From NCBI GenBank assembly GCA_946187935.1, contig CAMHSJ010000002.1, positions 62,001 through 126,000 of the forward strand: a stretch of 64,000 nt of DNA, written 5' to 3'. Positions 1 to 64,000 of the stretch are shown here, piece by piece (the stretch's first letter is position 1; the number at the start of each line of letters is the position of its first letter). This DNA is from an uncultured Clostridia bacterium (GTDB taxonomy: Bacteria > Bacillota > Clostridia > Saccharofermentanales > Saccharofermentanaceae). The notes under the pieces are model-generated. The model saw only the letters and a program-made list of their open reading frames with translations, was not told where the DNA came from and did not search any database. A program made the translations under genes and the position numbers.

Positions 1-1
1 T

Positions 2-229
2 GCCATCCTCGCTATCATCGTAATGCACGATGCCATGAACGTCAGGCTCGAATCGGGCAAGCAGGCTCATCTTCTCAATATCATGACCGAGCATATGGAG
101 AAGCTGACAGGCAAGGATCTTAACAACGATGAGAAACTCAAAGAACTCCTCGGACACACGCCTACTCAGGTCGGCGCAGGTTGTGCGCTCGGTCTTGTGG
201 TGGCAATAATCTTTCATTTGGTATTCTGA
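2..229 (+). CDS. Divergent PAP2 family protein, C-terminal part
   Basis: The frame is open from the first bases of the window, so the start of the gene lies upstream; the ORF-track ATG at 23 is internal. The visible 75 residues run from a hydrophobic strand (AILAIIVMHDAMNVR) through a charged helix to an ELLGHTPTQVGAGCALG stretch and a final membrane segment. That pattern, especially the L-G-H-T-P-x-Q motif before the last helix, is the C-terminus of the divergent PAP2 (YuiD/DUF212) family of small membrane proteins related to acid phosphatases. The substrate is unknown. The stop is 3 nt before the next gene, which suggests co-transcription. Family assignment rests on the C-terminal end only. 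Confidence 0.75.
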   Translation, partial: AILAIIVMHDAMNVRLESGKQAHLLNIMTEHMEKLTGKDLNNDEKLKELLGHTPTQVGAGCALGLVVAIIFHLVF

Positions 230-232
230 TTT

Positions 233-1144
233 ATGATCTACACAGTTACTCTTAATCCCGCTTTGGACAAGACTTTCAGATCGCCCGATTTTGCTTCAGG
301 CTCTGTCAACAAGGTAACTCTCTTAAGACAGGATCCGGGCGGAAAGGGCATAAATGTATCCAAGCTCCTTAACAAGCTTGGAGTTGAGAGCTGCGCATGC
401 TGTCTTTTGGGCGGCAGGGCAGGATCAGAAGTAAATGCGATGCTCGGTTCTTTCGGGATGGACTATATAGCTGAGCCTATCTCAGGTACGACAAGAACTA
501 ATATCAAGATCTCAGATTCCAAGGGCGTTACTACAGAGATAAACGAAGTAGGCCCGGGCTTTGATTCTATAGGCTACAACGGACTTAAGGACAAGCTTTT
601 CGAAAAGGTCACAGAAGGAGACATCGTTGTCCTGTCAGGCAGCCTTCCCGTCGGTGCTCCCGACAGCATCTATGCCGATCTTATAAGAGAGCTTAAGGCT
701 AAAGGCTGCAAGGTAATGCTAGACAGCTATGGCAAGCCCCTTGAGCTTGCACTTGAAGAATCTCCTTTCTTTGTTAAGCCCAACAATGAGGAACTCGGCA
801 TCAGCGATAATATCGAAGAATGCATCGCCAAGGCAAGAGAGCTTGCATCGACATGTGTTGAAGAAGTCATAATCTCCCTGGGAAGCAAGGGAGCCGTATA
901 TTGCGATAAGGATGCCTGTTATGTAGGCTATCCGGCAGACATCACGCCTGTATGCACAACAGGCTGCGGTGACTCGATGGTGGCAGGCATGTGTTATGCT
1001 AAGCAAAACGGCCTTACGGGCAGGGATGCATTTGAATTTGCCTGCGCCTGTTCTGAGGCAGCCGCTCTTACTGACGGCACTGATGCGCCTGATGAGGCAG
1101 CCGTAAGGAGCTTTATCGGCAAGCTCAGGATCGAGAAGGTATAA
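233..1144 (+). CDS. fruK: 1-phosphofructokinase family sugar kinase (PfkB fold)
   Basis: A 303-residue PfkB/ribokinase-fold enzyme that probably phosphorylates fructose 1-phosphate to fructose 1,6-bisphosphate in the cytoplasm. It opens with MIYTVTLNPALDKTF, the usual start of FruK/LacC/PfkB kinases, followed by a substrate-loop GGKGINVSKLL motif near residue 40. Near residue 245 is the ATP/anion-hole motif TTGCGDSMVAG, with the catalytic Asp preserved (GCGD instead of the usual GAGD). No fruR or PTS gene is visible nearby, so tagatose-6-phosphate kinase or a minor 6-phosphofructokinase cannot be excluded. It begins 3 nt after the PAP2-family gene. A separate promoter for uvrB lies just after its stop. 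Confidence 0.8.
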   Translation: MIYTVTLNPALDKTFRSPDFASGSVNKVTLLRQDPGGKGINVSKLLNKLGVESCACCLLGGRAGSEVNAMLGSFGMDYIAEPISGTTRTNIKISDSKGVTTEINEVGPGFDSIGYNGLKDKLFEKVTEGDIVVLSGSLPVGAPDSIYADLIRELKAKGCKVMLDSYGKPLELALEESPFFVKPNNEELGISDNIEECIAKARELASTCVEEVIISLGSKGAVYCDKDACYVGYPADITPVCTTGCGDSMVAGMCYAKQNGLTGRDAFEFACACSEAAALTDGTDAPDEAAVRSFIGKLRIEKV

Positions 1145-1156
1145 AGCTTTTTCTTA

Positions 1157-1185
1157 TTGATATTGATGAACAAATGTTCTACAAT
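1157..1185 (+). promoter_or_regulatory. uvrB promoter with LexA (DinR-type) SOS box
   Basis: A TTGATA -35 (1157-1162) and a TACAAT -10 (1180-1185) are separated by 17 nt. The last 12 nt of the spacer (1168-1179) are GAACAAATGTTC, a perfect GAAC-N4-GTTC palindrome that fits the Gram-positive LexA/DinR consensus CGAAC-N4-GTTCG. Bound LexA would cover the -10 region. The predicted transcription start (about 1191-1194) coincides with the uvrB ATG at 1194, and no Shine-Dalgarno sequence precedes that ATG, so the mRNA may be leaderless. Confidence 0.8.
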
Positions 1186-1193
1186 TATCTTAT

Positions 1194-3215
1194 ATGTTTA
1201 AGCTCAGATCAGATTTTAAGCCATCAGGTGATCAGCCTGAAGCCATAGATAAGTTAGTAGACGGCATCAATAAGGGTATGCGCGCCCAGACTCTTCTGGG
1301 TGTTACGGGTTCGGGCAAGACCTTCACGATGGCTAATGTCATAGAGCGCGTCCAGAGGCCCACACTGGTCCTCGCACACAACAAGACACTGGCAGGTCAG
1401 CTTTATGCAGAGTTTAAGGAATTATTCCCTGAGAATGCCGTTGAATACTTTATCTCTTACTACGACTACTACCAGCCTGAAGCTTATATCGCAGCAACAG
1501 ACACCTACATAGAGAAGGATTCCTCCATTAACGAAGAGATAGACCGCATGAGGCATGAGGCGACCAAGTCCATCCTTACCCGTGAGGACACCATAGTCGT
1601 TGCTTCCGTATCCTGCATCTACGGCATAGGTGAGAAGAGTGATTATCTGTCCCTTGTCCTGATGCTCGAGACAGGTCTTGAGATCCCAAGAGATGCTGTG
1701 ATGGGCCAGCTCATCAACATGCAGTACGACAGGAATGACTTCGAACTCAAGAGAGGATGCTTCAGGTGCAAGGGTGATATCCTTGATATCTGGACTCCTG
1801 ATTCGGAGAATACCGTCACGAGGATCAGTTTCTTCGGGGATGAGATAGACAAGATCAGCTATGTTGATGCCATTACCGGAAGAACGGAATATACCAAGTC
1901 CTATGCGGAGATCTTCCCGGCTTCCCATTATGCAACCGGAAGAGCCAAGTTAGTCAAGGCGATAGAGAGGATCGATTCGGAATTAGACATGCGTCTTCAG
2001 TACTTCAGGGACAAGGGCGATCCTGTTGCTGCTTACAGATTGGAGCAGAGGACCAGATACGATATGGATCTTCTCAATGAGACAGGCTTCTGCAAAGGCA
2101 TAGAGAACTACTCGAGACACATTGCGGGCAGGCAGGCGGGAGAGCCTCCCTGTACTCTGATGGACTTCTTCCCGGAAGACTTTTTGCTGTTCATAGATGA
2201 GTCGCACCAGACGATACCTCAGGTAAGGGCGATGTATAACGGCGACAGGGCACGTAAGGAGATGCTCGTAGATTACGGATTCCGTCTCCCTTCGGCATTC
2301 GATAACAGACCTCTTAAGTTCGATGAGTTCGAGCAGAGGATGGGGCAGACCATATTTGTATCTGCTACTCCTGCAGCTTATGAGAAGGAGAAGAGCTCTC
2401 AGGTGGTAGAACAGATGATCAGGCCTACAGGACTCCTTGAACCTGAGATCTTCATAAGACCTGTCGAAGGACAGATAGAGGATATCTTAGCAGAGCTTAA
2501 ATCCCAGAAAGCCAAGGGCGAGAAGAGTCTTATAATGACCCTCACCAAGCGTATGTCTGAAGACCTTACAGACTTCCTTGAGAAGGAAGGTATTAGGGTC
2601 ACATATCTTCACTCTGACATCAAGGCCGTTGAGAGGATGCAGATATTAAACCGCTTAAGGAACGATGAGATAGACGTAATAGTCGGTATCAATCTCTTAA
2701 GGGAGGGAATAGACCTTCCTGAAGTATCGCTTCTCATGATCCTTGATGCGGACAAGGAAGGATTCTTAAGATCTGAGACTTCACTTATCCAGATCATAGG
2801 AAGATGTGCACGCAATGAGAACGGACGCGTTATCCTCTACGCCGATGAGGTCACGGATTCCATGATGAACGCGGTCGGTGAGTCCAACAGGAGAAGAGAA
2901 ATACAGAAGAAGTTTAATGAGGAGCATGGCATTACTCCCCATACAGTTAAGAAGGCTGTCCGTGACGTCTTTGACATCGTGGCAAGTTCAGCCCGGGAAG
3001 CATCGGGCAAGCATTCGTCAAGGGGCAGGTCTGATAATAAGTCCGAGGTTTATTCCATCGTTGATAACGGTGAGTATAAAGGCACCAGAGAAGAGAAAGA
3101 CAAGCTTATCAACAAGCTTACACGTGAGATGGAACAGGCGGCCAAGGATCTTGAATTCGAGAAGGCTGCCGAGTTAAGAGACATAATAATCGAGCTTAAA
3201 GGAACAAAACAATGA
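1194..3215 (+). CDS. uvrB: UvrABC excision nuclease subunit B
   Basis: UvrB, the damage-verifying helicase-like subunit of nucleotide excision repair, 673 residues, the usual family length. Visible motifs are Walker A GVTGSGKT at residues 36-43, the beta-hairpin region YYDYYQPEAY that clamps DNA near residue 95, the DESH helicase box around residue 335, a C-terminal helicase motif with QIIGRCARN, and the C-terminal UVR motif (LEFEKAAELRD) that contacts UvrC. The start ATG has no ribosome binding site and sits at the predicted transcription start of a LexA-controlled promoter. The stop overlaps the dnaE start by 4 nt (ATGA), so the two are translationally coupled. uvrA is not in the window. 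Confidence 0.97.
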   Translation: MFKLRSDFKPSGDQPEAIDKLVDGINKGMRAQTLLGVTGSGKTFTMANVIERVQRPTLVLAHNKTLAGQLYAEFKELFPENAVEYFISYYDYYQPEAYIAATDTYIEKDSSINEEIDRMRHEATKSILTREDTIVVASVSCIYGIGEKSDYLSLVLMLETGLEIPRDAVMGQLINMQYDRNDFELKRGCFRCKGDILDIWTPDSENTVTRISFFGDEIDKISYVDAITGRTEYTKSYAEIFPASHYATGRAKLVKAIERIDSELDMRLQYFRDKGDPVAAYRLEQRTRYDMDLLNETGFCKGIENYSRHIAGRQAGEPPCTLMDFFPEDFLLFIDESHQTIPQVRAMYNGDRARKEMLVDYGFRLPSAFDNRPLKFDEFEQRMGQTIFVSATPAAYEKEKSSQVVEQMIRPTGLLEPEIFIRPVEGQIEDILAELKSQKAKGEKSLIMTLTKRMSEDLTDFLEKEGIRVTYLHSDIKAVERMQILNRLRNDEIDVIVGINLLREGIDLPEVSLLMILDADKEGFLRSETSLIQIIGRCARNENGRVILYADEVTDSMMNAVGESNRRREIQKKFNEEHGITPHTVKKAVRDVFDIVASSAREASGKHSSRGRSDNKSEVYSIVDNGEYKGTREEKDKLINKLTREMEQAAKDLEFEKAAELRDIIIELKGTKQ

Positions 3216-6200
3216 GCGGCTTCTGTCATCTGCATCTGCATACGGAGTATTCTCTTCTTGACGGTGCTATCAAGATCAAGGATCTTGCAGCGCGCCTTAA
3301 AGAGATGGGCATGACTTCCTGTGCAATTACTGATCACGGAGTCATGTACGGCGCGGTATCCTTTTATAAGGAGATGACAGCTAACGGCATCCACCCTGTT
3401 ATAGGCTGTGAGGTCTATGTTGCGCCGGGTTCCAGATTCGATAAGTCAGCGTCAGCTTCTGATTCCGATAAATACTATAACCACCTGGTGCTCCTTGCCA
3501 AGGATAACAAGGGTCTTATAAATCTTAACAGGCTCGTATCGGCAGGTTTTACCGAAGGCTTTTACAGAAGGCCGCGTATAGATGAAGATATTCTTTCCAA
3601 ATGTCATGAGGGACTGATATGTCTTTCCGCCTGCGTTGCAGGCAAGGTTCCGCAGAAGATCTTAGAGGGCGATCTCGACGGAGCCCTTAGCACTTGCGTG
3701 GAATACGACAGGTTATTCGGGAGGGGCAACTACTATCTTGAGATACAGGCCAACACAACCCCTTCGCAGGCCAAGGTAAACTCAGCTCTTGTAAGGATCT
3801 CCAATGAGACTGGCATACCTTTGGTCGCAACGAACGACTGCCACTATCTCAAGAAGTCTGACAGCGAAGCTCAGGATATCCTGCTCTGCATCTCGACAGG
3901 TGCCAGAGCAGACGATGAGAACAGGATGAGGATGTCTTGTGACGATTTCTATGTTAAGTCAGAGACCGAGATGAGACAGTTCTTCCCTGAGCTTCCCGAA
4001 GCGATAGACAATACTGTTAAGATCGCCTCGATGTGCAATGCCGAATACGATTTTAACACCATCCATCTTCCTGTTTATGAGATCCCGTCTGGATTCGAAG
4101 ATGCAGCTATGTACCTTACGGATCTTACTAAGAAAGGTCTTAAGAAGAGGTTCGAGGTCAATCCGCCTTCAGGTGACATAGAAGAATACTATAAGAGGGC
4201 AGAATACGAATTGTCCGTTATCAACAATATGGGATATACGGATTACTACCTCATAGTCTGGGACTTCATTAACTATTCCAAGACACACGGGGTCATGGTG
4301 GGACCCGGCAGAGGTTCGGGTGCAGGATCGCTCGTAGCTTATGCTATCGGAATAACGGACATCGATCCTATCAGGTATGCTCTTGTTTTCGAGCGTTTCC
4401 TTAATGTTGAACGTGTATCGATGCCTGACTTTGACGTCGATTTCGATGATGACAGGAGACAGGATGCCATCGACTATGTTATCCGTAAATACGGTGAGGC
4501 AAGGGTTGCGCATGTCATCTCATTCGGAACGCTTGCCGCCCGTGCTGCGATCAAGGATGTTGCCAGGGTATTGAACATGCCTATAGCGGACAGCAACAAG
4601 ATCACCAAGATGATACCTTTTGCGCCTGACATGACCATAGCAAAGGCCATGGAGATCAGCAGCGAGTTCAGGAGCTGCTATGAGACTGATATGGCGGCCA
4701 AGAAGGTAATAGACATGGCCATGAAGGTCGAGGGTCTTCCCCGTAATGCCAGCACGCACGCTGCAGGCGTTATCATATCAGGAAGCGACATAACGGACTA
4801 TGCGCCTCTCGCGGTCAATGACGATACGACTGTCGTACAGTTCGATAAATACAATGTCGAGAGCATCGGGCTTCTTAAGTTCGACTTCCTTGGCCTTCGT
4901 ACCCTTACTGTCTTAAGGGACTGCATAGATCTTGTTTCCGAGAATTACGGCAGGAACATCGATCTTGCCAAGATCCCTCTTGATGACAAGGATGTTTACC
5001 GCATGATCAGCAGGGGAGACACTACTGGCGTGTTCCAGCTTGAGAGCCGCGGCATGACTTCGTTCATGAAGCAGTTAGAGCCTGAGAGCTTGGAGGACAT
5101 AATCGCAGGGATATCACTTTACCGTCCGGGCCCGATGGATCAGATCCCCAAGTATGTTGACTGCAGGCATAACCCTTCGCACATCACATACGACCATCCT
5201 CTCTTGGAACCGATCCTTAATGTTACTTATGGCTGCGCTATATATCAGGAGCAGGTAATGCAGATAGTAAGAGATCTTGCAGGGTTTACCATGGGCCAGT
5301 CCGACATGATCAGGCGCGCCATGAGCAAGAAGAAGAGATCCGAGATGGAGAAGTACAGGCAGCTGTTCATTTACGGCGGCACGGACGATAAGGGCAGGAT
5401 TATTGACGGAGCAGTTAACAGAGGCGTTCCCGAGAAGACGGCATCCAAGATCTTTGACGATGTATCGGGTTTTGCGGGATATGCCTTCAACAAATCCCAT
5501 GCAGCCTGCTATGCGCTCGTAGGCTACTGGACAGCATATCTCAAGTACCACTATAAGACTGAATTCATGGCGGCTACTCTCAATTCATTCAGAGACGATC
5601 TCGGCAAGGCGTCTTACTACATAACCACACTCTCAGGAATGGGGATAGAGGTCCTGCCTCCTGATATCAACAGAAGCCGCGAGAAATTTACGACAGAAGG
5701 CGAAGGCAAGATCAGGATAGGTCTTTCAGTCGTTAAGAATGTCGGTGAAGCTCAGGTCATCTCTATCCTGAAGGACAGGGATGCCGCCGGTGAATATAAG
5801 AGCTTTGAGGATTTTCTGGTAAGGGCATCGAAGATCGGAGTTAAACGCAACACGGTCGAATCTCTCATCCTTGCATCAGCCCTTGATGCTTTCGGCTATA
5901 ACAGGGCAAGGATGGTGGCATGCGTGCAGACGGAGCTTGAGAAGCTCTCGCAGTCACAGAGCAATAATATAGAAGGGCAGCTCTCACTGTTTGACTTCCA
6001 GGACCAGATAGGCGGAGACACATCGATCTTCATCCCTGAAGTAAACGAGTACCCCGATGACGTTAAGCTCGGATATGAGAAGGAGATGGTAGGCATCTAC
6101 CTGTCCGGCAATCCGCTCGGATATTACGAGGAGCTTATACTTAAGACCATTACCTTTGATACGAGCGAGATAGACGAGATCGTTACAATGAAAGGTTACG

Positions 6201-6820
6201 AAGCCTTGGACGATAATGCCATGGTTTGCATGGCGGGCCTTGTTACAGGCAAGAAGACAGGCTATACCAAGCGCAAGTCTATGCTAGCCACTATTACCTG
6301 TGAAGACCTGTCAGGTTCTTTCGAGGTCTTACTCTACGGCAAGAGCTTCGATTTGTTTAACAAGATAGTCGATAAGAACAAGCCTTATATCTTTATAGGC
6401 AGGAGACAGATGAGGGAAGGAGAGCTCCTTACGCTTTTCGCTGACAGCGTGATAGAGCTTACCAAGGATCTTGATAAGGCAAGGGCCGCATTGTCGAATG
6501 ACAGGAGTTATTATTTTGCCCTCAAGGAAGCAGGCAGGAAGATAGAAGAGAGCAGGCAAGAGCTGCCCCCGGCAAAGAAAGAAGAACCCGGAACTTATAA
6601 TGCGCTCAGGATAAAGTTCTCGGGCAGTCCTAACGGCAGCGGGTTTAACAGGCTCCTGAACTTCCTGGTATATTTCCACGGCAATGTTCCAGTTGAGGTC
6701 GAGTTTACTTCTGATTCGAGCGTTATAAGGCTTGATAAGGTCTGCTTTATAGATCCTGACGAGGCTGTGTTGTCAGAACTTGCAAAATTGGTCGGAGAGG
6801 ACAATATTATATTTGTATAG
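3212..6820 (+). CDS. dnaE: DNA polymerase III subunit alpha (DnaE)
   Basis: Replicative DNA polymerase alpha subunit, 1202 residues. An N-terminal PHP domain starts at HLHLHTEYSLLDG. The C-family polymerase catalytic aspartates are in MPDFDVDFDDD near residue 406. A beta-clamp binding motif QLSLFDF lies at residues 923-929. An OB-fold region follows around residues 1000-1080. It carries no epsilon exonuclease insertion, so it is a DnaE-type and not a PolC-type enzyme. The start overlaps the uvrB stop by 4 nt. This places dnaE on the transcript that begins at the LexA-box promoter, although an internal promoter inside uvrB cannot be excluded. The sirtuin gene follows with its own strong ribosome binding site. 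Confidence 0.96.
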   Translation: MSGFCHLHLHTEYSLLDGAIKIKDLAARLKEMGMTSCAITDHGVMYGAVSFYKEMTANGIHPVIGCEVYVAPGSRFDKSASASDSDKYYNHLVLLAKDNKGLINLNRLVSAGFTEGFYRRPRIDEDILSKCHEGLICLSACVAGKVPQKILEGDLDGALSTCVEYDRLFGRGNYYLEIQANTTPSQAKVNSALVRISNETGIPLVATNDCHYLKKSDSEAQDILLCISTGARADDENRMRMSCDDFYVKSETEMRQFFPELPEAIDNTVKIASMCNAEYDFNTIHLPVYEIPSGFEDAAMYLTDLTKKGLKKRFEVNPPSGDIEEYYKRAEYELSVINNMGYTDYYLIVWDFINYSKTHGVMVGPGRGSGAGSLVAYAIGITDIDPIRYALVFERFLNVERVSMPDFDVDFDDDRRQDAIDYVIRKYGEARVAHVISFGTLAARAAIKDVARVLNMPIADSNKITKMIPFAPDMTIAKAMEISSEFRSCYETDMAAKKVIDMAMKVEGLPRNASTHAAGVIISGSDITDYAPLAVNDDTTVVQFDKYNVESIGLLKFDFLGLRTLTVLRDCIDLVSENYGRNIDLAKIPLDDKDVYRMISRGDTTGVFQLESRGMTSFMKQLEPESLEDIIAGISLYRPGPMDQIPKYVDCRHNPSHITYDHPLLEPILNVTYGCAIYQEQVMQIVRDLAGFTMGQSDMIRRAMSKKKRSEMEKYRQLFIYGGTDDKGRIIDGAVNRGVPEKTASKIFDDVSGFAGYAFNKSHAACYALVGYWTAYLKYHYKTEFMAATLNSFRDDLGKASYYITTLSGMGIEVLPPDINRSREKFTTEGEGKIRIGLSVVKNVGEAQVISILKDRDAAGEYKSFEDFLVRASKIGVKRNTVESLILASALDAFGYNRARMVACVQTELEKLSQSQSNNIEGQLSLFDFQDQIGGDTSIFIPEVNEYPDDVKLGYEKEMVGIYLSGNPLGYYEELILKTITFDTSEIDEIVTMKGYEALDDNAMVCMAGLVTGKKTGYTKRKSMLATITCEDLSGSFEVLLYGKSFDLFNKIVDKNKPYIFIGRRQMREGELLTLFADSVIELTKDLDKARAALSNDRSYYFALKEAGRKIEESRQELPPAKKEEPGTYNALRIKFSGSPNGSGFNRLLNFLVYFHGNVPVEVEFTSDSSVIRLDKVCFIDPDEAVLSELAKLVGEDNIIFV

Positions 6821-6840
6821 TCTTAAGGGAGGTGCTCATT

Positions 6841-7587
6841 ATGGAGAATGAATATTCCAAGCTTAACCGCATCATCAGGGAGTCAAAGCATATCGTATTC
6901 TTCGGAGGGGCAGGTGTTTCGACTGAGAGCGGGATCCCTGACTTCAGGAGCAAGGACGGTCTTTATAACCAGCATGATGTCAAGTTCGACCACTATTCTC
7001 CTGAATACCTTTTGAGTATAGACTGCCTGGTCGACAGACCTAAAGTGTTCTACGAATTCTACATGCAGAAACTGAATACCGCAGGAATCGAGCCCAACAG
7101 AGCCCACTATAAGCTTGCAGAGATGGAGAAGGCAGGCAAGCTCGACGGCATAATCACTCAGAACATAGACGGCCTTCATCAGAGGGCTGGCAGCAAGAAC
7201 GTACAGGAGATCCACGGTTCTACTCTCAGAAACTACTGCATGAAGTGTCATGAGAAGTATCCTGCTGATTTTATATTCAAGTCTGAAGGCCCTCTGCCTC
7301 TGTGTCCGAAGTGCGGCGGCATGGTAAGGCCTGACGTTACATTGTACGGCGAAGGACTTCCACAGACGGCCTGGATAGAATCAAAGAGGCTCATCTACAA
7401 TGCAGACTGCCTTATAATCGGAGGCACTTCGCTTGCGGTTCAGCCTGCCGCATCACTTGCTTATGATTTCCCGGGCAAGTATCTGATCATTATCAACAGG
7501 GATAAGACCGCCAGGGACAGGGGTGCTACGCTCGTATTCCACGACAATATCACCAAGGTACTGGATGCTATAGAGCTCGAAGACTGA
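6841..7587 (+). CDS. cobB: NAD-dependent protein deacylase of the SIR2 family
   Basis: A sirtuin of 248 residues that removes acyl groups from lysines using NAD+. It has the NAD-binding GAGVSTESGIPDFRS motif, the QNIDGLHQRAG motif, the catalytic His in HGS, and two Cys-x2-Cys pairs (CMKC and CPKC) that hold the structural zinc. The ORF track starts at a GTG at 6832. That codon lies inside the AAGGGAGG ribosome binding site (6825-6832), so I place the start at the ATG at 6841, 8 nt downstream. The gene is 20 nt after dnaE and probably on the same transcript. Deacetylation versus desuccinylation cannot be decided by eye. Confidence 0.92.
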   Translation: MENEYSKLNRIIRESKHIVFFGGAGVSTESGIPDFRSKDGLYNQHDVKFDHYSPEYLLSIDCLVDRPKVFYEFYMQKLNTAGIEPNRAHYKLAEMEKAGKLDGIITQNIDGLHQRAGSKNVQEIHGSTLRNYCMKCHEKYPADFIFKSEGPLPLCPKCGGMVRPDVTLYGEGLPQTAWIESKRLIYNADCLIIGGTSLAVQPAASLAYDFPGKYLIIINRDKTARDRGATLVFHDNITKVLDAIELED

Positions 7588-7628
7588 TAATCGTTAGTTT
7601 AATAAATCCCTGACAGTCTGTTTTGGTG

Positions 7629-7660
7629 TATAATCTGCCTGTTAGAAATTAGTCGGAGGA
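7629..7660 (+). promoter_or_regulatory. pfkA -10 element and ribosome binding site
   Basis: A consensus TATAAT (7629-7634) precedes pfkA. I find no convincing -35 at 16-18 nt spacing, so this may rely on upstream or extended -10 contacts. A GGAGGA ribosome binding site ends 7 nt before the ATG at 7668. The resulting 5' leader is about 26 nt. Confidence 0.5.
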
Positions 7661-7667
7661 TATACAT

Positions 7668-8723
7668 ATGGGCAGACTTTTATATGACGAGAGTAATCTT
7701 CCTGAGATCAATACTCTGGTTGCTCCCAATTATGACAATATAGATAAGGACAGTGTTGAACCTGCCAAGCGTGTAGGCGTGCTTACGAGCGGCGGCGATG
7801 CTCCCGGAATGAATGCTGCGATCAGAGCAGTAGTAAGAGCCGGTATCAACGCAGGATTTGAGATGTACGGCGTTACCAGAGGATTCCACGGACTCTGGAA
7901 GGGTGAGATCAAGCCTCTTGACGGCAGATCCGTTTCTGAGACATTGCAGCGCGGAGGTACATTCCTCATGACTGCAAGATCCAAGACATTTACGACTGAC
8001 CAAGGCGTTCTCAAGGGTGCGCGCATGATGGAGGCATATGAACTGGATGCTTTGGTCGTAATAGGAGGCGACGGATCTTATAAGGGCGCCAGGGCTCTTG
8101 CCAGGATCGGCATGCCTGTGATCGGCATTCCCGGCACGATCGACAACGACATAGCTTCAACTGAATACACGATAGGTTACGATACATCGATGAACACGGC
8201 CATGCAGTGCATCGACAAGTTAAGAGATACGGCGTCTTCACACGAGAGATGCAGCGTTATCGAAGTCATGGGCAGACATGCTGGATGGATCGCGCTCAAC
8301 GTAGGCATCGCCACAGGTGCTGAGAGCATCCTTATCCCAGAAGTTCCTTACGACTTCAACAGGGATGTATTAAGAGTGATCTTAGACGGACGCAATACAG
8401 GCAAGAAGCACTACATCGTTATCGTTGCCGAGGGCGTCGGACATGCGGATGATATCGCGAAGCAGATCGAAGAGGCTACAGGCATCGAATCCAGACCTAC
8501 TATCTTAGGCCACCTCCAGAGAGGCGGATCTCCTACCTTAAGAGACAGGGCTACTGCATCCCTCATGGGCATCAGGGCCATAGACTGCATCAAGGATAAG
8601 AGGTTCAACAGGCTCATTATCGAAAAGAACGGCAAGATCGATGACATAGATATCGAGGAAGGTCTTAACATGACCAAGACCATCACTCAGGATCTGATCG
8701 ATAATGCCAAAAGACTCGGCTGA
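7668..8723 (+). CDS. pfkA: ATP-dependent 6-phosphofructokinase
   Basis: PfkA-family phosphofructokinase, 351 residues, converting fructose 6-phosphate to fructose 1,6-bisphosphate in glycolysis. The nucleotide-binding motif is GGDGSYKGA, and the catalytic loop is PGTIDNDI with Gly, not Lys, before TIDND. Both features are typical of ATP-dependent and not pyrophosphate-dependent enzymes. MGRHAGWIAL follows, a conserved fructose 6-phosphate site. The protein has about 33 extra N-terminal residues before the usual KRVGVLTSGGDAPGMNAAIR start. These residues are fully open and preceded by a good ribosome binding site, so the extension seems real. mutS2 starts 2 nt after its stop. Confidence 0.95.
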   Translation: MGRLLYDESNLPEINTLVAPNYDNIDKDSVEPAKRVGVLTSGGDAPGMNAAIRAVVRAGINAGFEMYGVTRGFHGLWKGEIKPLDGRSVSETLQRGGTFLMTARSKTFTTDQGVLKGARMMEAYELDALVVIGGDGSYKGARALARIGMPVIGIPGTIDNDIASTEYTIGYDTSMNTAMQCIDKLRDTASSHERCSVIEVMGRHAGWIALNVGIATGAESILIPEVPYDFNRDVLRVILDGRNTGKKHYIVIVAEGVGHADDIAKQIEEATGIESRPTILGHLQRGGSPTLRDRATASLMGIRAIDCIKDKRFNRLIIEKNGKIDDIDIEEGLNMTKTITQDLIDNAKRLG

Positions 8724-8725
8724 TC

Positions 8726-11203
8726 ATGTACGAATACCTTACGTTTGACGAGCAGCTCGAGAAACGCAAGATACACGGCAGAGTTCTTGAGACTCTTGAG
8801 TTTGTAAAGATCAGGGACAAGGTATCTTCGCATGCGAGGACTTCCTATGGAAGAAAGCTCACTGACAGCATGCTGCCTTGTACTGATGCTGACTACGTCA
8901 GAGCCAATCTTCAGTGGACAGACGAAGCCATCACGCACATAAGAAGATTCGGACCTTTGCCTTTGGGCGGTGTAAGGGATCTTGATGAACACATATCCTA
9001 TGCCAAGGCAGGGGGCACTTTGACGTGCAGGGCTCTTTTGGATGTTGCGTCTTTTCTAAGGACTGTAAAGGGCCTTAAAAAGGCGGCATCCATGGCAAGG
9101 TCTGCCGGAGCTCCTTTTGCTGATGAGAATGAGCCTCTGATAATGCAGGCTTTGGACGGACTTAATGAGATAAATGAAGTTCTCGAGTCTTTAGATGAAT
9201 GCATATTAGGCGAGAATGAGATATCCGACCGCGCGAGCAGGGATCTTGCTTCCATAAGACGTGAGATCAAGAGCACGGCATCAGGTATAAGGACTCTTCT
9301 TGACCGTGTCATCTCAGGCAATGAGGATATGCTCCAGGAAGCGATAATCACGATCCGTGAGGGCAGATACTGCATCCCCGTTAAAGCTGACTTTAAGGGA
9401 AGGATACCGGGCATCGTCCACGGCGCTTCTTCCACGGGCCAGACCATATTCCTTGAGCCGATGTCGGTCGTCGAGGCCAACAACAAGATCACTGAGCTCG
9501 AAGCCCAGGAGAATGCTGAGATCCAGAGGATACTGTCTGAACTGACGTATCACTTCATCCTTAAGGAAGATCTCATCAAAGAAGATATCGAGACTTGTTC
9601 TGTATTAGACTTTGCGATGGCTAAGGGTGAATATGCCGTGGAGACTGATTCAAGCTGTGCAGGCACTAATCCTGACGGCCGAATAGTCCTTATCAAGGCA
9701 AGGCATCCTCTCATATCAGAAAAGGCAGTTGTTCCCATAGATATCGAAGTGGGTTCTTCATATAACACACTTATCGTTACAGGACCTAATACAGGCGGTA
9801 AGACTGTCTCACTTAAGACTTGCGGGCTTCTGACTCTCATGACCATGGCCGGTCTTGCTGTTCCTGCAGCTCCCGGGAGCGAAGTGTGCATCTTTGACCG
9901 CGTGCTCGCTGATATCGGAGATGAACAGAGCATCGAGCAGAGCCTGTCCACATTCTCGGCACATATCTCAAACATAGTGTTTATCCTGAAGAATATAAGG
10001 GGCAAGTCTCTCGTGCTGTTAGATGAGCTCGGCTCAGGCACAGATCCTGCTGAGGGTGCGGCGCTGGCTATTTCGATAATCGATGAGCTCAGGCGCAAAG
10101 GCTGCGTCACGATGGCTACGACGCATTACAGGGAGCTTAAGAGCTATGCCATAGACACTGAGGGCGTAATGAATGCGTCCTGTGAGTTCGATACTGATAC
10201 GCTTGCACCTACGTACAGGCTGATAATAGGACGACCGGGTTCTTCCAATGCTTTTGTCATATCAAAAAAGCTGGGGCTCTCATCTTCTATTCTTGAGAAT
10301 GCGAGGAGCAAGATGTCCTCTGAAGAGATATCTTACGAAGAACTCATAAGAAGGGCAGAAGAGGATGCCAAGAAGGCAGAGCAGGCAAGAGCTGATGCCG
10401 AAAGGCTTACTATTGAACTTGATAAGGCTAAACAGGAACTCGAGGAAGAGAAGGCCAAGCTCAAGCAGTCCAAGACCAAGATCCTTAATGAGTCCAGAAC
10501 TAAGCAGAGAGAACTCTTAGAAGAACGTGAAGAAGAGATCGAACAGATGCTCAAAGACTTCAAGAAGAAGTCCAAGGAACTGTCGCGTCAGGAGACCATA
10601 GATGAGCTCAACAAGATCAGAAGAAGGCTTAAGGCCGGAGCTGAGGACCTGGGTTCTGACGAAGATGACGAGATAGCTCAAAGAGTCGCCCTGTCAGGTG
10701 AGCCCGTAAGGGATGTAGCAGTTGGTGAAACATACTATGTTCCTGCTTTTGACATGATAGGTATAGCTTCATCACTGCCTAATAAGAGCGGCACGCTTCA
10801 GATAACTTCAGGCTCCATGAAACTCAATGTCAAGGTGGAGCAGTTAAGGATGCCCACAGCTGAGCAGCTTGGTGAGGATAAAAGGCGCAAGAATAAAGCA
10901 AGACCCAAGGCCGCTTCATCTGAAAGCAAGTCACACGCGAGATTTGATGCGGTCAGCAGTCTGAGTTCTGAGCTGATGCTTATAGGCATGAATACCGCGG
11001 AGGCAGAGTCTGCTCTTCTTAGATATCTTGAAGACTGCAAGCTCTCCGGTGTCAAGAATGCCAGGATAGTTCACGGCAAGGGCACAGGAGCATTAAGATC
11101 CTGCGTCAGGGAGAGACTGTCTAACTGCGACTGCGTCAAGTCATTCAGGGACGGCATACAGGGCGAAGGCGACAGCGGTGTTACCATCGTGTCCTTCTAT
11201 TGA
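8726..11203 (+). CDS. mutS2: Endonuclease MutS2
   Basis: MutS2, 825 residues, a MutS paralogue without the mismatch-recognition domain. It acts in branched-DNA processing or ribosome rescue depending on the organism. The ATPase has Walker A GPNTGGKT at residues 353-360 and Walker B LVLLDELGSGTDPAEG near residue 432. A long Lys/Glu-rich coiled coil follows (about residues 535-640). The C-terminus is an Smr nuclease domain with the HGKGTGALR motif near residue 783. Domain order and length match the family. It starts 2 nt after pfkA and is probably co-transcribed; a CPBP protease gene follows 6 nt later. Confidence 0.95.
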   Translation: MYEYLTFDEQLEKRKIHGRVLETLEFVKIRDKVSSHARTSYGRKLTDSMLPCTDADYVRANLQWTDEAITHIRRFGPLPLGGVRDLDEHISYAKAGGTLTCRALLDVASFLRTVKGLKKAASMARSAGAPFADENEPLIMQALDGLNEINEVLESLDECILGENEISDRASRDLASIRREIKSTASGIRTLLDRVISGNEDMLQEAIITIREGRYCIPVKADFKGRIPGIVHGASSTGQTIFLEPMSVVEANNKITELEAQENAEIQRILSELTYHFILKEDLIKEDIETCSVLDFAMAKGEYAVETDSSCAGTNPDGRIVLIKARHPLISEKAVVPIDIEVGSSYNTLIVTGPNTGGKTVSLKTCGLLTLMTMAGLAVPAAPGSEVCIFDRVLADIGDEQSIEQSLSTFSAHISNIVFILKNIRGKSLVLLDELGSGTDPAEGAALAISIIDELRRKGCVTMATTHYRELKSYAIDTEGVMNASCEFDTDTLAPTYRLIIGRPGSSNAFVISKKLGLSSSILENARSKMSSEEISYEELIRRAEEDAKKAEQARADAERLTIELDKAKQELEEEKAKLKQSKTKILNESRTKQRELLEEREEEIEQMLKDFKKKSKELSRQETIDELNKIRRRLKAGAEDLGSDEDDEIAQRVALSGEPVRDVAVGETYYVPAFDMIGIASSLPNKSGTLQITSGSMKLNVKVEQLRMPTAEQLGEDKRRKNKARPKAASSESKSHARFDAVSSLSSELMLIGMNTAEAESALLRYLEDCKLSGVKNARIVHGKGTGALRSCVRERLSNCDCVKSFRDGIQGEGDSGVTIVSFY

Positions 11204-11209
11204 TCTTCT

Positions 11210-12058
11210 ATGAACGGATCAAAAAGTTACAGTTCGCTGTATATAATCCTCGGCATATTTCCGTTTCTTACTGCGATTTGCTTAATGTATCTTCCTCAGC
11301 TGTTCCTGATCACTGTTGGCGTTATTCGTGCAGCTAATAAGGGTCTTTCTGATCCTGCCGAAGTAAATGCTGATGCTTATGAGTTCTTATATGCCCATCT
11401 GCCCATAGGGTTTGCGGTTTACGGCGTCATCTTAACAGCTGTGTTTCTTATCTGGAACAGATATGCTTTTGGAGAGGGTCTTAGAGTCTTTCTCCCGGAC
11501 AGGAGCAGCATCAACATAAGAAATGCCATAGCAGTCATTCTCATAGCTGTTGCGGCTAACTACATAGCTTACGCGACACTATATTTTTACAAGGCATTCA
11601 CTCCGTCTTTGTTTGAGGATTACTTAACTCTCACGGGGAGGGCGCGCGGCGGCGGAAGCATCATTTACATCGTATACAGCATTCTCCTGGCACCGATCGC
11701 GGAGGAGCTGGCTTTCAGAAACCTGTCTTTCAGATACCTCTCGAAAAGCGTTTTGCCTGTATGGGCTGTTATCGTCATTCAGGCTTTCTTGTTCGGCCTG
11801 CTTCATATGAACTTTATCCAGACGGCGTATACATTTGTGTTCGGCATACTTCTGGGACTGATCAGATACAAGACAGGCAAGCTCTTTTTCCCTCTGATGA
11901 CGCATTTCTTCTTTAACCTCTGGGGCATACTGTCACGCAAGCTGGTGGATTTTGATAAGATGACGCAGAACATATTGATAGCCGTTATCTCCGTGTTCGT
12001 TGTTGCTTTGTGCTATCTGTTCCTTCTAAACGGTTCTATGAGGGCAGAAGAGTCTTAG
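11210..12058 (+). CDS. CPBP family intramembrane glutamic metalloprotease
   Basis: A 282-residue polytopic membrane protein with about seven or eight hydrophobic segments. The Abi/CPBP catalytic motifs are in order: EELAFRN beginning at Glu165-Glu166, then HMNFIQT, then THFFFNL near the seventh helix. These glutamate and histidine residues form the active site of Rce1-like intramembrane proteases. In bacteria such proteins serve in bacteriocin immunity, protein maturation or unknown roles. The start lacks a clear ribosome binding site and lies 6 nt after the mutS2 stop, which suggests translational coupling. The specific substrate is unknown. Confidence 0.85.
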   Translation: MNGSKSYSSLYIILGIFPFLTAICLMYLPQLFLITVGVIRAANKGLSDPAEVNADAYEFLYAHLPIGFAVYGVILTAVFLIWNRYAFGEGLRVFLPDRSSINIRNAIAVILIAVAANYIAYATLYFYKAFTPSLFEDYLTLTGRARGGGSIIYIVYSILLAPIAEELAFRNLSFRYLSKSVLPVWAVIVIQAFLFGLLHMNFIQTAYTFVFGILLGLIRYKTGKLFFPLMTHFFFNLWGILSRKLVDFDKMTQNILIAVISVFVVALCYLFLLNGSMRAEES

Positions 12059-12069
12059 AATGAATTTGT

Positions 12070-12113
12070 TTGTAAGTCAAAGGATTTTATAGTAAAATAT
12101 TTTGGTTATCAAA
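12070..12113 (+). promoter_or_regulatory. Promoter with FabT-like operator for the MarR-ACP-DagK operon
   Basis: A TTGTAA -35 (12070-12075) and a TAAAAT -10 (12093-12098) are 17 nt apart. Immediately downstream, over the predicted transcription start, lies TTTGGTTATCAAA (12101-12113), an inverted repeat TTTG-N5-CAAA. It differs at one base from the TTTGATTATCAAA core known for FabT, the MarR-type fatty-acid synthesis repressor of Firmicutes. The following gene is itself a MarR-family regulator, so autoregulation is likely. Confidence 0.65.
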
Positions 12114-12130
12114 CAACATTGGAGAATGCA

Positions 12131-12655
12131 GTGGAAAATCAGGAACAGATAATGTCAGACAGCCTCGTAAGGATCTTCGAGAATGTCGTGCTTACGGAAG
12201 AGAAATCGCTCCAGGCGGGGTATTTCTCTGATCTTTCCATTGCCGAGATGCATACATTAACAGCCATAGGACCTTACCAGTCCAGGACCATGACCAAGAC
12301 TGCCGAGGACTTGGGCATCACCACGGGCACTCTGACTGTTGCGATAGACAGGCTCGTTAAGAAGGGCTATGTAATAAGACAGAGAGATACCAAGGACAAG
12401 AGAGTCGTAAGGATATCCCTTACCCGTAACGGCAAGCTCGCCTGCAGGATGAATTCCAAGTTTCACAGAGTTCTCGCCAAGAGGATACTTGAAGGATATA
12501 ACGAGGAAGACAGAGAACATCTTATAAAACTCGTTGAAGAGATAGATGCATATGTCGAAGAACAGCTTCACAAATACGATAATACCAGCAACATAAGAGA
12601 AACAGCCACTGAGGTGGCAAGAACAAGCAAAAAGGAGAACAGCAGCAATGGATGA
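12131..12655 (+). CDS. MarR family transcriptional regulator (FabT-like)
   Basis: A 174-residue winged-helix regulator of the MarR family. The recognition region reads TMTKTAEDLGITTGTLTVAIDRLVKKGYV, followed by the wing DTKDKRVVRISLT. This resembles FabT-type repressors of fatty acid synthesis. The ORF track starts at a TTG at 12119, but GGAG at 12121-12124 would then lie inside the gene. The GTG at 12131, 6 nt after that GGAG, is the better start. The gene overlaps the acyl carrier protein gene by 8 nt, and a FabT-like operator covers its transcription start. Together these support a role in lipid metabolism, though no fab genes are visible here. Confidence 0.85.
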   Translation: MENQEQIMSDSLVRIFENVVLTEEKSLQAGYFSDLSIAEMHTLTAIGPYQSRTMTKTAEDLGITTGTLTVAIDRLVKKGYVIRQRDTKDKRVVRISLTRNGKLACRMNSKFHRVLAKRILEGYNEEDREHLIKLVEEIDAYVEEQLHKYDNTSNIRETATEVARTSKKENSSNG

Positions 12656-12929
12656 TATAGACAGCCGAAGTACACAGACAGGTGATGATAAGCGCAGAGA
12701 GAAAGTCTTTGATGACGTGATCAAGCTCTTATCAGAGAACATGGAGATCTCTCCTACGGAAATAACATCTGACCTCGACCTGAATACCGACTTGCCTTTT
12801 GATTCACTGCAGCTGTACGAGATGGTAATAGATCTCGAAGAAGCATACGACATCAGGATCTCTGATGAAGATCTTGACAGCGTAAAGAGCATTGACGATA
12901 TCGTTGACCTGATAGTAAGGCTCACATGA
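12648..12929 (+). CDS. acpP: Acyl carrier protein
   Basis: A 93-residue acyl carrier protein. The phosphopantetheine attachment motif is FDSL with Ser53, followed by the acidic helix QLYEMVIDLEEAYDIRISDED that typically contacts partner enzymes. Compared with the usual 75-80 residues it has a polar N-terminal extension of about 15 residues (SRSTQTGDDKRR). It begins inside the end of the MarR gene, about 11 nt after an AGGAG, and ends by overlapping the lipid kinase gene by 4 nt. It could be the main fatty-acid ACP or a dedicated carrier; no fatty acid synthase gene is adjacent. A dedicated role with the kinase is inference only. Confidence 0.88.
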   Translation: MDDIDSRSTQTGDDKRREKVFDDVIKLLSENMEISPTEITSDLDLNTDLPFDSLQLYEMVIDLEEAYDIRISDEDLDSVKSIDDIVDLIVRLT

Positions 12930-13912
12930 AAAAGATCTTTATTGTAAATTCCCGTTCCAATGATGATTCGCTCAAAGAGTTTAACAGGGCCTTTCATTCG
13001 TTTGACCAGACCCACCTCGAAGAGTGTGAGATAAGATATACCGAACATGGCGGCCATGCGACTGAGATCGCACAAGAGGCGGTTTCATGCGCCAAGTTTG
13101 ACGATGGTGTCTCTGATGCTCTTGTCATTGCCTGCGGAGGCGACGGAACTGTGCATGAAGTTGTCAATGTCTTATCAGGCACGAATGTCCCCATGGCCGT
13201 GATCCCGATGGGTACCGGCAACGACTTCGCCAGGAGCATCATGAGCGACAATCACAGAAACAGCTGTGAGTATTGCTTAAGCGAGATAATAAACGACGAT
13301 TTTGTGGTCAAGGGGATAGATCTCATCAAGGTGGAATCATTTGATGCGGAAGGGAATCTAATCAAAGACAGCAGTGCCTGGTGCAACAATGTCTGTTCCA
13401 TAGGTCTTGATACCAAGGTCCAGTTTGCCGCCAAAAACAAAGTCCTCGCCCATCCGAGATCGGCTTTTGTCAGGAAGACTGCTTATATTACTTCTGCGGT
13501 CAGCTCTTTGTTCGGAAACAGAAGTTCTGAGTTTAAATATGAGGCCATAAGGGGTGACGGCAAGCCGTTTGAATCAAAGGCTTCCAGATATACTCTCATT
13601 AGCATCTGCAACGGCGGATTCTACGGCAACGGCTTTAATCCCGCACCTGATGCAAATGTTTCTGACGGCCTAATGAACATCTGCGCTGTCGATGACGTTT
13701 CCCTTATAAAGGCGATCAGGCTTATCTTGAAATACAAAGCGGGTAAGCATTACGGCCTTGCTAATTTCGATGTCTTTACGACCTCCAGGCTCACTGTTAC
13801 TGCAACAGGCGATGAAGATCTCATGGGCAATTTCGACGGAGAGGACTTCTCCGGCAGGAAGTGCGAGTTTACATGTGAGAGGGATGCTCTCAAGCTTGCG
13901 TTTTACAAATAA
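12926..13912 (+). CDS. dagK: Diacylglycerol/lipid kinase family protein
   Basis: A 328-residue soluble kinase of the DagK/YegS/BmrU family, which phosphorylates diacylglycerol or related lipids. The catalytic-domain motifs are ACGGDGTVHEVVN near residue 70 and PMGTGNDFARS near residue 95, followed by the beta-sandwich domain. It overlaps the acyl carrier protein gene by 4 nt, so it is the third gene of the lipid module behind the FabT-like operator. Recycling of diacylglycerol to phosphatidic acid would link it to phospholipid synthesis. The exact lipid substrate is not shown by the sequence. A new promoter lies right after its stop. Confidence 0.87.
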   Translation: MKKIFIVNSRSNDDSLKEFNRAFHSFDQTHLEECEIRYTEHGGHATEIAQEAVSCAKFDDGVSDALVIACGGDGTVHEVVNVLSGTNVPMAVIPMGTGNDFARSIMSDNHRNSCEYCLSEIINDDFVVKGIDLIKVESFDAEGNLIKDSSAWCNNVCSIGLDTKVQFAAKNKVLAHPRSAFVRKTAYITSAVSSLFGNRSSEFKYEAIRGDGKPFESKASRYTLISICNGGFYGNGFNPAPDANVSDGLMNICAVDDVSLIKAIRLILKYKAGKHYGLANFDVFTTSRLTVTATGDEDLMGNFDGEDFSGRKCEFTCERDALKLAFYK

Positions 13913-13928
13913 CACTTTGTGTTATAAT
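13902..13928 (+). promoter_or_regulatory. Extended -10 promoter before the methionine gamma-lyase family gene
   Basis: A TATAAT at 13923-13928 is preceded by TG one base upstream (TGTTATAAT), the extended -10 form. A TTTACA (13902-13907) sits 15 nt before the -10, slightly short. A TTG start at 13963 with GGAAG 7 nt upstream follows, giving a leader of about 28 nt. Confidence 0.6.
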
Positions 13929-13962
13929 TTCCCTGTAATAAATAATATAAGGAAGCATTAAG

Positions 13963-15231
13963 TTGGAACCATCCGTCAGAGATGTAATCGCGAGCTATGC
14001 GCCGTACGGCGTATCTGACAGCATTATAGATCTTTCCATAAAGGCCGAAGAACAGCTCGGCCCTGTTTATGGTGCAATAGATGAGATCGTTACATTTAAC
14101 CAGCTCAAAGTCTTGGATGCTTTCAAGCAGGAGAAGTTCTCCGATGTCCATATGGGTCAGACGACAGGCTACGGCTACGATGACATAGGCAGGGAGAAGA
14201 TAGAGAATATCTTTGCCAGGGTCTTCAAGGCTGAAGCTGCTTATGTAAGAGTCCAGATCAGTTCAGGTACACAGGCTATCTCTGCGATGCTCTACGGCTG
14301 CTTAAGACCTGGAGATGAGATGCTCAGTGTTACGGGCAAGCCTTACGATACGCTGGCATCTACCATAGGCATCGATTCGCCTAACCATCTGTCACTTGCT
14401 TCATACGGGATAACATACAAGGGTGTTGAGCTCAAGGAAAACGGTGATCCTGACCTTAATGCCATAAGATCAGCAATTACAGATAAGACAAGGATGGTAT
14501 TCATCCAGAAGTCCAGGGGCTATACGGGCAGAAGGGCGCTTGTTTCTTCAGATATCGGGAAGATCGCAAGCCTCGCGCATTCCATAAGTCCTGACATCAT
14601 CGTTGCAGTGGATAACTGCTATGGTGAGTTTACCGAGAAGAAAGAACCCATAGAATGCGGTGCGGATATCATCGCGGGATCCCTTATCAAGAATCCGGGC
14701 GGCGGTATCGCCAAGACCGGAGGATACATAGCAGGGCGCAAGGATCTTGTTGAAGATGCGGCAAGGCATCTGACCACGCCGGGACTGGGTTCTGAAGTGG
14801 GTCCCACGCTTGGTTTCAACAGCATGATAGCAAGAGGTCTGTTTACTGCACCCCAGTGCGTCGGAGAGTGTCTTAAGGGAGCTGTCTTTGCTGCCAAGCT
14901 TTTCGAGCTTAAGGGTATCAGGACGAGTCCTTCATCTGATGAGACCAGAGGCGATATAGTGCAGACCCTCATATTTGAAGATCCTGACAAGATGATCGGT
15001 TTCACGGGCAAGATCCAAAGCTGCGCTCCGGTGGATTCCTTTGTAACACCTGAGCCCTGGGACATGCCCGGATATAGCGATAAGGTAATAATGGCGGCCG
15101 GTGCTTTTGTACAGGGCGCAACAACAGAGCTGTCGTGCGACGGTCCGATGAAGGCGCCGTACATAGCGTATATGCAGGGAGGACTTGTCAAAGAACAGGT
15201 CAAGCTTGCGTGCATGCTGGCTCTAAGCTGA
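13963..15231 (+). CDS. Methionine gamma-lyase family PLP-dependent protein
   Basis: A 422-residue PLP fold-type I protein of the methionine gamma-lyase/aluminium-resistance family (Pfam Met_gamma_lyase). Conserved stretches are TTGYGYDDIGR near residue 70, VRVQISSGTQAI near residue 95, AVDNCYGEFTE carrying the cofactor Asp, and GSLIKNPGGGIAKTGG with the likely Schiff-base lysine. The start is a TTG with a GGAAG site 7 nt upstream; the following residues align with the usual N-terminus of the family. It leads a run that continues into the HlyD-like gene, yggS and sepF, all on one strand with short gaps up to yggS. The physiological substrate is unproven for the family. Confidence 0.85.
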   Translation: MEPSVRDVIASYAPYGVSDSIIDLSIKAEEQLGPVYGAIDEIVTFNQLKVLDAFKQEKFSDVHMGQTTGYGYDDIGREKIENIFARVFKAEAAYVRVQISSGTQAISAMLYGCLRPGDEMLSVTGKPYDTLASTIGIDSPNHLSLASYGITYKGVELKENGDPDLNAIRSAITDKTRMVFIQKSRGYTGRRALVSSDIGKIASLAHSISPDIIVAVDNCYGEFTEKKEPIECGADIIAGSLIKNPGGGIAKTGGYIAGRKDLVEDAARHLTTPGLGSEVGPTLGFNSMIARGLFTAPQCVGECLKGAVFAAKLFELKGIRTSPSSDETRGDIVQTLIFEDPDKMIGFTGKIQSCAPVDSFVTPEPWDMPGYSDKVIMAAGAFVQGATTELSCDGPMKAPYIAYMQGGLVKEQVKLACMLALS

Positions 15232-15241
15232 AGGTGGAGAT

Positions 15242-17263
15242 ATGTCGGATAATCAGTGGTACAACCAGAATAACAAGGGCGGCAACAAGAGCAAGAAGGC
15301 TAACAGGCCGGCAGGTAAGGCTCCAACGCAGGGCAAGAATCCTGTGCCTTCCAAGAAGGCGGCTCCTTCTGCGGGCGCAAAGAAACCCGCAGCTGCTCCT
15401 TCAGGCAAAAAGCCTGTATCTCCCGCGGCGAAAAAGAACGTTCAGCCGTTAGGCAAGGCAGACAAGAAGCACAAGAAGTCTTCTAATTACCAGGCTGTCG
15501 TTACAGAGCAGCAGAAGATAATGGCAAGGGAAGAGAAGAAGGCACGTGAAGCCAAGAAGCTTGCCATGGAAAACGAGCGTAAGGTCCTTGCCGAGCAGGC
15601 AAAGATGGACAAAAAGAAAAGGTCTGCCAAGGGCGCGGCAAGAAAGAGCGCGGAAGGCAGAGCCATCCGCAACGGAATGCTCGGCGCAGTTGCCGTTATC
15701 GCGGCTCTGTTCGTTCTAGTGTTCGTAGTACACCATTTGTACGATCACTTTGCAGAGAAACCGAAGTTCTCGTTCATCACTACAGGCTCAGTCGAGCACA
15801 CCATAGGCGCAAGAGCGCTTATCGTAAGGGATGAGGTAGTCATTAATTCCAGTAACGGCGGTTCTCTCGTTACAAGGATCACTGAGGGTTCACGCGTAGC
15901 CAAGGCGCAGGAAGTTGCGATGGTCGTGCCTGAGAACATGCAGTCAGTAGTATCTGATCTCCGTAATGTTCAGTCACAGATCTCAGACGTCCAGCAGGAG
16001 ATCATCAGCGCGGGCGGCGTAACCGAAGCAGATGTCATCTACAATAATTTCGATAAGAACCTTGCTTCCGTAATCGATTCGATCAGGTTTGATTCGATGA
16101 CAGGCAATGTATCTGATCTTTCGTCATACTCTTCTTCCATCAACGTTATCCTTGATGAGAGAGAAGGAGAGCTCTCTAACATCAACTTCGACGATGAGAG
16201 ATTATCTGTTCTCCGTGACGATGAGAGAGTCTACCAGTCACAGCTTGAGCGTGATGCGAGCAGGGTGTTTGCTGACAGACCGGGCATTGCTTCTTTCAGA
16301 CTCGACGGTCAGGAAGAGATCCTTGATTACGATACATTCCTCAGCATGAACATCTCTGACGTCAAGAGTGCCATCTCGGGCTCAGCAGGAGCCATCCCTT
16401 CTGATCTTGAGGTCGAAGCAGGTGCTCCTGTAATAAGACTGGCGCAGAATGAGAGCCAGTACTTAACTGTCTACCTTTCATCGGATGATGCGGCTATCAC
16501 TGATTTCGCATTGGGGACACATCACGATATCAATGTCAGATCCGAGGGTATCTCGATAGATAACTGCGAGGTCGTAAGATGCGAGAGCGACGGATCAGGA
16601 ATGCTCATTACATTTGAGACTTCAAGATGCGTTGAAGACCTCCTGGGCCACAGGACCGTAGATATAGAGATCGTTATATCTGAGACGAATGGAATGAGGG
16701 TTTCTTCTTCAAGTGTTGTCGATTCGACTTATGTTAAGGATAATACCCCTGCGTTCTCAGTATTCTTCCCGGCTGATTCAGGTATCCCTTCCAGCGCATT
16801 CTCTGAAGGTGCTATCTTTAATATCAATGTCATCCCTGAGCCCAAGTACGACGAACAGGGCCTGCCTGTGGAACAGGAGAATACGGCAGTCGCAGCGGCA
16901 ACTGTAGCGTGCTGTGAAGCTTACGAGGATGGTACGATGCTCGTCGCATTCCAGACAATGAACGATTATTCCAACATGCTCAAGCTCGCAAGGCTCTATC
17001 CTGACGGTTACACGGTAACATTTATTGATACGGCTACGGGACTCGGCAGTTCATGCTCCAAGATATCCTGCACGGAGTTTGACGGCATAGGTACTCTATA
17101 TGTGAACGATCAGGGATTCGTTGACGCTTGCCGCGTCCTGATCCTTGACCATGACAGGGAATTCGTTATCGTTGAACCGATCGGCAGAGCCACGGTCCCT
17201 GATCTTGATACTGTAATAATCACTAATCCTGAGACTGTATCTCCGGGAGATAAGGTGGACTGA
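15242..17263 (+). CDS. HlyD-like membrane-anchored protein with Lys/Ala/Pro-rich N-terminus
   Basis: A 673-residue protein. Residues 1-140 are a low-complexity Lys/Ala/Pro/Gly-rich, strongly basic cytoplasmic region. A single transmembrane helix (about residues 143-168, GAVAVIAALFVLVFVVHH) is followed by an extracytoplasmic part. That part begins with a lipoyl/biotinyl-like half motif (RDEVVINSSNGG, RITEGSRVAKAQEVAMVVP), as in HlyD/MFP adaptor proteins. A helical segment and several beta-rich stretches follow. Comparable HlyD-like proteins are known upstream of yggS and sepF in Clostridia, and here yggS begins 1 nt after its stop. No partner ABC transporter is adjacent. A division or envelope role is inference from context. 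Confidence 0.7.
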   Translation: MSDNQWYNQNNKGGNKSKKANRPAGKAPTQGKNPVPSKKAAPSAGAKKPAAAPSGKKPVSPAAKKNVQPLGKADKKHKKSSNYQAVVTEQQKIMAREEKKAREAKKLAMENERKVLAEQAKMDKKKRSAKGAARKSAEGRAIRNGMLGAVAVIAALFVLVFVVHHLYDHFAEKPKFSFITTGSVEHTIGARALIVRDEVVINSSNGGSLVTRITEGSRVAKAQEVAMVVPENMQSVVSDLRNVQSQISDVQQEIISAGGVTEADVIYNNFDKNLASVIDSIRFDSMTGNVSDLSSYSSSINVILDEREGELSNINFDDERLSVLRDDERVYQSQLERDASRVFADRPGIASFRLDGQEEILDYDTFLSMNISDVKSAISGSAGAIPSDLEVEAGAPVIRLAQNESQYLTVYLSSDDAAITDFALGTHHDINVRSEGISIDNCEVVRCESDGSGMLITFETSRCVEDLLGHRTVDIEIVISETNGMRVSSSSVVDSTYVKDNTPAFSVFFPADSGIPSSAFSEGAIFNINVIPEPKYDEQGLPVEQENTAVAAATVACCEAYEDGTMLVAFQTMNDYSNMLKLARLYPDGYTVTFIDTATGLGSSCSKISCTEFDGIGTLYVNDQGFVDACRVLILDHDREFVIVEPIGRATVPDLDTVIITNPETVSPGDKVD

Positions 17264-17264
17264 T

Positions 17265-18002
17265 ATGCCGGATTACGATGATGAGCTTTTAGCCCGAATA
17301 AAGATGAATATCGCCATGTGCAGGGAGTCTATAAGTGACTGCCTGAAAGAGGCGGGAAGAGATGAGTCAGAAGTCACACTGATCGGTGTGTCAAAAGTAT
17401 TCCCTGTTGAATATGCCGAGGCAGCCGCAGCATGCGGTCTTGAAGATCTCGGTGAGAACAGGGTGCAGGAGTTACTGCCCAAGATAGAGAGATTCAGTTC
17501 ACTCGATATCAAGTGCAACTGGCATCTTATCGGTACGCTCCAGAAGAATAAGGTCAAGTACATAATAGGAAAGACGGCTCTTATCCATTCCGTCAACACG
17601 CTTGAACTGGCCGAGGAGATATCAAAACGCTCGGTCAGTAACAATGTTACAACCGATATCCTGCTGCAGGCGAATGTTTCAGGCGAAGAGAGCAAGCACG
17701 GCTTTGCACCGCATGAATTAAAGCCTGCGTTAGACAAGATAAGCGATTTTCCTAATATAAGAGTAAGAGGACTTATGACGATGGCTCCCATCCAGACATA
17801 TGAGGGTGAGGCAAGGGAAGTGTTTGCCAAGACCCGCAACATATATGAGGATCTTGCCTCATACTGCAAGGATAAGGGATCCTGGAATGTATTATCAATG
17901 GGAATGAGTCAGGATTACAGGTCTGCCATATTAGAAGGATCTACGCACGTAAGGATAGGCACTGCCATATTCGGAGACAGGGCTAAATACCTGGGCGTGT
18001 AA
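17265..18002 (+). CDS. yggS: YggS family PLP homeostasis protein
   Basis: A 245-residue member of the YggS/YlmE/PLPBP family, which binds pyridoxal 5'-phosphate in a TIM barrel without known catalytic activity and helps B6 homeostasis. The PLP lysine lies in LIGVSKVFPVE. GENRVQEL, NWHLIGTLQKNK, GLMTMAP and SMGMSQDYRSAI are the standard motifs. It follows the HlyD-like gene by 1 nt. sepF is next in the same direction after a 174-nt gap, the common ylmE-ylmF order of Gram-positive bacteria. Confidence 0.95.
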   Translation: MPDYDDELLARIKMNIAMCRESISDCLKEAGRDESEVTLIGVSKVFPVEYAEAAAACGLEDLGENRVQELLPKIERFSSLDIKCNWHLIGTLQKNKVKYIIGKTALIHSVNTLELAEEISKRSVSNNVTTDILLQANVSGEESKHGFAPHELKPALDKISDFPNIRVRGLMTMAPIQTYEGEAREVFAKTRNIYEDLASYCKDKGSWNVLSMGMSQDYRSAILEGSTHVRIGTAIFGDRAKYLGV

Positions 18003-18176
18003 CATTGATACACCAGAAATCAGCGTTTTTTGTTACATTGCTGACATAAAAGCATTCTTAAGTTACTGTCTTGTGTCATATTGACCAATTTTATTGCGCT
18101 AAAAATCCCTTGAGTTATCATCTGCTTATGTTAAACAAATGTCCTTGGTCGGGCGAAATTTAAGGAGGAAATAACA
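18003..18176 (+). other. Intergenic leader between yggS and sepF
   Basis: This 174-nt AT-rich gap contains the sepF ribosome binding site (AAGGAGGA, 9-10 nt before the ATG). It also has a TTGACC hexamer at 18081 without a good -10 at standard spacing. I see no strong hairpin, no ORF and no riboswitch-like pattern. It probably holds a sepF promoter that I cannot place with confidence. Confidence 0.3.
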
Positions 18177-18641
18177 ATGGGAAATTTTAGTTTCAAGTCT
18201 TTTTTAAACAGCTTAGTTGAGCAGCCTGTAGAAGATGAAGGCGCTTACTATGATGAGACTGAAGGATTATATGATGAAGCTGAGACATACTACGATGAGT
18301 ATCAGCCTGAGGAAACTTTCGTTCAGGAACCCGCTCCCGCAGTAACAACTCCTGTAGCAGTTAAGAACCCTACAGTCATCATGCTTACACCTTATGACAT
18401 CAGAACAAGCCAGGTTGTTTGCGATCATATCCGTGAAGGTCACATCGTCATCTGCAATCTCACAAACACAGATAAGAATCAGCGTGTTGTCGACTATATC
18501 TCCGGCGGCGTTTATGCACTTGGCGGCAGAGTAGAGCCTACACCTGTTAAGACAACTTTCGTTTGCACACCTAAGTCTGTTGATCTCGTTGTTGAGTCTG
18601 CTGATGAGTCAGCTGTTGGAACTAAGGTTTCCGCACTCTGA
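18177..18641 (+). CDS. sepF: Cell division protein SepF
   Basis: SepF, 154 residues, the membrane anchor and FtsZ-filament organiser of Gram-positive division. It has a short amphipathic N-terminus (MGNFSFKSFLNSLV) for membrane binding. An acidic, tyrosine-rich linker follows (EDEGAYYDETEGLYDEAETYYDE). The conserved C-terminal domain starts around residue 60, with VIMLTPYDIRTSQVVCDHI and RVVDYISGGVYALGG. Length and layout fit the family. A strong AAGGAGGA site precedes the ATG. A perfect 10-bp terminator hairpin lies 22 nt after the stop, which closes this transcription unit. Confidence 0.95.
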   Translation: MGNFSFKSFLNSLVEQPVEDEGAYYDETEGLYDEAETYYDEYQPEETFVQEPAPAVTTPVAVKNPTVIMLTPYDIRTSQVVCDHIREGHIVICNLTNTDKNQRVVDYISGGVYALGGRVEPTPVKTTFVCTPKSVDLVVESADESAVGTKVSAL

Positions 18642-18663
18642 TAAGTAACAAAAACTAAACTGA

Positions 18664-18694
18664 AATGAGCTGCTCCTGCAGCTCATTTTTATTT
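18664..18694 (+). terminator. Rho-independent terminator after sepF
   Basis: AATGAGCTGC (18664-18673), a TCCT loop and GCAGCTCATT (18678-18687) form a perfect 10-bp stem. The T-rich tract TTTATTT continues the T run after it. Confidence 0.9.
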
Positions 18695-18721
18695 GCCTTA
18701 AGATATCCGTAAATGTATAAT
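18693..18721 (+). promoter_or_regulatory. Promoter of the DUF47 gene
   Basis: TTGCCT (18693-18698) and a consensus TATAAT (18716-18721) are separated by exactly 17 nt. The -35 touches the T-tract of the sepF terminator. A GGAGG site at 18733-18737 follows. Confidence 0.7.
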
Positions 18722-18746
18722 ATTTTTAACCTGGAGGATATTGCAT

Positions 18747-19373
18747 ATGACAACGGAAGACAGAAACTATTTATTTGATGTCGGTATCTCACTTTCTAAT
18801 GTTATTTACCGTCAGTGCGATCTTCTTCTTGAGATGATCGATGAGATGGACAGAAGGGATGAGATAGTTAATGAGATCGGCGCGCTTGAGAATGAAGCCG
18901 ACGCTCTCTTCCACGAGTTTGGTTTCAAGTTCAATCAGATCGAGATATCACCTTCTGAGAGAAGAGCTAACATTTACCGTATGGAAGCTCATCTTGAAGA
19001 GGCTACTGACATGCTCAATGAGCTTGCCAAGTGCCTTGTAAGATATAACATCACCGAGGCTACTGAGGGCTATAAGGCTTCCGTTAACTGCATTGCTGCA
19101 GCTGTTAAGTCTCTTATGCATATGGTAAATGTTCTCCGCGTTTACGACAACGAGACCAAGGGCGAATACATCAAGGCAGTCAATGTTTTCGATTCTTATG
19201 GTGTTAACTACGAGAAGATGTATGAGATATTCATCCGTCAGCTCTTTACAGAGGAAACAGATCCTATAGATGTGATCCGCTGGAAGGCTATCTACGATAC
19301 TATTAGACTCGTTTTTGAGGCGTTCGAGACCAGTGCAGATGACTGCTATAACTACATGTATTTCCATGAGTGA
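18747..19373 (+). CDS. DUF47 (PhoU-like) family protein
   Basis: A 208-residue all-helical protein resembling the DUF47/PhoU-like family. The IGALENEADALFHEFGFKFNQ stretch and the later TDMLNELAKCLVRYNI helix fit the heptad Glu/Asp patterns that bind metal clusters in PhoU relatives. DUF47 proteins usually sit next to a PiT phosphate permease and modulate it; no such permease is in this window. The ORF track starts at a TTG at 18741, only 3 nt after GGAGG. The ATG at 18747, 9 nt after it, is the better start. The gene is flanked by its own promoter and an intergenic gap, so it appears monocistronic. Confidence 0.7.
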   Translation: MTTEDRNYLFDVGISLSNVIYRQCDLLLEMIDEMDRRDEIVNEIGALENEADALFHEFGFKFNQIEISPSERRANIYRMEAHLEEATDMLNELAKCLVRYNITEATEGYKASVNCIAAAVKSLMHMVNVLRVYDNETKGEYIKAVNVFDSYGVNYEKMYEIFIRQLFTEETDPIDVIRWKAIYDTIRLVFEAFETSADDCYNYMYFHE

Positions 19374-19476
19374 CGGATCTGCCTTTCTTTTATAAATATA
19401 AAATTTGTTTATCCTTTGTTAATTTAAAATAAGGTCTTCTGTGATATTATCTATGCTATATAGGAGGACTTTGGAT

Positions 19477-21789
19477 ATGTCTAAGCGTCTTAATATCGGT
19501 TTATTGATAGATGATATCGATAATTATTTCTCCAATCAGGCCTGCAAGGGCGCTGAACTCGCTGCAAAGGCACTTGATGCCAATCTCTTTATCTTCCCGG
19601 GTCACTATATAGGCAAACCGGACAGCAAGTATGCTGATAAGGAGTATGAATACCAGTATAATTCCATATTCAGTCTTCCTTCACAGAGAAACGTTGACAT
19701 CATCTATATCCTTCAGGGTACCATCTGCTCCAGAGCGACACTTGAAGAACAGAAGGCTTTCCTTAAGTCACTCCCCAAGGTCCCTATTGTTTGTCTCTTC
19801 TCTAATTTTGAAGGCTACAACTCAGTTACCTTCGATAACGGATCAGGTCTCGGCAGTGTCATCTATCACCTTATAGACAAGCACAATGCCAGGAATATCG
19901 GTTATGTGTCAGGCCCTATAACCAACCGTGACGCAAGCGAAAGACTTGAAGTCTATAAGAAGTGTCTTACAGAACGCGGTATCCCTGTAGAGGAGTCCAA
20001 GATCGTATACGGTGATTTTACCGAGAACAGCGTATCAGAGGTCAACAAGCTTCTTGACAGCAACGATAAGCTCGATGCCATTGTTTTCGCTAACGATTCG
20101 ATGGCCATCGGCGGATATACAGCCTTATATGACAGGGGAATTCTCCCGGGTAAGGACATACTCGTGACCGGCTTTGATGACGACAGCTTCTCTGTATCCA
20201 TGCATCCGCCGCTTACCACGGTAGAGGCAAGTTCTGCGGATCTTACGTATAAGGCTATCCTCAATGCACAGAACTATATCGATCATTCTGATCTGAGCGA
20301 CATGTCCGTAGAGACACATCTTGTTCAGAGAAGTTCCTGCGGCTGCGATGGCCTTGATGTTGCGGATATGTGCAAGTGGCTTCACTTCACAGAACTCGAG
20401 AACGGCGAGACCGTATTCATTGATCATGTTAAGAAGTATCTGTTCGGAATATTCGTTGACGATGGTCCTATCTGCGAGATCAAGGACCGTATCAGCAGCT
20501 TCTGCATGGCATATGCTGATTTTCTCATGTCAGACGACAGGGAGAGCAAGGTAGAGAGCATAGATAAGAGCTTTGCTCATATCCTTCAGACGGATCTTCT
20601 TGTTTATACCTCTCCGGAGAAGTTCTTCAACATCCTTCAGACGATGCAGCATGAAGCATCCCTGATCTTAAAGGATACCAAGGATGAAGTCATCATGAAT
20701 GCCATGTTCTCTGATTTCTACAGGCTTCTGTCATTCTCCGGACTGTCGATATCAAGAGATATCAGCAACAAGAGTGAAAGACTCTCCAGGATGGTTAACC
20801 AGCAGACAGGCGATATCTTCCTCATGTCTTCTGACAGTGATATTCCTTTTGAACATCTTCTCGGCGGTCTTTATTCTGTCGGCTTCAAGAAGTCGCTCCT
20901 GTACCTGTTCCAGGGTAATGTCCATAATTCGGGTGAGTCCAGCTGGAAATGCCCGAATTCCATGCTCCTCAAGGCAATAAGCGATGACCGCGGTATCAGG
21001 ACGATGAGCGATGAACAGCAGCTGCTCCGTACGGACCTGCTCTTTACCAATGAATTCATCGAGGGTGATGACAGAAGAACGATGGTAGTTTTTCCTCTGT
21101 TCGTCGGCGCGGATCTTTACGGTCTTCTCGTTAATGAACTCGAGAGCAGCAATCTCTCTAACGTATCTACTGTTGCATTCCAGCTCTCTGTAACGCTCAA
21201 GTCGCTGATCATGATCGAAGAGCAGAACAAGGCTAAGCAGAGCCTTCAGAACTCTCTCGAGCGCTTTATCAGGGATAATACCAAACTCGATGAGATCTCC
21301 AAGAAGGATGAACTCACGGGTCTGTTCAACAGACGAGGATTCCTCCACAACGCAGAGAAGGCATTGGGTGACCCTCTTAACATCGGCAAGACTGCAGTTG
21401 TCTGCTATGCGGATATGGATAACCTTAAGATGGTCAACGATAAGTTCGGTCACGATGAAGGTGACTTCTCATTAAGGACTATCGCCAAGGTCTTAAGAGA
21501 GTCCTTCAGAGGCGCAGACATCATTGGCCGAATGGGTGGTGACGAGTTCGTTGCTCTTGCGATAATCGGCACCGACTGTGATACACACGATATCAAGGAA
21601 CGTATCGAGAAGGTCACTGAACGGTATAACAAGATGGCGGACAAGCCTTATCCTATAGGCATGAGCGTCGGCCTTCACAAGTTCATCTGCAGCCCTAATA
21701 TAGACATCTACGAACTGCTTGATGTTGCAGACGGTCTGCTCTATGAGGAGAAGATCGAGAAGCGTAAGAAATACGGATCATACAGGTAA
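19477..21789 (+). CDS. LacI-type sensor domain fused to a GGDEF diguanylate cyclase
   Basis: A 770-residue soluble protein. Residues 1-285 form a periplasmic-binding-like fold as in LacI/GalR effector domains (RLNIGLLIDDIDNYF, FANDSMAIGGYTALYDRG, VTGFDDDSFSVSMHPPLTT), but without a helix-turn-helix and without a signal peptide. A CGCD motif and a helical middle region follow. The GGDEF domain is at the C-terminus, with GGDEF at residues 687-691 and an RxxD inhibitory site (RGAD, residues 678-681) five residues upstream. It probably makes cyclic di-GMP in response to a cytoplasmic sugar-like ligand and is product-inhibited. The start is the ATG at 19477, 9 nt after AGGAGG; the ORF-track GTG at 19441 has no such site. 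Confidence 0.85.
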   Translation: MSKRLNIGLLIDDIDNYFSNQACKGAELAAKALDANLFIFPGHYIGKPDSKYADKEYEYQYNSIFSLPSQRNVDIIYILQGTICSRATLEEQKAFLKSLPKVPIVCLFSNFEGYNSVTFDNGSGLGSVIYHLIDKHNARNIGYVSGPITNRDASERLEVYKKCLTERGIPVEESKIVYGDFTENSVSEVNKLLDSNDKLDAIVFANDSMAIGGYTALYDRGILPGKDILVTGFDDDSFSVSMHPPLTTVEASSADLTYKAILNAQNYIDHSDLSDMSVETHLVQRSSCGCDGLDVADMCKWLHFTELENGETVFIDHVKKYLFGIFVDDGPICEIKDRISSFCMAYADFLMSDDRESKVESIDKSFAHILQTDLLVYTSPEKFFNILQTMQHEASLILKDTKDEVIMNAMFSDFYRLLSFSGLSISRDISNKSERLSRMVNQQTGDIFLMSSDSDIPFEHLLGGLYSVGFKKSLLYLFQGNVHNSGESSWKCPNSMLLKAISDDRGIRTMSDEQQLLRTDLLFTNEFIEGDDRRTMVVFPLFVGADLYGLLVNELESSNLSNVSTVAFQLSVTLKSLIMIEEQNKAKQSLQNSLERFIRDNTKLDEISKKDELTGLFNRRGFLHNAEKALGDPLNIGKTAVVCYADMDNLKMVNDKFGHDEGDFSLRTIAKVLRESFRGADIIGRMGGDEFVALAIIGTDCDTHDIKERIEKVTERYNKMADKPYPIGMSVGLHKFICSPNIDIYELLDVADGLLYEEKIEKRKKYGSYR

Positions 21790-21795
21790 TGATCA

Positions 21796-21822
21796 GCCGG
21801 CCTTCGGGCCGGCCTTTCGTTT
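21796..21822 (+). terminator. Rho-independent terminator after the GGDEF gene
   Basis: GCCGGCC, a TTCG tetraloop and GGCCGGC (21796-21813) make a perfect 7-bp GC-only stem followed by CTTTCGTTT. It lies 6 nt after the stop codon. Confidence 0.88.
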
Positions 21823-21857
21823 ACCAATCCAGAGTACACAACTATGCCACACAAGAT

Positions 21858-21866
21858 TGCTATAAT
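21858..21866 (+). promoter_or_regulatory. Extended -10 promoter of the solute-binding lipoprotein gene
   Basis: TGCTATAAT has a consensus -10 with the TG of an extended -10 element. No good -35 is visible. The lipoprotein ATG follows at 21894 behind a GGTGGGG site, giving a leader of about 20 nt. Confidence 0.55.
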
Positions 21867-21893
21867 AAAGATCATCGCATGGTGGGGATTATT

Positions 21894-24128
21894 ATGAAGT
21901 CTTATATTAGAGCATTGTCGCTAACTTTGTTTTTTGCAATATTATCATTATGTTTCTGCAGTTGCTTTTCGAAAAGAACATCCTCACAAAGCTTAGTCGC
22001 CGAGGATTCGGCTGAAGCTGATCCTGCGCAGGGGATTACAATAAGTGATTATGATCCGTCTTCCAGATATTACAGATCAAATACCATAACAATTGACTAT
22101 GGTACGAACGGACGTCTTACAGATATATTTGCTGCTGGTGATGAGATCTGTTTTGTAATCTATCCGACGGTGCCTGATGTGGATTGCACTAAGCTGTTTT
22201 TTACTGACAGGATAGGCGAGAATCTACGTGAAGTAAGTCTTAATTGCGGCGCTTTCTACGAGATAACATATTCAGAGGATAAACTTGTTTTAGTAGACAA
22301 TAAGAATGAAGTCCTGATAGCAGATCCATTAACAGGGGAGATCTTGCAGACATATGAGTATCATGCTCCTGCCGGAGCTTACCCAATCCCAGAATTGGGC
22401 GTTATAGACGGCGGTTATCTTCTTTTATTCAGCGGGGTCATAATCAGATATGACATGGACGGCAATGAGACCGGCAGGATCGAGAACAGAGAATTGCCGG
22501 CTCAATACTGCTCTTGCGCTCCGGCCAGAACGATTGGCGGTATCACATATGCGATAGAAGATGATATGCCGACCTTCAGGTACTGGAAGCTTGATTTTGA
22601 TAATTCATCTGCAGAAGCTGTTTGTACATCAGTTGACTTTGGTATAACTGACGGTTACGGATTTCAAATTTCGGGGATATATGATTTCAGTTCATATTCT
22701 ACGGAATATGCTATTGCCGATCCTGAGAATAAGAGGATGGTTAAGATCGCAGACAGGTCTAATATGCTGATAAAACCCGGAAGTGCTGTTGATATCGTTT
22801 GGAATGAGCCTGTACCAATAGATGAGGATCTTATACTAGTACCACATGTTTATTCAGATGAACAAGCTCAGATAGTCTTTGTCTATTACGATCCTGAGCT
22901 TGATCTGTCCGGCAGGGAAGTGCTGACTCTCGGAGGCTTTGATATCATGAACGATGCGGCGGTAGAACGCGCAGTTTATGAGTTTAACAGTGGTCAGGAT
23001 GAATATCTGGTCCAACTAACAGATTTTTCGGATCTGTATCCGTTACAGGGTGAACTTCCTCAGGCTGAAGTTGACAGACAGGCACAGATGCTCCGCGATT
23101 TTAATAACGGTAATGCTCCTGATATGTTCTATGGAGATGAATTTGATTACAATTACTGGGGTAGGGCAGGTTTAGTTTGTGATATATCCGGATATATAGA
23201 TCTGGATTCCATTAATATTACTCCGTCCATAAGAACGCTTATGCAAAACGAAGATGGGAGCATATATATGGTTTTCGCAGCTTATTCTGTTGTAGGATAC
23301 TTTGGCAAGAGCAGCAGTTGGGGGAGCCGAGACGGATACTCTCTTACAGATATTCCAAACCCCACTGAAGGTCAGACGATAGAAGGAGATATCGACTCTG
23401 CATCTATAGTTTATTATGCGCTTGAGTATAGCATCGGTTCAGGCGTTCCGGATGTCAATACAATGAAAGACATAGTGAATATCGCATTAGAGCGCGGAAC
23501 AGATCCGTCCGCGCAGAGAACAAATTCATCAACAACTGAAGGAGTCGCGAATGGCAGTTTCCTTATGCATCAGGAGTTTATAAGAGGAGCATCAGATTAT
23601 CACAACCTTTATAAGGCATATAAAGAGATACCATGCTATATCGGTATTCCTTCCTATAACGGTTCTGCACATCCTATAGAGCCTGTAGGTCTTATGGCTG
23701 TAAGTTCGGGTGCGGGTAATGTACAGGCCTGCTGCGAATTTGTGTCATATGTCCTTACGGATGAGACTCAGCTTTCTATGATTGGCGCCGGATTCCCCGT
23801 TAATAACGATATACTGGATATCTATCTTGAAGGCCTTTGTGACAGGAATACTATACCTGAAGATAAAGCTGAGGCTTTAAATCCTTTTATGTATGTCCGC
23901 AACTACAATACCGGCAATATGGAAGCACTTGTTCTTGATGAAGAAGAGATCAGCGGCATCATAAACATGATAGGTATGGTAGATTCTGTGAGCACTATGG
24001 ATTACGGCATTTGGAACATAGTCTATGACGAGATAAAGTCTTACTATGATCAGGGCCTTCCGATAGACAATATAGCCGAATACTTAAATTCCCGCCTGAG
24101 CATCTATGTGAGCGAAATGGAGATCTGA
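21894..24128 (+). CDS. Extracellular solute-binding lipoprotein with extra N-terminal beta-rich domain
   Basis: A 744-residue lipoprotein. The signal peptide KSYIRALSLTLFFAILSLCFCSC ends in a lipobox-like cysteine. Residues about 40-330 are beta-rich with repeated short strands (possible propeller). Residues about 340-744 resemble a family 1 solute-binding protein (GFDIMNDAAVERAVYEFNSG, NAPDMFYGDEFDYNYW, a late EFVSYVLTDETQLSMIG). The ORF track begins at 21789, overlapping the upstream stop and terminator. I use the ATG at 21894, preceded by GGTGGGG, because only then does a signal peptide start the protein. No permease or ATPase is adjacent, so a sensing role or an orphan binding protein is possible. 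The ligand is unknown. Confidence 0.7.
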   Translation: MKSYIRALSLTLFFAILSLCFCSCFSKRTSSQSLVAEDSAEADPAQGITISDYDPSSRYYRSNTITIDYGTNGRLTDIFAAGDEICFVIYPTVPDVDCTKLFFTDRIGENLREVSLNCGAFYEITYSEDKLVLVDNKNEVLIADPLTGEILQTYEYHAPAGAYPIPELGVIDGGYLLLFSGVIIRYDMDGNETGRIENRELPAQYCSCAPARTIGGITYAIEDDMPTFRYWKLDFDNSSAEAVCTSVDFGITDGYGFQISGIYDFSSYSTEYAIADPENKRMVKIADRSNMLIKPGSAVDIVWNEPVPIDEDLILVPHVYSDEQAQIVFVYYDPELDLSGREVLTLGGFDIMNDAAVERAVYEFNSGQDEYLVQLTDFSDLYPLQGELPQAEVDRQAQMLRDFNNGNAPDMFYGDEFDYNYWGRAGLVCDISGYIDLDSINITPSIRTLMQNEDGSIYMVFAAYSVVGYFGKSSSWGSRDGYSLTDIPNPTEGQTIEGDIDSASIVYYALEYSIGSGVPDVNTMKDIVNIALERGTDPSAQRTNSSTTEGVANGSFLMHQEFIRGASDYHNLYKAYKEIPCYIGIPSYNGSAHPIEPVGLMAVSSGAGNVQACCEFVSYVLTDETQLSMIGAGFPVNNDILDIYLEGLCDRNTIPEDKAEALNPFMYVRNYNTGNMEALVLDEEEISGIINMIGMVDSVSTMDYGIWNIVYDEIKSYYDQGLPIDNIAEYLNSRLSIYVSEMEI

Positions 24129-24166
24129 CTAAGAAATAGAAGACTTATTATTCGGACGTGATTTTT

Positions 24167-24175
24167 TGATATAAT
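24167..24175 (+). promoter_or_regulatory. Extended -10 promoter of the aldo/keto reductase gene
   Basis: TGATATAAT (24167-24175) combines a TG extension with a consensus -10. No clear -35 is present at 17 nt. CAGGAG at 24215-24220 lies 7 nt before the ATG at 24228. Confidence 0.55.
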
Positions 24176-24227
24176 TGCCATATCCGTTCATTACTTAAGC
24201 TTGATCGGTAATATCAGGAGATTTGAT

Positions 24228-25151
24228 ATGCTGGATAATAAGATACTGATAGGCACCTGGGCGTGGGGGACAGGTTCAAACGGTTCCTCCATGGTTTTCG
24301 GAAAGAAGCAGGATAAGAGTGTTTTGGAAGAAACATTCAATACAGCTTACGATCTTGGTTTTAAGAGATGGGATACTGCCGCAGTCTATGGTATGGGAAG
24401 CTGTGAGAAGCTTTTGGGATCCCTTATTAAGGACTTAGGGGATATTTATATCTCGACAAAATACATGCCGGGGAAAAAGTATAAGGGCGGCGAGCTCAAA
24501 GCTTCGTTTGAAGCGAGCATGGAAAGGCTCGGAATAAAGAGCGCAGATCTTTTCTGGATACATGTTCCGCACAATCTGACAGAGAACATCAAGGAGGCTA
24601 TACCTCTCATGAAGGACGGGCGGATAAAGTCACTTGGTATATCTAATGTTTCATTGGATCACATAAAAGAGGCGCAGTCACTTCTCAAGGAGAACGGGCT
24701 TGAACTTGGCGCAGTACAGAACCATTTCAGCTTATTAAGAAATGACCAGCAGAAGATAATCGATCACTGTAATGAGAATGGCATGACATACTATGCATAT
24801 ATGGTCTTAGAGCAGGGTGCTTTATCAGGACATTATAGTGCCGATGACCACTTCCCGTTCTTCTCGATGAGAAACTTCGCTTTCCCCAAGTCAAAGTTCA
24901 GAAAGATCGAAGGACTTCTTAATACGATAAAAGAGATCTCAGGCAAGTATGATATCGATCCATCTCAGGTTGCGGTATTATGGGTACTCGGTAAGGGCGC
25001 TGTCCCTATAGTCGGACTGACCAAGCCACGCCATGCACAAACGCTTAAAGAAGCATTAGACATCAGGCTGACAGATGAAGAGATGAATAGATTAGAGACT
25101 GAAGCAGCTGCTACCGGGATCAGGCAGCAGGGTATTTGGGAACCTCAGTGA
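24228..25151 (+). CDS. Aldo/keto reductase
   Basis: A 307-residue TIM-barrel oxidoreductase using NAD(P)H. The catalytic tetrad is visible: Asp and Tyr in RWDTAAVYG, Lys in YISTKYMPG, and His in FWIHVPHN. The cofactor end has LGISNVSLDHIKEAQ and a late VPIVGLTKPRHAQTLKEAL motif. The ORF track uses a TTG at 24201; the ATG at 24228 with CAGGAG 7 nt upstream gives the expected N-terminus (MLDNKILIGTWAWGTG). It appears to be a single-gene unit with its own extended -10 promoter. The substrate cannot be assigned. Confidence 0.87.
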   Translation: MLDNKILIGTWAWGTGSNGSSMVFGKKQDKSVLEETFNTAYDLGFKRWDTAAVYGMGSCEKLLGSLIKDLGDIYISTKYMPGKKYKGGELKASFEASMERLGIKSADLFWIHVPHNLTENIKEAIPLMKDGRIKSLGISNVSLDHIKEAQSLLKENGLELGAVQNHFSLLRNDQQKIIDHCNENGMTYYAYMVLEQGALSGHYSADDHFPFFSMRNFAFPKSKFRKIEGLLNTIKEISGKYDIDPSQVAVLWVLGKGAVPIVGLTKPRHAQTLKEALDIRLTDEEMNRLETEAAATGIRQQGIWEPQ

Positions 25152-25181
25152 TCCTTCCGGAATTTCTCTTTTAATTAATCA

Positions 25182-25209
25182 TTGACATATCATCTCCAAG
25201 TGTTAATAT
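25182..25209 (+). promoter_or_regulatory. Promoter of the metal-efflux operon
   Basis: A perfect TTGACA -35 (25182-25187) and a TAATAT -10 (25204-25209) are 16 nt apart, with a TG extension (TGTTAATAT). The predicted start of transcription (about 25216) lies just before the inverted repeat at 25220-25239. Confidence 0.75.
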
Positions 25210-25219
25210 ATAGTTGAAC

Positions 25220-25239
25220 ATATGAACAACCATTCATAT
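25220..25239 (+). promoter_or_regulatory. ArsR/SmtB-type operator
   Basis: ATATGAA-N6-TTCATAT is a perfect 7-bp inverted repeat. The surrounding pattern (ATATGAAC...ATTCATAT) closely follows the operator class bound by SmtB, ZiaR and CadC repressors. It lies between the promoter and the ribosome binding site of the repressor gene, as expected for autoregulated metal-responsive operons. Confidence 0.8.
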
Positions 25240-25261
25240 ATTAATGCTAAGGAGATCAGTT

Positions 25262-25591
25262 ATGCCACATAATCACGACAAGCTGCTGGATCATGTTAAG
25301 AAGGAAATGCCGACAGATGAGATCCTTCAGGATCTTGGCGACCTCTTTAAGGTATTCGGCGATACAACAAGGATCAAGATAATGTTTGCACTATATGAAG
25401 AAGAGATGTGTGTATGTGCAATCTCAGAGCTTCTCGGCATGACGCAGTCTGCCATCTCGCATCAGCTCAAGACATTGAAGCAGGCAGATCTTGTAGCGAG
25501 CAGAAGAGAAGGCAAGACCATCTACTATCACTTATCTGACGAACACGTTAAATCCATTATCGCTCAGGGTTATGAGCATCTTACTGAATGA
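25262..25591 (+). CDS. ArsR/SmtB family metal-responsive repressor
   Basis: A 109-residue winged-helix repressor. The recognition helix region is SELLGMTQSAISHQLKTLKQADLV. Two known metal-site patterns are visible. The first is an ELCVC-like motif (EEMCVCAI) in alpha-3, as in CadC. The second is the C-terminal alpha-5 set Asp-x-His...His-x2-Glu (SDEHVKSIIAQGYEHLTE) with the spacing of SmtB. The second suggests zinc sensing; the cysteines allow Cd/Pb/Zn sensing. The ORF-track start at 25244 is upstream of the AAGGAG site; the ATG at 25262, 7 nt after it, is right. It is followed by the HMA protein and the P-type ATPase. Confidence 0.92.
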   Translation: MPHNHDKLLDHVKKEMPTDEILQDLGDLFKVFGDTTRIKIMFALYEEEMCVCAISELLGMTQSAISHQLKTLKQADLVASRREGKTIYYHLSDEHVKSIIAQGYEHLTE

Positions 25592-25607
25592 ACCGGAGGA
25601 CTTACAC

Positions 25608-25826
25608 ATGAAAAAGACATTTGAACTTGAAGATCTTGACTGCGCCAATTGCGCAAGAAAGATGCAGGAAGCAATAGAGAAGATCGATGGCGTGACTTCA
25701 TGCCAGGTCAATTTCATGACTCAGAAGATGACCCTGGAAGCTGACGATGCCGTTTTTGACAAGGTCCTTAAAGATGCCGTCAAGGCAATTGGCAAGGTTG
25801 AGCCTGACTGCACTGTAATAATCTGA
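25608..25826 (+). CDS. Heavy-metal-associated (HMA) domain protein
   Basis: A free-standing 72-residue HMA/CopZ-like domain: MKKTFELEDLDCANCARKM carries a CxxC metal-binding pair (CANC), and the rest has the beta-alpha-beta pattern. The downstream ATPase lacks an N-terminal HMA domain, so this small protein probably supplies it in trans as a metal chaperone. The ORF track starts at 25572 inside the previous gene; the ATG at 25608 has GGAGGA 7 nt upstream. It sits 16 nt after the repressor and 13 nt before the ATPase, in one operon. Confidence 0.9.
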   Translation: MKKTFELEDLDCANCARKMQEAIEKIDGVTSCQVNFMTQKMTLEADDAVFDKVLKDAVKAIGKVEPDCTVII

Positions 25827-25839
25827 TAGGGAGATCTTT

Positions 25840-27729
25840 ATGAAGCTCAAGCTTACCCGTAAACAAAAGAAGATGATCATCCGCATCATAATAGCTTCTG
25901 TCTTTTTGGCAGTCTTTATGGTGGCAGAGCACTTATTTGAACTTCCGTGGTGGCTTGAACTTATATTGTTCCTGATACCTTATATCGTGTCAGGTTACGA
26001 TGTATTAAGAACTGCTTTCATAAACATCTTCCATGCCCAGTTCTTAGATGAGAAGTTTCTCATGATGGTCGCAACCGTAGGCGCTTTCGGTACAGGTGAG
26101 TACCCTGAAGCTTCTGCCGTAATGCTCTTTTATCAGGTTGGCGAACTGTTCCAGAGCATAGCTGTCGGAAGGTCCAGAAAATCCATTGCAAAACTGATGG
26201 ATATAAGGCCTGATTCGGCAAATGTCTTAAGGGACGGTGAAGCTATAAATGTTTCGCCTGAAGAAGTTAAGATAGGCGAGACGATAATAGTAAATCCTGG
26301 CGAGAAGATACCTCTTGACGGAGTTATCCTCGAAGGCGAGACTTCCGTAAACCAGGCTGCCCTTACAGGCGAATCTGCGCCGGTCGATAAGAGCATTAGC
26401 GATACGGTCATATCAGGCACATTAAACCTTACCGGTGTTATCAAGGTAAGGACCACTTCATCATTTGGAGAGAGTACGGTATCCAAGATATTAGAGCTTG
26501 TATCCAATGCTTCTGACAAGAAGGCCAAAGTTGAGAATTTCATTACTAAGTTTGCAAGATGGTATACACCTGTCGTTGTCATAGGAGCAATACTTCTTGC
26601 GGTCATTCCTCCTGTCATTACGGGTATTTCGAGCTGGAGTGTCTGGGCGAAATGGCTTAACAGAGCGTGTATATTCCTTGTAGTATCCTGCCCGTGTGCA
26701 TTGGTAGTATCGGTTCCTCTGTCGTTCTTCGGAGGAATCGGAGGAGCTTCAAAGGACGGTATCCTTATAAAGGGCGCAGGTTACATGGAGGTCTTATCCA
26801 AGATCGATACGGTAGTTTTCGATAAGACGGGTACGCTCACAAAAGGCGTATTTGCCGTAGATGATGTTCATCCGAACGTTGTGTCCAAGGCTGAACTTCT
26901 CGACATTGCTGCCGCATGCGAGAGCTTTTCGAGCCACCCTGTTGCACAGTCTATCGTAAGGGCACATGAGGGCCATATCGAAAAGGATAACGTCAGGAAT
27001 GTATCTGAGATTGCAGGCAAGGGCATTAAGGCAGATGTTGAAGGCATTACATACTACTGCGGTAACGGTCAGCTCATGGATCTTTGCAAGGCGGACTGGC
27101 ACGATTGCCATCTTACCGGAACTATTATCCATATTGCCAAGGAGACAGAAGAAGGCTCGGTATATCTTGGCCATATCGTTATCAACGACCAGATCAAGGA
27201 AGACTCCGGATCTGCGATCCGTCAGCTCATATCACTTGGTGTAAAGCGCCTGATAATGCTTACTGGTGATAAGGAGAGCGTTGCAAAGAGTGTTGCCGAA
27301 AAGATCGGTCTTACAGGTTACTATGCGGAACTGCTTCCTGCGGATAAAGTCGACAAGGTTGAGGATATCTTTAAGACTGCTGAAGGCAAGCTTGCATTTG
27401 CAGGTGACGGAATTAACGATGCGCCTGTTCTGATGAGGGCAGACTGCGGCATAGCAATGGGCGCGATGGGCTCGGATGCAGCAATTGAATCGGCAGATGT
27501 TGTTCTCATGGACGATAAGCCGTCAAAGATAGCTGATGCAATAAAGATATCCCGCAAGACAATGAGGATCGTTTGGGAGAACATAGTCTTCGCACTTGGA
27601 GTAAAGGTAATAATCCTGGTGCTCGGTGCTCTCGGCATCGCAAACATGTGGCTTGCCGTATTCGGTGACGTCGGCGTGCTTATAATAGCGATCCTTAATG
27701 CTATGCGCTGTATGCGTGTTTCCAGATAA
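25840..27729 (+). CDS. cadA: Heavy-metal P1B-type ATPase (Zn/Cd/Pb exporter)
   Basis: A 629-residue heavy-metal pump. The transmembrane metal site is CPC at residues 284-286 (SCPCALVVS). The phosphorylation site is DKTGTLT with Asp328. A TGES actuator motif, an SSHPVAQS nucleotide-site HP pair and a GDGINDAP hinge motif are present. In the last helices a Lys (ALGVKVIILV) and Asp-x-Gly (VFGDVGVL) match the P1B-2 class, which exports Zn2+, Cd2+ and Pb2+. There is no N-terminal HMA domain; a separate HMA protein is encoded just upstream. The stop is 4 nt from the stop of the converging L,D-transpeptidase gene. Confidence 0.93.
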   Translation: MKLKLTRKQKKMIIRIIIASVFLAVFMVAEHLFELPWWLELILFLIPYIVSGYDVLRTAFINIFHAQFLDEKFLMMVATVGAFGTGEYPEASAVMLFYQVGELFQSIAVGRSRKSIAKLMDIRPDSANVLRDGEAINVSPEEVKIGETIIVNPGEKIPLDGVILEGETSVNQAALTGESAPVDKSISDTVISGTLNLTGVIKVRTTSSFGESTVSKILELVSNASDKKAKVENFITKFARWYTPVVVIGAILLAVIPPVITGISSWSVWAKWLNRACIFLVVSCPCALVVSVPLSFFGGIGGASKDGILIKGAGYMEVLSKIDTVVFDKTGTLTKGVFAVDDVHPNVVSKAELLDIAAACESFSSHPVAQSIVRAHEGHIEKDNVRNVSEIAGKGIKADVEGITYYCGNGQLMDLCKADWHDCHLTGTIIHIAKETEEGSVYLGHIVINDQIKEDSGSAIRQLISLGVKRLIMLTGDKESVAKSVAEKIGLTGYYAELLPADKVDKVEDIFKTAEGKLAFAGDGINDAPVLMRADCGIAMGAMGSDAAIESADVVLMDDKPSKIADAIKISRKTMRIVWENIVFALGVKVIILVLGALGIANMWLAVFGDVGVLIIAILNAMRCMRVSR

Positions 27730-27733
27730 ACTG

Positions 27734-29416
27734 TCAGTTATCTCCTAAGGCAGCGGATGTGTTTATCACGATCCTGCACGAAGGCCCCACCGTCTGAAGG
27801 ATAGTGACCATAACGTCCTTTGGCACAGCTACACAGCCTGATGTATAGGTGTGGTTTCCATAGCAGTGAAGGAATATTGCAGAACCTCTGCCGACTGTTC
27901 CTTCCTCGTTGAAACCGATGTTCAGGCAGTACTGATAAGATTTTGTGTAGTCGATAAGATGCTCGCTGCTCGATGTATCAAGATCAGGATAATCCTTTAT
28001 GCTCACCATCTCGTTATAATGCCTGCCGGGTCTCTTGTCAGCAGACCAGTAAAGATCACTCGTGACCTTGATGTACGGGATAACGCTTCCGGGATCAGAA
28101 GCTATTCCGAAGGCGGTCGTGAAACGGTAAGTTCCGACGGGAGTTCTCTTGCATCCCGCGCGCCGCTGGCTGTCAAGGACAAGGCCATTCCTTCCGACAT
28201 GAGCAGGTGAGGAGAGGACCTGAAACCAATTGCCGTCACTATCTCTTAAGTGCATCGTTAATCTTGCCTGTGAATCATTCATTCCGGCGCCGGACACTAT
28301 TACCAGCTGGTCTATGGATGCATTATTTGCTTCAGGAAGCTTCGTTACCCATTCGGGCGAAAAACACTGAGGCGGTCTTGAAACAGTCTTATCAGATATT
28401 GAGGCAAGGCTTGATGCGCTCTTAACTCCGTAAAGATCAGATGGGGCGGGACCGTCTTTGGAAACCAGTACTATCTGGATAGCCTCAAGTCTTTTGCTAA
28501 GGCCTGATGTTCCGCTCATCTCTCCGTTCTTTGCCCAGCCGAGCCATCCGAAGTCCTGTGCGTGGACCCTGTAGTAAATGTCGTAGTGACTGGCGACTTC
28601 GCCGGTGAGCTTGATCTCTATTCCCTCAAGGCGGTAGCTCTTGCCCTGAGTTCCGCTCATCTCTCCGTCTCTTGACCAGGAAGGCTCCCAGCCTATGTTT
28701 TGGATGTGGGTGTGATATGTGATGCCGCCTTTATACTGATTGCCCGTAAGGTGGATCTCGATACCCTCTAATCTCTTGGATTGGCCTGTGGTGCCTGACT
28801 CTTCGCCGTCTTTTGCCCACTTGGTCTCCCAGCCGTAGTCCTGTCTGTGTACTCTGTAGTTTACTGAAGTTGAAGAACCCGTTCCTCTGGGAACGATCCT
28901 TATCTTAACTTCTTCGAGCCTTTTGGATTCTCCCGTGGTGCCGGCCAGCGCACCGTCAGAAACAAATCCCTGTGCATCTCCGTAGTCCTGTATATGTACT
29001 GCGTATTCAACTGTGTAGTAAGTGGCAAGATCGCCCGTGAGCTCTATCTCCATGCCTTCGAGCCTTAATGCCTGGCCTCTTGTTCCTGCCTCTTCTCCTG
29101 CAGACTTAAAGTCCTGCCAGCCGATGTTCTGGACGTGGACTCTGTATCTGAGAGAGCCTGATATACCCGTAGTGTTGTTTAGGTTTACTGTTATTGCTTC
29201 AACTCTCTTGGACTGTCCTCTGGTTCCGAGAGTAAGGGTGCCTGTTTCTGCGTCCCAGGTCCCGTTGGTATCACCATAGTCCTGCACATGGCATGTGCCT
29301 GATAAGGATATTCCTTCTGTTGCCGCAGTGGAAGGAAAGCTGAGAATTCCGAGAATGAATGCTGCTGCTATAACAGACGAAAGTGTTTTGATTGCTTTTG
29401 TTCTTATTGAGTGCAT
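27734..29416 (-). CDS. Secreted L,D-transpeptidase with ChW repeats
   Basis: A 560-residue exported protein. A signal peptide (TIRTK-like basic start, then TLSSVIAAAFILGILSFPSTA) is followed by six clostridial hydrophobic (ChW) repeats over about residues 35-320. Each repeat shows a YRVHxQxxGW...SGTxGxSKRLEGIxIxLTG pattern; two have Asp in place of the Trp (QDYGD). The C-terminal domain (about residues 360-560) is a YkuD-type L,D-transpeptidase with the catalytic FLHCYGNHTYTSGCVAVP motif (His, Ser-Gly-Cys). It probably crosslinks or modifies peptidoglycan, with the ChW repeats mediating wall or protein contacts. It is transcribed against the metal ATPase gene and shares a divergent promoter region with the next reductase. 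Confidence 0.9.
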   Translation of the reverse strand: MHSIRTKAIKTLSSVIAAAFILGILSFPSTAATEGISLSGTCHVQDYGDTNGTWDAETGTLTLGTRGQSKRVEAITVNLNNTTGISGSLRYRVHVQNIGWQDFKSAGEEAGTRGQALRLEGMEIELTGDLATYYTVEYAVHIQDYGDAQGFVSDGALAGTTGESKRLEEVKIRIVPRGTGSSTSVNYRVHRQDYGWETKWAKDGEESGTTGQSKRLEGIEIHLTGNQYKGGITYHTHIQNIGWEPSWSRDGEMSGTQGKSYRLEGIEIKLTGEVASHYDIYYRVHAQDFGWLGWAKNGEMSGTSGLSKRLEAIQIVLVSKDGPAPSDLYGVKSASSLASISDKTVSRPPQCFSPEWVTKLPEANNASIDQLVIVSGAGMNDSQARLTMHLRDSDGNWFQVLSSPAHVGRNGLVLDSQRRAGCKRTPVGTYRFTTAFGIASDPGSVIPYIKVTSDLYWSADKRPGRHYNEMVSIKDYPDLDTSSSEHLIDYTKSYQYCLNIGFNEEGTVGRGSAIFLHCYGNHTYTSGCVAVPKDVMVTILQTVGPSCRIVINTSAALGDN

Positions 29417-29442
29417 AGTTAGATTACCGCCTTTTCGCTGTA

Positions 29443-29451
29443 ATTATATCA
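29443..29451 (-). promoter_or_regulatory. Extended -10 promoter of the L,D-transpeptidase gene
   Basis: Read on the minus strand this is TGATATAAT, a consensus -10 with the TG extension. An AGGCGG site lies about 10 nt before the ATG at 29416. Confidence 0.55.
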
Positions 29452-29469
29452 TTACAGAACATGGCTTAC

Positions 29470-29478
29470 TGATATAAT
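29470..29478 (+). promoter_or_regulatory. Extended -10 promoter of the ferredoxin-type aldo/keto reductase
   Basis: TGATATAAT (29470-29478) is the same extended -10 sequence as the divergent one on the minus strand 20 nt away. A strong AAGGAGG site lies before the ATG at 29515. Confidence 0.55.
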
Positions 29479-29514
29479 GGAGTTAAGCATTAAAGCGGAT
29501 AAGGAGGATATTCT

Positions 29515-30579
29515 ATGTCAGATAAACTTGGCTTTGGTCTTATGAGGCTTCCCAGAAACGGTGTGTCTATTGATATCAAGACTACTAGTGAGATGGTGGA
29601 TATCTTCCTTGAATCAGGTTTTACTTACTTTGATACGGCATTCATATATCCGGGATCTGAAACTGCGACCAGGAAGGCACTGGTCGAGCGTCATCCGAGA
29701 GAATCCTTTACTCTGGCTACAAAGCTGATGGCAACCGGAGTTACGACTGCCGCTCTTGCCAGAAAGGAATTTGACACGAGCCTCAGTAAGACAGGCGCAG
29801 GCTATTTCGATTACTATCTTTTGCATTCACTGATGAAGCAGAACTATAAGACATATGAGAGATATAAGCTTTGGGATTTTGTAAGGGAGAAGAAGGAAGA
29901 AGGCCTTATCAAGCATTACGGTTTTTCTTTCCACGCGGGACCTGAACTATTGGACCAGCTCCTGACAGAGCATCCTGATGTCGATTTTGTACAGCTTCAG
30001 ATCAACTATGCTGACTGGGAAGATCCCAAGGTTTGCTCCAGGGCAAATTACGAGGTTGCAGCAAAACACGGCAAGCCCGTAGTCGTCATGGAACCTGTTA
30101 AGGGCGGTAAGCTCGCAGATCCTTTGCCTGAAGTAAAGAAGATATTTGATGAGGTAAACCCTGATGCATCCTACGCATCCTGGGCTATAAGATTTGTTGC
30201 TTCATTGGAGAATGTTAAGGTGGTACTCTCAGGCATGAGCACCATTGACCAGATGAAAGACAACACTTCCTTCATGAAGAACATGAAGCCGTTTACTGAT
30301 AAAGAAAGAAGCGCCATTGCGAGGGCTCAGGCATACTACCAGAACAGGGCTGACATACCTTGTACGGCCTGCCACTACTGCACCGAAGGCTGCCCCATGA
30401 ACATACCGATCCCTGAGATCTTCAGTCTTGTGAACAGCGCTGACATGACAAGGTACGGCGAGATAACAAACGGCAGGGGAAGCGCTTCTGACTGTATCAA
30501 GTGCGGTCAGTGCGAGAATGTATGCCCCCAGCAGATCAAGATCACCGAAGAATTGAACAAGTGTGCTTCCAAGGTTTAA
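29515..30579 (+). CDS. Aldo/keto reductase with C-terminal 4Fe-4S ferredoxin domain
   Basis: A 354-residue protein. The first 280 residues form an aldo/keto reductase barrel (GFGLMRLP, YFDTAFIYPGSE, HYGFSFHAG, VKGGKLADPL). The last 75 residues hold two ferredoxin-type cysteine motifs: CTACHYCTEGCP and CIKCGQCENVCP, each fitting a 4Fe-4S cluster. This two-domain layout is common in anaerobic Firmicutes and suggests electron exchange with ferredoxin-like partners in place of pure NAD(P)H chemistry. A strong ribosome binding site precedes the ATG. The next small gene begins 5 nt after its stop. Confidence 0.92.
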   Translation: MSDKLGFGLMRLPRNGVSIDIKTTSEMVDIFLESGFTYFDTAFIYPGSETATRKALVERHPRESFTLATKLMATGVTTAALARKEFDTSLSKTGAGYFDYYLLHSLMKQNYKTYERYKLWDFVREKKEEGLIKHYGFSFHAGPELLDQLLTEHPDVDFVQLQINYADWEDPKVCSRANYEVAAKHGKPVVVMEPVKGGKLADPLPEVKKIFDEVNPDASYASWAIRFVASLENVKVVLSGMSTIDQMKDNTSFMKNMKPFTDKERSAIARAQAYYQNRADIPCTACHYCTEGCPMNIPIPEIFSLVNSADMTRYGEITNGRGSASDCIKCGQCENVCPQQIKITEELNKCASKV

Positions 30580-30584
30580 GGAAT

Positions 30585-30935
30585 ATGGTATTTACAGGAA
30601 TCAGCAGAGTCTTCTCTACCAGAAATGAACAGCAATATGAAACGATCGGCGCATTCTGGGATGAACTGACAAATTTATATGGACTTAGTAACCTCAGAGG
30701 TCTGGGATATAACTGGACCGAAGACACGATCGAATATGTTATAGGCTTAAAACAAGGTGATATTGAAGGCGCCAACATCAGTGTAACTCTGCCTGATAAC
30801 GGCTGGGTCTGTGTAAAGGGCAGAACGTCCGAGTTGTCTTCTATATATGACAGGATCTATAAAGACGGCAGGCTTAAATACGAGATAGAGACTTTTACCG
30901 GAGACGGCCTGTGTGAGATCCTGTATTACAGGTGA
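30585..30935 (+). CDS. Small protein resembling a GyrI/AraC-effector-like domain
   Basis: A 116-residue protein that I recognise only weakly. The pattern FSTRNEQQYETIGAFWDELTNLYG, then a beta-strand rich part with EYVIGLKQGD and VCVKGRTSELSSIYDRIYKDGRL, is reminiscent of the GyrI-like small-molecule binding fold. The ORF track begins at 30501 inside the reductase gene; the ATG at 30585 is the natural start, with an AAGG only about 10 nt upstream. It lies between two redox-type genes and is probably co-transcribed with them. Function unknown. Confidence 0.5.
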   Translation: MVFTGISRVFSTRNEQQYETIGAFWDELTNLYGLSNLRGLGYNWTEDTIEYVIGLKQGDIEGANISVTLPDNGWVCVKGRTSELSSIYDRIYKDGRLKYEIETFTGDGLCEILYYR

Positions 30936-30953
30936 TAAGGGGAGATATAAGAT

Positions 30954-31406
30954 ATGGGGCTTAAGGAAATGACAGAGTCTTTCTTTGCTGATTTCGGCAA
31001 GGGCAGGAAGATGGTCTTATCAACTTCAGATGGAAGCAAGGTCTCATCACGGATGATGAGCGTGGTACTGATAGGAGACAGATTCTATTTTCAGACTGAT
31101 AAGATGCTTCGAAAATATGCTCAGCTCAAGTTCAATAAGAATGTTGCCTTATGCACAGATAACATTCAGATCGAAGGCGTCTGCGAAGAGATAGGGCATC
31201 CTTTAGGCAGCAAAGAGTTTTGCAAGGCGTTTAAAGAATGCTACAAAGGATCCTACGATGCTTATACTTCACTTGAGAATGAAAGGTTATTTGAGGTTAC
31301 TCCGCAATATATCGAAAGATGGATCTATAAAAGCGGAGTTCCGTTCATTGAAACCTTTGATCTTATAAACGGCAGTTACAGCCTTGAAGAATACAAGGGA
31401 ATGTAG
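30954..31406 (+). CDS. Pyridoxamine 5'-phosphate oxidase-like flavin-binding protein
   Basis: A 150-residue protein of the split-barrel flavin fold: GRKMVLSTSDGSKVSSRMMSVVLIGDRFYFQTD followed by KMLRKYAQLKFNKNVALCTDNIQIEG. This matches PNPOx-like general stress or FMN-binding proteins. It is 18 nt after the preceding small gene with an AGGGGAGA-like ribosome binding site, so these redox genes may form one unit with the ferredoxin-type reductase. Whether it binds FMN or F420-like cofactors, or acts as a reductase, cannot be told. Confidence 0.75.
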   Translation: MGLKEMTESFFADFGKGRKMVLSTSDGSKVSSRMMSVVLIGDRFYFQTDKMLRKYAQLKFNKNVALCTDNIQIEGVCEEIGHPLGSKEFCKAFKECYKGSYDAYTSLENERLFEVTPQYIERWIYKSGVPFIETFDLINGSYSLEEYKGM

Positions 31407-31492
31407 TCCTAATGGTCTTAAGCTGTTAACTATTTATAAAATCTATAGCATTATTAATGATGTGAATTAAAATATCACCAGAGGTGTTTTTC

Positions 31493-34400
31493 ATGATCGA
31501 TCTGCATCGTTACCGCGGCACAGGCTGCATCACTGAAGGAATAATAGAAGCGGCTTTTAAGAGCAGTTCAGCAGACGGCAAGGGTATTATCTTTGTTGCG
31601 CCTGAATTTGCCAAAGCTCAGGTTGAGCGTAAGGTTATTGAGTATCTGTCTTCTTCCGGCAGCACAGGCGCATCAGACGGGAATATCAGCGTATCAGCTT
31701 CTCTTATCAATGGCGATATCCTGAGCTTTCACAGGCTTGCCAAGTGCATATTAGACAGCTGCGGCAGATCCAATGCCGGAAGCGGCAGTGACATTGAGCT
31801 GCGCAATGCTATCTATGCTTCATTTATCAGAAGGAAGGGCGAGTTTAAGACTTTTGGCAAGCTTGCCGGGAGATTCGAGTATATCAATTCGATAATCTCT
31901 TTAATGGGTGATTTCTCGCGTTACGGCATCGGGATCGCCGAACTGGACGAGGCAATAGGGGCATCAGGTGATGATGCAGACGAGTACACCAGAAAACTCC
32001 ACGACATAAGGCTTCTGATGAGCGAGATCGAAGCCATCAACAATGAATACGGGCTTCTCTTGCTGACTGATCCTATTGCCGTTGCATCAGATCTTTTAGA
32101 AGAGATCGCTAGGGACAGATCGAGGCTTGGCCTTAGAATGTTCAGGCAGGTCAAGCAGTATCTTAACTCTAGGTATGCCTTTATCGGATTCGGCAACAAC
32201 AGACTGTTTACCCCGCAGGAGCTAAGGTTTGTTAAGTGTCTTTCTGATCTTGGCGCCGTACTTGATTTCTATCCCTTATCCACAGGCAACGATAAGTCTG
32301 ATATGTCATCTCCTCTTTATAAGTGCGGCAGTGAATTTGCAAACAGACTTAAGGACGGATCTTCATCTGATACAGTGTTTACCAAGGCAACGCCTGTTAA
32401 TGAGAACCTCAGGAAGATAGTTGAAGGTTTTGCTCTTGATAACCAGGGAGAGCTCTTTAAGGCAGACGAGAACATCAAGCTTGCCGAGTTTGCAGGTGTT
32501 GATGACCGTATATGTTATGTCTTCAACGAGATAATCAACCTGACGCACGGAGAATCTGCTTACAGATATAAGGATATCAGGGTGGTCTGTTGTGACGAAG
32601 AGCTCGTAGGAAGGCTCAGGAGCTGCTCGAGGAAGTATGGGCTTGAGATATTTGTCGATAAGAAGATAGAACTTGCAGGAACTGTAGTCCCGATGTTTAT
32701 AAGGCTGATACTGGAGATGCCTCTTCGGGGCTATCCTCTTTCATTCATGGTCAGAGCGATGCGCTGCGGAATGTTAGAGATCTCGCCGCGTATCGCAGAC
32801 GGATTTGATAACTATTGCAGAGCAATGTGCATAACTGACGGCAGAAGGCTTTTCAGTGAGGCGAGCTATCTGGCGGAAAAAGGAGATAACAAGTTTAAGA
32901 TCGCTGATGACAAGGGATGCATGGTCAATGCAGGCAGGTTCATATCAGAGTATGTCCTTCCCAAGCTCTTGGAACTCAGGCAGATATGCGAAGATGTTAA
33001 CGATGCGCCTACTATAGCGTCCAAGGCAGATCTTTTGCTCGATTATCTGTCTGACGGGAGGAGACAGAATTATATCAAGGCTCTTGTCAGGGAATACGAT
33101 AACAAGAAAGATCATTCGGAGGCTGTTGCGCTTAAGAGCGGATACCAGGAGATCGTAAGTCTTCTTACATTATTCAGGCATGAGATGAACGATGTTGAGA
33201 TCTCGCAGAAGGCTTTCCTGTCTCTTGTAAGGATCGACATGAGGAACAGGATAGAGGGTACGATCCCGCTTAAGGTCGACTCGATCGAGATAACGACACC
33301 TGAGCATGCCTTTACGACGCCTTGCAAGGTGATGTTCATCTTAGGTGCAAACCGTGACAACTTCCCTTATAAGAGAAACACAGAAGGATTGCTCAGCAAT
33401 CTTGAGCTTAAGCGTTTGTCTGAGTCCAGTGAATCGATCAAGCTTCCTGACAGGACTGAACTCAAGAGCCGTGAGGAATTCGTATCCTGCTGCCAGATGC
33501 TCGGATGCGTTACTGACACGATCTATATGGTGACAGAATTCGGCAAGGCACCAAGCAAGGTCTACGAACACTTCCTAAGATTCGTTACACCCGGAAAGAT
33601 CCCTGTAAACACATTTACAAATCCAGGATCTGGCTTGCCTGTTAAGTCCATACATGATTTCAGGAATGCTTGTATCGATAAGGCCGATATGGATAAACTG
33701 CTTACATTTAGTAGTGAAAGCGGCCCTGTAAATGGGCTTAACGTAAGTGTTTCCGCTATCGAGAACTATAATAACTGTCCGTTCAATTACATGCTGAGGA
33801 AAGTGCTCAGGATAGATGAGAGAGTAGATCATACAAAGATCAGGGTAAACGATTTTGGAACCTATGCCCACGGCGTGCTTGAGTATGCGATTAGGAAGCT
33901 CGCACCCGCAGGTATATCTTTCGAAGGATTTGTAAGTAATGCGAATGAAGTCATCTCTTCTGAAGAAAACAAGAATAAGCTTATTGAAGAAGCTTATCTC
34001 TACGCGCTCAAGGATGCAGGAATTCCCGGTACGATGAATGCGGATCAGACTGAAGCCACGCGTGAGTTTGAGACGTCAAAAGGTGTCAAGATCAAGCGCA
34101 TGACGGGTTTCATGCTTAAAGACATCTTGACCGAGTGCATCGATAATGACTATCTTCCGACCGGGTTTGAACAGAAGATCGGTGATGCCGGTGCTGATAT
34201 CCCGCTTACGGATCTTAATTATGTTACAGATGGCAAACAGATAGTATTCAGAGGCAGCATCGACAGGTTCGATTCCCGTATTGAAGACGGTGAGAAACAC
34301 CTTAGGATCCAGGATTACAAGTCAGGGGATAAGGGCGTAAAGACTGCTCAGCTCCTTAAGGGTATACAGATACAGCTTCCTTTGTATGCCCGTGCTCTTG

Positions 34401-34840
34401 ATCTGGGTATAAAGGATTCTGTGATTGACGAATATGGTTATTCACTGATAGGTATCAAGGCGCCTGAAGGGGGAGATGATCTTAAGTGTGAACCCAAGAA
34501 CTCCAAGTATTCCCCTGCGCAGATCGACACTGCCATGATGTTTGCAGAGCATGTTGTAAGAAATTCGGTAGATGACATCATTGAAGGTAAGGCGCCTGCT
34601 GTAACGGCAGATCCAAAGAGCGTTAAATGCGGGTACTGTCCTTTTGCGGGGTCCTGCGGCAATGTGCCTTCCAATCCCGTATTCAGACCTGATCCTGATA
34701 TCTCGGCTGAAGTTTTGTACGCCCAGGCGAATGCGGATAGTATCAAGGCTGCTGATTTTGTCCCTTTCGGAAGGAAATGGGACTCCAAGGAAGCCGGAAG
34801 GTTCATATACATGAGAAAACAGATGGGTGGGGATAAGTAA
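31493..34840 (+). CDS. addB: AddB/RexB-type helicase-nuclease subunit
   Basis: A 1115-residue AddB/RexB-like subunit of the double-strand break end-processing complex. The C-terminal nuclease domain has a RIQDYKSGDKG motif (PD-(D/E)xK type). It also has the four cysteines for the nuclease iron-sulphur staple, one in ENYNNCPFNYML and three in VKCGYCPFAGSC. The N-terminus (DLHRYRGTGCITEG) lacks a canonical GxxGxGK[ST] Walker A, so the ATP-binding site may be lost as in RexB. The ORF track uses a GTG at 31484; the ATG at 31493, 7 nt after GAGGTG, is preferred. The addA gene overlaps its stop by 1 nt. Confidence 0.88.
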   Translation: MIDLHRYRGTGCITEGIIEAAFKSSSADGKGIIFVAPEFAKAQVERKVIEYLSSSGSTGASDGNISVSASLINGDILSFHRLAKCILDSCGRSNAGSGSDIELRNAIYASFIRRKGEFKTFGKLAGRFEYINSIISLMGDFSRYGIGIAELDEAIGASGDDADEYTRKLHDIRLLMSEIEAINNEYGLLLLTDPIAVASDLLEEIARDRSRLGLRMFRQVKQYLNSRYAFIGFGNNRLFTPQELRFVKCLSDLGAVLDFYPLSTGNDKSDMSSPLYKCGSEFANRLKDGSSSDTVFTKATPVNENLRKIVEGFALDNQGELFKADENIKLAEFAGVDDRICYVFNEIINLTHGESAYRYKDIRVVCCDEELVGRLRSCSRKYGLEIFVDKKIELAGTVVPMFIRLILEMPLRGYPLSFMVRAMRCGMLEISPRIADGFDNYCRAMCITDGRRLFSEASYLAEKGDNKFKIADDKGCMVNAGRFISEYVLPKLLELRQICEDVNDAPTIASKADLLLDYLSDGRRQNYIKALVREYDNKKDHSEAVALKSGYQEIVSLLTLFRHEMNDVEISQKAFLSLVRIDMRNRIEGTIPLKVDSIEITTPEHAFTTPCKVMFILGANRDNFPYKRNTEGLLSNLELKRLSESSESIKLPDRTELKSREEFVSCCQMLGCVTDTIYMVTEFGKAPSKVYEHFLRFVTPGKIPVNTFTNPGSGLPVKSIHDFRNACIDKADMDKLLTFSSESGPVNGLNVSVSAIENYNNCPFNYMLRKVLRIDERVDHTKIRVNDFGTYAHGVLEYAIRKLAPAGISFEGFVSNANEVISSEENKNKLIEEAYLYALKDAGIPGTMNADQTEATREFETSKGVKIKRMTGFMLKDILTECIDNDYLPTGFEQKIGDAGADIPLTDLNYVTDGKQIVFRGSIDRFDSRIEDGEKHLRIQDYKSGDKGVKTAQLLKGIQIQLPLYARALDLGIKDSVIDEYGYSLIGIKAPEGGDDLKCEPKNSKYSPAQIDTAMMFAEHVVRNSVDDIIEGKAPAVTADPKSVKCGYCPFAGSCGNVPSNPVFRPDPDISAEVLYAQANADSIKAADFVPFGRKWDSKEAGRFIYMRKQMGGDK

Positions 34841-37800
34841 TGGCTGACGAGATGAAATATACAAAAGAACAGAGTTTGGTCGTGGATCATGCACGCGATA
34901 ATATCCTTGTTGCAGCGGCTGCAGGTTCAGGCAAGACCACTTCCATGGTCGGAAGGATCATGGATGAGATCCTCAATAAGGGGCTGTCCATAGACCGCAT
35001 ACTGGTCGTAACCTTTACTGTCGATGCGGCAGCACACATGCAGGAGAAGATCGAGAGCAGCCTCAAGAAAGCTGTTTCTGACGCAAAGGCAAGAGGCGAT
35101 CTGGAGACTGCAAGGCATATGTCCTCACAGCTTGATCTTCTGCCAAACTGTTATATCCAGACTTTTGACAGTTTCTGTGCAAGGGTTATCAAGGAGAAGG
35201 GCTATTGTATCGCGGGTAATGAAGAAGCTGAACTTTTCGAGCCCGGGAACATCATCCTTGATGAGAATGTCATCAAGCTCATTCAGCGTGATGCATGTGA
35301 TATGGCAATACAGGAAGCTGCCTACTACAGCGTTGACGGAGATGACTTCTCTTATCTTGCAAAAAGGTTTGGCGATGGCAGAAGTGATGACTCTCTCGTT
35401 GATCTTGTTATCAAATGCTTCGAGAAGTTAAGGAGCATTCCTGATTATCTGGATGAAACAGACAGGTTTGTAAAAGAGAGGGAAGACCGTGATAACAGAG
35501 GAGTCCTTCATTTCCAGGATATTGAAGACAACCCTGTCGAGATCGCCATAAGGCATCTTAGAGATATCAGGGAGGGTATATTCGGAAACGGTGGCGCGAA
35601 GGAGTTCTATTATGATCATCCTGATCACCGCATCATGACCAAAACAAAAAAGAATGCTCCTGATTACGACGGAAATGCCGAGACTGACAGGTTCTTTGCC
35701 TGGGCACATGATTATCTTGATACAGTTCTCTCGTTGTATGACAGTAAGGCCGGTTATGTTGAGATAATAAGAGCCATCATAAGGGCGAGCGAAGTATCCG
35801 GTTTCAACTTTGGTTTTGCAAGAGGCAAAGGTGTTGATGTTGATGCCATGAAGGTCAAGTATGAACCGATAGTTGCCCTTAAGGCGTTTGGCAAAGATGA
35901 CGATGTTATAAGCAGATTTGCTCTGCCGCCTTCGTGCCGTCTTCTTCTGAAACTCGATCCTGACAGGCTCCTTGATTCACAGAAGGACGGAACAAGAGCT
36001 GTAAGAGCGCTTGCCGATATCATTAGAAGGATGGATGTGATATTTGCCCAGAGCAAGGCATTGATCCATGGTATGGACTTCTCCGACCAGGAACATGCTG
36101 CCCATGCCATCGTTAAGGAAGAAGAGGCAAGTTCATTTTACCGTGATAAGTTTGATGAGATATTTATCGATGAGTATCAGGACAATACCAGGCTTCAGGA
36201 TAAGATAATCGAGCTTATCGCAAGGCCGGAAGGCAATATATTCAGAGTCGGGGATATCAAGCAGAGCATTTATAAGTTCAGACATGCCGATCCTGAGATG
36301 TTTGCGGGCAAGATGAAGCAGTTCTCTGATCCTGACAGCATCGGATCATTGCTGCTCCTTACTGAGAACCACAGGAGCACGGAGGAGATCCTTTCATTCG
36401 TTAACTTCATCTTTAAGCAGTCTATGACCGAGAAGGGTTCTGAGATCGAATATGACGAGTCCCAGCGCTTCAATGTCCCGTCGGATCCGACTAAGGTTAA
36501 AAGCGGCCCTAAGTCCCGTGTCGTTATGGTCAATTATTCAGACATAGATGATGATGCAGGTGCTTATTTCGGCAGCAGCGAAGACAATAATGCGGACAAG
36601 GATGGCTTTGAAGATTATGATCACATGAAGCCTGAGACCAAGGCCCTTTGTATCGGTGTGGAATCCGAAGTCAGGCATTATCTCGAACTGCCGGGTACTG
36701 AGCTTAAGGATATCTGCATCCTGACAACGACAAAGGGTAAGGCAGAAACGATCACGAGATACCTTAATGACCGGGATTTAAGGTCTTCAGGAAGGACAAC
36801 GACCAGCATCTTCGAAGATATCGATATCCACAGGCTGATCAATTTTATCATCTGCCTGGGGAACGAGCTTTGTGACGACTATCTTCTGTCGGTCATGATA
36901 TCGAATTATGCAATCTCGAATTTCTCCGTTAAGGAGATAGGAAACATCCAGGCTTTCTTTACTCAGAAGGACTTAAAGGCATATCTTAAAGCTCCTCTTA
37001 AGGTAAGGCTTGAGCAGTATCTTCTGAATGCGCCTGATTCCGATCTTAAGAGCAAGGTCAAGGCCTTTGTTGACTGTTTTGATGACATAAGAGCTCAGTC
37101 CATGACCATGGATATCGATGGGATCATTGAACTGATCTATTCGGTTACAGGCATCAAAGCCACAGTTGCTTCCAAGGAGGGCGAGGCGTCCAAGCTTGAT
37201 TTCTTTAAGGACTGGCTGGCTTCGAATTTTAAGCGTTATGGTACTGATATCACGGGTATCGCTGATAACCTCAGGGATATGAAGATCGTTATCAAGAACA
37301 ATGCCAATATAGAGATCAAGGATAACGATAAGAACAAGATCACGGTTATGAATGTCCATAAGAGCAAGGGCTTGGAGTTTAACTACCTGATATTTGCGTT
37401 AGATGACAAGGATGATAAGATCGATTCCATAGAACAGCTGATGTTCGATAAGAACGACGGTTTCATAATCGATTCTTATGACTATGAGAAGATATCAAGG
37501 CATCTTTCATTTGAGCAGGTAGCATACAGGGACAGGCTCGATATTGCAACAAATGCAGAGAAGCAGAGGCTCTTATACGTAGCTCTTACAAGAGCGGAGA
37601 AAGCTCTGTCCGTAGTATCCTGTTTTGGCATTAACGATAAGAAGGAACTTAAGCCTTCGTCCTTAAGGAATGCTTTAAACAGGGCGGCACTCTACGATAA
37701 AGAGAAGTTTGACCGCGAATTCTGGCTCTTTGGCAATAAGAAGATGAGCTATACGTTCTTTGCTTCCGTTTTAAGAGGCTGCGCAGGTATTAAGGGACTT

Positions 37801-38706
37801 GATGAGACCATTAATGCTGTCAAGAATCCTGTCAGATATGAAGACTGCCGCGGCAATGTGCTCGAGTCTGGATTTGACTTCATCAGGATCGACGAACCCG
37901 CTGAGACGACGCCTGTTCAAAAGGATGGTCCTTCTGAAGATAAAGAGCCTTCTCTTATCAAGCTCGTGAACTTTGATGGTGAAGGAAGGATCAAGGCGGG
38001 AGATTATAAGTATGGAAGCGAGACGGAGATCCCGTTCAAGACTTCTGTTACTTCTTTCGAGCAGAATGAGGGTAAGATCTCGAAGACACCGCATGTCGAT
38101 CTTGAGATAGAACCGCCGTCTGACTTCGAGAGCATAGGCAAAAGGCTTTCTGCAGCATCTTACGGTACGATCCTTCACAGGATAATGTCTTATATCGACC
38201 TTAAGAGGATAAGAGAGCATCCTGAGCAGCTTGAAGCAGAAATAAGACAGCTGACAGGCTTGGGAGTGTTCAGGGAATACGGAGATGAGAATCCGGTCAA
38301 AGTAGCTCTAGAATTCGAGAAGGGGATAATAATGTTTGCTGAGAGTGACATTGCCCTTGAACTTGAAAAGGCAGAAGCTTCAGATGACGCTTACACCGAG
38401 AAGCATGTACTGTTTGCCGTACCTCCCGTAACCGAGGATTCCGGGGCTGTAGAGGGCAGTGACGGATTTGCTCTGGTCCAGGGAATAATCGACCTTCTCT
38501 ACAAGGCGCCTGACGGATATGTGGTCATCGACTATAAGACGGACAATCTGGGATTTCTCCCTGACAAGAGCTCCCGTTCGGCTGAAGCATTAAAGAGACA
38601 CGCTTTCCAGCTCAAGTGCTATGCCACGGCTTGCGAAGCCTCCGGCATGAAGGTCACCAGAAAGCTCATATATCTTGTACGATACGGTGAGTTTGTGGAA
38701 GTCTGA
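34840..38706 (+). CDS. addA: AddA helicase-nuclease subunit
   Basis: AddA/RexA, 1288 residues, the UvrD-family helicase and nuclease that partners AddB in recombinational repair. Walker A AAAGSGKTT is near residue 28, the DEYQD Walker B near residue 446, and superfamily 1 motifs such as QSIYKFRHAD, HKSKGLEF and LYVALTRAEKAL are present. The C-terminal nuclease motif is VIDYKTDNLG. It overlaps addB by 1 nt and ends back-to-back with tadA, which is on the opposite strand with its stop adjoining. No Chi-recognition residue can be judged by eye. Confidence 0.95.
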   Translation: MADEMKYTKEQSLVVDHARDNILVAAAAGSGKTTSMVGRIMDEILNKGLSIDRILVVTFTVDAAAHMQEKIESSLKKAVSDAKARGDLETARHMSSQLDLLPNCYIQTFDSFCARVIKEKGYCIAGNEEAELFEPGNIILDENVIKLIQRDACDMAIQEAAYYSVDGDDFSYLAKRFGDGRSDDSLVDLVIKCFEKLRSIPDYLDETDRFVKEREDRDNRGVLHFQDIEDNPVEIAIRHLRDIREGIFGNGGAKEFYYDHPDHRIMTKTKKNAPDYDGNAETDRFFAWAHDYLDTVLSLYDSKAGYVEIIRAIIRASEVSGFNFGFARGKGVDVDAMKVKYEPIVALKAFGKDDDVISRFALPPSCRLLLKLDPDRLLDSQKDGTRAVRALADIIRRMDVIFAQSKALIHGMDFSDQEHAAHAIVKEEEASSFYRDKFDEIFIDEYQDNTRLQDKIIELIARPEGNIFRVGDIKQSIYKFRHADPEMFAGKMKQFSDPDSIGSLLLLTENHRSTEEILSFVNFIFKQSMTEKGSEIEYDESQRFNVPSDPTKVKSGPKSRVVMVNYSDIDDDAGAYFGSSEDNNADKDGFEDYDHMKPETKALCIGVESEVRHYLELPGTELKDICILTTTKGKAETITRYLNDRDLRSSGRTTTSIFEDIDIHRLINFIICLGNELCDDYLLSVMISNYAISNFSVKEIGNIQAFFTQKDLKAYLKAPLKVRLEQYLLNAPDSDLKSKVKAFVDCFDDIRAQSMTMDIDGIIELIYSVTGIKATVASKEGEASKLDFFKDWLASNFKRYGTDITGIADNLRDMKIVIKNNANIEIKDNDKNKITVMNVHKSKGLEFNYLIFALDDKDDKIDSIEQLMFDKNDGFIIDSYDYEKISRHLSFEQVAYRDRLDIATNAEKQRLLYVALTRAEKALSVVSCFGINDKKELKPSSLRNALNRAALYDKEKFDREFWLFGNKKMSYTFFASVLRGCAGIKGLDETINAVKNPVRYEDCRGNVLESGFDFIRIDEPAETTPVQKDGPSEDKEPSLIKLVNFDGEGRIKAGDYKYGSETEIPFKTSVTSFEQNEGKISKTPHVDLEIEPPSDFESIGKRLSAASYGTILHRIMSYIDLKRIREHPEQLEAEIRQLTGLGVFREYGDENPVKVALEFEKGIIMFAESDIALELEKAEASDDAYTEKHVLFAVPPVTEDSGAVEGSDGFALVQGIIDLLYKAPDGYVVIDYKTDNLGFLPDKSSRSAEALKRHAFQLKCYATACEASGMKVTRKLIYLVRYGEFVEV

Positions 38707-39183
38707 TCACTTCTTGGAATCGCGTTTTCTTATATTGCGGAAGAATTCCTGCATGAGGTCAGCGCATTCCTTCTCCATGTGGCCGCCTTCGAATTCGACT
38801 TTGTGGTTATGTCCGTGAGCTACATTGAAGATGTCGTTGCAGGAAACAACTGCGCCGCTCTTGGGTTCATAGGCGCCGAAGTACAGATTCCTGATCCTGC
38901 TCTGGATGATGGCGCCGGCACACATGGTGCAGGGCTCTAAGGTAACATACATATCGCAGTCTTCGAGCCTGAAGTCTCCTAATTTGCGGCAGGCTTTGTT
39001 TATGGCTACGACTTCTGCGTGGGCTAGAGCATTGTTGTGGGTAAGACGCAGGTTATGAGCCCTGACAAAGACCTTACCGTCCTTGACGATAACGCATCCT
39101 ATAGGGCACTCGTTCTTATCGAATGCTTTATGGGCTTCCTTAAGAGCCTCTTTCATGAACTTTTCCTGATATGTATCTTTCAT
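38707..39183 (-). CDS. tadA: tRNA adenosine(34) deaminase TadA
   Basis: A 158-residue zinc deaminase that converts A34 to inosine in tRNA-Arg(ACG). The zinc/proton-shuttle motif HAEV and the zinc-ligand motif PCTMCAGAI are both present; the ALAHAEVVAIN and EPCTMC spacing fits TadA, not free-base deaminases. It is encoded against addA with stops adjoining, so it is an independent unit. Its upstream region is shared with the divergent zinc-ribbon membrane protein gene. Confidence 0.93.
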   Translation of the reverse strand: MKDTYQEKFMKEALKEAHKAFDKNECPIGCVIVKDGKVFVRAHNLRLTHNNALAHAEVVAINKACRKLGDFRLEDCDMYVTLEPCTMCAGAIIQSRIRNLYFGAYEPKSGAVVSCNDIFNVAHGHNHKVEFEGGHMEKECADLMQEFFRNIRKRDSKK

Positions 39184-39383
39184 GGGTCAATTATAACAGA
39201 TGCCGGCGTTGTGCGTGTCAACGCATACGCGCTGTCCGATTAAACGGAATCAGGGGTTACCTTTATTTGTTTTTAATGCTTATATATTGACAAGAGGGGG
39301 ATAGGCGTCTATACTTGACTTTTGCTATAAGTACAATTATGCCTATTTATAGCAGCAACACTAAGATCAAAGGAAATAATTAG
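39184..39383. other. Divergent intergenic region between tadA and the zinc-ribbon protein gene
   Basis: This 200-nt gap holds a strong + strand promoter (39287-39315) and a leader of about 60 nt before the ATG at 39384, with AAAGGA as ribosome binding site. I found no convincing tadA promoter and no further gene. A TTTGTTTTTAATG stretch is T-rich but without a stem. Confidence 0.45.
39287..39315 (+). promoter_or_regulatory. Strong promoter upstream of the zinc-ribbon protein and sigA
   Basis: A perfect TTGACA -35 (39287-39292) and a TATACT -10 (39310-39315) are separated by 17 nt. This is the closest match to a primary sigma-factor consensus promoter in the window. It may drive both the zinc-ribbon membrane protein and the primary sigma factor downstream, because I see no terminator between them. 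Confidence 0.8.
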
Positions 39384-40109
39384 ATGGCAACACAGCAAGG
39401 AATGTGCAGAAACTGCGGTGCTCTCGTGATCTTCAATGACAGGGACGAGAATTGTGAATGCGTTTTCTGCCATTGTGTTTTTCCCTCTTCGGAAGCTATA
39501 GCGCTTCTTGAGAACTCTGAGGGACATGAATTCAAGAATGAGACTTTTGAGAAACAGGATGGAGGCAAGCACTACTATGCCACGCCTGTTGCTCCTGACA
39601 TAGTATCCAAGGCAGTAGAGCGTGATAAGATCTCTAAGCAGAACTCCAAGGATTCACTTAAGATCCAGCCGAGCGAGTTTGAAGTATCTCCTAACGATGT
39701 CAAGGCTCCTGTCAAGTATGTGATAGCTCTTATCGCCGCATTGGTTCTAGTCGTAGGCGTTGTCATAGCGATAGCGCTCCCTATGTACAATTTCAGGTCC
39801 AAGCTCAGCGCGGCTGTGCGTTCAGACATCGATTCGGTATTTACGGATATCTGCGAAGTCGACACAACGGATGATGAAGATGGTAACTGTGCCTACAGTG
39901 TTTACGGGAGAAACTGCCAGAATCTTAAGGTTCAGACTCCGGACGAGATCAAGAGGGAAGAGGCACAGCAGATCTTTGACCGTTACTGCGGTCTTCGCAA
40001 CAGCATGGGAAGCTTCTCTTCCGACAAGACAGAAGATGTTACGGTAGAGATCTACACACCGACAAACATCTTCAAGGTTACAAGCAGCGGCGTTGAGCTT
40101 AGTGAGTAA
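39384..40109 (+). CDS. Zinc-ribbon membrane protein of unknown function
   Basis: A 241-residue protein not recognised as a characterised family. The N-terminus has a cysteine cluster (MCRNCG, then ENCECVFCHC) fitting a zinc ribbon. Then comes a charged stretch and one transmembrane helix (about residues 113-135, KYVIALIAALVLVVGVVIAIALPMY). An acidic C-terminal domain follows, which on the inside-positive pattern would face outside. It follows a strong promoter and precedes sigA by 31 nt, the position where dnaG is often found in other Firmicutes. A regulatory link to the sigma factor is speculation. Confidence 0.6.
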   Translation: MATQQGMCRNCGALVIFNDRDENCECVFCHCVFPSSEAIALLENSEGHEFKNETFEKQDGGKHYYATPVAPDIVSKAVERDKISKQNSKDSLKIQPSEFEVSPNDVKAPVKYVIALIAALVLVVGVVIAIALPMYNFRSKLSAAVRSDIDSVFTDICEVDTTDDEDGNCAYSVYGRNCQNLKVQTPDEIKREEAQQIFDRYCGLRNSMGSFSSDKTEDVTVEIYTPTNIFKVTSSGVELSE

Positions 40110-40140
40110 CAGTCAGATTAATTAAGGCAAAGGTGATCAG

Positions 40141-41220
40141 ATGACAGATTTTGAGAAAGCAATAGCTGCAGCACAGAAGCTCGCAGAGAAGAACGGAAAG
40201 ACTCTTACTGATGCGGAGCTTGAATCCATTACGGATAACTACAAGATGGGTCCTGACGATATGCTCAGTCTCAGGTCTGAGCTCGAGAAGATGAATATCT
40301 TCATCAGCGAACCTGAAGTGGATCTTGTTGTTATAGACGATGATGATGTTCCTACTGATGCCGATATCGAAGAGAGCACAGACGATGCAAGTGTCGTTGA
40401 TGACTCGGTAAAGATGTATCTCAAGGAGATCGGTAAGATCGAACTCCTCAAGGCTGAAGAAGAGCGTGAGATCGCTCAGAGAATGGCTGAAGGCGATGAG
40501 GATGCCAAGGAGACACTCATCAACTCCAACTTAAGACTCGTTGTATCGATCGCCAAGAAGTACATGAACCGCGGTCTTTCACTTCTCGATCTCATCCAGG
40601 AAGGTAACATAGGTCTTATCAAGGCCGTAGACAAGTTCGATTACACCAAGGGATTCAAGTTCTCGACATATGCCACATGGTGGATCAGACAGGCTATCAC
40701 AAGAGCCATTGCCGACCAGGCAAGAACGATAAGGATCCCCGTACACATGGTAGAGACTATAAACAAGCTCACAAGGGTTCAGAGACAGCTCGTTCAGGAT
40801 CTCGGAAGGGAACCGACTACAGAGGAACTTGCTGAAGCAATGAACATGGAGCCTGCCAAGATCAGAGAGATCCAGAAGATCTCCCAGGATCCTATCTCCA
40901 TCGATAAGCCTGTAGGTGAGGAAGAAGATTCACACCTCGTAGACTTTATCTCCAACGATGAACTCGCATCACCTGACGAAGAAGTTGCAAGAAACCTCTT
41001 AAAGGAAGATCTCATCAAGGCTCTTAATACTCTTACCGACCGTGAACGTAAGGTCATAGAGCTCAGGTTCGGGCTTAAGGACGGAGTTCCGATGACACTT
41101 GAGCAGGTAGGTAAGAAGTTAGGCGTTACGAGAGAGCGAATCAGACAGATCGAAGCCAAGGCGATAAGGAAGCTGTCCAGATCGTCCGGATCCAAGAAAC
41201 TGGAAGGTTACACCGACTAA
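40141..41220 (+). CDS. sigA: RNA polymerase primary sigma factor (sigma-A/RpoD)
   Basis: The primary sigma factor, 359 residues. Region 1.2 ([22 protein letters not shown]), region 2 ([35 protein letters not shown]), region 3 and region 4.2 ([18 protein letters not shown]) are all intact. Region 1.1 is short with an acidic stretch ([16 protein letters not shown]), as in sigma-A of low-GC Gram-positives. An AAAGGTGATC site precedes the ATG. The dnaG primase gene, often next to sigA, is not here. RnfC starts 17 nt after its stop, so readthrough is possible. Confidence 0.97.
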
Positions 41221-41237
41221 GACGCGGGGGATTATCT

Positions 41238-42758
41238 GTGCAGGGACGCAAGATCCATTCGTTTTACAAGGGTATTTTTTCAGGGGACGTTTTGAATTTT
41301 TCAAAACGTTCTCCTTTTGTCAGGGAGATAATGCTCGAGCGCATCAATCCCTCGAGGGTCATACTGCCCATGAAGATGCATTATGGTGTCCCTGCTGTTC
41401 CGACAGTCAAGGAAGGCGATATCGTAAAGGCAGGCCAGTGCATAGGACTTCCTGACCCGAAATCCTTTTCGAGCCCTGTACATACGGGTATCTCAGGCAG
41501 GGTAACAGCCATAAAGGAGATAACTCTTCCCAACGGCATCAAGACGCCTGCCGTTTTTATTAACAATGACATGAAGAGGACAAGGCTTGATTCACTCAAG
41601 AGCAGAGGGGATATCAAGCTTTCTGCTGTGCAGACGATAGCTCTGATTAGAGACGCGGGAATATGCGGCATGGGCGGTGAGGGTATCCCGACATATGCCA
41701 AGCTTACAAGAGCAAGAAATCATGCCGTCGATGACTTCCTTGTAAACTGCCTTCAGAGTGAGCCGTATTCGACCTGTGACCTTATGGCCATAGTAGAGTA
41801 CCCTGATTATGTGGTAAATGGCGCGTGCGCGTGTGCAAGAGCCTGTGGCGCCAAGAACGTTAAGTTCCTGATATCTGCAGGCCGCAGGACTGAGAGGGCT
41901 GCTCTTGAGAATTCCATAAGGAATGCAAAGGATTCTTATAAAGATCTTGATATCAGTATCGAATTATTCCGCGAACGTTTTCCACAGGGTTACTACAGAC
42001 TGGTCGCAAAAGCATTGTACGGCAAGCAGCTCGGGATAAACGATACCTTAGAGCAGACCTGCAGCGCGGTCATGTTTAACTGTTCCACGATGCTCTCTTG
42101 CTGGGAGGCAATATCTGACAACATCCCCATGATGAACAGGATCATATCTGTTTCAGGCAATGAGTCTGGCGGACATAACCTGCTCGTTCCGATAGGCACG
42201 CCCGTATCCGAGGTCTTATCCAGCGCTTACGATGCCAATAAGACAGAGAGCAGGATCATCTGGGGCAATTGCCTCACGGGGATAGAGATCACAGACCCGG
42301 AAGAAGTTCCCGTAATCAAGATGACATCGGTTATCTCCATAGTGCGCAAGGCTGAGATCCCGACAACGCCGTGCATCCACTGCGGGCTCTGTTCCGAGTG
42401 CTGCCCGATGGGACTGTCCCCGAATACTGTTTACGAGATGCTCGTACAGGGTCTTGTTCAGAAGGCGGCCGAAGAAGGCGCGCGTGACTGTATTTCCTGC
42501 GGAAGCTGCTCTTATGTTTGTCCTGCAGGCATTAATCTCGCAACATCCATAGCAAGATTTGCAAATCAGGGCAGGGTCATCGAGGTCAATTCGCTTCTGG
42601 ATAACGGCGGGCTTGAGTTTAGCGAGGAAGCTTCTCTTAATGCCTCCCAGGTCGGCCAGGCTTCGCTCCTTGAAGAGTTCCCTGATGAAGAGGATGAGAA
42701 GAACGAGACAGATCCTGATTCCATCATATTGCCGTTTGACGGAGGCAAGACTGTATGA
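41238..42758 (+). CDS. rnfC: Rnf electron transport complex subunit C
   Basis: RnfC, 506 residues, the cytoplasmic flavo-iron-sulphur subunit that exchanges electrons with NAD(H) in Rnf complexes. The N-terminus has the RnfC barrel-sandwich (RINPSRVILPMKMHYGVPAVPTVKEG). The NADH/FMN loop is GMGGEGIPTYAKL (GxGGxGxPT as in NuoF and RnfC). Two 4Fe-4S motifs follow: CIHCGLCSECCP and CISCGSCSYVCP. The start is a GTG with GCGGGGG 7 nt upstream. It overlaps rnfD by 4 nt. A 60-residue acidic C-terminal tail is longer than usual. Confidence 0.9.
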   Translation: MQGRKIHSFYKGIFSGDVLNFSKRSPFVREIMLERINPSRVILPMKMHYGVPAVPTVKEGDIVKAGQCIGLPDPKSFSSPVHTGISGRVTAIKEITLPNGIKTPAVFINNDMKRTRLDSLKSRGDIKLSAVQTIALIRDAGICGMGGEGIPTYAKLTRARNHAVDDFLVNCLQSEPYSTCDLMAIVEYPDYVVNGACACARACGAKNVKFLISAGRRTERAALENSIRNAKDSYKDLDISIELFRERFPQGYYRLVAKALYGKQLGINDTLEQTCSAVMFNCSTMLSCWEAISDNIPMMNRIISVSGNESGGHNLLVPIGTPVSEVLSSAYDANKTESRIIWGNCLTGIEITDPEEVPVIKMTSVISIVRKAEIPTTPCIHCGLCSECCPMGLSPNTVYEMLVQGLVQKAAEEGARDCISCGSCSYVCPAGINLATSIARFANQGRVIEVNSLLDNGGLEFSEEASLNASQVGQASLLEEFPDEEDEKNETDPDSIILPFDGGKTV

Positions 42759-43714
42759 AAGACAAGACACTTGCTCCGTTCATTCACACCTATAAGAACG
42801 CGCCTTATATCTATCTGACGTTAATAGTCGCATTACTGCCGTGCGTGTTCTATTCGGCATTTTACTATGGCATCAGAGCTATTATCCTTATTGTATTTTC
42901 GGCTGTCATGTTCTCTTTGTCTGACATCGCATTCTCGAAGACTGTTCACTCACATAACGATAACGACTATTATGACATCAGCTCCGTTGCATCAGGCATC
43001 ATATTCGCACTGATGCTCCCTCCGGACACATCTTTGATCGTCGTTCTCTCGGGAGTCTTATTCGGATCGATAGTCATCAAGCAGCTCTTCGGAGGTGCAG
43101 GAAGCAATATCTTAAATCCTGCTGCAGGCGCGAGGCTTATCGTTGAAGTGCTCTATCCGTCACATTTGACCGGTTTTGCAGAGGGCGGAAGGCAGAGATG
43201 GTTTGATCTTCTGAGCCTTATAAGATTTACTCCCACCACGGGCGAGGCAACTGATCAGACAAGGCTTTCGTTAACTGAACTCATCGTCGGAAATTACTCG
43301 GGATTCATCGGCACTGCATGTGTTCTTACGGTTCTTTTGGGAGCTGTATTTATGGTCATGAAGGGCAGCATGAGGCTTTATGCCCCGATCTCATATTTAT
43401 TGTCGCTTTGCGTCTTATACAGAGTATTCATTCCTGAAGGCGCACTTATTGAGTTCCTTCTTTCATCAGGAGCAGTATTCATCGCGGTGTTCATGTTAGG
43501 AGACCTTACCACGATGCCGTCCAGATTTGCTGCAGGAGCATTTGCCGGACTCGTCTGCGCGGCTTTAACCATAGTCTTGCTTAATAACGTAAGCCCGGTC
43601 ATCGCGCTCATCACTCCGGTCCTTGCGGTCAACTTCATGTCCTTCGTTATCGATTACTTCGCGAAAACGATATCACGCCGTAATCACCGCTCGAGGGAGG
43701 TGGATGTCTTATGA
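42755..43714 (+). CDS. rnfD: Rnf electron transport complex subunit D
   Basis: RnfD/NqrB-like membrane subunit, 319 residues, with about nine transmembrane helices (ALLPCVFYSAFYYGI, SLIVVLSGVLFGSIVIKQLFGG). The GGAGSNILNPAAGARLI region is the conserved FMN-site environment. The expected flavin-threonine motif (usually SGAT) appears as TPTTGEATDQT with Thr166, a one-residue insertion, so covalent FMN attachment is plausible but not certain. It overlaps rnfC and the following gene by 4 nt each, indicating tight translational coupling. Confidence 0.85.
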   Translation: MKDKTLAPFIHTYKNAPYIYLTLIVALLPCVFYSAFYYGIRAIILIVFSAVMFSLSDIAFSKTVHSHNDNDYYDISSVASGIIFALMLPPDTSLIVVLSGVLFGSIVIKQLFGGAGSNILNPAAGARLIVEVLYPSHLTGFAEGGRQRWFDLLSLIRFTPTTGEATDQTRLSLTELIVGNYSGFIGTACVLTVLLGAVFMVMKGSMRLYAPISYLLSLCVLYRVFIPEGALIEFLLSSGAVFIAVFMLGDLTTMPSRFAAGAFAGLVCAALTIVLLNNVSPVIALITPVLAVNFMSFVIDYFAKTISRRNHRSREVDVL

Positions 43715-45060
43715 TGACGCGTGCCCAGCTGAGGCTGTTTCTACTCGAAGGTCTGGGACTCCTCCTGCTTTCCGTTCTTGTTGTCATAGGCGGATTCTTC
43801 CTCTCGTCAGGCAATCAGGCTGCAAGAAAGCAGGAAGACTACATTGCAAGATTTGCTTCTGTCTTAACAGCTGACAGATATGAACCTCTTAACACTTCGG
43901 TCCTTAAAGACTATCCGGAGATCAACGCCGTCTACATGGGCTACGATGAGGAAGGGTCACCGGTCGGTTATGTTGTTGACATAACGACAGAGCCTGACGG
44001 CAAAACACTTCACATGCTGGTCGGGATCGATTATGAGAGTGCGGCCGTTACAGGTCTCAGGTATTTAAGAGACTCAGATGAGCTTTATCCGATCTCAGAT
44101 CTTGTCATGCAGGCTATCCAGTCAAGGATAGTAGGAAACTCTATCCCCGTGGCATTTGCAGTGGAAGATCAGGCGGAGAGTGTCACAGACGAAGAGACGG
44201 AAGTCACTTCCGATCTGATCGACGGCACTTATTTTGCCCAGGAATATGTAGATGACAAGCTCGGTTACATCGATTATGTCGAGATCGAGATCGAGGGAGG
44301 CGTCATAACAAAAGTCAAGTGGGATGCATTTAATATGGATCCGACTACCGAGAACAGGAGTGCTGCCTCATTGTCAGGGGCTTACGAGGTATCGGGCCTG
44401 GACTGGGCAACGCAGTCTTACAACATCTGCCATGCGCTCCTTGAATGGCAGGATCCTGAGAAGCTTGCCATGAAATCAGACGGAACGACCGAGATAGTTG
44501 ACGGTGTAACATGCAATATCTCCGCATTCGTGGATCTTTCAAACGAATGCATAGAGAATGCCAGATACGGCTTTAACAAGACAAAATACTATAAGGCATT
44601 AGACGAGATACTTGAAGGTATCCTTGGAGCAGATGCCGAGACTCTGGGAGTATTAAACGAAGACGGCTTTGTCGTATTCTCCTTCAAGGATTACCCTGAA
44701 GTCTATACGGTATACGGAGCTGAAGACAATAACGGCGACAGAGAGATAACGGGATATCTTAATGTAAGGCAGATAGTGTCAGGTGCTGAAGGGAGCGATG
44801 AACAGACAGATCCCGAGGCCCCGACGCCTACGCCTGCCGTAAATAGCGACAATTCGCCTGACGGAAGCGAAGACGGAGTAATAAACACCGGAAGAGAATC
44901 AGACCAGATCTTGACTGACAGTATAGATGATCTTCCGATGACGGAGATAGCTACCAGGATTACTCCTGTAAACAATGCATATGACGAGACAAGACAGGTA
45001 GTGCACATATGCAATACATGCTACAAATTCTTAAAAGACTACCTTAACTGGCTGGTGTGA
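43711..45060 (+). CDS. RnfG-like FMN-binding-domain protein with C-terminal extension
   Basis: A 449-residue protein with one N-terminal membrane helix (LLLLSVLVVIGGFFLSSG) and an extracytoplasmic part. Around residues 170-280 is an FMN_bind domain: DGTYFAQEYVDDKLGYIDYVEIEIEGG, then the acceptor motif EIVDGVTCNISAF. The latter aligns without gaps to the usual DAVSGATISVSGF pattern, with Thr267 at the flavinylation position but Ser-Gly-Ala changed to Asp-Gly-Val. The last 110 residues are a linker with a PTPTP stretch ending in a CNTC motif and an amphipathic helix. It is much longer than canonical RnfG (about 190-200). It overlaps rnfD by 4 nt and precedes an unknown membrane protein by 1 nt. 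Confidence 0.7.
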   Translation: MMTRAQLRLFLLEGLGLLLLSVLVVIGGFFLSSGNQAARKQEDYIARFASVLTADRYEPLNTSVLKDYPEINAVYMGYDEEGSPVGYVVDITTEPDGKTLHMLVGIDYESAAVTGLRYLRDSDELYPISDLVMQAIQSRIVGNSIPVAFAVEDQAESVTDEETEVTSDLIDGTYFAQEYVDDKLGYIDYVEIEIEGGVITKVKWDAFNMDPTTENRSAASLSGAYEVSGLDWATQSYNICHALLEWQDPEKLAMKSDGTTEIVDGVTCNISAFVDLSNECIENARYGFNKTKYYKALDEILEGILGADAETLGVLNEDGFVVFSFKDYPEVYTVYGAEDNNGDREITGYLNVRQIVSGAEGSDEQTDPEAPTPTPAVNSDNSPDGSEDGVINTGRESDQILTDSIDDLPMTEIATRITPVNNAYDETRQVVHICNTCYKFLKDYLNWLV

Positions 45061-45061
45061 T

Positions 45062-46192
45062 ATGGGACTGTTTACAGAGAAATACAATACTCCCTTCGAT
45101 AATGAAGCCGACAGAAAGAACAAGAATATCGTTCCGACTGCGCTCCATGTCAGTGCGCTGGGATATCTTTCGACCAGGAGCTCTTTATTCCTCGGTTATA
45201 CGCTTATCTCCTTAAGCCTTCTTTGCAATAATGAGGGAATATATCTGTGGTGGCCTTTTGCTGCTGCCTTGGCCGTTCTTTCTCTTTGGAGCGTAACTCT
45301 TAGGATCTTCATGCCGCGCAAACTTGCGCCTTTATCACTTCTTATCATTGAACTGATGTTCTTTGGACTTTGCGTCTTATCCTCAAGGTTCGGATTCTGC
45401 TCTGATACAGCGCCGGTTTACTTTGTTCCGATGTCGCTGGGGATCATGATGCTCGGAAGGTTCAAAGATGACGGCGAAGATGATTATAAGAGGGCAAAAC
45501 CATGGAGCGAGGTATATAGACCTTTCCTCATTGCGTCTGTGGCATCCTTATTCGGTTTCCTGGCTTCAAGTCTTTTCGAGAAGCGTTATGTCTTTGTGGC
45601 TTTGCTCAGTGCGGCCATGTTCCTTGTTGTTTACGCATATCTGAGGACTAAGCTCACAGGAAAGAGAGAGTATCTTACATCCAAGTCTCTTACTGAGATG
45701 TGGAACATTCCCGTAGCTGATATAGAAGAGTTAAGACGTTTTGTCTTTACCAGGTTTCAGTTAGGGATAACGGCTGCAGGCGCGGTCTCTGCTCTGCTTG
45801 CCGTATCTGCTTTTGCGGGAAAGTATGCAGTATATCTGATGTTCCCGTCTGTAGCATGTGTTTCAGCAGGACTCGGAGTCCTGATGATAATAACCGGCAG
45901 ATCAGGTGACAGAAAATCGATATTCGGCAGCAGGTTCTTTTTGACCGAGGCGGCGATGGCGGCAGCCTGGTTTGTTATCCCATTTGTCTCAGCTCTCCCG
46001 CAGATGCCTGAACTTACAACGATCATCAAGTGGGCGGCACTTATTATATTCGCGGATATCCTGATCACGGGTCTTCTTGCGGTAATAAGAAGAAGGCTTA
46101 TCTTCGTTCCCAAGATCAGATACGTTGAAGGACTTCCGTTCTATATGGTCCTTGTATCTCTGGTCCTCATGATAATCGAGGTCATCGGATAA
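45062..46192 (+). CDS. Unrecognised polytopic membrane protein in the Rnf-like operon
   Basis: A 376-residue protein with about 10-11 hydrophobic segments (examples: LFLGYTLISLSLL, WWPFAAALAVLSLW, VFVALLSAAMFLVVYAYL, VFGSRF-proximal FLTEAAMAAAWFVIPFVSAL, FADILITGLLAVI). It contains exactly four cysteines, two in the third and fourth helical segments (GLCVLSS, GFCSD) and two elsewhere (LLCNN, VACVS). It does not look like RnfA or RnfE, which are about 200 residues with six helices. It lies 1 nt after the RnfG-like gene and overlaps the GNAT fusion gene by 1 nt, so it belongs to the operon. Function unknown. Confidence 0.75.
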   Translation: MGLFTEKYNTPFDNEADRKNKNIVPTALHVSALGYLSTRSSLFLGYTLISLSLLCNNEGIYLWWPFAAALAVLSLWSVTLRIFMPRKLAPLSLLIIELMFFGLCVLSSRFGFCSDTAPVYFVPMSLGIMMLGRFKDDGEDDYKRAKPWSEVYRPFLIASVASLFGFLASSLFEKRYVFVALLSAAMFLVVYAYLRTKLTGKREYLTSKSLTEMWNIPVADIEELRRFVFTRFQLGITAAGAVSALLAVSAFAGKYAVYLMFPSVACVSAGLGVLMIITGRSGDRKSIFGSRFFLTEAAMAAAWFVIPFVSALPQMPELTTIIKWAALIIFADILITGLLAVIRRRLIFVPKIRYVEGLPFYMVLVSLVLMIIEVIG

Positions 46193-47268
46193 TGAACATA
46201 TCATGCGCTTCATATGAGGATCTTAAGGAGATACTGGATCTTCAGTATGTTGCATACCAGTCGGAAGCAGATCTATTCGGCACCAGGGATATCCCGCCTC
46301 TGAAGCAGACACTGGAAGACGTTCAGGAAGAATTTAGATCCAGAACGATACTTAAGATGACTGATGACAGCAACACTATCGTCGGTTCTGTAAGGGCAAT
46401 AGAAAAAGACGGCACGGTCTTCATAGGCAAACTCATGGTCCATCCGCGGTATCAGGGCAGGGGCTATGGATCAAAGCTCTTAAAGAGCATAGAAGAGCGT
46501 TTTCCGGGCAGAAGATATGAGCTTTTTACGAGTACAAGGAGCATAGATAATATAAGGCTCTACAATAAGCACGGTTATAAAGAGTTTGACCGCAAAGAGA
46601 TCACTGATGAACTTATCTTCGTTTACATGGAAAAGCTTCCCGGGAATAACCCGTGGGAAGACATCAGCCTTGATGATTATGAAAGCCACATGAGCCTTGA
46701 GTCCGTAAACCAGCTTCAGACCTTAAACTCGATCATGAAAGAGCAGTTTGGTCTGTTTCCCGCAGGTGATGTGATGATTCTTGGTGTTGCAGGAGGGAAC
46801 GGTCTTGAGCATGTTGATACAGGAAAATATAAGACTGTCTATGGCGTGGACATCAATGAGAGATACTTAGTGGAAACCCAAAAGCGTCATCCGGAATTAA
46901 AAGGAATTCTTAAATGTATCCATATGGATATCATCAAAGACGCGGATAAGCTTCCACGATCCGGGTTCGTTATTGCCGATCTTCTGATAGAGTACATAGG
47001 CTTAGATGCTTTTGTTAATGCATTAAGCATTGTTGAGCCTTCTTATGTTTCAATAGTTATCCAGATCAATATGGATGATAAGGACTGGGTCTCAGATTCG
47101 CCGTATCTTCATTCTTTTGACAGGCTTGATGAAGTCCACCATCAGATGGAATCGTCAGTGATTGAATCAGTGATGAGCAAAGCAGGTTACCTTCTTCTAT
47201 CTCAGAATGAATACCCGCTTCCTAACGGAAAGGCTCTGTTGCGCATGGATCTTCGCCTGAACACATAA
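46192..47268 (+). CDS. GNAT acetyltransferase fused to a class I methyltransferase-like domain
   Basis: A 358-residue two-domain protein. Residues 1-150 are a GNAT acetyltransferase: acetyl-CoA motif HPRYQGRGYGSKLLKSIEE and NIRLYNKHGYKEF. Residues 155-358 resemble an S-adenosylmethionine methyltransferase: VMILGVAGGNGLEHVD glycine-rich motif and VYGVDINERYL acidic loop. The combination suggests modification of a small molecule or protein at two positions, or a fused regulator; substrates are unknown. It overlaps the preceding gene stop by 1 nt, with a GAGG 9 nt upstream. It is the last gene of the Rnf-like run; glnA follows after a 76-nt gap. Confidence 0.82.
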   Translation: MNISCASYEDLKEILDLQYVAYQSEADLFGTRDIPPLKQTLEDVQEEFRSRTILKMTDDSNTIVGSVRAIEKDGTVFIGKLMVHPRYQGRGYGSKLLKSIEERFPGRRYELFTSTRSIDNIRLYNKHGYKEFDRKEITDELIFVYMEKLPGNNPWEDISLDDYESHMSLESVNQLQTLNSIMKEQFGLFPAGDVMILGVAGGNGLEHVDTGKYKTVYGVDINERYLVETQKRHPELKGILKCIHMDIIKDADKLPRSGFVIADLLIEYIGLDAFVNALSIVEPSYVSIVIQINMDDKDWVSDSPYLHSFDRLDEVHHQMESSVIESVMSKAGYLLLSQNEYPLPNGKALLRMDLRLNT

Positions 47269-47344
47269 GTTAGTTGTTTATTTACAATTCTTTGCCGCCT
47301 GACATGTTAAGATAATTTTATGTTTTAGCGGAGGTGGCGTTATT

Positions 47345-48769
47345 ATGCTAAAAAATTTTGAAGAAGCGAAGTTGTTCATCGAAGAGAATGACATCAAGAT
47401 GATCGACTTCAGGATGATCGACCTGAACGGAAGATGGCATCATCTCACGATCCCTGCCGAGAGGCTTACAGAGCATACCATGACATCAGGCATAGGTTTT
47501 GACGGAAGCAATTACGGTTTTGCTCCCGTTGAGAAGAGCGATATGGTATTCATTCCCGATCTTTCCAGTGCTGCGATAGACGATTTCTGTGAGATCAAGA
47601 CTCTCTCCATGATAGGTGACGTAAGGATCATAGGTGATAAGGAGAATATCCCATTTAACCAGGAACCAAGAAATGTCAGCAAGCGTGCAGAAGAATATAT
47701 GAAGGAAACAGGTATTGCAGATACTTTCCTCTTAGGACCTGAATTCGAGTTCTATGTTTTCGACGAGGTGTCTTTTGCCAATAAACCCAACGGCTGCGGT
47801 TTCTCTGTTGACGGTGAGGAAGCTTTCTGGAACAACGGAGAGATCGGAGGTATGGGTTTTCAAACTCCTCATCAGGGCGGCTACCACATTGCGCCCCCAC
47901 AGGATATCGCTTATGACTTGAGGAGCAGGATATCAATGCTCATGGAAAACCAGGGGATCAAGGTCAAGTACCACCACCATGAAGTAGGTTCTGCCCAGAT
48001 GGAGATAGAGGTTGAGTTTGCGCCTATGACCGAGATGGCTGACAAGACCATGCTCACCAAGTACATCATTAAGAATGAGGCAGTCATGGAGGGTAAGACC
48101 GCAACGTTCATGCCCAAGCCTATATATGGCGAAGCAGGTTCGGGAATGCACGTTCATATGCTGATGTTCAAGGACGGTAAGCCTGTATTCTACGATGAGA
48201 ACGGGTATTCCGGACTTTCACAGACGGCTCTTTATTTTATCGGCGGAATACTAAGACACGTTCCTGCGATCTGCGCGTTCTCAAATCCTTCAACGAACTC
48301 ATATAAGAGGCTTATTCCCGGATTCGAGGCTCCCGTTACGATCGGTTATGCAACAGCAAACAGAAGCGCAGTAATCCGTATCCCCGCATATGCCAAGACT
48401 CCTGATAAGAAGAGATTCGAACTCAGGAATCCTGATGCAACATGTAATCCTTATTATTGCTATGCCGCTATCCTCATGGCAGGACTTGACGGCGTCAAGA
48501 ACAAGATCGATCCCGAGAAGGAAGGCTATGGCCCTTATGACTTCAATCTCTATAATCTTTCCGATGAGGAGAAAAAGAAGATCAAGGGCCTTCCCAAGTC
48601 ATTGGGTTCTGCACTTAAGGCTCTTGAGAAAGATCATGACTTCTTAACCGCAGGCGGAGTATTCCCCATTGAACTCATTAATCTTTGGATAGCAAACAGA
48701 AGAAAGGATCTAGCCAAGCACGTCTCTATGCCTACACCGATGGAATATGAGATGTATTACGATCTTTAA
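47345..48769 (+). CDS. glnA: Glutamine synthetase type I
   Basis: Glutamine synthetase, 474 residues, which forms glutamine from glutamate, ammonium and ATP. Motifs seen: DGSNYGFAPVEKSDM (beta-grasp domain), PEFEFYVFDEV (metal-binding Glu), KPIYGEAGSGMHVHMLMF (ATP/metal motif) and RIPAYAKTPDKKRFELRNPDATCNPY. Length and the C-terminal NLYNLSDEEKKKIKGLPKSL region, near the tyrosine adenylylation position of some enzymes, place it in the long GSI type and not the 440-residue GSI-alpha type. GGAGGTG lies 8 nt before the ATG. A terminator follows 125 nt after the stop. Confidence 0.95.
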   Translation: MLKNFEEAKLFIEENDIKMIDFRMIDLNGRWHHLTIPAERLTEHTMTSGIGFDGSNYGFAPVEKSDMVFIPDLSSAAIDDFCEIKTLSMIGDVRIIGDKENIPFNQEPRNVSKRAEEYMKETGIADTFLLGPEFEFYVFDEVSFANKPNGCGFSVDGEEAFWNNGEIGGMGFQTPHQGGYHIAPPQDIAYDLRSRISMLMENQGIKVKYHHHEVGSAQMEIEVEFAPMTEMADKTMLTKYIIKNEAVMEGKTATFMPKPIYGEAGSGMHVHMLMFKDGKPVFYDENGYSGLSQTALYFIGGILRHVPAICAFSNPSTNSYKRLIPGFEAPVTIGYATANRSAVIRIPAYAKTPDKKRFELRNPDATCNPYYCYAAILMAGLDGVKNKIDPEKEGYGPYDFNLYNLSDEEKKKIKGLPKSLGSALKALEKDHDFLTAGGVFPIELINLWIANRRKDLAKHVSMPTPMEYEMYYDL

Positions 48770-48808
48770 TGTGACAAGGTGTGACAAGGGGACATGCCTT
48801 TTGTCACA
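48770..48808. repeat. Palindromic 29-nt repeat, copy 1, with a 10-nt duplicated head
   Basis: A short partial unit (TGTGACAAGG, 48770-48779) is directly followed by a full 29-nt unit (48780-48808). The full unit has 8-bp perfect terminal arms, TGTGACAA and TTGTCACA. The inner part can pair further with two G-T wobbles. The sequence is identical to copy 2 and, reverse-complemented, nearly identical to copy 3. This pattern resembles REP-like palindromes found in many Firmicutes genomes. It begins at the nucleotide after the glnA stop codon. Confidence 0.85.
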
Positions 48809-48893
48809 TTTGGCCGGACTGGAGCAGTTCAGAAGCAGTAACTATCCCGGTTCAGTAAGTACCGGACCGGACTGAAGTCCAAATTTGCAAATT

Positions 48894-48929
48894 CACTCGC
48901 AAATCAAGATACGTTTTGCGGGTGTTTTT
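48894..48929 (+). terminator. Rho-independent terminator after glnA
   Basis: CACTCGCAAA (48894-48903), an 11-nt loop and TTTGCGGGTG (48915-48924) pair over 10 bp with one G-T wobble, followed by TTTTT. Its T-run ends exactly where repeat copy 2 begins. Confidence 0.85.
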
Positions 48930-48957
48930 GTGACAAGGGGACATGCCTTTTGTCACA
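48929..48957. repeat. Palindromic 29-nt repeat, copy 2
   Basis: Identical over all 29 nt to copy 1 and in the same orientation, 120 nt downstream of it. It lies directly after the glnA terminator and about 70 nt before the hydrolase gene. Confidence 0.85.
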
Positions 48958-49026
48958 CTAATGCTTGTAATAACAGGCGCCAAGTGGTTCAATTTTATCC
49001 GTGGATTTTTTATCAGGAGATAGGAT

Positions 49027-51273
49027 ATGTCAGACGTCATTAATGAAGAGATCAAGAACGAAGCAGTAGCAGAACAGGCTTCAAAACCCCAAAAGGAAAA
49101 GCTGATTAAGCGGATCTGGAATGGGATCAAAAAGCCGTTTAAGTTCTTGTGGAAGAAGAGTGGACCGGCTCGTGAATTCATGGGCAAGGGCAGGGCAGGC
49201 GGCATGATCCTTGAGATCATAGTTGCATCGCAGTTATGGAGCAGCGGTACTTATTTTACTTTCCTCGGCAAGATCCCGCTTATCCTGTGCGTCGTAATAA
49301 CCGCGGTCATATGGGTCATATTTGCCGAGCTCCTTAATCTCATTATCAAGATCGTTTTCGGCGGCGGCAAACGCTGCAAATCATATTTCTTTACATCTCT
49401 TATGGCTGTAGGATCTATGAATACAATTTCAGATCAGTTTGGTGCCGTCCCCGGAATGCTCATCATGACATTCCTTCTGGTGCTCTCTTCTGACATTACC
49501 GGAAGGATTGTCTGGAGTTTTATAAGGACCAGGAGGTTTAAGCAGGTATTTGCTTATGCTGCCGGAGTGCTCTCAGTTTCGTATCTTATCCTTTTTGCCT
49601 TCTTCTACCATAACGATAACTTCGGTGAGAGCAGGATAAGTTTCTATAATGGCATCTATCAGCAGGAATCTTATACGGACGGATTCTCATCATATCTTGA
49701 AAACGGACCTTACAGCGTGGGCACATTGTCTTACGGTCCCGGCGAGGGCGAGGACCTGGCGGCCGGCACGATCGATCTCAGTGTTTACGATTACATTGAA
49801 GATGCGGAAGATCCTCTGAGCGCCTTGACCAGAGCCGTCAGTGATTATGATTTTGCGAAGACTCCTGTTAAGGGTCAGATCTGGTACCCTGAGGGACAGA
49901 GTAATTGCCCCGTTTTCTTCATAGTTCACGGCAACCACGATTCCACGACTCCGTCTTACTTGGGTTACGATTACCTGGGCGAGTACCTGGCATCCAACGG
50001 ATATGCCGTTGTATCAGTCGATGAGAACATAATCAACGAGCTTGGCACTAATAATGACTTAAGAGCTGTACTCCTGCTCGAAAACATGAAGTTTCTGCTT
50101 GATCAGTCCTCATCTTCCGGCAGCTTGATATCCGGCCTCATCGACCCTGAAAAGATCGCGATAGGCGGTCATTCCAGAGGCGGTGAGATGGTCGCAACAG
50201 CTTATCTTTTCAATGAACTTGATTCATATCCCGAAGACGGAAGCATCAAGTTTGACTACCATTTCAACATCACATCCATCGTTGCTATAGCCCCTGTCGT
50301 CGACCAGTACAGGCCTGTCAGCCGATCGGTAGAATTATCCGATGTCAGTTATCTTCTGCTTCACGGATCCAACGATCAGGATGTCTCGATAATGTGCGGC
50401 GAGAAGCAGTATAACAACATAAAGTTTACGGGCGAAGCCGGGGACTATATGATAAAGTCTGAAGTCTATATCCTGGGTGCCAACCATGGTCAGTTCAATT
50501 CACTGTGGGGGCAGTACGATTCCCCTACCGGCAAGGGTTATCTCAACACATATAACTTTATCGCAGGGGATGAACAGAAGCTTATTGCCAAGGCCTACAT
50601 AAGGACTTTCCTTGATCTTACGCTCTTAGGAGACGATACCTATCTGTCTCTTCTTAAGGACGTATCACAGTACACGGGAGATCTTCCTGATACTGTCTAT
50701 ATAACAAACTTCGAAGATTCAGACAGAGTTACGCTCTGTTCCTTTGACAGAACGACCGATATATCAGATTACGGCAACGGCACTTCAATAGACGTAACCG
50801 GAACAAAATGCTGGACCATCGAGCCATATACCAGAGGTGACGGCGGTGAAGGCGAAGATTATGTTCTGTCTTTGTCCTGGGAAGAGGATTCTTCGCCCGC
50901 GATAATTGTTGATTTTGATCCTATAGATATTTCAGACGGCTATATCTGCTTTGGCATCGCCGATATGAGAGAGGACACGGAAGACTTGGAAGAAGGTCTT
51001 GATTATACGGTCACCCTTAAGGATGCAAATGGAAATGAAGTAAGTATTACAAGACCTGTATTTGTATGGCACTCGCTGGCGGTTCAGCTCTGGAAGCAGG
51101 ATGTCTTCTTCGGAAGCTATGAGTATAAGCATCAGATCCAGGGCGTCGTGATCACACCTGACATGATAGGTCAGGCGGATCTTGACCTCGCTCAGATCAC
51201 GGGCATGACGATCACCACAGACGGAACAGCTGAAGGCGAGATAATAATCGACGACATCGGATATTCAGTGTGA
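49027..51273 (+). CDS. Membrane-anchored alpha/beta-hydrolase
   Basis: A 748-residue protein. After a charged N-terminus, residues about 58-195 contain four to five transmembrane helices. Residues about 270-540 are an alpha/beta-hydrolase fold related to the chlorophyllase/dienelactone-like and PET-hydrolase type families: oxyanion HGNHDS motif, nucleophile elbow GGHSRGG with Ser383, and catalytic His487 in GANHGQF. The last 200 residues are beta-rich, possibly a binding domain. A strong AGGAGA ribosome binding site precedes the ATG. The gene is bracketed by palindromic repeats, and its stop codon lies within repeat copy 3. Substrate unknown. Confidence 0.8.
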   Translation: MSDVINEEIKNEAVAEQASKPQKEKLIKRIWNGIKKPFKFLWKKSGPAREFMGKGRAGGMILEIIVASQLWSSGTYFTFLGKIPLILCVVITAVIWVIFAELLNLIIKIVFGGGKRCKSYFFTSLMAVGSMNTISDQFGAVPGMLIMTFLLVLSSDITGRIVWSFIRTRRFKQVFAYAAGVLSVSYLILFAFFYHNDNFGESRISFYNGIYQQESYTDGFSSYLENGPYSVGTLSYGPGEGEDLAAGTIDLSVYDYIEDAEDPLSALTRAVSDYDFAKTPVKGQIWYPEGQSNCPVFFIVHGNHDSTTPSYLGYDYLGEYLASNGYAVVSVDENIINELGTNNDLRAVLLLENMKFLLDQSSSSGSLISGLIDPEKIAIGGHSRGGEMVATAYLFNELDSYPEDGSIKFDYHFNITSIVAIAPVVDQYRPVSRSVELSDVSYLLLHGSNDQDVSIMCGEKQYNNIKFTGEAGDYMIKSEVYILGANHGQFNSLWGQYDSPTGKGYLNTYNFIAGDEQKLIAKAYIRTFLDLTLLGDDTYLSLLKDVSQYTGDLPDTVYITNFEDSDRVTLCSFDRTTDISDYGNGTSIDVTGTKCWTIEPYTRGDGGEGEDYVLSLSWEEDSSPAIIVDFDPIDISDGYICFGIADMREDTEDLEEGLDYTVTLKDANGNEVSITRPVFVWHSLAVQLWKQDVFFGSYEYKHQIQGVVITPDMIGQADLDLAQITGMTITTDGTAEGEIIIDDIGYSV

Positions 51274-51297
51274 CAAGAGGCATGTCCCCTTGTCACA
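51269..51297. repeat. Palindromic 29-nt repeat, copy 3 (inverted)
   Basis: This copy is in the opposite orientation to copies 1 and 2. It differs by one base from their exact reverse complement. It contains the TGA stop codon of the hydrolase gene (51271-51273). Its right arm includes TTGTCA (51290-51295), a near-consensus -35 hexamer for the downstream sugar operon. Confidence 0.85.
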
Positions 51298-51317
51298 TTT
51301 CCAAAAGGTGTTATTCT
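51290..51317 (+). promoter_or_regulatory. Possible promoter of the isomerase operon overlapping repeat copy 3
   Basis: TTGTCA (51290-51295) inside repeat copy 3 and TATTCT (51312-51317) are 16 nt apart. Downstream, AAGTC-AAA-GACTT (51326-51338) forms a perfect 5-bp inverted repeat that could be an operator or stem. A GGGAGGA ribosome binding site lies before the ATG at 51370. The -10 is only 4 of 6, so this is a tentative call. Confidence 0.4.
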
Positions 51318-51369
51318 AAAATAATAAGTCAAAGACTTTTGTATATTTTAATCGCCGGGAGGAATTCAC

Positions 51370-52872
51370 ATGAGTATTGCCAACGTTTTTTCCAAGAACA
51401 TGCCTGAGATCAAGATGGGTATCATCGCAGTCAGCAGAGACTGTTTTCCCATGAGCTTGTCAGAGAGCAGAAGAGCTTCTGTTGTGGCAAGTTACAAGGA
51501 AAGATACGGAGATATATATGAGTGCAAGGTGACTGTCGAGAATGAGAAAGACATGGAGAAGGCCCTTGAAGATATCAAGGCAGCAGGATGTGATGCCCTT
51601 ACTGTCTATCTCGGCAATTTCGGACCTGAAACTCCTGAGACATTACTCGTTAAGTACTTTGACGGACCATCCATGGTGATCGCCGCAGCTGAGGAAGCAG
51701 GCGATAGGCTCCTTGATGACAGAGGAGACGCTTACTGTGGCATGCTCAATGCAAGCTATAACCTCAAACTCAGAAATCTTAATGCATATATACCTGAATA
51801 TCCCGTAGGCGATGCTGATGAGTGCGCTGACATGATCGCAGATTTCCACTCAATAGCCAGGACCGTATCTGCAGTAAGGAATCTCAAGATAATAGGTTTC
51901 GGACCGAGGCCTCAGGACTTTTTGGCCTGCAATGCTCCCATCAAGCAGCTCTACAACATAGGTGTTGAGATCGAGGAGAACTCAGAGCTCGATCTTTTCG
52001 AAGCATTCAAAAAGCATGAAGGCGATCCCAGGATCCCTGCTGTTGCAGATGACATGGCAAATGAACTCGGTGCAGGCAATAAGAAGCCTGAGATATTAAA
52101 CAAGCTCGCACAGTACGAACTTACTCTTCTTGACTGGGTCGAAGCACACAAGGGAAGCAGGAAGTTCGTTACCATTGCAGGCAAGTGCTGGCCGGCATTC
52201 CAGACACAGTTCGGTTTCGTTCCGTGTTTTGTTAACAGCCGTCTTGCAAAAAGAGGCATCCCTGTTTCATGCGAAGTCGATATCTACGGTGCTCTGAGCG
52301 AATACATCGGCTCAGTAGTGAGCAATGACGTTGTTACGCTCCTTGATATCAACAATTCAGTCCCTAAGGATATGTATAACGAAGAGATCAAGGGCAAGTT
52401 CTCCTACGATTACAAGATCACTGATACATTCATGGGATTCCACTGCGGCAACACTGCATCGACCAAGCTCGCTTTCTGTGAGATGAAGAATCAGAAGATC
52501 ATGGCAAGATCACTGCCTGAGGAAGTAACAAACGGTACGCTTGAAGGCGATCTTGCGGCAGGCAAGGCAACAGTATACAGACTCCAGTCAACTGCAGATA
52601 CCAAGCTTCGCGCTTATATAGCACAGGGTGAGATCCTTCCTGTTAAGACAAGGTCATTCGGAGGCATCGGTATCTTCGCTGTTCCTGAGATGGGAAGATT
52701 CTACCGTCATGTATTAGTCGAGAAGAACTATCCTCATCATGCAGCTATTGCTTTCGGTCACTACGGCAAGCTCCTCTATGAAGTATTCAAGATGTTAGGC
52801 GTTGAGGTCGACGAGATCGACTATAACCGCCCTTCAGGAGTGCTCTACAAGACAGAGAATCCTTTCGCATGA
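51370..52872 (+). CDS. L-fucose/L-arabinose isomerase family protein
   Basis: A 500-residue sugar isomerase of the FucI/AraA-like superfamily (COG2407 type), which interconverts an aldose and a ketose using a divalent metal. Conserved elements are an N-terminal Rossmann-like domain (MGIIAVSRDCFPMSLSESR), a middle KCWPAFQTQFGFVPCFVNSRL region, putative metal ligands in CEVDIYGALSEYI and LLDINNS, and a C-terminal NYPHHAAIAFGHYG with the catalytic His. It overlaps the xylulokinase gene by 4 nt, so a pentose is the likely substrate. D-arabinose, L-arabinose and even D-xylose are all possible. Confidence 0.8.
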   Translation: MSIANVFSKNMPEIKMGIIAVSRDCFPMSLSESRRASVVASYKERYGDIYECKVTVENEKDMEKALEDIKAAGCDALTVYLGNFGPETPETLLVKYFDGPSMVIAAAEEAGDRLLDDRGDAYCGMLNASYNLKLRNLNAYIPEYPVGDADECADMIADFHSIARTVSAVRNLKIIGFGPRPQDFLACNAPIKQLYNIGVEIEENSELDLFEAFKKHEGDPRIPAVADDMANELGAGNKKPEILNKLAQYELTLLDWVEAHKGSRKFVTIAGKCWPAFQTQFGFVPCFVNSRLAKRGIPVSCEVDIYGALSEYIGSVVSNDVVTLLDINNSVPKDMYNEEIKGKFSYDYKITDTFMGFHCGNTASTKLAFCEMKNQKIMARSLPEEVTNGTLEGDLAAGKATVYRLQSTADTKLRAYIAQGEILPVKTRSFGGIGIFAVPEMGRFYRHVLVEKNYPHHAAIAFGHYGKLLYEVFKMLGVEVDEIDYNRPSGVLYKTENPFA

Positions 52873-54332
52873 AAGTCTATGCAGGCATAGACCTCGGTAC
52901 GAGCGGAGTCAAGCTCCTTCTGATGGATGAGGAAGGCAGAGTGCTCCGCTCTGTAAGGCGTGAGTATGGTCTGTCCTTCCCAAATCCCGGCTGGTCCGAG
53001 CAAGACCCCGAAGACTGGTATGACAATACCATAGAAGGGCTTAAGGAACTTATAAGTGATATTGAACCGGCTTCTCTTACGGGCATCGGCATAGCAGGCC
53101 AGATGCATGGTCTTGTTATCCTTGATGAAAACGATGAGGTGATAAGGCCTGCTATACTCTGGAATGACGGAAGGACACAAGAAGAGACAAGGTATCTTAA
53201 CGAAGAGATCGGACAGGAAAGATTAGCCAAACTGACCGGCAATATCGCATTTGCAGGATTTACTGCTCCCAAGATACTGTGGGTTTATAAAAACGAACCT
53301 GATCTGTTTGCCCGTATCAGTAAGATAATGCTCCCCAAGGATTATCTTGTATACAGGCTTACAGGTGATTTTACGGGCGATTATTCTGATGCGTCAGGAA
53401 TGCTGCTCCTTGATGTTAAGGACAAGAAGTGGTCTTCTGAGATGCTTGATATCTGCCATATTACTGAAGACATGCTCCCCAAGCTTCATGAGAGCAGCTC
53501 TGTGGCGGGTCTGGTCAAAGATGATATCCTGTCTGTTACCGGTCTGACTGGTCCTGTAAGTGTTGTCTGCGGTGCAGGTGATAATGCGGCTGCCGCTGTC
53601 GGCACCGGAACTGCAGGCCCGGGCAAATGCAATATCTCTCTTGGTACCTCAGGAACGGTATTCATTACTGCAGATTCCTATCAGGTTCTGCCTAACAATG
53701 CACTTCACTTTTTCGCGCATGCGGATACCGGATACCATATCATGGGGTGCATGCTGTCTGCGGCATCATGCAACAAGTGGTGGATGGACGATATCCTGAA
53801 GGATAAGGATTATCAGGCTTCACAGTCTGACATGACTGATCTTGGTACAAATACTGTTTTCTTCCTGCCCTATCTGATGGGCGAGAGGTCTCCTCATAAC
53901 GATCCGAAAGTCAGATCCATGTTTATCGGAATGAGCATGGATACGACAAGGACACAGATGACACAGGCTGTTCTTGAAGGCGTAGCATACGGTATCAGGG
54001 ACAGTGTTGAGATAGCACGCTCACTGGGCATTAGTATCACTGAAACATGTATCTGCGGAGGCGGTGCCAGGAGCGAGGTATGGCGGAAGATCATCTCTAA
54101 TGTACTGAACGTTAAGGTCAAGACTCTTATTAATGATGAGGGTCCTGCTCTTGGCGCAGCGATACTGGCAGCAGTTGGAACAGGTGCCTATAAGGATGTC
54201 ATATCGGCAGCAGATCATATCGTCAAGTACGGAGAGGTGATCTGTCCTGATCCTGATGTGGTCAGCAGATACGATAAGGGATATGATATCTATAGAAAGC
54301 TATACCCCTCTATCAAGGGTCTATATGTATGA
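52869..54332 (+). CDS. xylB: Xylulokinase (FGGY family)
   Basis: A 487-residue FGGY carbohydrate kinase. The N-terminal ATPase-fold motif is YAGIDLGTSGVKLLL. GIAGQMHGLVIL followed by RPAILWNDGR is the classic xylulokinase signature. DYSDASGMLLLD, NISLGTSGTVFI and GVAYGIRDSVEIARSLG complete the FGGY pattern. It probably phosphorylates D-xylulose to D-xylulose 5-phosphate for the pentose phosphate pathway. The start overlaps the isomerase stop by 4 nt. The response regulator gene follows after 16 nt in the same direction, linking metabolism and regulation in one operon. Confidence 0.88.
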   Translation: MKVYAGIDLGTSGVKLLLMDEEGRVLRSVRREYGLSFPNPGWSEQDPEDWYDNTIEGLKELISDIEPASLTGIGIAGQMHGLVILDENDEVIRPAILWNDGRTQEETRYLNEEIGQERLAKLTGNIAFAGFTAPKILWVYKNEPDLFARISKIMLPKDYLVYRLTGDFTGDYSDASGMLLLDVKDKKWSSEMLDICHITEDMLPKLHESSSVAGLVKDDILSVTGLTGPVSVVCGAGDNAAAAVGTGTAGPGKCNISLGTSGTVFITADSYQVLPNNALHFFAHADTGYHIMGCMLSAASCNKWWMDDILKDKDYQASQSDMTDLGTNTVFFLPYLMGERSPHNDPKVRSMFIGMSMDTTRTQMTQAVLEGVAYGIRDSVEIARSLGISITETCICGGGARSEVWRKIISNVLNVKVKTLINDEGPALGAAILAAVGTGAYKDVISAADHIVKYGEVICPDPDVVSRYDKGYDIYRKLYPSIKGLYV

Positions 54333-54348
54333 TAAGGCGGTGCAATAA

Positions 54349-55953
54349 GTGGAACTGGTAAAGGTCTTTATCTGTGAAGATGAGAGCATAGTGCGCGAAG
54401 GCTTAAGGGACATGATCCCGTGGGAGAAATACGGTTGTGAATTCGTAGGTGATGCGCCAGACGGCGAAATGGCCCTGCCCATGATACGTAAGCTCCAGCC
54501 GGATATCCTTATTACTGATATCACCATGCCATTTATGGACGGATTATCCTTGAGCAAGACAGTATTAACGGAACTGCCCAATATAAAGATCATCGTAATA
54601 AGCGGATATAATGACTTCGAATATGCCCGAAAAGCGATCGAGATAGGCGTCGAGCAGTATCTTCTAAAGCCGGTTACCAAGGCGGACATGATAAGTGCCA
54701 TAGAGAACACCCGCAAGAAGATAAGCGAGGAGAACGAGCAGAAGGATTACTTAAGCCAGTACGAGCAGGAATTCAAGAAGTTCGAGAGATTATCCCACAG
54801 GTCTTTTTTTGAGAAACTGGTAGAGGGATCGCTTTCCGTTCAGGAGATCTACGAAGAAGCAAACAAGCTCCATCTCAATCTGTCTGCTGACGGGTATAAC
54901 ATAGTCATATTCTCCATACAGGACCTTAACAAGGCATCCTACACTGATGATGCGGCAAATGTTACCGATGATCTTCTTAACCATTTCCTGCAGTATCCGA
55001 ATTACATACTGTTCAGGTGCAATCTCCTGTCATATGCCGTTCTTATCAAGGGCGATTCCGACAGGCTGGATCAGCTTCAGGAAAACTGCGTAAAGATGAT
55101 CAAGGAGCATTGCGAGGGTTCTCCTAAGGCCCTTGACTGGTATGTTGCAGTGGGAATAAAGACGAACAGATTGAGCGGACTTTCTTCCTGCTATGCTGAT
55201 GCGAACCGCGCATTTGCATACCGCCATATCCTGCCGAACCAGCATATCCTCATAGCAGAGCAGCTTAAGGCCGTAGAGTATGTGCCGACAGAGACAGAGA
55301 TCAATACTATCGATGCGGGCAAGTTCGATCCCATGATCATAAGATACTTTGTACAGACAGGTACTATCAACGAAGTTGAGACTTTTGCCGATCAGTACAT
55401 TTCAGGTCTTGAAGGAAGTCTTCATTCGATCCTGTTCCGCTACTATCTTCTTGTAAGCATCAGGGTCAATGTCGAACTTGCTCTTAAGGAGACGGGTGTT
55501 CCTTCTGAAGTAATAGCATCAGATCTTCCCTCATGCGAGAAGACCGACACGGTCGAGGATGCCAGAGAGTACTTCAAGAACATGTTAAACGTTGCCATCA
55601 GACTGAGGGAAGATGAGATCCAGAAGCAGAGCAATGATATCACGGATACGGCTCTTTCTTATATTAACGAACATTATTCAGATCCCGACATATCACTTGA
55701 CAGCGTTGCTGAAGCGATCAACATAAGCTCTAATTATCTGAGCGCACTGTTCAGCAACAAGGTCGGCCTGTCGTTTGTTGAATACATAACCAAGAAGAGG
55801 ATGGCAAAGGCCAAGCAGCTGTTGAGGAGCACGAGCAAGAGATCAGGTGAGATCGCATTTGAGATCGGATACAAGGATCCCAGATACTTCTCATTTGTCT
55901 TCAAGAAATACCAGGGTGTCACTCCAAGTCAGTACCGTAACGGTGAAGCCTGA
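54349..55953 (+). CDS. YesN-type response regulator with AraC-family DNA-binding domain
   Basis: A 534-residue response regulator. The receiver domain has acidic residues in VKVFICEDESIVREG, phospho-acceptor Asp57 in TDITMPFMDG, and the switch Lys in QYLLKPVTK. A long helical middle region follows. The C-terminus is an AraC-type pair of helix-turn-helices (ISLDSVAEAINISSNYLSALF, and IAFEIGYKDPRYFSFVFKK). The start is a GTG with AAGGCGG 8 nt upstream. It overlaps the kinase gene by 1 nt. It probably activates the nearby sugar genes when phosphorylated. Confidence 0.9.
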   Translation: MELVKVFICEDESIVREGLRDMIPWEKYGCEFVGDAPDGEMALPMIRKLQPDILITDITMPFMDGLSLSKTVLTELPNIKIIVISGYNDFEYARKAIEIGVEQYLLKPVTKADMISAIENTRKKISEENEQKDYLSQYEQEFKKFERLSHRSFFEKLVEGSLSVQEIYEEANKLHLNLSADGYNIVIFSIQDLNKASYTDDAANVTDDLLNHFLQYPNYILFRCNLLSYAVLIKGDSDRLDQLQENCVKMIKEHCEGSPKALDWYVAVGIKTNRLSGLSSCYADANRAFAYRHILPNQHILIAEQLKAVEYVPTETEINTIDAGKFDPMIIRYFVQTGTINEVETFADQYISGLEGSLHSILFRYYLLVSIRVNVELALKETGVPSEVIASDLPSCEKTDTVEDAREYFKNMLNVAIRLREDEIQKQSNDITDTALSYINEHYSDPDISLDSVAEAINISSNYLSALFSNKVGLSFVEYITKKRMAKAKQLLRSTSKRSGEIAFEIGYKDPRYFSFVFKKYQGVTPSQYRNGEA

Positions 55954-57395
55954 TGAGCAAGTTCTCGTTAAAGACGATATTTGACAAGCATACAGTACAG
56001 GGCAAGATGTACCGTCTTATCCTGCATATGTTCATTCCTGTGCTTGCTATACTGATTATCGTGTTCGTCATGATCATAACGAGAAATGTCATGTATGCTT
56101 CCGTATCAGGAAATATCGTAAAGGCTTCAGGTTTTAACCAGAACTTTAAAGATGATGTCGATCTTCAGATGTATCTGTTTGTCTGCGGAAGCAGTGACAC
56201 GATACCATATGATGATGTGGCTTCTGCCAAACAGCTCGCGGAAGATCTTCTTTTGAACACGACAAATCCTGACAGCCGTAAGGCCCTGGGCAACGTTCTC
56301 ACGCTCTGTGACAACCTCAATTCCTATATGCGCAGGATCGAGCAGACCAAACGCTATGCTGACCGTATGTCTCAGCTCGAGACGAATGTATATGTCATTA
56401 CTGCTCTTATCGAGGATTATATATACTCTTATCTTTACTACGAGGCAGGTGAGATGGCGAGCCTGCAGACCAAGCTCGATCTGTGGCTCGTAATAGAGCT
56501 TGCTTTTGTCATCCTGGTCACGGTCATTCTCATACCTGTGGTCCTGAGGCGTGCGGTTTCATTAAGCAGGAGCATTACGGATCCTATCGTTGCCATGAAC
56601 AACCGTGTCGAGGAGATCGGCGGAGGCGATCTGAGTACGCATACACCTGTCGAAACGGATGATATGAACCTTTCTCTTCTGAGCAGCGGTATCGAAGACA
56701 TGGCAGGCAAACTGAGTTCCCAGATCGAGCTCAACCGTCAGGAGCAGATCAAGCTCAGGGATATCGAGCTGTCACTTATCCAGGCCCAGATCAATCCGCA
56801 CTTCCTTTATAACACGCTCGATGCCATAGTCTGGCTTATCGAGATCGGCAAGAACGAGCAGGCAGAACAGATGGTTACCAGCCTGTCATCTTATTTCCGC
56901 TCATTCCTGAGCGACGGTAAGGACATAGTTACCATAGCTGAAGAGAAGAAGCACATCCAGAGCTATCTTGAGATACAGCAGGTCCGCTACAGGGATATCA
57001 TGGAATACAGCATAGAGATAGATCCTTCCATAGAAGATGCCAAGCTGCCCAAGCTCACATTGCAGCCTCTGGTCGAAAATGCCATCTATCACGGCCTCAA
57101 GCCCAAGAGGGGCAAGGGGCTGATCACGGTAGAGGGCAGATCTGATGATAATGATATCATACTGAGAGTAAGTGACACCGGCCTTGGCATGGATATAGAA
57201 GAACTCGAAAAGCTGAAGTCCAGGGTTTTGGGCGAGGATACAACGAGTTTCGGACTGACTTCAGCGTATAAGAGGCTTAAGCTCCTTTATGGGGATTCAT
57301 GCACATTTAATATCGAGAGCAAGTCAGGGGAAGGCACGACTATAAGCATCAGCATCCCCAAGATAGCGGAGGTGGATAATGAGACGATACTGTAG
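55953..57395 (+). CDS. YesM-type sensor histidine kinase
   Basis: A 480-residue sensor kinase: N-terminal helix (about residues 25-48), an extracytoplasmic sensor region of about 125 residues, a second helix (about residues 175-197), a HAMP region and a His_kinase domain. The latter has the phosphorylated His283 in QAQINPHFLYNTLD and the ATP-binding motifs LQPLVENAIYHGLKPK and DTGLGM. The extracytoplasmic domain lacks recognisable Cache or sensor features and may instead contact a binding protein. It overlaps both the response regulator gene and the binding lipoprotein gene, a tight three-gene unit. Confidence 0.9.
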   Translation: MSKFSLKTIFDKHTVQGKMYRLILHMFIPVLAILIIVFVMIITRNVMYASVSGNIVKASGFNQNFKDDVDLQMYLFVCGSSDTIPYDDVASAKQLAEDLLLNTTNPDSRKALGNVLTLCDNLNSYMRRIEQTKRYADRMSQLETNVYVITALIEDYIYSYLYYEAGEMASLQTKLDLWLVIELAFVILVTVILIPVVLRRAVSLSRSITDPIVAMNNRVEEIGGGDLSTHTPVETDDMNLSLLSSGIEDMAGKLSSQIELNRQEQIKLRDIELSLIQAQINPHFLYNTLDAIVWLIEIGKNEQAEQMVTSLSSYFRSFLSDGKDIVTIAEEKKHIQSYLEIQQVRYRDIMEYSIEIDPSIEDAKLPKLTLQPLVENAIYHGLKPKRGKGLITVEGRSDDNDIILRVSDTGLGMDIEELEKLKSRVLGEDTTSFGLTSAYKRLKLLYGDSCTFNIESKSGEGTTISISIPKIAEVDNETIL

Positions 57396-58374
57396 CATTA
57401 TTCTTTGCATCGTAATGACGCTATGCCTGGTCTGTTCAGGCTGCAGGAAGGATAACGGAAACGAGAATGCGAATGATCTGTTCGTGATAGGCTTTTCGCA
57501 GGTCGGTTCCGAATCTGACTGGCGCATCGCGAACACAAGATCGATGATGGAGACCTTTACGAACGATAAAGGTTATGAACTCATTATCCAGAATGCCAAG
57601 CAGCAGCAGGACAATCAGCTTGCAGATGTAAGAGGTTTTGTCCTTGAAGGCGTAGATCTGATCATCATAGCTCCCACGGTCGAGACCGGATGGGAGAATG
57701 TACTAAAGGAAGTCCATGATGCGGGTATCCCCGTGATCATCCTTGACCGTTCTGTTGCAGTGTGGGATTCAAACCTTTACCTTACCAATATAGGTTCTGA
57801 TTTCCTTGAACAGGGAAGAAGGGCTGTAGACTGGCTTGATAAGCAGGTCTCTGAAAGCGTTGACGGTCAGGAAACACTTAAGATCCTGCATCTTCAGGGA
57901 ACATACGGATCAACGGCGCAGCTTATGCGTACAAAAGCGCTTGAAGAAGGCGTGGAAGAGCATAAGGACTGGGTAATTGTATCACAGCTGGACGGAGACT
58001 TTACCGAAGCCAAGGGATATGAGGTCGTGTCTGAGTATCTGAGCAGTAATAACGATTTCGATGTTTTGTACAGTGAGAACGACAACATGACGTTCGGTGC
58101 CATGAGGGCTCTTGATGAGGCAGGCATTACATATGGAGAGAACGGTCAGGTCAGGATAATCACTTTTGATGCATCCAGGGATGCTCTTCAGTATTGTCTT
58201 GACGGCAAGATCGATCTTTGTGTGGAGTGTAATCCGATGAGCGGGCCCATGGTCGAAGAACTGATCAAGGATTACAGGGCAGGAGAGGATATCCCGAGAC
58301 AGGTATATGTTGAAGAGGCGATATTTACAAAAGACGATCTGACACAGGCAATGATAGATGCCAGACCGTATTGA
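57379..58374 (+). CDS. YtfQ-like sugar-binding lipoprotein, probable sensor component
   Basis: A 331-residue lipoprotein. The signal peptide YCSIILCIVMTLCLVCSGC carries a lipobox (LVCSGC). The mature part is a type I periplasmic-binding protein like YtfQ (galactofuranose) and RbsB: FVIGFSQVGSESDWRIAN, then GVDLIIIAPTVETGWENVL and ILDRSVAVWDSNLYLTN. Its start lies inside the kinase gene, 16 nt before the kinase stop. That placement favours a ligand-sensing partner of the kinase, like the XylFII-LytS-YesN arrangement known in Clostridium, over a transporter subunit. A second, transporter-linked paralogue lies downstream at 59815. Confidence 0.85.
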   Translation: MRRYCSIILCIVMTLCLVCSGCRKDNGNENANDLFVIGFSQVGSESDWRIANTRSMMETFTNDKGYELIIQNAKQQQDNQLADVRGFVLEGVDLIIIAPTVETGWENVLKEVHDAGIPVIILDRSVAVWDSNLYLTNIGSDFLEQGRRAVDWLDKQVSESVDGQETLKILHLQGTYGSTAQLMRTKALEEGVEEHKDWVIVSQLDGDFTEAKGYEVVSEYLSSNNDFDVLYSENDNMTFGAMRALDEAGITYGENGQVRIITFDASRDALQYCLDGKIDLCVECNPMSGPMVEELIKDYRAGEDIPRQVYVEEAIFTKDDLTQAMIDARPY

Positions 58375-58380
58375 CGTGCG

Positions 58381-59397
58381 TCAGCTGCTCTTGCCGGGAT
58401 TAAGCTTCCAGACTACATCAGGGCCGTTTGAACGGTTCTTTTTGCCGTTTACAAGGCTTACTATGGTATCGGTAAGCGCAGTGCTGAAAGTGTGCCCCAG
58501 GGAAGTGATCGTTATGTCTCCCCTTGCTGCATAATAACTGTTGTCAAAGCTTACGACTGCAATGTCATCAGGAACTCTTATGCCCTTGCGTGTAAGAGCC
58601 TTTATAAGCCTGTAGGCGACCATGTCATTCTGGCATATGACTGCCGTTATCCCCGTAAGATGACCGCTTATGAAGTTCTCGATATAAGAATCTGTCTTCT
58701 GCTCTGAGCGTGTAAACAGATAATACCCGGTCTCATCAAATTCAAGGCCAAGCTCCCTTGAGGCATTGATGCATCCTCTGTACCTGCTAAGGCCTCTCGA
58801 ATCATCGATCCTGAAGAGTCCGCCTATCTTGCGGTGTCCCTTTTCTGCCAGATGATGCATAAGGATATTAACGCCTTCATCGTTATCCTCGCTTATAGCA
58901 GTCGTATATATGACAGGTGTCCCGCTCTTTCTGATGCTCTCGATAAGAGGTTCATTAGGATCGGGGATCATATCAGCAGCAGGATCTATCACGATGGCTG
59001 AATAGTGTTCCATAGAAGCCGCAGTTAAGATGTTGCCTTCTTCCTTAAAACTTCCATGGGTGCTCGACACTTTGAGCTTAAGGCCGAAAGAAGACAGACT
59101 GGAGCGCAGTCTTCTGATCCAATCGGGGAATATATATATATCCTCATCCTCTACTATAAGGAGCACTGTATCGATCCTGGATGCGGCCCTGTCAGAAATA
59201 AAGGAACCGGATCCTTTGACCTTAACGATAAGGCCCTTGTCTTCTAATTCCTTAAGAGCTGAGCGGACAGTCTGCCTGCTGCAGGAATAAGCCTTGCACA
59301 GGTCATTCTCGGAAGGAAGCTTGCTTATCCCTTCAGACTTCATCCTTCTTAGTTCGCGTTCTATCTTATTTGTAATATCGATATACTTAGGCATCAT
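58381..59397 (-). CDS. AraR-like GntR/LacI fusion repressor
   Basis: A 338-residue repressor with an N-terminal GntR-type winged helix (PKYIDITNKIERELRRM, LPSENDLCKAYSCSRQTVRSALKELEDKGLI) and a LacI-type effector domain. This layout, including VPDDIAVVSFDNSYYA near the end, matches AraR of Bacillus, which responds to L-arabinose. The ORF track uses a TTG at 59412; the ATG at 59397 (or 59394, MPKY) fits the family better. A TATAAT lies only 6 nt upstream and there is no ribosome binding site, so the transcript may be leaderless. It is encoded between the sensor operon and the transporter genes, and probably controls both. Confidence 0.87.
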   Translation of the reverse strand: MMPKYIDITNKIERELRRMKSEGISKLPSENDLCKAYSCSRQTVRSALKELEDKGLIVKVKGSGSFISDRAASRIDTVLLIVEDEDIYIFPDWIRRLRSSLSSFGLKLKVSSTHGSFKEEGNILTAASMEHYSAIVIDPAADMIPDPNEPLIESIRKSGTPVIYTTAISEDNDEGVNILMHHLAEKGHRKIGGLFRIDDSRGLSRYRGCINASRELGLEFDETGYYLFTRSEQKTDSYIENFISGHLTGITAVICQNDMVAYRLIKALTRKGIRVPDDIAVVSFDNSYYAARGDITITSLGHTFSTALTDTIVSLVNGKKNRSNGPDVVWKLNPGKSS

Positions 59398-59403
59398 GGG
59401 ATA

Positions 59404-59409
59404 ATTATA
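59404..59409 (-). promoter_or_regulatory. -10 element of the AraR-like gene, close to its start codon
   Basis: TATAAT on the minus strand ends 6 nt before the ATG at 59397. A TTGCGT hexamer lies 19 nt upstream of it, a suboptimal -35. The predicted transcription start coincides with the start codon. Confidence 0.6.
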
Positions 59410-59412
59410 CAA

Positions 59413-59814
59413 CAGGGTTGATTATTTTACGCAAGCGAAAAGATCATCCGGCTTTCCTTCGTTCATTGTCGGAAATCTTATCTTCTTTAACCTGCCTTAG
59501 CTTAAGAATATGTCATGCATCTTTGTTGTTTGGCAAAATTGTCATGTCTTATTGATTGCGGACCAGACAGCGAATCTTAAGATATTCAACAAATCACCAT
59601 AAAAAATCCAACAAAAGGTCCGTATGATGCTCAGGCTGTATTTATCTTCGGGACTAAATGTGCAGGTTGTATTTGTTCAGATATACCAATCCGCTGCCGC
59701 CCCGCGAGATTCGTTGACGGCTTCCTCTGATAGCGGTTTACTTGAGCTAGGTTGCATGAGACACATGCTGCCAAAAACCATAAACCTAATCATTAGGAAG
59801 TAAAGGAGTCGAAC
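59413..59814. other. 402-nt divergent regulatory region between the AraR-like gene and the transporter operon
   Basis: There is no gene here. On the + strand the plausible promoter nearest the transporter is TTGACG (59714-59719) with TTTACT (59737-59742) at 17-nt spacing. The stretch also has the 10-bp palindrome ATCTTAAGAT (59574-59583) and the 13-nt palindrome at 59785-59797. I found no match to the ATTTGTACGTACAAAT AraR operator. Its length suggests binding of several regulators, such as the AraR-like repressor and the YesN regulator. Confidence 0.45.
59785..59797 (+). promoter_or_regulatory. 13-nt palindrome before the ribosome binding site of the transporter binding protein
   Basis: CCTAATCATTAGG is a perfect 6-1-6 palindrome, 7 nt before the AAAGGAG site and within the probable 5' leader. 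It could be an operator or a small mRNA stem that affects translation. Confidence 0.4.
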
Positions 59815-60783
59815 ATGAAGAAAGGTTTAAAGAAGATTGCATCAATCATCCTCTCAGCAGCTCTTTTGGGTTCAATGGCATTCAGCATTGCCGGTTGCCA
59901 GAAGAGTGGCAGCGACCTCATCAAGGTTGGTATCATCAACAACAACCCTGACGAGTCAGGTTATCGTACAGCTAACGTAAATGACCTCAAGAACACATTT
60001 ACAGAAGAGAACGGCTATGAAGCATCTTTCTTCTACAACAACAAGAACGAAGAGCAGATCGCAGCAGCTAAGGGCTTCATTCAGGATGGAGTTGATTATC
60101 TGTTGATCTCCGCAGCTGGTACAACCGGTTGGGATTCAGTCCTCCAGGATGCTCAGGCAGCAGGAATCAAGGTTATCCTCTTCGACAGAACTATTGATTG
60201 TGATGAGAGCCTCTATGAGTGCGCTATCGTATCCGACATGCCTAAGGAAGGTGAGACAGCAGTTAACTGGCTCGCAGCTCAGGGTCTTGACGAGTACAAC
60301 ATCATCCACATTCAGGGCGTAATGGGTTCATCAGCTCAGGTTGGCCGTTCAGGCGCTCTCGACGATATGGTTGCAGCTAATGACAACTGGAACATCGTTG
60401 TTCAGCAGACAGCTGAGTGGAATTCTGAGACAGCACAGCAGATCGTTCAGTCCGTTATCGACTCCGGTGAGTCTTTCAACGTAATCTATGCAGAGAACGA
60501 CGATATGGCTATGGGCGCTGTTCAGGCTCTTGACCAGGCTGGTATCACACACGGTGTTGACGGCGACGTTATCATCATGGGTTTCGACTGCAACGCATGG
60601 GCTCTTGAAGAACTCCTCGCAGGCAACTGGAACTATGATGGACAGTGCAATCCTTTCCAGGCTTCCACTATCGACAACGTTATCAGAAACGGTGCTACAC
60701 AGAAGATCGTTTACAGCGAAGAGAAGGGTTTCGATGCCACAACGATCACACAGGATGACATCGATACTTACGGAATCAGATAA
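59815..60783 (+). CDS. YtfQ-like sugar ABC transporter substrate-binding lipoprotein
   Basis: A 322-residue lipoprotein. The signal peptide KKIASIILSAALLGSMAFSIAGC ends in a lipobox Cys. The mature part is a type I binding fold related to YtfQ: VGIINNNPDESGYRTANVND, then GVDYLLISAAGTTGWDSVLQDA, ILFDRTIDCDESLYECA and NVIYAENDDMAMGAV. AAAGGAG precedes the ATG. It is the first gene of the transporter operon and is followed by a strong hairpin, typical for binding proteins made in excess of the membrane components. Ligand: galactofuranose in YtfQ; a pentose is suggested here by neighbours. Confidence 0.9.
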   Translation: MKKGLKKIASIILSAALLGSMAFSIAGCQKSGSDLIKVGIINNNPDESGYRTANVNDLKNTFTEENGYEASFFYNNKNEEQIAAAKGFIQDGVDYLLISAAGTTGWDSVLQDAQAAGIKVILFDRTIDCDESLYECAIVSDMPKEGETAVNWLAAQGLDEYNIIHIQGVMGSSAQVGRSGALDDMVAANDNWNIVVQQTAEWNSETAQQIVQSVIDSGESFNVIYAENDDMAMGAVQALDQAGITHGVDGDVIIMGFDCNAWALEELLAGNWNYDGQCNPFQASTIDNVIRNGATQKIVYSEEKGFDATTITQDDIDTYGIR

Positions 60784-60817
60784 TTCTATATTGCCAATAG
60801 AATAACCAGTAACCACG

Positions 60818-60854
60818 GATGTGCGGTGCGATTTCATCGCGCCGCACATCTTTT
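60818..60854 (+). terminator. Attenuator-like hairpin between binding protein and ATPase genes
   Basis: A 15-bp stem with one G-T wobble (60818-60832 and 60836-60850) and a TTC loop is followed by TTTTGACTTT. The short T-run suggests partial termination, so that the binding protein mRNA exceeds the rest of the operon. Confidence 0.85.
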
Positions 60855-60877
60855 GACTTTAACAGGAGGCGAATACT

Positions 60878-62395
60878 ATGGAAAAAAGCGCGGTTTTGGA
60901 AATGCGCGGTATATGTAAATACTTTCCGGGTGTACGTGCGCTGGAGAATGTTGACTTTACCTTAAGAGAGGGCGAGATCCATGCTCTTATGGGAGAGAAC
61001 GGAGCGGGCAAATCCACTCTTATCAAAGTCCTGACCGGTGTATACCCCAAGGATGGCGGAAACATCCACCTTAAAGGAAAGGAATCAGAAGTTAATATCC
61101 GTTCTCCTCAGGATGCACAGAACATGGGCATCAGCACGGTTTATCAGGAGATAACTCTTTGTCCCAACCTTACAGTTGCTGAGAACATGTACATCGGACG
61201 GACCAAGAGTCCTTTAACAAACTGGAAAAAGATCAACAGCGATGCAGAGAAGCTCCTGCAGTCGCTCGGCATTCCGGCTAAGGCAAAGCAGCAGCTCTCG
61301 AGCTGCTCCATAGCAGTCCAGCAGATGGTAGCCATTGCGCGCGCCGTGGACATGGAATGCAAGGTGTTGATCCTTGATGAGCCTACATCATCTCTCGATG
61401 AACAGGAAGTTGAGAAGTTGTTCAAGCTGATGAGAGATCTTAGGGAAAAGGGCGTAGGCATCATCTTCGTTACACACTTCTTAGAGCAGGTCTATGAGGT
61501 CTGCGACCGCATCACGGTACTCCGTGAAGGCAAGCTGGTCGGAGAATACATAATAGAGGATCTGCCGCGTGTCCAGCTTGTATCTAAGATGCTCGGCAAG
61601 GAATTTGACGACATGGCTGAGATCAAGAGTGAATCGGACACAGAAAACATCGACTATAACGGCACTCCCGTTTATGAGGCAACAGGCCTTGCGGGAACCA
61701 CCGGCATCAAGCCGTTCGACTTCTCCATCCATAAGGGTGAAGTCAATGGATTCACTGGCCTTTTGGGTTCAGGACGAAGCGAGTGCGTGCGCGCTATCTT
61801 TGGCGCTGATAGAGTAACCGGCGGTATTGTTAAGATCAATGGCAAGAAGGTAAATATCAACAAGCCGCTCGATGCAATGAAGAACGGTATTAGTTACCTT
61901 CCTGAGGACAGAAAGCGCGACGGCATTGTCGGCGATCTGTCAGTAAGAGACAACATTATCCTCGCTCTGCAGGTAATGAAGGGATTCTTCAGGCCGTTCT
62001 CGAGAGCTCAGGCTGAGAAATTTGCCGATGAATACATCAAGCTCCTTAATATCAAGACTGCATCTGCAGACACACCGATAAAGTCGCTTTCGGGCGGAAA
62101 CCAGCAGAAGGTCATCCTTGCAAGATGGCTTCTGGCTAACCCTGTATATCTGATTTTAGATGAACCTACGAGAGGTATCGACATCGGCACCAAGGTCGAG
62201 ATCCAGAAGCTCGTTCTAAAGCTCGCATCAGAGGGGAAGAGTGTTACGTTCATTTCATCTGAATTAGACGAGATGATCCGTACATGCTCAAGGCTTGTCG
62301 TTATGCGTGACGGCAAGGTCGTAGGCGAGCTTAAGGGTGATGATCTTAACCAGAATAAGATCATGGCAACAATCGCAGGAGGTGAAGGTAAATGA
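60878..62395 (+). CDS. Sugar ABC transporter ATP-binding protein (two ATPase domains)
   Basis: A 505-residue tandem ATPase of the RbsA/MglA/YtfR type that energises sugar import. Domain 1 has Walker A GENGAGKST, a QQMVAIARA signature variant and LILDEPTSSLD. Domain 2 has a degenerate P-loop (GLLGSGRSECV, lacking the Lys), signature LSGGNQQKVILARW and LILDEPTRGIDIGTK. The degenerate second P-loop is normal for this family. An AGGAGG lies 8 nt before the ATG. The permease gene overlaps its stop by 4 nt. Confidence 0.94.
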   Translation: MEKSAVLEMRGICKYFPGVRALENVDFTLREGEIHALMGENGAGKSTLIKVLTGVYPKDGGNIHLKGKESEVNIRSPQDAQNMGISTVYQEITLCPNLTVAENMYIGRTKSPLTNWKKINSDAEKLLQSLGIPAKAKQQLSSCSIAVQQMVAIARAVDMECKVLILDEPTSSLDEQEVEKLFKLMRDLREKGVGIIFVTHFLEQVYEVCDRITVLREGKLVGEYIIEDLPRVQLVSKMLGKEFDDMAEIKSESDTENIDYNGTPVYEATGLAGTTGIKPFDFSIHKGEVNGFTGLLGSGRSECVRAIFGADRVTGGIVKINGKKVNINKPLDAMKNGISYLPEDRKRDGIVGDLSVRDNIILALQVMKGFFRPFSRAQAEKFADEYIKLLNIKTASADTPIKSLSGGNQQKVILARWLLANPVYLILDEPTRGIDIGTKVEIQKLVLKLASEGKSVTFISSELDEMIRTCSRLVVMRDGKVVGELKGDDLNQNKIMATIAGGEGK

Positions 62396-63510
62396 CAACT
62401 TCAGGGAAAACGTTAAAGCCGAACACTTCGGTAAAGAGCGCTTTGGGAAGGCTTGCTTCGAACCAGCTGTTTATCCCTATCCTGGCTCTCATCCTTCTTT
62501 CATTATTTGTACTTATAGCAAAGCCCTCATTCTTTAATATTGAATTTAAGAATGTTGACGGCAACAACATCTTGCAGGGCAACCTCATAACTGTCCTTGA
62601 CAAGGCTTCTGAATTAGCGATCCTTGCCATCGGCATGACACTCGTAACATCAGCTTCAGGCGGACAGGATATCTCTGTCGGCGCCATGATCGCCATAGCA
62701 GGTTCTGTCGTAATAAGGGTAGTCAAGGGTTATGCTCCCGATATCTCGGGCGGCCAGTTCGCAGGCATGATCATAACGGCTTTCCTTTTGTGCGTCGTTG
62801 TGTCAGCGCTGTTCGGTGCATTTAACGGTAGCCTTGTAGCATTCTTTAAGATACAGCCGATGGTAGCGACGTTGATCTTGTTTACCGCAGGACGCTCGAT
62901 CGCCCAGTGGATCAACAACAACGAGAACATAACGATCAAGGATAACAGATTCGGTTATTTCGGAGGTTTTATCCCCGGAGTCCCGATCCCGACGCCTATC
63001 TTCATCACAGCCATCTGCCTTGGAATAATGGCACTGGTACTCAAGTTCACTAACTTAAGGCTCTATTCCCAGTCAGTTGGCATTAATGCATCTTCATCTA
63101 GACTTAACGGCATCAATCCTAAGATGATGAAGCTCTTGACTTTCATCATCCTCGGCGTTTGCGTAGCTGTCTGCGGATTCATTAAGGTATCCCGTGTAAG
63201 CCAGATCAGGTACACCACCATAGGTAATGCCATAGAGATGGACGCCATCCTGGCAGTAGCCCTGGGCGGAAACAACTTAGGCGGCGGTAAGTTCAACATG
63301 ACAGCATCTGTAATCGGTGCATATGTAATCCAGTTCCTTACAACGGCTCTGATGTCATTTAAGGTTCCTTCGACTGCTATCTATGCATATAAAGCTGTCA
63401 TAGTAATAGTCCTCGTTATCCTGAGTGCACCTATCGTTCGCGAGAAGTTAAACGATCTTAAGAAGAAGTTATTCTCTTCTCAGCAGACAAAGGTAAAGGA
63501 GGTGTCCTGA
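62392..63510 (+). CDS. Sugar ABC transporter permease (YtfT/RbsC family)
   Basis: A 372-residue inner-membrane permease of the RbsC/YtfT family with about eight to ten helices. Motifs are ELAILAIGMTLVTSASGGQDISVGAMIAIAG (the conserved GGxDxSVG loop), FNGSLVAFFKIQPMVATLILFTAGRSIAQWI and NAIEMDAILAVALGGNNLGGG near the C-terminus. It overlaps the ATPase gene by 4 nt; a second permease gene starts 2 nt after its stop. Two permeases with one ATPase is the arrangement of the YtfQRT-YjfF transporter. Confidence 0.92.
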   Translation: MTTSGKTLKPNTSVKSALGRLASNQLFIPILALILLSLFVLIAKPSFFNIEFKNVDGNNILQGNLITVLDKASELAILAIGMTLVTSASGGQDISVGAMIAIAGSVVIRVVKGYAPDISGGQFAGMIITAFLLCVVVSALFGAFNGSLVAFFKIQPMVATLILFTAGRSIAQWINNNENITIKDNRFGYFGGFIPGVPIPTPIFITAICLGIMALVLKFTNLRLYSQSVGINASSSRLNGINPKMMKLLTFIILGVCVAVCGFIKVSRVSQIRYTTIGNAIEMDAILAVALGGNNLGGGKFNMTASVIGAYVIQFLTTALMSFKVPSTAIYAYKAVIVIVLVILSAPIVREKLNDLKKKLFSSQQTKVKEVS

Positions 63511-63511
63511 T

Positions 63512-64000
63512 ATGACTGCTCCAAAGAAAAAGCAGGCTGAAGTTCAGCCTAAGCTCAATAACAAAGTAGCGCTTACGGAAACGAATCTGTTCCTGATCAT
63601 TACCATCTCTGTATTCTTCGTAATGTATGTGAGCGCAGTCGTCTTCCTCGGCGGAAGATTTACCAAGGTCCAGTATTTCCTTGATATCCTGAATGTTTAT
63701 GCATCTCTCATCACGCTGACATGCGGCATGAGCCTTGTCATGATCACTGGCGGCATCGACATTTCAGTAGGTCAGGTAACATCTCTTGTCTGCATGACAT
63801 GTGCGGTCTATCTCGAGAACAAGGGCGGCAACGTATTTGTAGCGTTCCTTATCGCGATAGGCATAGGTCTTGCATTCGGTCTCATACAGGGACTTCTTGT
63901 AGCATACCTGAACATCCAGCCGTTCATAATCACTCTGGCCGGATTGTTCTTCGCCAAGGGTCTTACGACGATCATCTGTTCAGATCCGCTTGCGATCGAA
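63512..64000 (+). CDS. Second sugar ABC transporter permease (YjfF-like), 5' part
   Basis: The gene runs off the window; 163 codons are visible. The start is an ATG with GGAGGTG upstream, 2 nt after the first permease. The protein has a basic N-terminus (APKKKQAEVQPKLNNK) and then hydrophobic helices with the permease loop CGMSLVMITGGIDISVGQVTSL and AYLNIQPFIITLAGLFFAKG. These match RbsC/YjfF-type permeases. It is missing from the ORF track because it lacks a stop in the window. It probably pairs with the preceding permease as a heterodimer. Confidence 0.9.
   Translation, partial: MTAPKKKQAEVQPKLNNKVALTETNLFLIITISVFFVMYVSAVVFLGGRFTKVQYFLDILNVYASLITLTCGMSLVMITGGIDISVGQVTSLVCMTCAVYLENKGGNVFVAFLIAIGIGLAFGLIQGLLVAYLNIQPFIITLAGLFFAKGLTTIICSDPLAIE

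Follow-up and report, generated by a model that had tools for sequence, protein, structure and literature searches.

Inverted copies of a REP-like hairpin, the probable cognate of a single RAYT-type transposase, frame an alpha/beta-hydrolase gene in an uncultured Clostridia bacterium

The 29-nt palindromic repeat that frames an alpha/beta-hydrolase gene in the DNA analysed here (the window: 64,000 nucleotides of an uncultured member of the Saccharofermentanaceae) very probably belongs, as its cognate REP/TIR hairpin, to the one HUH-Y1 transposase of the genome, an enzyme of RAYT/TIRYT type. This enzyme most likely recognises the repeat and disperses it in trans, and the hydrolase bracket would be a product of such activity. 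The link between transposase and repeat is strongly supported; we infer both the movement of the hairpins by the transposase and the origin of the hydrolase bracket in this activity. Transport of the hydrolase gene as a passenger is possible, and unproven for this gene. The window genome (G000) is a draft assembly of 1.95 Mb in 44 contigs, 91% complete. The framed interval and its neighbours are laid out in the window as follows.

47345-48769, plus strand: glnA, a glutamine synthetase-type gene (Pfam PF00120/PF03951), the left neighbour
48770-48779, plus strand: partial repeat head TGTGACAAGG, 10 nt, directly 3' of the glnA stop codon TAA (from sequence)
48780-48808, plus strand: repeat copy 1, TGTGACAAGGGGACATGCCTTTTGTCACA, a REP/TIR hairpin (from sequence and hairpin fold)
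48894-48929, plus strand: probable intrinsic glnA terminator (between copies 1 and 2), a stable RNA hairpin with a T run after it
48929-48957, plus strand: repeat copy 2, identical to copy 1 (from sequence)
49027-51273, plus strand: gene for a membrane-anchored alpha/beta-hydrolase of 748 aa with a cutinase/PETase-like core and a GHSRG nucleophile motif, intact (from reading frame and homologues)
51269-51297, minus strand: repeat copy 3, inverted and one base different, giving the hydrolase its TGA stop codon at 51271-51273 (from sequence)
51370-52872, plus strand: fucI, an L-fucose isomerase C-terminal domain gene (Pfam PF02952), the right neighbour

This arrangement is that of the initial annotation: three 29-nt palindromes, of which copies 1 and 2 are direct and identical and copy 3 is inverted with a single base changed, and a hydrolase reading frame between copies 2 and 3. 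The latter two make up a 31-nt inverted repeat that is 97% complementary. The copies are predicted to fold, as DNA, into hairpins of -8.5 to -8.8 kcal/mol (z -4.5), and 100 shuffles of the window yielded 0 matches to the repeat. The window was also rightly described as lacking a transposase: it contains no Y1 gene, and the only one in the genome resides on another contig, where it has a bracket of its own.

C5:70566-71297, minus strand: RAYT-type Y1_Tnp transposase gene, 243 aa, the sole Y1_Tnp gene in the genome
C5:70537-70565 and C5:71318-71346: inverted repeat copies bracketing it, one touching the stop codon (0 nt past it), the inverted one 20 nt before the start

A genome search for a RAYT/Y1 transposase, as the initial annotation had proposed, thus finds exactly one gene, and because this gene is bracketed by inverted copies of the same hairpin, the repeat can be assigned to it as its REP/TIR family. 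The protein scores above the cut-off for Pfam Y1_Tnp and matches NCBIfam REP_Tyr_transpos (NF047646) with E 2.7e-16 and 59.8 bits, under the curated cut-off of 80; in structure it best matches 4er8, the complex of E. coli RAYT with a REP hairpin. Its HUH motif is H59-F-H61 and its Y---NP motif Y117-IHKNP, with key residues invariant in five relatives, and a conserved SIRQIERLTGINRGVI together with C-terminal helices suggests, by motif and model only, an HTH-like C-terminal extension. Relatives of the transposase gene in the genus (G003, G033), in Lachnospiraceae and in Oscillospiraceae are surrounded by GGGGAC-type inverted repeats of their own; in a Lachnospiraceae MAG these form a perfect 30-nt inverted pair, GTGACAAGGGGACAGGCACCTTGTCACATT. 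At one such locus (L116, G003:C137, 1289-2570) the RAYT gene shares the space between tandem inverted repeats with a small XRE-type HTH gene, and the repeat also overlaps the stop codon of an upstream carboxylase-type gene.

Genome-wide, the repeat occurs in about 30 copies, not hundreds: 22 sites match within 3 mismatches and 30 match a degenerate pattern, whereas a reversed control pattern has 0 matches. The conserved unit is only about 31 nt, with the consensus (A)TGTGACAAGGGGACATGCCTTTTGTCACAT; no longer conserved unit was found around the repeat, the flanks not being conserved past about 31 nt, and the consensus has no GTAG/GTRG head at the foot of the hairpin. The form of the TIR motif GGGGWSAS that dominates in the copies is GGGGACAT, with the last base off; GGGGACAG is found in variants and at locus L208. 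A longer, MITE-like form, in which about 130 nt common to both sites continue from the repeat, occurs at G000:C7:47311-47440 and C33:7290-7417. Since 38 other members of the genus essentially lack the repeat, repeat family and transposase co-occur. The sole convincing copy among these 38, in G015, occupies the same place as its counterpart there; G015 has no detectable Y1 gene, which indicates that some copies are inherited.

The copies show a strong preference for stop codons. Of 28 copies examined, 16 fall between -8 and +5 nt relative to the stop codon of a gene, where 8% would be expected if intergenic placement were random (p = 4e-11), and six overlap or provide that codon; related repeats in G003, G033 and G094 overlap stop codons in the same way. 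In E. coli, REPs are reported to lie preferentially near stop codons, within 15 nt, and to stall ribosomes (PMC12306157). This likeness, and the stable folding of the repeats as RNA, would suit hairpins that are functional regulatory or terminator elements selected at gene ends and unrelated to mobility. Such an origin is nevertheless improbable: the repeats are practically limited to one genome of the genus sample, are tied to one transposase gene and keep no conserved places, and glnA already has a terminator of its own.

Two blocks elsewhere in the same genome are bounded by the hairpins.

G000:C5:70529-71354: REP-RAYT-REP block (L023), with an 8-bp direct repeat, AATTATCA, on both sides
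G000:C11:41648-44275: two-gene block (L201), 2.66 kb, with a repeat at either edge and another copy in the middle

The first has an exact empty site in G011, which at the hrcA locus is among the two nearest relatives; G011 is continuous through TTGCCTCAATTATCACCGC and has AATTATCA there as a single copy. The second holds a beta-lactamase-fold gene and an uncharacterised 478-aa gene for which the genus offers no DNA match; G011 and G015 both lack the block, and their flanks are colinear for at least 5.4 kb on each side. A third case, on contig C33, is a candidate empty site only: an HD-domain gene lies between two repeats, but in G011 the two flanks of the site are at the ends of two contigs; the HD-domain gene is found in that genome at another locus, next to the orthologue of the gene that adjoins the repeat at C1:37109 in the window genome. 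No convincing target duplication was found at the C11 and C33 blocks. At C7:41704 a five-gene insertion has a repeat at its left edge only. Gene order tells a similar story. Over the compared 69% of G011, order is broken at 15 of 18 mappable repeat-bearing gaps and at 32 of 109 other gaps (p = 2e-5), the parts outside that 69% inflating the breaks in both groups; a conservative recount, in which the ambiguous C8 and C14 are counted on the other side and two colinear sites missed by gene calling (C1:112065 and C7:47311) are added, gives 13:7 against 32:77 (p = 0.004). Breaks without repeats are also common, and one gene (G000:C4:29990-31419; G011:C35:93115-94544) has been relocated with no repeat nearby, so that gene movement in the genus does not need repeats. 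In a draft assembly, repeats at block edges could in principle be misjoins; repeats of 29 nt are shorter than the usual assembly words. The hairpins mark the exact edges of inserted genes at these other places in the genome, and may help in gene movement.

The hydrolase gene has an irregular distribution. It is present in a minority of genomes (10 of 59, distant homologues counted), and its homologues in the genus lie at varying loci with different neighbours; the gene is not fixed in one syntenic place, the arrangement that would have spoken against its being a passenger. The GHSRG motif and the other likely catalytic residues are invariant in 10 homologues; the predicted structure, of low confidence (pLDDT 54), was left out of the conclusions. 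The G011 hydrolase gene adjoins a zinc-ribbon-like gene; the equivalent place in the window genome, C7:53538-53681, is closed, and no repeat scar was found there. In relatives the hydrolase gene often adjoins that of a second alpha/beta-hydrolase of 520 aa (L190, L191, L193, L194, L198, L199); this partner is missing from the window genome, which has just a distant N-terminal match. One homologue (L069/L072, G034:C133) is in two frames, split near codon 413 by a frameshift or stop.

The initial annotation suggested that the framed gene could be a REP-like or MITE-framed passenger moved in trans by a RAYT-type enzyme. The REP-like repeat and the enzyme hold up: a single RAYT-type transposase, the obvious cognate, is framed elsewhere in the genome by the same inverted copies. 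The idea of framed blocks also gains from the insertions with empty sites just described. Movement of the hydrolase gene as a unit fares less well. No empty glnA-fucI site is readable: the adjacent pair is kept in 0 of 85 genus genomes (DNA search, with further searches by hydrolase protein, fucI and glnA), and glnA has different flanks in every genome inspected. Going by these comparisons, the place of the hydrolase gene in the window is common to no relative, and the order of events cannot be read. There is no target-site duplication at the ends of the hydrolase block, whichever left copy is chosen, and none of these repeats was found beside hydrolase homologues in the genus. Entry of REP-hydrolase-REP between glnA and fucI as one unit, whether by the transposase in trans or by repeat recombination, has somewhat less than an even chance. 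The C5 and C11 insertions, the displaced HD-domain gene, the excess of gene-order breaks at repeats and the gene's lack of a fixed locus (it is at another place in G011) all favour it; the missing empty site and terminal duplication, the homologues and other window-genome genes that changed place without repeats, and a GC content equal to that of the neighbouring genes all count against it. It is because the empty site and the duplication are lacking and relatives relocate the gene without repeats that we regard passenger transport as possible but unproven.

Separate insertions, two or three in number, at the ends of genes account for the hydrolase bracket about as well as passenger transport does. 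Hairpins would have arrived independently at the 3' end of glnA, past the glnA terminator and at the stop codon of the hydrolase gene, and their inverted layout would be due to chance. We give this course of events an even chance. Copies 1 and 3 are at stop codons, as are most other copies; the C-terminus of the hydrolase ends at the same point as in relatives and is unaltered; and at other loci single hairpins are cleanly present in the window genome and absent from G011. On the other hand, copies cluster around single genes beyond chance (6 neighbouring pairs less than 2.7 kb apart; 1.2 expected), and other bracketed intervals match differences in gene order.

The transposase most likely recognises the hairpin as single-stranded DNA, through its GGGGAC core and TGTGACA/TGTCACA stem, cuts it and rejoins it elsewhere, spreading the repeat in trans; E. 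coli TnpA-REP is reported, in work cited in PMC6006769, to cut and rejoin single-stranded hairpins. New copies would land mostly at gene 3' ends, often giving or touching the stop codon. Two inverted hairpins could serve as the ends of a longer unit. Inverted copies also bound larger blocks, around the transposase gene and around two cargo genes at another locus, both insertions relative to relatives; the hydrolase gene is an intact accessory gene of variable location lying between inverted copies. IS200/IS605-type chemistry is not expected to produce an 8-bp duplication (PMC2817692); unless the one at the RAYT block is a by-product of repair, it therefore calls for another enzyme or for a joining step of a different kind. 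A bolder proposal, and a doubtful one, is a TIRYT-type single-strand transposase system that, in contrast to known REPtrons, would move as one unit, duplicate 8 bp of its target and carry passengers singly or in pairs, the hydrolase gene included, between hairpin sites at gene 3' ends.

RAYT transposases are widespread, and may either spread hairpins only or shift genes too; published surveys have given no sign of movement of the RAYT unit itself. Here, one small genome combines empty sites for a transposase block and a two-gene block, both hairpin-bounded, with a strong preference for stop codons, and the question of gene shifting therefore becomes directly testable in a defined system. The hairpin-bounded blocks suggest a possible route of gene shuffling without ordinary insertion sequences; the 8-bp duplication, which one would not expect of a Y1 transposase, is the loose end of greatest interest.

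The nearest known system is the TIRtron/TIRYT (PMC3733652), with which the window genome shares a Y1 transposase of the HUH class bearing Y---NP and, at the C-terminus, an HTH-like motif, and inverted repeats with a GGGGAC motif that flank the gene and are also dispersed, as a family of moderate size. The TIRYT, or subclass 2.1, is described by its HTH extension and inverted repeats with GGGG[AT][CG]A[CG] (PMC3733652, PMC6006769), and TnpAY1 subclass 2.1 is RAYT group 1 (PMC6006769). Self-complementarity is a further likeness, being known from some published TIRs (PMC3733652). In the window genome the terminal repeat is a clean hairpin in its own right, and the last base of GGGGWSAS differs; further differences are the 8-bp direct repeat at an empty site and the blocks that enclose other genes. 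The 2018 survey reported no REP-like sequences close to genes of subclass 2.1 (PMC6006769), whereas they are present here. With the REPtron/REP-RAYT of gammaproteobacteria (PMC2817692, PMC3116915) the system has in common that each repeat family has one transposase, whose gene is surrounded by inverted repeats, and that intergenic hairpins are scattered; it differs in having no GTAG tag, in a low copy number and in that REPIN doublets are not the main form. The REPtron authors report no IS-like mobility of the RAYT unit (PMC2817692, PMC3116915). IS200/IS605 elements, which make no larger target duplications (PMC2817692), share the catalytic fold, but the RAYT gene of the window genome is single-copy and has palindromic inverted ends. 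The repeat system belongs to the known TIRtron/REPtron family, with signs of cargo and of mobility as a unit that are usually missing in published cases.
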